Source of the DNA: a bacterium
GTDB lineage: Bacteria > ARS69
DNA length: 8,774 nt
Assembly (NCBI GenBank): GCA_025774865.1
Contig: JALGZO010000424.1
Coordinates: 1 to 8,774, forward strand
Direction: 5' to 3'
In this document: in pieces, positions 1 through 8,774 of the stretch
Position numbering within the stretch: position 1 is the first letter of the stretch
Layout of the letters: the number at the start of each line of letters is the position of its first letter
Position numbers and translations under genes: made by a program
Notes under the pieces: model-generated
Databases searched by the model: none
What the model saw: the letters and a program-made list of their open reading frames with translations, nothing else
What the model was told of the DNA's origin: nothing

Positions 1-2
1 CG

Positions 3-245
3 TTCGGCGGCGGCTTCCGGGTCTCGCTGGCGAAGCAGTGGGGGGTCGACGTGATGGTCGAGGACCTCGTCCGGTTCGGCGTCGACATGTCGTATCTGAA
101 CGACGTGGGCACGCCCGATCCGGACCCGAGCCAGTTCCGCTTCTTCTCCACTACGTGGAACGGTAACAGTAACGCCACCATCCACAACTTCGGGTTACGC
201 ATCGGACTCACGTATGCGCTCTGGCCTTACGGGGCTCCGCGCTGA
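3..245 (+). CDS. C-terminal fragment of an outer-membrane beta-barrel protein (partial, 5' end outside window)
   Basis: The frame is open from the left edge (codon at 3-5) to TGA at 243-245, giving the last 80 residues of a longer protein. The visible part alternates polar and hydrophobic residues as beta-strands do: FGGGFRVSLAKQWGVDVMVE near the edge, an acidic Pro/Asp-rich loop (TPDPDPSQF), then a closing strand NFGLRIGLTYALW. This fits the last strands of an OmpA/porin-like barrel in the outer membrane, with a glycine-rich strand and an aromatic near the end. The terminal residue is not the usual Phe, because a short YGAPR tail follows. Its 3' end overlaps by 19 bp the restored end of the convergent propeller gene (stop 227-229, minus strand). 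The family cannot be named from this fragment. That it is coding I hold fairly firmly; the barrel assignment less so. Confidence 0.6.
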   Translation, partial: FGGGFRVSLAKQWGVDVMVEDLVRFGVDMSYLNDVGTPDPDPSQFRFFSTTWNGNSNATIHNFGLRIGLTYALWPYGAPR

Positions 246-442
246 TCGGGTCGCAGCACGAGAACATCGACCGGCCCGTCTCCCACCAACCACGCGTCCC
301 GCAGGCTCACTGACGTCGCGTTGATCGCCAGGAGCAGATCTGCGTCGAAGCTCGTGACCCAGATCGTCTCGGTCACCGCGTCGACGGCGATGCCGGACAA
401 CCCCGACGAAGACAGCGCGGGATCAGAGGAATCCGGCAGGAC
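227..442 (-). pseudogene. Displaced C-terminal part (71 codons) of the propeller lipoprotein
   Basis: Read on the minus strand from 442, this segment continues the propeller out of frame with the 297-residue product. It encodes VLPDSSDPAL, then blade-like GIAVDAVTETIWVTSFDADL, then VGDGPVDVLVLRP and a TAA stop at 227-229. The VGDGPVD segment matches VGDGPIDSGVV at the end of the propeller in the operon's first gene, which supports the two being parts of one protein. Deleting one 10-bp repeat unit joins it to Glu288 and gives an unbroken 359-residue lipoprotein. The segment has no plausible start of its own. It overlaps the convergent barrel gene by 19 bp. Confidence 0.8.
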
Positions 443-1316
443 TTCGAGGCTCTTCGAGGCTCGAGGCCACGTAGCGCCGCACCCCGCCCGAAAAACCCGC
501 GACCCAGACGACTCCTTCCTCGTCCAGGGCGAACCGACCGGGCGATCCCCCGAGGTCGACCCGGTCCACGGAGGTGAGCGTCGAGGGGTCCACGACGTGC
601 ACGCTCCCCGCTTCGTCGCTGGGGCCCGTGCCGTAGGTCCCGGTGCACAGCACATGCACGCGCCCGTCGGCCGCGACGAGCACGTCCTGCGGATTCCGCC
701 CCACCGGAATCGATGCGACGACTCTCCACGCCGCGAGGTCGACGACGTCGAGCCGGCCGGTTCCGTATCCGCCGTCGCTCCGGTAGTTCGTGCACGCGAC
801 CCACGCGCGCCCGTCGGCGATGGCCACCCCCTCGGGCCCGAGGGAAGTGGACAAGGGCGGGCCAGCCCGCCGCGTCGCGAGATCGAGACGACGAACGTCG
901 CTGGACAGCCAATTCGTGACGATCGCCTCGTCGTTCGAGAGGGGAATGGCACACCACGGGTTGCTTCCGCGCCCTACGTCGATCCCGCCGCGTCTCGAAA
1001 GGTCGTGAGCGGCCAGGATCTCCACGTCGTTGTCGCCGGACGCCGTCACCAGGAGCTCCAGGCCGTTCGGCGTGGCGGCCACGCGGTTGGGCACCGCTCC
1101 GTGAACGGCGGCCTGCACGCTCATGATGCCGGTGATGGGGTCGAGGCTCGATAGCGTCCACGAAAGCGAGTTGACCACGAGGATGCGAGGCGGGGATGGG
1201 GGCAGATCCTCGCCCGGCGCCGGAACGCGATCGGGATCGGGCGAAACAGGATCCTCGGCGCAGGCGGCGACGAACGCCGCCGCGACCACGAGAAGGCAAC
1301 GCGACAGCGCGTTCAT
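423..1316 (-). CDS. YVTN-type beta-propeller lipoprotein, BtuG-like candidate (frameshifted; truncated to 297 aa as read)
   Basis: Last gene of the cobalamin-riboswitch operon. Residues 1-19 are a lipoprotein signal ending in the lipobox FVAAC (Cys19). A Pro/Asp-rich linker (22-43) follows, then propeller blades from about 44 with RILVVNS, GSNPW (117-121), EGVAIADGRAWVAC and PVGRNPQDVLVAADGRVHVL (204-223). This is the YncE/YVTN-like fold. In Bacteroides, BtuG is a surface propeller lipoprotein that binds B12 and docks on BtuB; lipidation, fold and operon here suggest the same role, but homology to BtuG itself is not shown. The start is ATG 1314-1316, which overlaps the previous gene's TGA (ATGA) with no good Shine-Dalgarno, so translation is probably coupled. 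After Glu288 the frame is lost through a 10-bp tandem duplication and runs EPRSPAGFL to stop. The missing 71 residues are encoded in the next frame down to 227. It may be a pseudogene, a strain-specific lesion or an assembly error. Confidence 0.75.
   Translation of the reverse strand: MNALSRCLLVVAAAFVAACAEDPVSPDPDRVPAPGEDLPPSPPRILVVNSLSWTLSSLDPITGIMSVQAAVHGAVPNRVAATPNGLELLVTASGDNDVEILAAHDLSRRGGIDVGRGSNPWCAIPLSNDEAIVTNWLSSDVRRLDLATRRAGPPLSTSLGPEGVAIADGRAWVACTNYRSDGGYGTGRLDVVDLAAWRVVASIPVGRNPQDVLVAADGRVHVLCTGTYGTGPSDEAGSVHVVDPSTLTSVDRVDLGGSPGRFALDEEGVVWVAGFSGGVRRYVASSLEEPRSPAGFL
442..462. repeat. Perfect 10-bp tandem duplication (2.1 copies) causing a frameshift
   Basis: Positions 442-451 and 452-461 are identical (CTTCGAGGCT), and the match runs on to 462. 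On the coding strand this is GAGCCTCGAA twice. Ten bases is not a multiple of three, so the extra copy shifts the lipoprotein gene by one base. Removing either copy restores the reading frame and the propeller. Confidence 0.9.
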
Positions 1317-2848
1317 CGGAGCACCGTGACTCTGAGAGTCCGCTTCGATCCGGTTTCCCGTACGAAGTACACGCCGGAGCTCGCCGGACGTCCTGCCCCG
1401 GTGCGTCCGTCCCAGAAGGTGTCGGGGTCACCGACCGGCAATCGTCGCACGACCTTTCCTCCGATGTCGAAAATGACGAGGTCGCTCGCGGACGCGGCTC
1501 CCGTCCGTCGGAAGCGGGCGGCTCCGCGCGTCGGGTTCGGGAACGCGAGCCACGCGGCGGCGGGAGAAGAGCCGGAGACGTGGGTGCCCGCGGGCCCGCC
1601 GCGACGAAACCAGAGGTCCTGATTCCCGCCCCGTTCGTCCTTCCACACGATCGAGACGAACGCCCCGTGCGCGAGCACGCTCGGCCGGACGGAGTTGCTG
1701 TTCGCGTTCGAGACTCGGAAGTCCCCGGATGGATCCACGTCCCACACGGCGCCTGGCGCCTTCGTCTTGTGGAAGACCTCCCAGGCGAAGAGGCTGTGCC
1801 GCGCGTCGCTCCAGACGAGGTGAAGCGAGCCATCGGGACCCGTATCGAGGCTCGGCTCGTCGGCGCCGGGGGAGAACGTGATCTGCTCGGCGAGCGGGCT
1901 CCAGACGCCGGACGAGCGGACTCGCGTGAACAGTGCACGCGCACCCGCCCGCGCGTCGGGCCACACCACGTGGACGTCGCCGGTCCCGTCGACCGCGAGC
2001 GCCGGAGCACCCTGGACGGCGCCGCCGAGATCGATGTCGAGCGGAACGGACCAGAGACCGGTGCCCGTGTCGCGGTGCGCATAGAGAATGCTCGCCCCGC
2101 CGCCGACGCTCCTCCAGGCGGCGTGCAGAGCTCCGGCCGCGTCGACCGCGACGGCGGGAAGCTCGGAGTGATCGGAGTCATCCGTCACGCGCACGTCGGC
2201 GGAGTCGCCGGGCGTGAGGTCCCAGTCGCCGCCGGCCGGCCGGGTCTTCGAGAGGATCTCCGCGTGGTTCCCGTCGAAGCGATAGTCCCACCACACGACG
2301 TGGAGCGTGCCATCGCCGGCGGCGGCCGGAACCGGGACGTAGCCGTTGTCGCCGAGCGCCTCCGGATGATCCGTGGTGGTGAGACGGACGTCCGCCGCCC
2401 GACTCGAGTCCCACGCGCCCCCGGCCGGCTTCGTCTTCGTGAAGATCTCCACGTTGTCGATGCCGCCCACGCGGTAGTCATGCCAGAAGAGATGAAGGTC
2501 GCCGTCCGGCGTGGTGGCGAGGGCCGGGAACTTGGCGCCGATGTCGTCGCCAGGATCGCCCGGATCCGAAGCCGGGTAATCGACCACGAGCTCCGGCGCA
2601 GTCCATCCGCCTGCGCCGAGCCGCTTCGTCCAGATTCGATACTGCTGACTGGGTGAGTCACGTTCCGCCCAGACGACGTGGAAGATGCCGTCGGGCGTGA
2701 TGGCGAGCGGCCGGTGGTTCAGTCCCGTCTCGGTGTCGGTCGGCGTCTGCGAAACGTTCACCTCGGCGGTCCACGCGGCCGGGGCGGCGGTGGACGCGCT
2801 CGGCCCGGCGAGCGCGAGCGCCAAGGCCGCGATGGACGCGCGCGTCAT
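1313..2848 (-). CDS. Secreted seven-repeat beta-propeller with FlgD/T9SS-like C-terminal Ig domain
   Basis: 511 residues. A signal peptide covers 1-23 (hydrophobic, ending STAAPA). Seven related units follow, each centred on a strand of the form LHVVWxDxR: near 57 (FHVVWAE), 118 (LHLFWHDYR), 182 (LHVVWWDYR), 241 (LHAAWRS), 292 (VHVVWPDAR), 342 (LHLVWSDAR) and 398 (VSIVWKDER). Each is preceded by P-x-(L/V)-A-x-(T/V/D)-x-DG. This is the pattern of a seven-bladed sialidase/BNR-like propeller, though no sialidase Asp-box (SxDxGxTW) is seen, so I do not call it an enzyme. A FlgD-like Ig domain ends the protein (AFPNP 435-439, FDIGGKVVRRL 460-470, WDGRTGAGRPASSGVYFVR). I chose ATG 2846-2848 because AGGGGG (2855-2860) lies 6 nt upstream and a signal peptide follows; the longer open frame runs through the receptor gene. 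It overlaps both neighbours by ATGA. Its position implies a role at the surface in corrinoid uptake; ligand unknown. Confidence 0.85.
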   Translation of the reverse strand: MTRASIAALALALAGPSASTAAPAAWTAEVNVSQTPTDTETGLNHRPLAITPDGIFHVVWAERDSPSQQYRIWTKRLGAGGWTAPELVVDYPASDPGDPGDDIGAKFPALATTPDGDLHLFWHDYRVGGIDNVEIFTKTKPAGGAWDSSRAADVRLTTTDHPEALGDNGYVPVPAAAGDGTLHVVWWDYRFDGNHAEILSKTRPAGGDWDLTPGDSADVRVTDDSDHSELPAVAVDAAGALHAAWRSVGGGASILYAHRDTGTGLWSVPLDIDLGGAVQGAPALAVDGTGDVHVVWPDARAGARALFTRVRSSGVWSPLAEQITFSPGADEPSLDTGPDGSLHLVWSDARHSLFAWEVFHKTKAPGAVWDVDPSGDFRVSNANSNSVRPSVLAHGAFVSIVWKDERGGNQDLWFRRGGPAGTHVSGSSPAAAWLAFPNPTRGAARFRRTGAASASDLVIFDIGGKVVRRLPVGDPDTFWDGRTGAGRPASSGVYFVRETGSKRTLRVTVLR

Positions 2849-4791
2849 CTCGTTCCCCCTTGGAGGCTGAAGCCGAGCCTCCACGTGCGACCGGGTAAGG
2901 GGTAGTCGCGAAAGTCGCGCGCGGCTTCGTTGGTGACGTTCGTGACGGCGGCGTCGAGGGCGAGTCCGCGACGAATCCCGACCCGGGCTCGGACCTCGCC
3001 CGTCACGTAACCGTCGAGCGATTTCGTGTTCGCGCGCGTGACCCAAACGTCGCCGACCCCACGCCAGAGCGTTTCGAGTTCGGTGCGTCCGCGACTCGCG
3101 ACGAGGCCGGCGGCGCCGCTCCACCGGGGCCGATACACGAGCGCCCGGCCGTCGACGTTCGCCTCCCCGGTGCGGTCCCGCGTCTCGAGGAACGTGGCGG
3201 AGCCCGTGACCGCGACTCGCCAAGCCCGCGGGAGCGCGATCCCCAAGCCCCCCTCGGTCTCGACGCCGGCGATGCGAGCGCGCCCGACGTTGTGCGGGCG
3301 CCAGATCCCGCTCGCTCCGGGGGTCCATTGGATGAGGTCGTCGACGTCGCGCACGAACGCGTCGACCGTGAGGTGTCCATGCGCGGGGAGACGGAGGACC
3401 AGCCCGACGTCGAGATCGCGTCCGCGCTCCGCGCGAAGATCCGGATTCCCCGCCGCCGTCGCGCGAGCCGGCCAGAACAGCTCGTCGAAGGAAGGGGTCC
3501 GGTACGAGAGCCCGAACGAGATCCGCAATCCGAGACGATCGGGCAACGCGTCGAAGAGAAGGCCGAGTCGGGGACTCACGAACGGATCGAAGTCCTCCAC
3601 GAAGTCTCCGCGTACGGCACCCATCCAACGCAGCGAGCGGCCTCCGACGGTGTGATCGCGCGAAACCTGAGCGCGCAGGTCGAAGGCCCGCCGGCGTCGG
3701 TACCCGTCGGTCGAGCTGTCGAGACGATCGTGAGACGCGCCGGCGGCCAGTCGGAGTGACGTCGCGTCACCGATCCGCGTGGCCGCCGCTTCCGCGGTTA
3801 GCCTCGAATTCTCGTGCGTGTCGTCCACGGGACCGAATGCGGCACCCGGCTCCCAGTACCGTCGGGCCAGCCGGATCCACCCGACATCCGCGGTCGTGTG
3901 CCACGGGCCCCGGCCGGCACGTCGGGCGCCCACCCCGGCGACGACGCGCTCGTCCCGGAGCCGGGCCGTCGGCGTGGGGAACTCCTCGCTGCCGGGGAGG
4001 CCGCGCTCTGCTCCGTCGCCCGCGGCGTCGACCCGCAGATCGAGTCCGCCCGCGCTCCCGTCGAGCCGCAGGTCTCCGCCCAGTCGTCGAAGGTCCGCGT
4101 TCTCCATCGTCATCGTGGTGCCGCGACGATCGTCGACCCATTCCCAGGTGCCGTCCGTCTCGAAGAAGCGACCCGACCCCTGGGCAGTCCAGCCGCGGCC
4201 GAGCGACGCGGCGGCGCGGCCCGAGACGTTGTGCTCACCGTGCGATCCCGCCGCCACCCGGAGCCGCGCCTCACCCGGCGTGGGCCGGCGCGTTCGCACG
4301 TGGATCGCGCCACCGACGGCGTCACCGCCCCAGAATGCCGACGCTCCGCCGCGAAACACCTCGACCGACTCCACCGACTCGAGCGGAATTGCCGAGAGAT
4401 CCACGCCACCGCCCTGCGCCGGATTCCATCTTCGTCCGTCCACGAGAACGAGCACCTGATCAGCGGTCGACCCGCGGATCGAAGCCGAGGAGCTCACGCC
4501 CGGAGAGCCCGTCGAGGTCACGCGCACCCCCGCGATGGGCAGCAGCACCTCGTGGAGGTCGGCACCGGGCCGGCGACTGACGACGTCGCGGCCGATGCGT
4601 CGGGTCGCGAGCGGAAACGGGCCCATCGGATCGGGCAGAAGTGGCGCGCGCAGCTCGACGACCGGAAGGACGAACGACGGGAGTGAGTCCGGCGGAGCGA
4701 CCGCCGTCGAGTCGCGCGAAGTCTCAGCGGTCGCGATGGCCGACGCCACGGCCACGAAGCCGCTCGCGAGCGCCCCGGAGAGTCCGGTCAT
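2845..4791 (-). CDS. btuB: TonB-dependent outer-membrane receptor, BtuB-like (cobalamin/corrinoid uptake)
   Basis: 648 residues, close to the ~600 of BtuB. An N-terminal hydrophobic segment (5-21) acts as signal peptide. FVLPVVELRAP (40-50) is the likely TonB box region. The plug domain (about 65-170) shows DLHEVLLPIAGVRV, SIRGSTADQVLVLVDGRRWN, IPLESVESVEVFRGGASAFW and GGAIHVRTRR, all typical plug landmarks. The rest is a 22-strand-type barrel with RTPSFDELFWP, GNPDLRAERGRDLDVG and a closing AVTNVTNEAARDFRDYPLPGRTWRLGF segment, which ends in Thr-Arg rather than an aromatic. Substrate assignment rests mainly on the cobalamin riboswitch ahead of the operon; the family alone could also be a siderophore or other receptor. 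The start ATG (4789-4791) overlaps the previous stop as ATGA and lacks a visible Shine-Dalgarno, so expression depends on coupling. No TonB, ExbBD or BtuCDF gene is in the window. Confidence 0.9.
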   Translation of the reverse strand: MTGLSGALASGFVAVASAIATAETSRDSTAVAPPDSLPSFVLPVVELRAPLLPDPMGPFPLATRRIGRDVVSRRPGADLHEVLLPIAGVRVTSTGSPGVSSSASIRGSTADQVLVLVDGRRWNPAQGGGVDLSAIPLESVESVEVFRGGASAFWGGDAVGGAIHVRTRRPTPGEARLRVAAGSHGEHNVSGRAAASLGRGWTAQGSGRFFETDGTWEWVDDRRGTTMTMENADLRRLGGDLRLDGSAGGLDLRVDAAGDGAERGLPGSEEFPTPTARLRDERVVAGVGARRAGRGPWHTTADVGWIRLARRYWEPGAAFGPVDDTHENSRLTAEAAATRIGDATSLRLAAGASHDRLDSSTDGYRRRRAFDLRAQVSRDHTVGGRSLRWMGAVRGDFVEDFDPFVSPRLGLLFDALPDRLGLRISFGLSYRTPSFDELFWPARATAAGNPDLRAERGRDLDVGLVLRLPAHGHLTVDAFVRDVDDLIQWTPGASGIWRPHNVGRARIAGVETEGGLGIALPRAWRVAVTGSATFLETRDRTGEANVDGRALVYRPRWSGAAGLVASRGRTELETLWRGVGDVWVTRANTKSLDGYVTGEVRARVGIRRGLALDAAVTNVTNEAARDFRDYPLPGRTWRLGFSLQGGTR

Positions 4792-6386
4792 CGAACGCGA
4801 AGCACGCGGGTGACGGCGGACTCCCCTCCGACGCGGGCTCGTGCAAAGTAAGCCCCTGGCGCCGCGACCCGTCCGGCAGCGTCACGCCCGTCCCAGATTA
4901 TCGTGGAGGCGCCGCGCGGTCGCGGGCCGGCGTCGATCACGGTGACGCGTCTCCCGCGCACGTCGAGGATCTCGAGGGAGGCGCGGCCCGCGCTCGCGAG
5001 CTCGATCTCGATCGACGTTCGCCGCCGGAACGGATTCGGAAACGCGCGACGGATCGCCAGGCGTTCGTCGGAAGGTGGTCGGCGCAGAAACGTGATCGAG
5101 GAGGACCATCGGATCGCGCCGCTCGCGCGAACCGCGCCCACGCGATACGTGTAGGGCACGTCCGGTCTCAGGCCGCGATCCACCCACGCGGTCTCGGGAC
5201 GCACGGGAAGCTCGGACGCGATCCGCTCGTAGTCGGAGTGCGCCGGCGTCTTCCGGTCGACGACGAATTCGATCACGTCGGTTCCGGTGAGCGCGCGCCA
5301 AGACAGACGCACGCCGTCGCCGGCGGCGACGGCCGAGAGACCGGACAACAGGATCGGGACCGGGTCCTGGCGCTCGACGACTCCGGAGTCGATGGGACCG
5401 TCGCCGACGAGGACGGCGCCAGGGTCTCCGGGGCCGCTCAGATCCTCGATCACGAGGAGGTCGCCGTCGAAGTCGGGCAGCAGCACCTGGCCGCCGGCGG
5501 TCACGCGCGGATTGCCGAGGAAGTGGAAGGTCTCGAAGAGAGGATCGGAGCCGTCGTGGGTCCAGGTGAGTGACGCCGCGTCGTACACCCAGATCTCGGA
5601 GCCGAACGAGAACGTGAGGACGTTCAAGACCACATCGCCGGCAGCATGGACGGCGCCGCCCCCCGGGTAGCCAGCGACGCCGAGCGTATCGACCGGCGTG
5701 GAAGTCACGGGGTCGATGACGTGGACGGTTCCCGCCGTCCCGGCGAAGTCTCCGGTGCAGATGACGTGGACCCGTCCGTCGGGGGCGACGAGGCACTCCT
5801 GTGGATTGATCCCCACCGAAACGGTCGCGACGGGCGACAGGTCCGTGAGGTCGAAGACGGACACGGTTCCGGGATCGTAAAGAAAGGTGTCGAGATCGAA
5901 GCCGGTGTTCGCGACCCAGAGGCGACCTGTGACGACGCACATTCCTTCCGGAGCCTTGCCGGTGGGCGCGCTGTCGACGATGGCGAGGCTCGAGCGATCC
6001 ATTTCGAAAACCGTGTCGTTCGCGAGCGCGGTGACGAACATGCGGTCTCCGACGATCTCGATTGTCCACGGGTTCGATCCCACCGGCAGGGCGATCGCGC
6101 CGGCGACGCTCTCCGATTCGAGATCGAAGATCGTGACGTTGTCCGAGCCGGAATTGGCAATGGCGGCGTAGGAAAGGTCGCCGGCCACCTCGATCCGGTT
6201 CGCGAGGGAACCGAGAGCCGCGATGGCGGGGACCACGATCTGCGTGTCGAGATCGACACGTGCGAGACTGGCGTCGTTGGAGCCGACGACGTAGGCCGCC
6301 CGCGACGGCGGTAGGGCGTCGGCGTTTGTACTGGCGAGAATCAGCGCGACGAACGCGCCTGATCCCCATCGGGCCGGAATCGACAT
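4788..6386 (-). CDS. Secreted YVTN-type beta-propeller with FnIII-like and FlgD-like C-terminal domains (BtuG-like candidate)
   Basis: First gene of the riboswitch operon, 532 residues. A signal peptide covers about 1-25 (hydrophobic AFVALILAS, cleavage near NADA) with no lipobox. The propeller covers about 30-338: AAYVVGSNDASLARVDL, YAAIANSGSDNVTIFDLE, GSNPWTIEI (103-111), GRLWVANTG, VGINPQECLVAPDGRVHVIC (191-210), VGDGPID. Residues 345-435 look like a fibronectin-III domain (LSWRALTGTDVIEFVVDR, YTYRVGAVRASG). Residues 445-532 are a FlgD/T9SS-like Ig domain (AFPNPF 448-453, LEILDVRGRRV, WDGRDAAGRVAAPGAYFARA). The propeller shares specific segments with the lipoprotein at the operon's other end, so the two are paralogues. 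I chose ATG 6384-6386: GGAGGA (6391-6396) sits just upstream and the signal peptide starts here. The longer open frame would translate the riboswitch. A role as surface corrinoid-binding partner of the receptor is inferred. Confidence 0.88.
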   Translation of the reverse strand: MSIPARWGSGAFVALILASTNADALPPSRAAYVVGSNDASLARVDLDTQIVVPAIAALGSLANRIEVAGDLSYAAIANSGSDNVTIFDLESESVAGAIALPVGSNPWTIEIVGDRMFVTALANDTVFEMDRSSLAIVDSAPTGKAPEGMCVVTGRLWVANTGFDLDTFLYDPGTVSVFDLTDLSPVATVSVGINPQECLVAPDGRVHVICTGDFAGTAGTVHVIDPVTSTPVDTLGVAGYPGGGAVHAAGDVVLNVLTFSFGSEIWVYDAASLTWTHDGSDPLFETFHFLGNPRVTAGGQVLLPDFDGDLLVIEDLSGPGDPGAVLVGDGPIDSGVVERQDPVPILLSGLSAVAAGDGVRLSWRALTGTDVIEFVVDRKTPAHSDYERIASELPVRPETAWVDRGLRPDVPYTYRVGAVRASGAIRWSSSITFLRRPPSDERLAIRRAFPNPFRRRTSIEIELASAGRASLEILDVRGRRVTVIDAGPRPRGASTIIWDGRDAAGRVAAPGAYFARARVGGESAVTRVLRVR

Positions 6387-6391
6387 TTCGT

Positions 6392-6413
6392 CCTCCGAGC
6401 CTCGATGGGGAGG
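6392..6413 (-). promoter_or_regulatory. Possible ribosome-binding-site sequestering hairpin (riboswitch expression platform)
   Basis: On the minus strand CCTCC (6409-6413) can pair fully with GGAGG (6392-6396), which is the Shine-Dalgarno of the first operon gene. An overlapping alternative pairs CTCCG (6414-6418) with CGGAG (6393-6397). No U-tract or terminator follows the aptamer, so control by hiding the ribosome-binding site, common in Gram-negative cobalamin riboswitches, is more likely than transcription termination. How the hairpin is linked to ligand binding is not visible. Confidence 0.4.
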
Positions 6414-6482
6414 CGGAGCGACGAACCGATGGGTATGAGCATCGACGTCACCGGCCTCACCCTCGAAGGCGGTACACGATTG

Positions 6483-6618
6483 GTCCGGGCCGGTCTCCTG
6501 GCTCGCGGGTCGGCCGACTCCCGCGCCTTCCGGATATCTCCGTGGCACGTGCGGGAACCGTCTCCGCATACAGTGGCGGGGCCGCGCCGGCTTCCCACCG
6601 GCTTCCCGTCACCCGGAC
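6483..6618 (-). ncRNA. Cobalamin riboswitch aptamer
   Basis: Read on the minus strand, the conserved core is present in order. GGGAAGCCGGTGGGAAGCCG (about 6588-6607) leads into CGCGGCCCCGCCACTGTA with the GCCACTG block at 6571-6577. Then comes CCGGAAGGCGCGGGAGT, and finally the B12 box GCCAGGAGACCGGC at 6489-6502. A perfect 7-bp closing helix pairs GTCCGGG (6612-6618) with CCCGGAC (6483-6489), and GCGGG/CCCGC forms an internal arm just before the B12 box. These blocks match the known cobalamin aptamer family. It lies about 100 nt ahead of the first operon gene, so cobalamin binding should repress uptake genes. At about 136 nt it is compact. The exact subclass (AdoCbl or aquo/MeCbl type) I cannot decide by eye. 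Confidence 0.95.
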
Positions 6619-6669
6619 TGTGAACGATCCACCGCTCGCCGAGCTTGGCAGCGAGCTGTGACCAAGGCA

Positions 6670-6698
6670 TTCAAACAGCGCGCGTGAGGGATCGTCAA
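6670..6698 (-). promoter_or_regulatory. Putative sigma70-type promoter of the cobalamin operon
   Basis: On the minus strand a -35 hexamer TTGACG (6693-6698, 5 of 6 to consensus) is followed by a 17-nt spacer and TTTGAA (6670-6675, 3 of 6). Transcription would begin near 6663, about 45 nt before the aptamer's closing helix. Position and spacing are right; the -10 match is weak. Confidence 0.35.
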
Positions 6699-6729
6699 GC
6701 GACGCTTTTCGACGCGCGAACGGAGCTGT

Positions 6730-6735
6730 TAGAAT
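6730..6735 (+). promoter_or_regulatory. Putative -10 element for the selenoprotein/cytochrome gene
   Basis: TAGAAT matches the -10 consensus at 5 of 6 positions and lies about 65 nt before the TTG start. The -35 region near 6707-6713 (TTTCGAC) is a poor match. The divergent cobalamin-operon promoter lies just to the left, so both promoters would share this short region. Confidence 0.25.
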
Positions 6736-6799
6736 CGCCGCCCGGAACCGCTTCCACGGCCCGGGGTTTTCAGCTCGATCCCAGAATCGGAGTGTTTTC

Positions 6800-8233
6800 T
6801 TGCGTTGGTTCCGCCCTCTCGTCGCGCTCGTGATCTCCGTTGGCGCCGTCGTTTCCGCCCGGGGGCAGGCCGAGGATGCCGCTGGGAGCCCCGAGCTTTC
6901 GCTCGAGGAGGAGCTCGCCCGGCTGAAGGCGGAGGTCCTCAGAGGGGCCCCGACCGATGATCCCTTCGCGGAGGGCCGCGTGCCCGATCTCGTGGTCTTG
7001 TCGGTGACGGACGTCGCCGGCGAGATCGCGCCCTGCGGGTGAGGCAAGAACCCGAAGGGTGGGATGGCCCGGCGGGCCGCCTTCATCGATAGCGTCCGCA
7101 CCGAAGTCGGAGGGGTCGTCCTCGTGGACGCAGGAAACTTCACCGGTCACCAGGTGGAGACGGCCGAGGCGCGCAGCCTCTTCCTGCTCGAGGTGATGAA
7201 GAAGGTCGACTACGACGCGATCACGATCGGGGCCTCCGATACGAGGCTCGGAGGAGGTCTGCTGCGCTCGATCGTGCAGGGCGGAGAGTACCCGTTCGTC
7301 TCCGCCAACATCGTCGATTCGGAGAGTCGAGATCTCGTTTGCGATCCCTATCGAATCATCGATCGGGATGGGCTCCGAATCGGCATCACCGCGGTCACGT
7401 TCTTTCCGTTCGCCAAGCTCGAGAGCGTGCAGGCGGAGGGCTTCGATGCGCTGGATCCGGCTGAGTCGCTCGAGAAGATCGTACCTGAGCTACGACGCGA
7501 GGCCGACGTGGTCATCGTGCTCGCGCGAATGCACTCGAACCGGGCGCGACAACTCGGTGAGCACTTCGTGGACATGCTGGACGTGGTCGTGGTCGGAAAC
7601 TCGGAGGGCGGCCGCGGGCTCGTCCATCCCGAAAACGGCGGGGCCGTGTACGTGACGTCCAGTGACCGCGGCCAATCGTTCGGTGTCGCGAAGCTCGCTC
7701 TCGCGGACGGGCGCGTCGATCGAGTGACGGGCGACGAAGTGATCCTCACGAAACGTCTGCCGGAAGAGCCGGAGATGTTGTCCACCGTCCAGGAGTTTCA
7801 GCGCAATCTCAACGACCTCATGAGGATCCAGGCCGCGACGGGGAAGGCGCTCCAGTCGTCGGCGGATGGACACTACTATCTCGGCGTGGAGAGCTGTGCC
7901 TCTTGCCACGAGCGGGAGTACGAGATTTGGCGCGAGACGCCGCACGCTCACGCGTTCCAAACGCTCGTGACCGCGGGCCAGGAAGCGCTGCCGGAGTGCT
8001 ACGGGTGCCACGTGACAGGACATGGCGATCCGATCGGGTACGATCCGGCCGTCGACGGAGATGCGCGTCTCGTCAACGTGCAGTGCGAAGTCTGCCACGA
8101 CAAGGGTAGCCGTCACTCGCGCGACGGCGACTACGGGCGCTCCCTCTTGATGAACGCGTGCGGACAGTGCCACGATCCCGACAACAGCCCGGACTTCGAT
8201 GCCGAGATCTACTGGCTGATGATGGAGCATTAG
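6800..8233 (+). CDS. UshA-like domain/tetraheme cytochrome c fusion, candidate selenoprotein (in-frame TGA = Sec81)
   Basis: Read through TGA 7040-7042 this is a 477-residue exported protein. The start is TTG 6800, with GGAG (6789-6792) 7 nt upstream and signal peptide residues 1-23. A UshA/metallophosphatase-like domain covers about 63-340: VPDLVVLSVTDVAGEIAPCG, then Sec81, GKNPKGGMARRAA, VVLVDAGNFTG, YDAITIGASD. From memory, relatives carry Cys at this point (PCGC...GG-ARR), so TGA replaces a conserved Cys in a CGC-type pair. The C-terminal part is cytochrome c554-like with four heme motifs, CASCH (366), CYGCH (400), CEVCH (429) and CGQCH (454), plus His-rich TPHAHAF. The phosphatase signatures look degenerate (GNHE to GASD, GHSH to GNSE), so a redox role in the periplasm or on the surface is likelier than nucleotidase activity. 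Downstream sequence stays in the same frame, and a SECIS-like hairpin follows. A nonsense mutation or sequencing error remains possible. A naive call would give only 7064-8233, without its signal peptide. Confidence 0.8.
7040..7081 (+). promoter_or_regulatory. UGA codon with SECIS-like stem-loop (Sec insertion element)
   Basis: Directly after UGA, GGC (7043-7045) can pair with GCC (7079-7081). Inside this, GGCCC (7066-7070) pairs with GGGCC (7074-7078) around a GGC loop that starts 29 nt after the UGA. An apical stem-loop with G in the first loop positions, about 16-37 nt from the UGA, is what bacterial SelB-dependent elements show. A smaller hairpin, ACCC-GAA-GGGT (7050-7060), lies between. 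The region is GC-rich and also encodes conserved residues, so chance pairing is not excluded. Confidence 0.5.
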
Positions 8234-8774
8234 CCAACGCGGAATCCAAGCGTCCTGCCGATGACGTTCGAATTCGAGGCTGCGACGTCGCGTCGATGGC
8301 CAGACCGTGTCTCAATTTCGAACAAGGTCTGGGCTTCGTTCGTGTCGTATCCCAATCCATGTATGCTTTTCGCCCACAATCGGTGTGGTACAGCCAGCGG
8401 GAGTGGTCCCCTTCCGCCTTTCCGGAAACGCCGTAGCTGTCAGGAACGAAAGTTAGAGCCACTCCCGCCGCGGGAGTCCCTCTCACCCTCGCCGATCCTG
8501 CAGACCTTTGGCAGAACCATCGGCGGGCGTCACCGCGCGATTACGTTGACCAGAGTGGCTCCGCTGCGACTACCCGCCGGTGTCAGGGCTTGTTCATGGC
8601 TGCGTGCGCGGTCGCGATGCTTGCGCGGTCGCAACATGTTTGGGCTAGGGCGAGACGAGAAAGTTGTCGAACCGCGCACTTTTGGATTGACGCATTCTGA
8701 GACGCGTTCCCGTTGCCGACCGTACACGTGCGCCGACTTCATCAGAGAGCAACGGAGAGGCCGGCACTACCGAG
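8234..8774. other. 541-bp stretch without a supported gene; several inverted repeats
   Basis: No open frame here has recognisable homology, a good ribosome-binding site or neighbour support. A 137-codon minus-strand frame (8073-8486) overlaps the cytochrome end and ends in low-complexity Arg/Ser. The base composition looks less GC-rich than the genes to the left. Inverted repeats are 8300-8306/8326-8332 (7 bp), 8397-8406/8459-8468 (10 bp), 8461-8467/8471-8477 (7 bp, 3-nt loop) and 8490-8496/8519-8525 (7 bp with inner CTGC/GCAG). None has the U-tract of a classical terminator. An 11-bp direct repeat (TGCGCGGTCGC) is at 8605-8615 and 8622-8632. Confidence 0.5.
8397..8527. other. Candidate structured RNA or Rho-type 3' region
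   Basis: GCGGGAGTGG (8397-8406) is perfectly complementary to CCACTCCCGC (8459-8468). The enclosed loop holds a small hairpin, TTCCG/CGGAA (8412-8416/8423-8427). The right arm can instead fold locally as ACTCCCG-CCG-CGGGAGT (8461-8477), so the two helices exclude each other. A second two-tier hairpin follows at 8490-8525. It could be a 3'-end structure of the cytochrome transcript or a non-coding RNA on either strand. I do not recognise the family. Confidence 0.3.

Follow-up and report, generated by a model that had tools for sequence, protein, structure and literature searches.

The main finding is a gene that very probably encodes an exported tetraheme protein with selenocysteine (Sec) inserted at an in-frame UGA codon. 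The protein forms a new divergent branch of an already named family, NCBIfam NF041198 (UshA_like_PCGU), and in five genera its gene is arranged head-to-head with a cobalamin riboswitch. The window, by which we mean the whole stretch of DNA analysed (8,774 nucleotides), is an entire contig (G000:C428) of a MAG of 4.7 Mb in 785 contigs, estimated to be 92.7% complete with 8.3% contamination. The features discussed below are collected in Table 1.

Table 1. Features of the selenoprotein gene, its neighbours in the window and the selD gene of the same assembly
Feature	Position	Strand	Evidence and remarks
Shine-Dalgarno-like GGAG	6789-6792	+	7 nt upstream of TTG 6800-6802; read directly
Full selenoprotein gene	6800-8233	+	477 aa with Sec81; frame, translation, NF041198 profile match, homologue alignments
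Signal peptide MRWFRPLVALVISVGAVVSARGQA, TTG start	6800-6871	+	Translation shows a positive N-terminal end and a hydrophobic core; cleavage site guessed
Metallophosphoesterase-fold (UshA/5'-nucleotidase-like) domain, most metal ligands lost	6980-7840	+	Profile, alignments, predicted model, Foldseek
P-C-G-U motif	7031-7042	+	UGA Sec codon 7040-7042; putative redox pair Cys79/Sec81; C79 and Sec/Cys81 invariant in 18 aligned homologues
Putative bacterial SECIS hairpin	7061-7083	+	Apical loop GGC 7071-7073, 28 nt after the UGA
Tetraheme cytochrome c554-like tail	7895-8173	+	Pfam Cytochrome_C554 1.1e-13; PDB cytochrome c554 1.4e-6; invariant motifs
CXXCH motifs	7895-7909, 7997-8011, 8084-8098, 8159-8173	+	Residues 366-370, 400-404, 429-433, 454-458
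Cobalamin riboswitch heading the divergent operon	6471-6631	-	Rfam RF00174, 99.2 bits
Exported beta-propeller and FlgD-Ig protein, first operon gene	4788-6386	-	Profile searches
TonB-dependent receptor, BtuB-like	2845-4791	-	Best NCBIfam match TIGR01779 (vitamin B12 receptor), 155.4 bits; under the cut-off of 599.7
Sec-encoding selD	L010 1420-2355 (G000:C477)		In-frame TGA

Reading the frames directly, a single frame runs from the TTG at 6800 to the TAG at 8231-8233 (the gene end given in Table 1 includes this stop codon), and its sole break is the TGA, which separates the segments 6800-7039 and 7043-8230. The initial annotation had proposed that the two segments form one protein with a signal peptide, an UshA-like domain and four CXXCH hemes, and that the TGA falls within PCG-(TGA)-GKNPKGG. 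Each of these proposals was borne out, with the coordinates unchanged: the NF041198 match of the joined product extends to either side of the TGA (E=2.3e-73), and codons 7031-7042 read CCC TGC GGG TGA, giving the peptide PCG-U-GKNPKGG. The protein is laid out as a signal peptide, a linker, the UshA-like domain with P78-C79-G80-U81 immediately after its first strand, and the four-CXXCH tail. Candidate TTG starts preceded by a purine-rich, Shine-Dalgarno-like sequence were also found in orthologues, whose N-termini are comparable to the signal peptide of the window protein. Between the riboswitch and the TTG start, a TAGAAT-like hexamer was noticed by eye (6730-6735); this intergenic stretch contains no other strongly conserved element, and a sigma-70 scan of it gave no match.

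Comparison with homologues bears directly on how the TGA is read. Each of the remaining four genomes from the bacterial family has an orthologue (42-50% identity) in which a TGA occupies the identical codon and both flanks are conserved. More widely, position 81 is occupied by TGA in 15 genes and by Cys in nine distant homologues (PCGC, PCSC, PCNC or ACGC), with Cys found in a myxobacterial homologue as well. Across 18 aligned proteins, C79, the Cys or Sec at position 81 and all four CXXCH motifs are invariant. Because the NF041198 match and the sequence conservation extend across both sides of the codon, and because orthologues from four genera share the TGA, we do not regard it as a chance occurrence or a sequencing slip. 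An in-frame UGA aligned with a Cys of homologues is one mark of a bacterial selenoprotein; another is a genome with selA, selB, selD and tRNA-Sec, and here too the expected genes were found. Profile searches placed selA, selB and selD above their cut-offs in the same assembly, together with a tRNA-Sec (72.7 bits, anticodon UCA), and SelD itself carries an in-frame TGA (SHTAG-U-ASK). These genes sit on contigs other than that of the window. The tRNA-Sec is nearly identical across four related genomes and SelA is 66% identical to the SelA of two sister genomes, so the machinery looks native rather than the product of contamination.

The hidden-selenoprotein interpretation of the initial annotation is thus supported, and none of the three outcomes it had named as counting against that interpretation came true. 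The search of the same genome for selA, selB, selC and selD recovered all of them (selC as the UCA tRNA-Sec), the alignment across the TGA revealed the expected Cys, and the same TGA recurs in the separately assembled genomes of other genera, which does not fit an error for TGC or TGT. It is very improbable that the TGA is a true stop, leaving a pseudogene or a truncated 80-residue peptide with the remainder translated from the internal ATG at 7064 without export. Such a reading is what a standard gene caller would give, and ATG 7064 does open a frame of 389 aa; however, it is at odds with the TGA shared by four other genera amid conserved flanks, with the TGA carried by the second PCGU paralogue of this genome, and with the intact Sec machinery. 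Moreover, attachment of c-type hemes takes place only outside the cytoplasm, so an unexported tail would be useless. Least probable of all is decoding of the TGA as a residue other than Sec (Trp, or general stop read-through), which would account for the open frame and for which nothing further was found, whereas other species have Cys, never Trp, at the aligned position, tRNA-Sec and SelB are present, and the orthologues L058, L059 and L060 terminate at TGA stops, so that the code is not one with TGA as Trp and TGA is not simply reassigned.

For the bacterial SECIS hairpin that follows the UGA, the published limits are an apical loop 16-37 nt after the UGA and a G in its first two positions (PMC13188914). 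In 11 Sec homologues a hairpin occurs in a common register, as CUGGCCC-GGC-GGGCCAG or a close variant, with the loop 28 nt past the UGA and G first; position and loop therefore fall within these limits and are kept in 11 genes, while the single-sequence stability is not exceptional. Given the 11 sequences unprompted, RNAalifold selected the identical 8-pair hairpin. Pairing is satisfied in 95.5% of cells, compared with 25-53% when the partners are slid, and covariation is slight, with one pair showing a double change. Against a synonymous-recoding null (random, using the codon usage of each gene) the mean z was -1.16 for 15 Sec genes versus -0.24 for nine Cys genes, the genes within this comparison not being independent. 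Taken alone, the window sequence after the UGA shows no unusual stability (z -1.13), and the hairpin conserved in the comparison is not its minimum-energy fold. The encoded proteins also differ between the two sets: an Ala after GG[L/M] is kept in 14 of the 15 Sec genes (GGLARRA in nine) versus none of the nine Cys genes. Such retention would follow if the hairpin constrained the protein sequence, and the conservation of GG-Leu/Met-Ala-Arg type residues after the UGA in Sec genes fits that constraint. We consider the comparative case for a SECIS hairpin good but not decisive, given the non-independence of the genes and the small number of double changes. A separate Rfam match in this region, Pospi_RY at 7030-7085, scored under its gathering threshold and was taken as chance.

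The phosphoesterase-like part of the protein has the metallophosphoesterase fold common to the 5'-nucleotidases UshA and CD73 and to SoxB. The profile match reaches E 4.5e-36, and Foldseek comparison of the predicted model with 5'-nucleotidases and SoxB gave E-values down to 1.4e-17. In the AlphaFold2 model (built with five sequences) this domain is largely at pLDDT 70-95, while the heme tail is under 50, and for this reason no Sec-heme distance was taken from the model. The six metal-ligand positions of CD73, which we take to be D36, H38, D85, N117, H220 and H243, align in the window protein with Asp71, Ala73, Asn113, Ala145, Arg243 and Asn267, such that Asp71 is the one ligand kept and the six-ligand set of a metallophosphoesterase is lacking. 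Across the aligned homologues the metal ligands of the CD73/UshA fold all vary, unlike C79, Cys/Sec81 and the CXXCH motifs. The window protein also departs from UshA and CD73 at its C-terminus, where the heme tail occupies the place of the nucleotide-binding domain of the nucleotidases.

The tail matches PF13435 at 52.3 bits (gathering score 20.8), identifying it as a multiheme cytochrome c. It resembles the Nitrosomonas cytochrome c554 (PDB 1bvb) by both the Pfam Cytochrome_C554 and the PDB sequence matches; the latter is a stand-alone protein, whereas the tail is a C-terminal module of about 115 residues within a larger one. Among the aligned homologues His382 and His439 are invariant and His477 nearly so, and these residues could provide the distal ligands of three hemes out of the four.

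A redox role for the window protein is probable. As most metal ligands are gone while the Cys, the Sec and the hemes are invariant, the window subgroup likely performs redox chemistry rather than phosphoester hydrolysis. In the mechanism we propose, SelB and tRNA-Sec would insert Sec at residue 81, and the protein would be exported and would acquire four c-type hemes. Together, Cys79 and Sec81 would constitute a C-x-U redox pair that cycles between the selenol/thiol and selenenylsulfide states, positioned on a phosphoesterase-fold platform stripped of most of its metal-binding residues, and the c554-like tetraheme module would relay electrons to or from this pair. The protein would thereby be a periplasmic oxidoreductase, its C-x-U pair on a retired phosphoesterase platform exchanging electrons with a tetraheme relay. 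The substrate is most likely a small thiol, sulfur or metal compound of the periplasm.

Alternatively, the protein could be a working metallophosphoesterase (nucleotidase) in which the Sec or Cys merely aids the binding of metal or substrate, perhaps of a sulfur group as in SoxB. The shared UshA/CD73/SoxB fold is compatible with this, as is a second paralogue group that retains about four of the six metal-ligand positions. We nevertheless judge it unlikely for the window protein, given that Asp71 alone is kept among the six positions and that the fusion to a tetraheme tail suggests electron transfer.

The oxidoreductase that we favour belongs with a family already described in databases. The joined protein scores 247.5 bits against NF041198, a model of 519 positions, in two matched stretches corresponding to profile positions 21-271 (the UshA part) and 357-517 (the cytochrome part). 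It shares with that model the PCGU motif after the first strand and the combination of an UshA-like N-terminal part with a C-terminal multiheme (CXXCH) part in one chain. Since this falls short of the curated cut-off (275), the window protein is by profile comparison a divergent relative rather than a strict member under the NCBI rule; it further differs in its linkage to a cobalamin riboswitch and in having lost more phosphoesterase ligands than the paralogous group. Another UshA-like selenoprotein family, NF049981 (UshA-like (seleno)protein family 2), gave a weak match (38 bits, cut-off 140), and differs in its CxxU motif and its length of 262 positions, with no room for a cytochrome tail.

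Neither the selenoprotein idea nor the heme fusion is new, as PCGU is part of the family name and the cytochrome tail is contained in the NF041198 model. The initial annotation was right that an UshA-like selenoprotein family had been publicly named; the fusion to a C-terminal cytochrome c that it had singled out is indeed present, but its novelty did not hold. An UshA-like CxU selenoprotein (COG0737) was reported in a 2008 ocean survey (PMC2398784), COG0737 UshA is listed as a CxU selenoprotein in a review (PMC9312934), and the NF041198 UshA-like (seleno)protein is likewise listed as CxU in a further review (PMC13188914).

The second paralogue group forms a clade separate from the window subgroup. 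In the genome of the window it is represented by a PCGU-TGA tetraheme gene adjoining a pyruvate kinase gene (L042 1423-2805; G000:C289), and with three sister genomes it comprises L042, L043, L027 and L031; further TGA homologues occur in other lineages. The relatives of L042 in the three sister genomes keep more phosphoesterase metal ligands than the window protein, and this group exceeds the NF041198 cut-off in G002 (292.5) and G001 (278.5). A scan of contigs with patterns derived from the narrow orthologue alignment returned five loci only. In other lineages, the PCGU-TGA homologues L025, L029 and L045 lack in-frame CXXCH motifs downstream of the TGA; a hairpin with a GGUC-type loop, resembling the E. 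coli fdhF element, follows the UGA in L025 and L029. A search of the genome of the window for ExtKL (NF040886), as another Sec-cytochrome, gave weak matches only.

The window subgroup is a supported clade of five (100/99), and in all five genera (the window and four sisters) the selenoprotein gene lies head-to-head with a cobalamin riboswitch. The minus-strand operon behind the riboswitch encodes, in order, the beta-propeller/FlgD-Ig protein, the TonB receptor, a BNR-type exported protein and a second propeller; the TonB-receptor operon was confirmed in four of the five genomes (window, G001, G002 and G003), the G004 contig ending too early. The arrangement in the window, with the riboswitch followed at 1313-6386 (minus strand) by exported beta-propeller/FlgD-Ig proteins around the BtuB-like receptor, recurs in related genomes, and B12 uptake may involve the propeller proteins as surface or periplasmic partners. 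At the far end of this operon, a perfect tandem repeat of 10 bp at 442-461 (CTTCGAGGCT twice) frameshifts the last gene: the propeller protein at 423-1316 (minus strand) stops early and its C-terminal end seemingly continues in the frame of 227-952 (minus strand). The repeat is either a recent mutation or an assembly error.

No cobalamin riboswitch was found beside homologues outside the subgroup, the second paralogue group included (most examined with flanks of about 1.5 kb); the linkage is specific to the window subgroup. A search of the literature found no description of it. We lean slightly towards the adjacency being an inherited neighbourhood without functional meaning: the five genomes all come from one bacterial family, and dinB (Pfam IMS) is likewise a common neighbour, located downstream of the gene in G001, G002 and G004. 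However, dinB was not seen beside the gene in the window or in G003, where a sulfatase-family gene on the other strand occupies that side, while the riboswitch side has been kept in all five genomes, and the proteins of different genera share only about 50% identity. The conserved neighbouring operon makes a role in connection with corrinoid uptake possible, though of low probability. A more specific version we regard as unlikely: having lost its phosphoesterase centre, the protein would be a specialised periplasmic selenocytochrome for corrinoids, using its Cys-Sec pair and its four hemes to reduce, de-ligand or repair cobalamin passing the neighbouring TonB receptor and propellers, which are under B12-riboswitch control.

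In summary, no described function for a selenoprotein family of the NF041198 type was found in the literature, and the gene reported here adds a clear, machinery-backed case to this family. It also shows how the exported, Sec-containing half of such proteins is lost in standard annotation. Together, the cobalamin riboswitch kept next to the gene in five genera and the lost phosphoesterase centre provide a concrete functional lead for at least one branch of the family.
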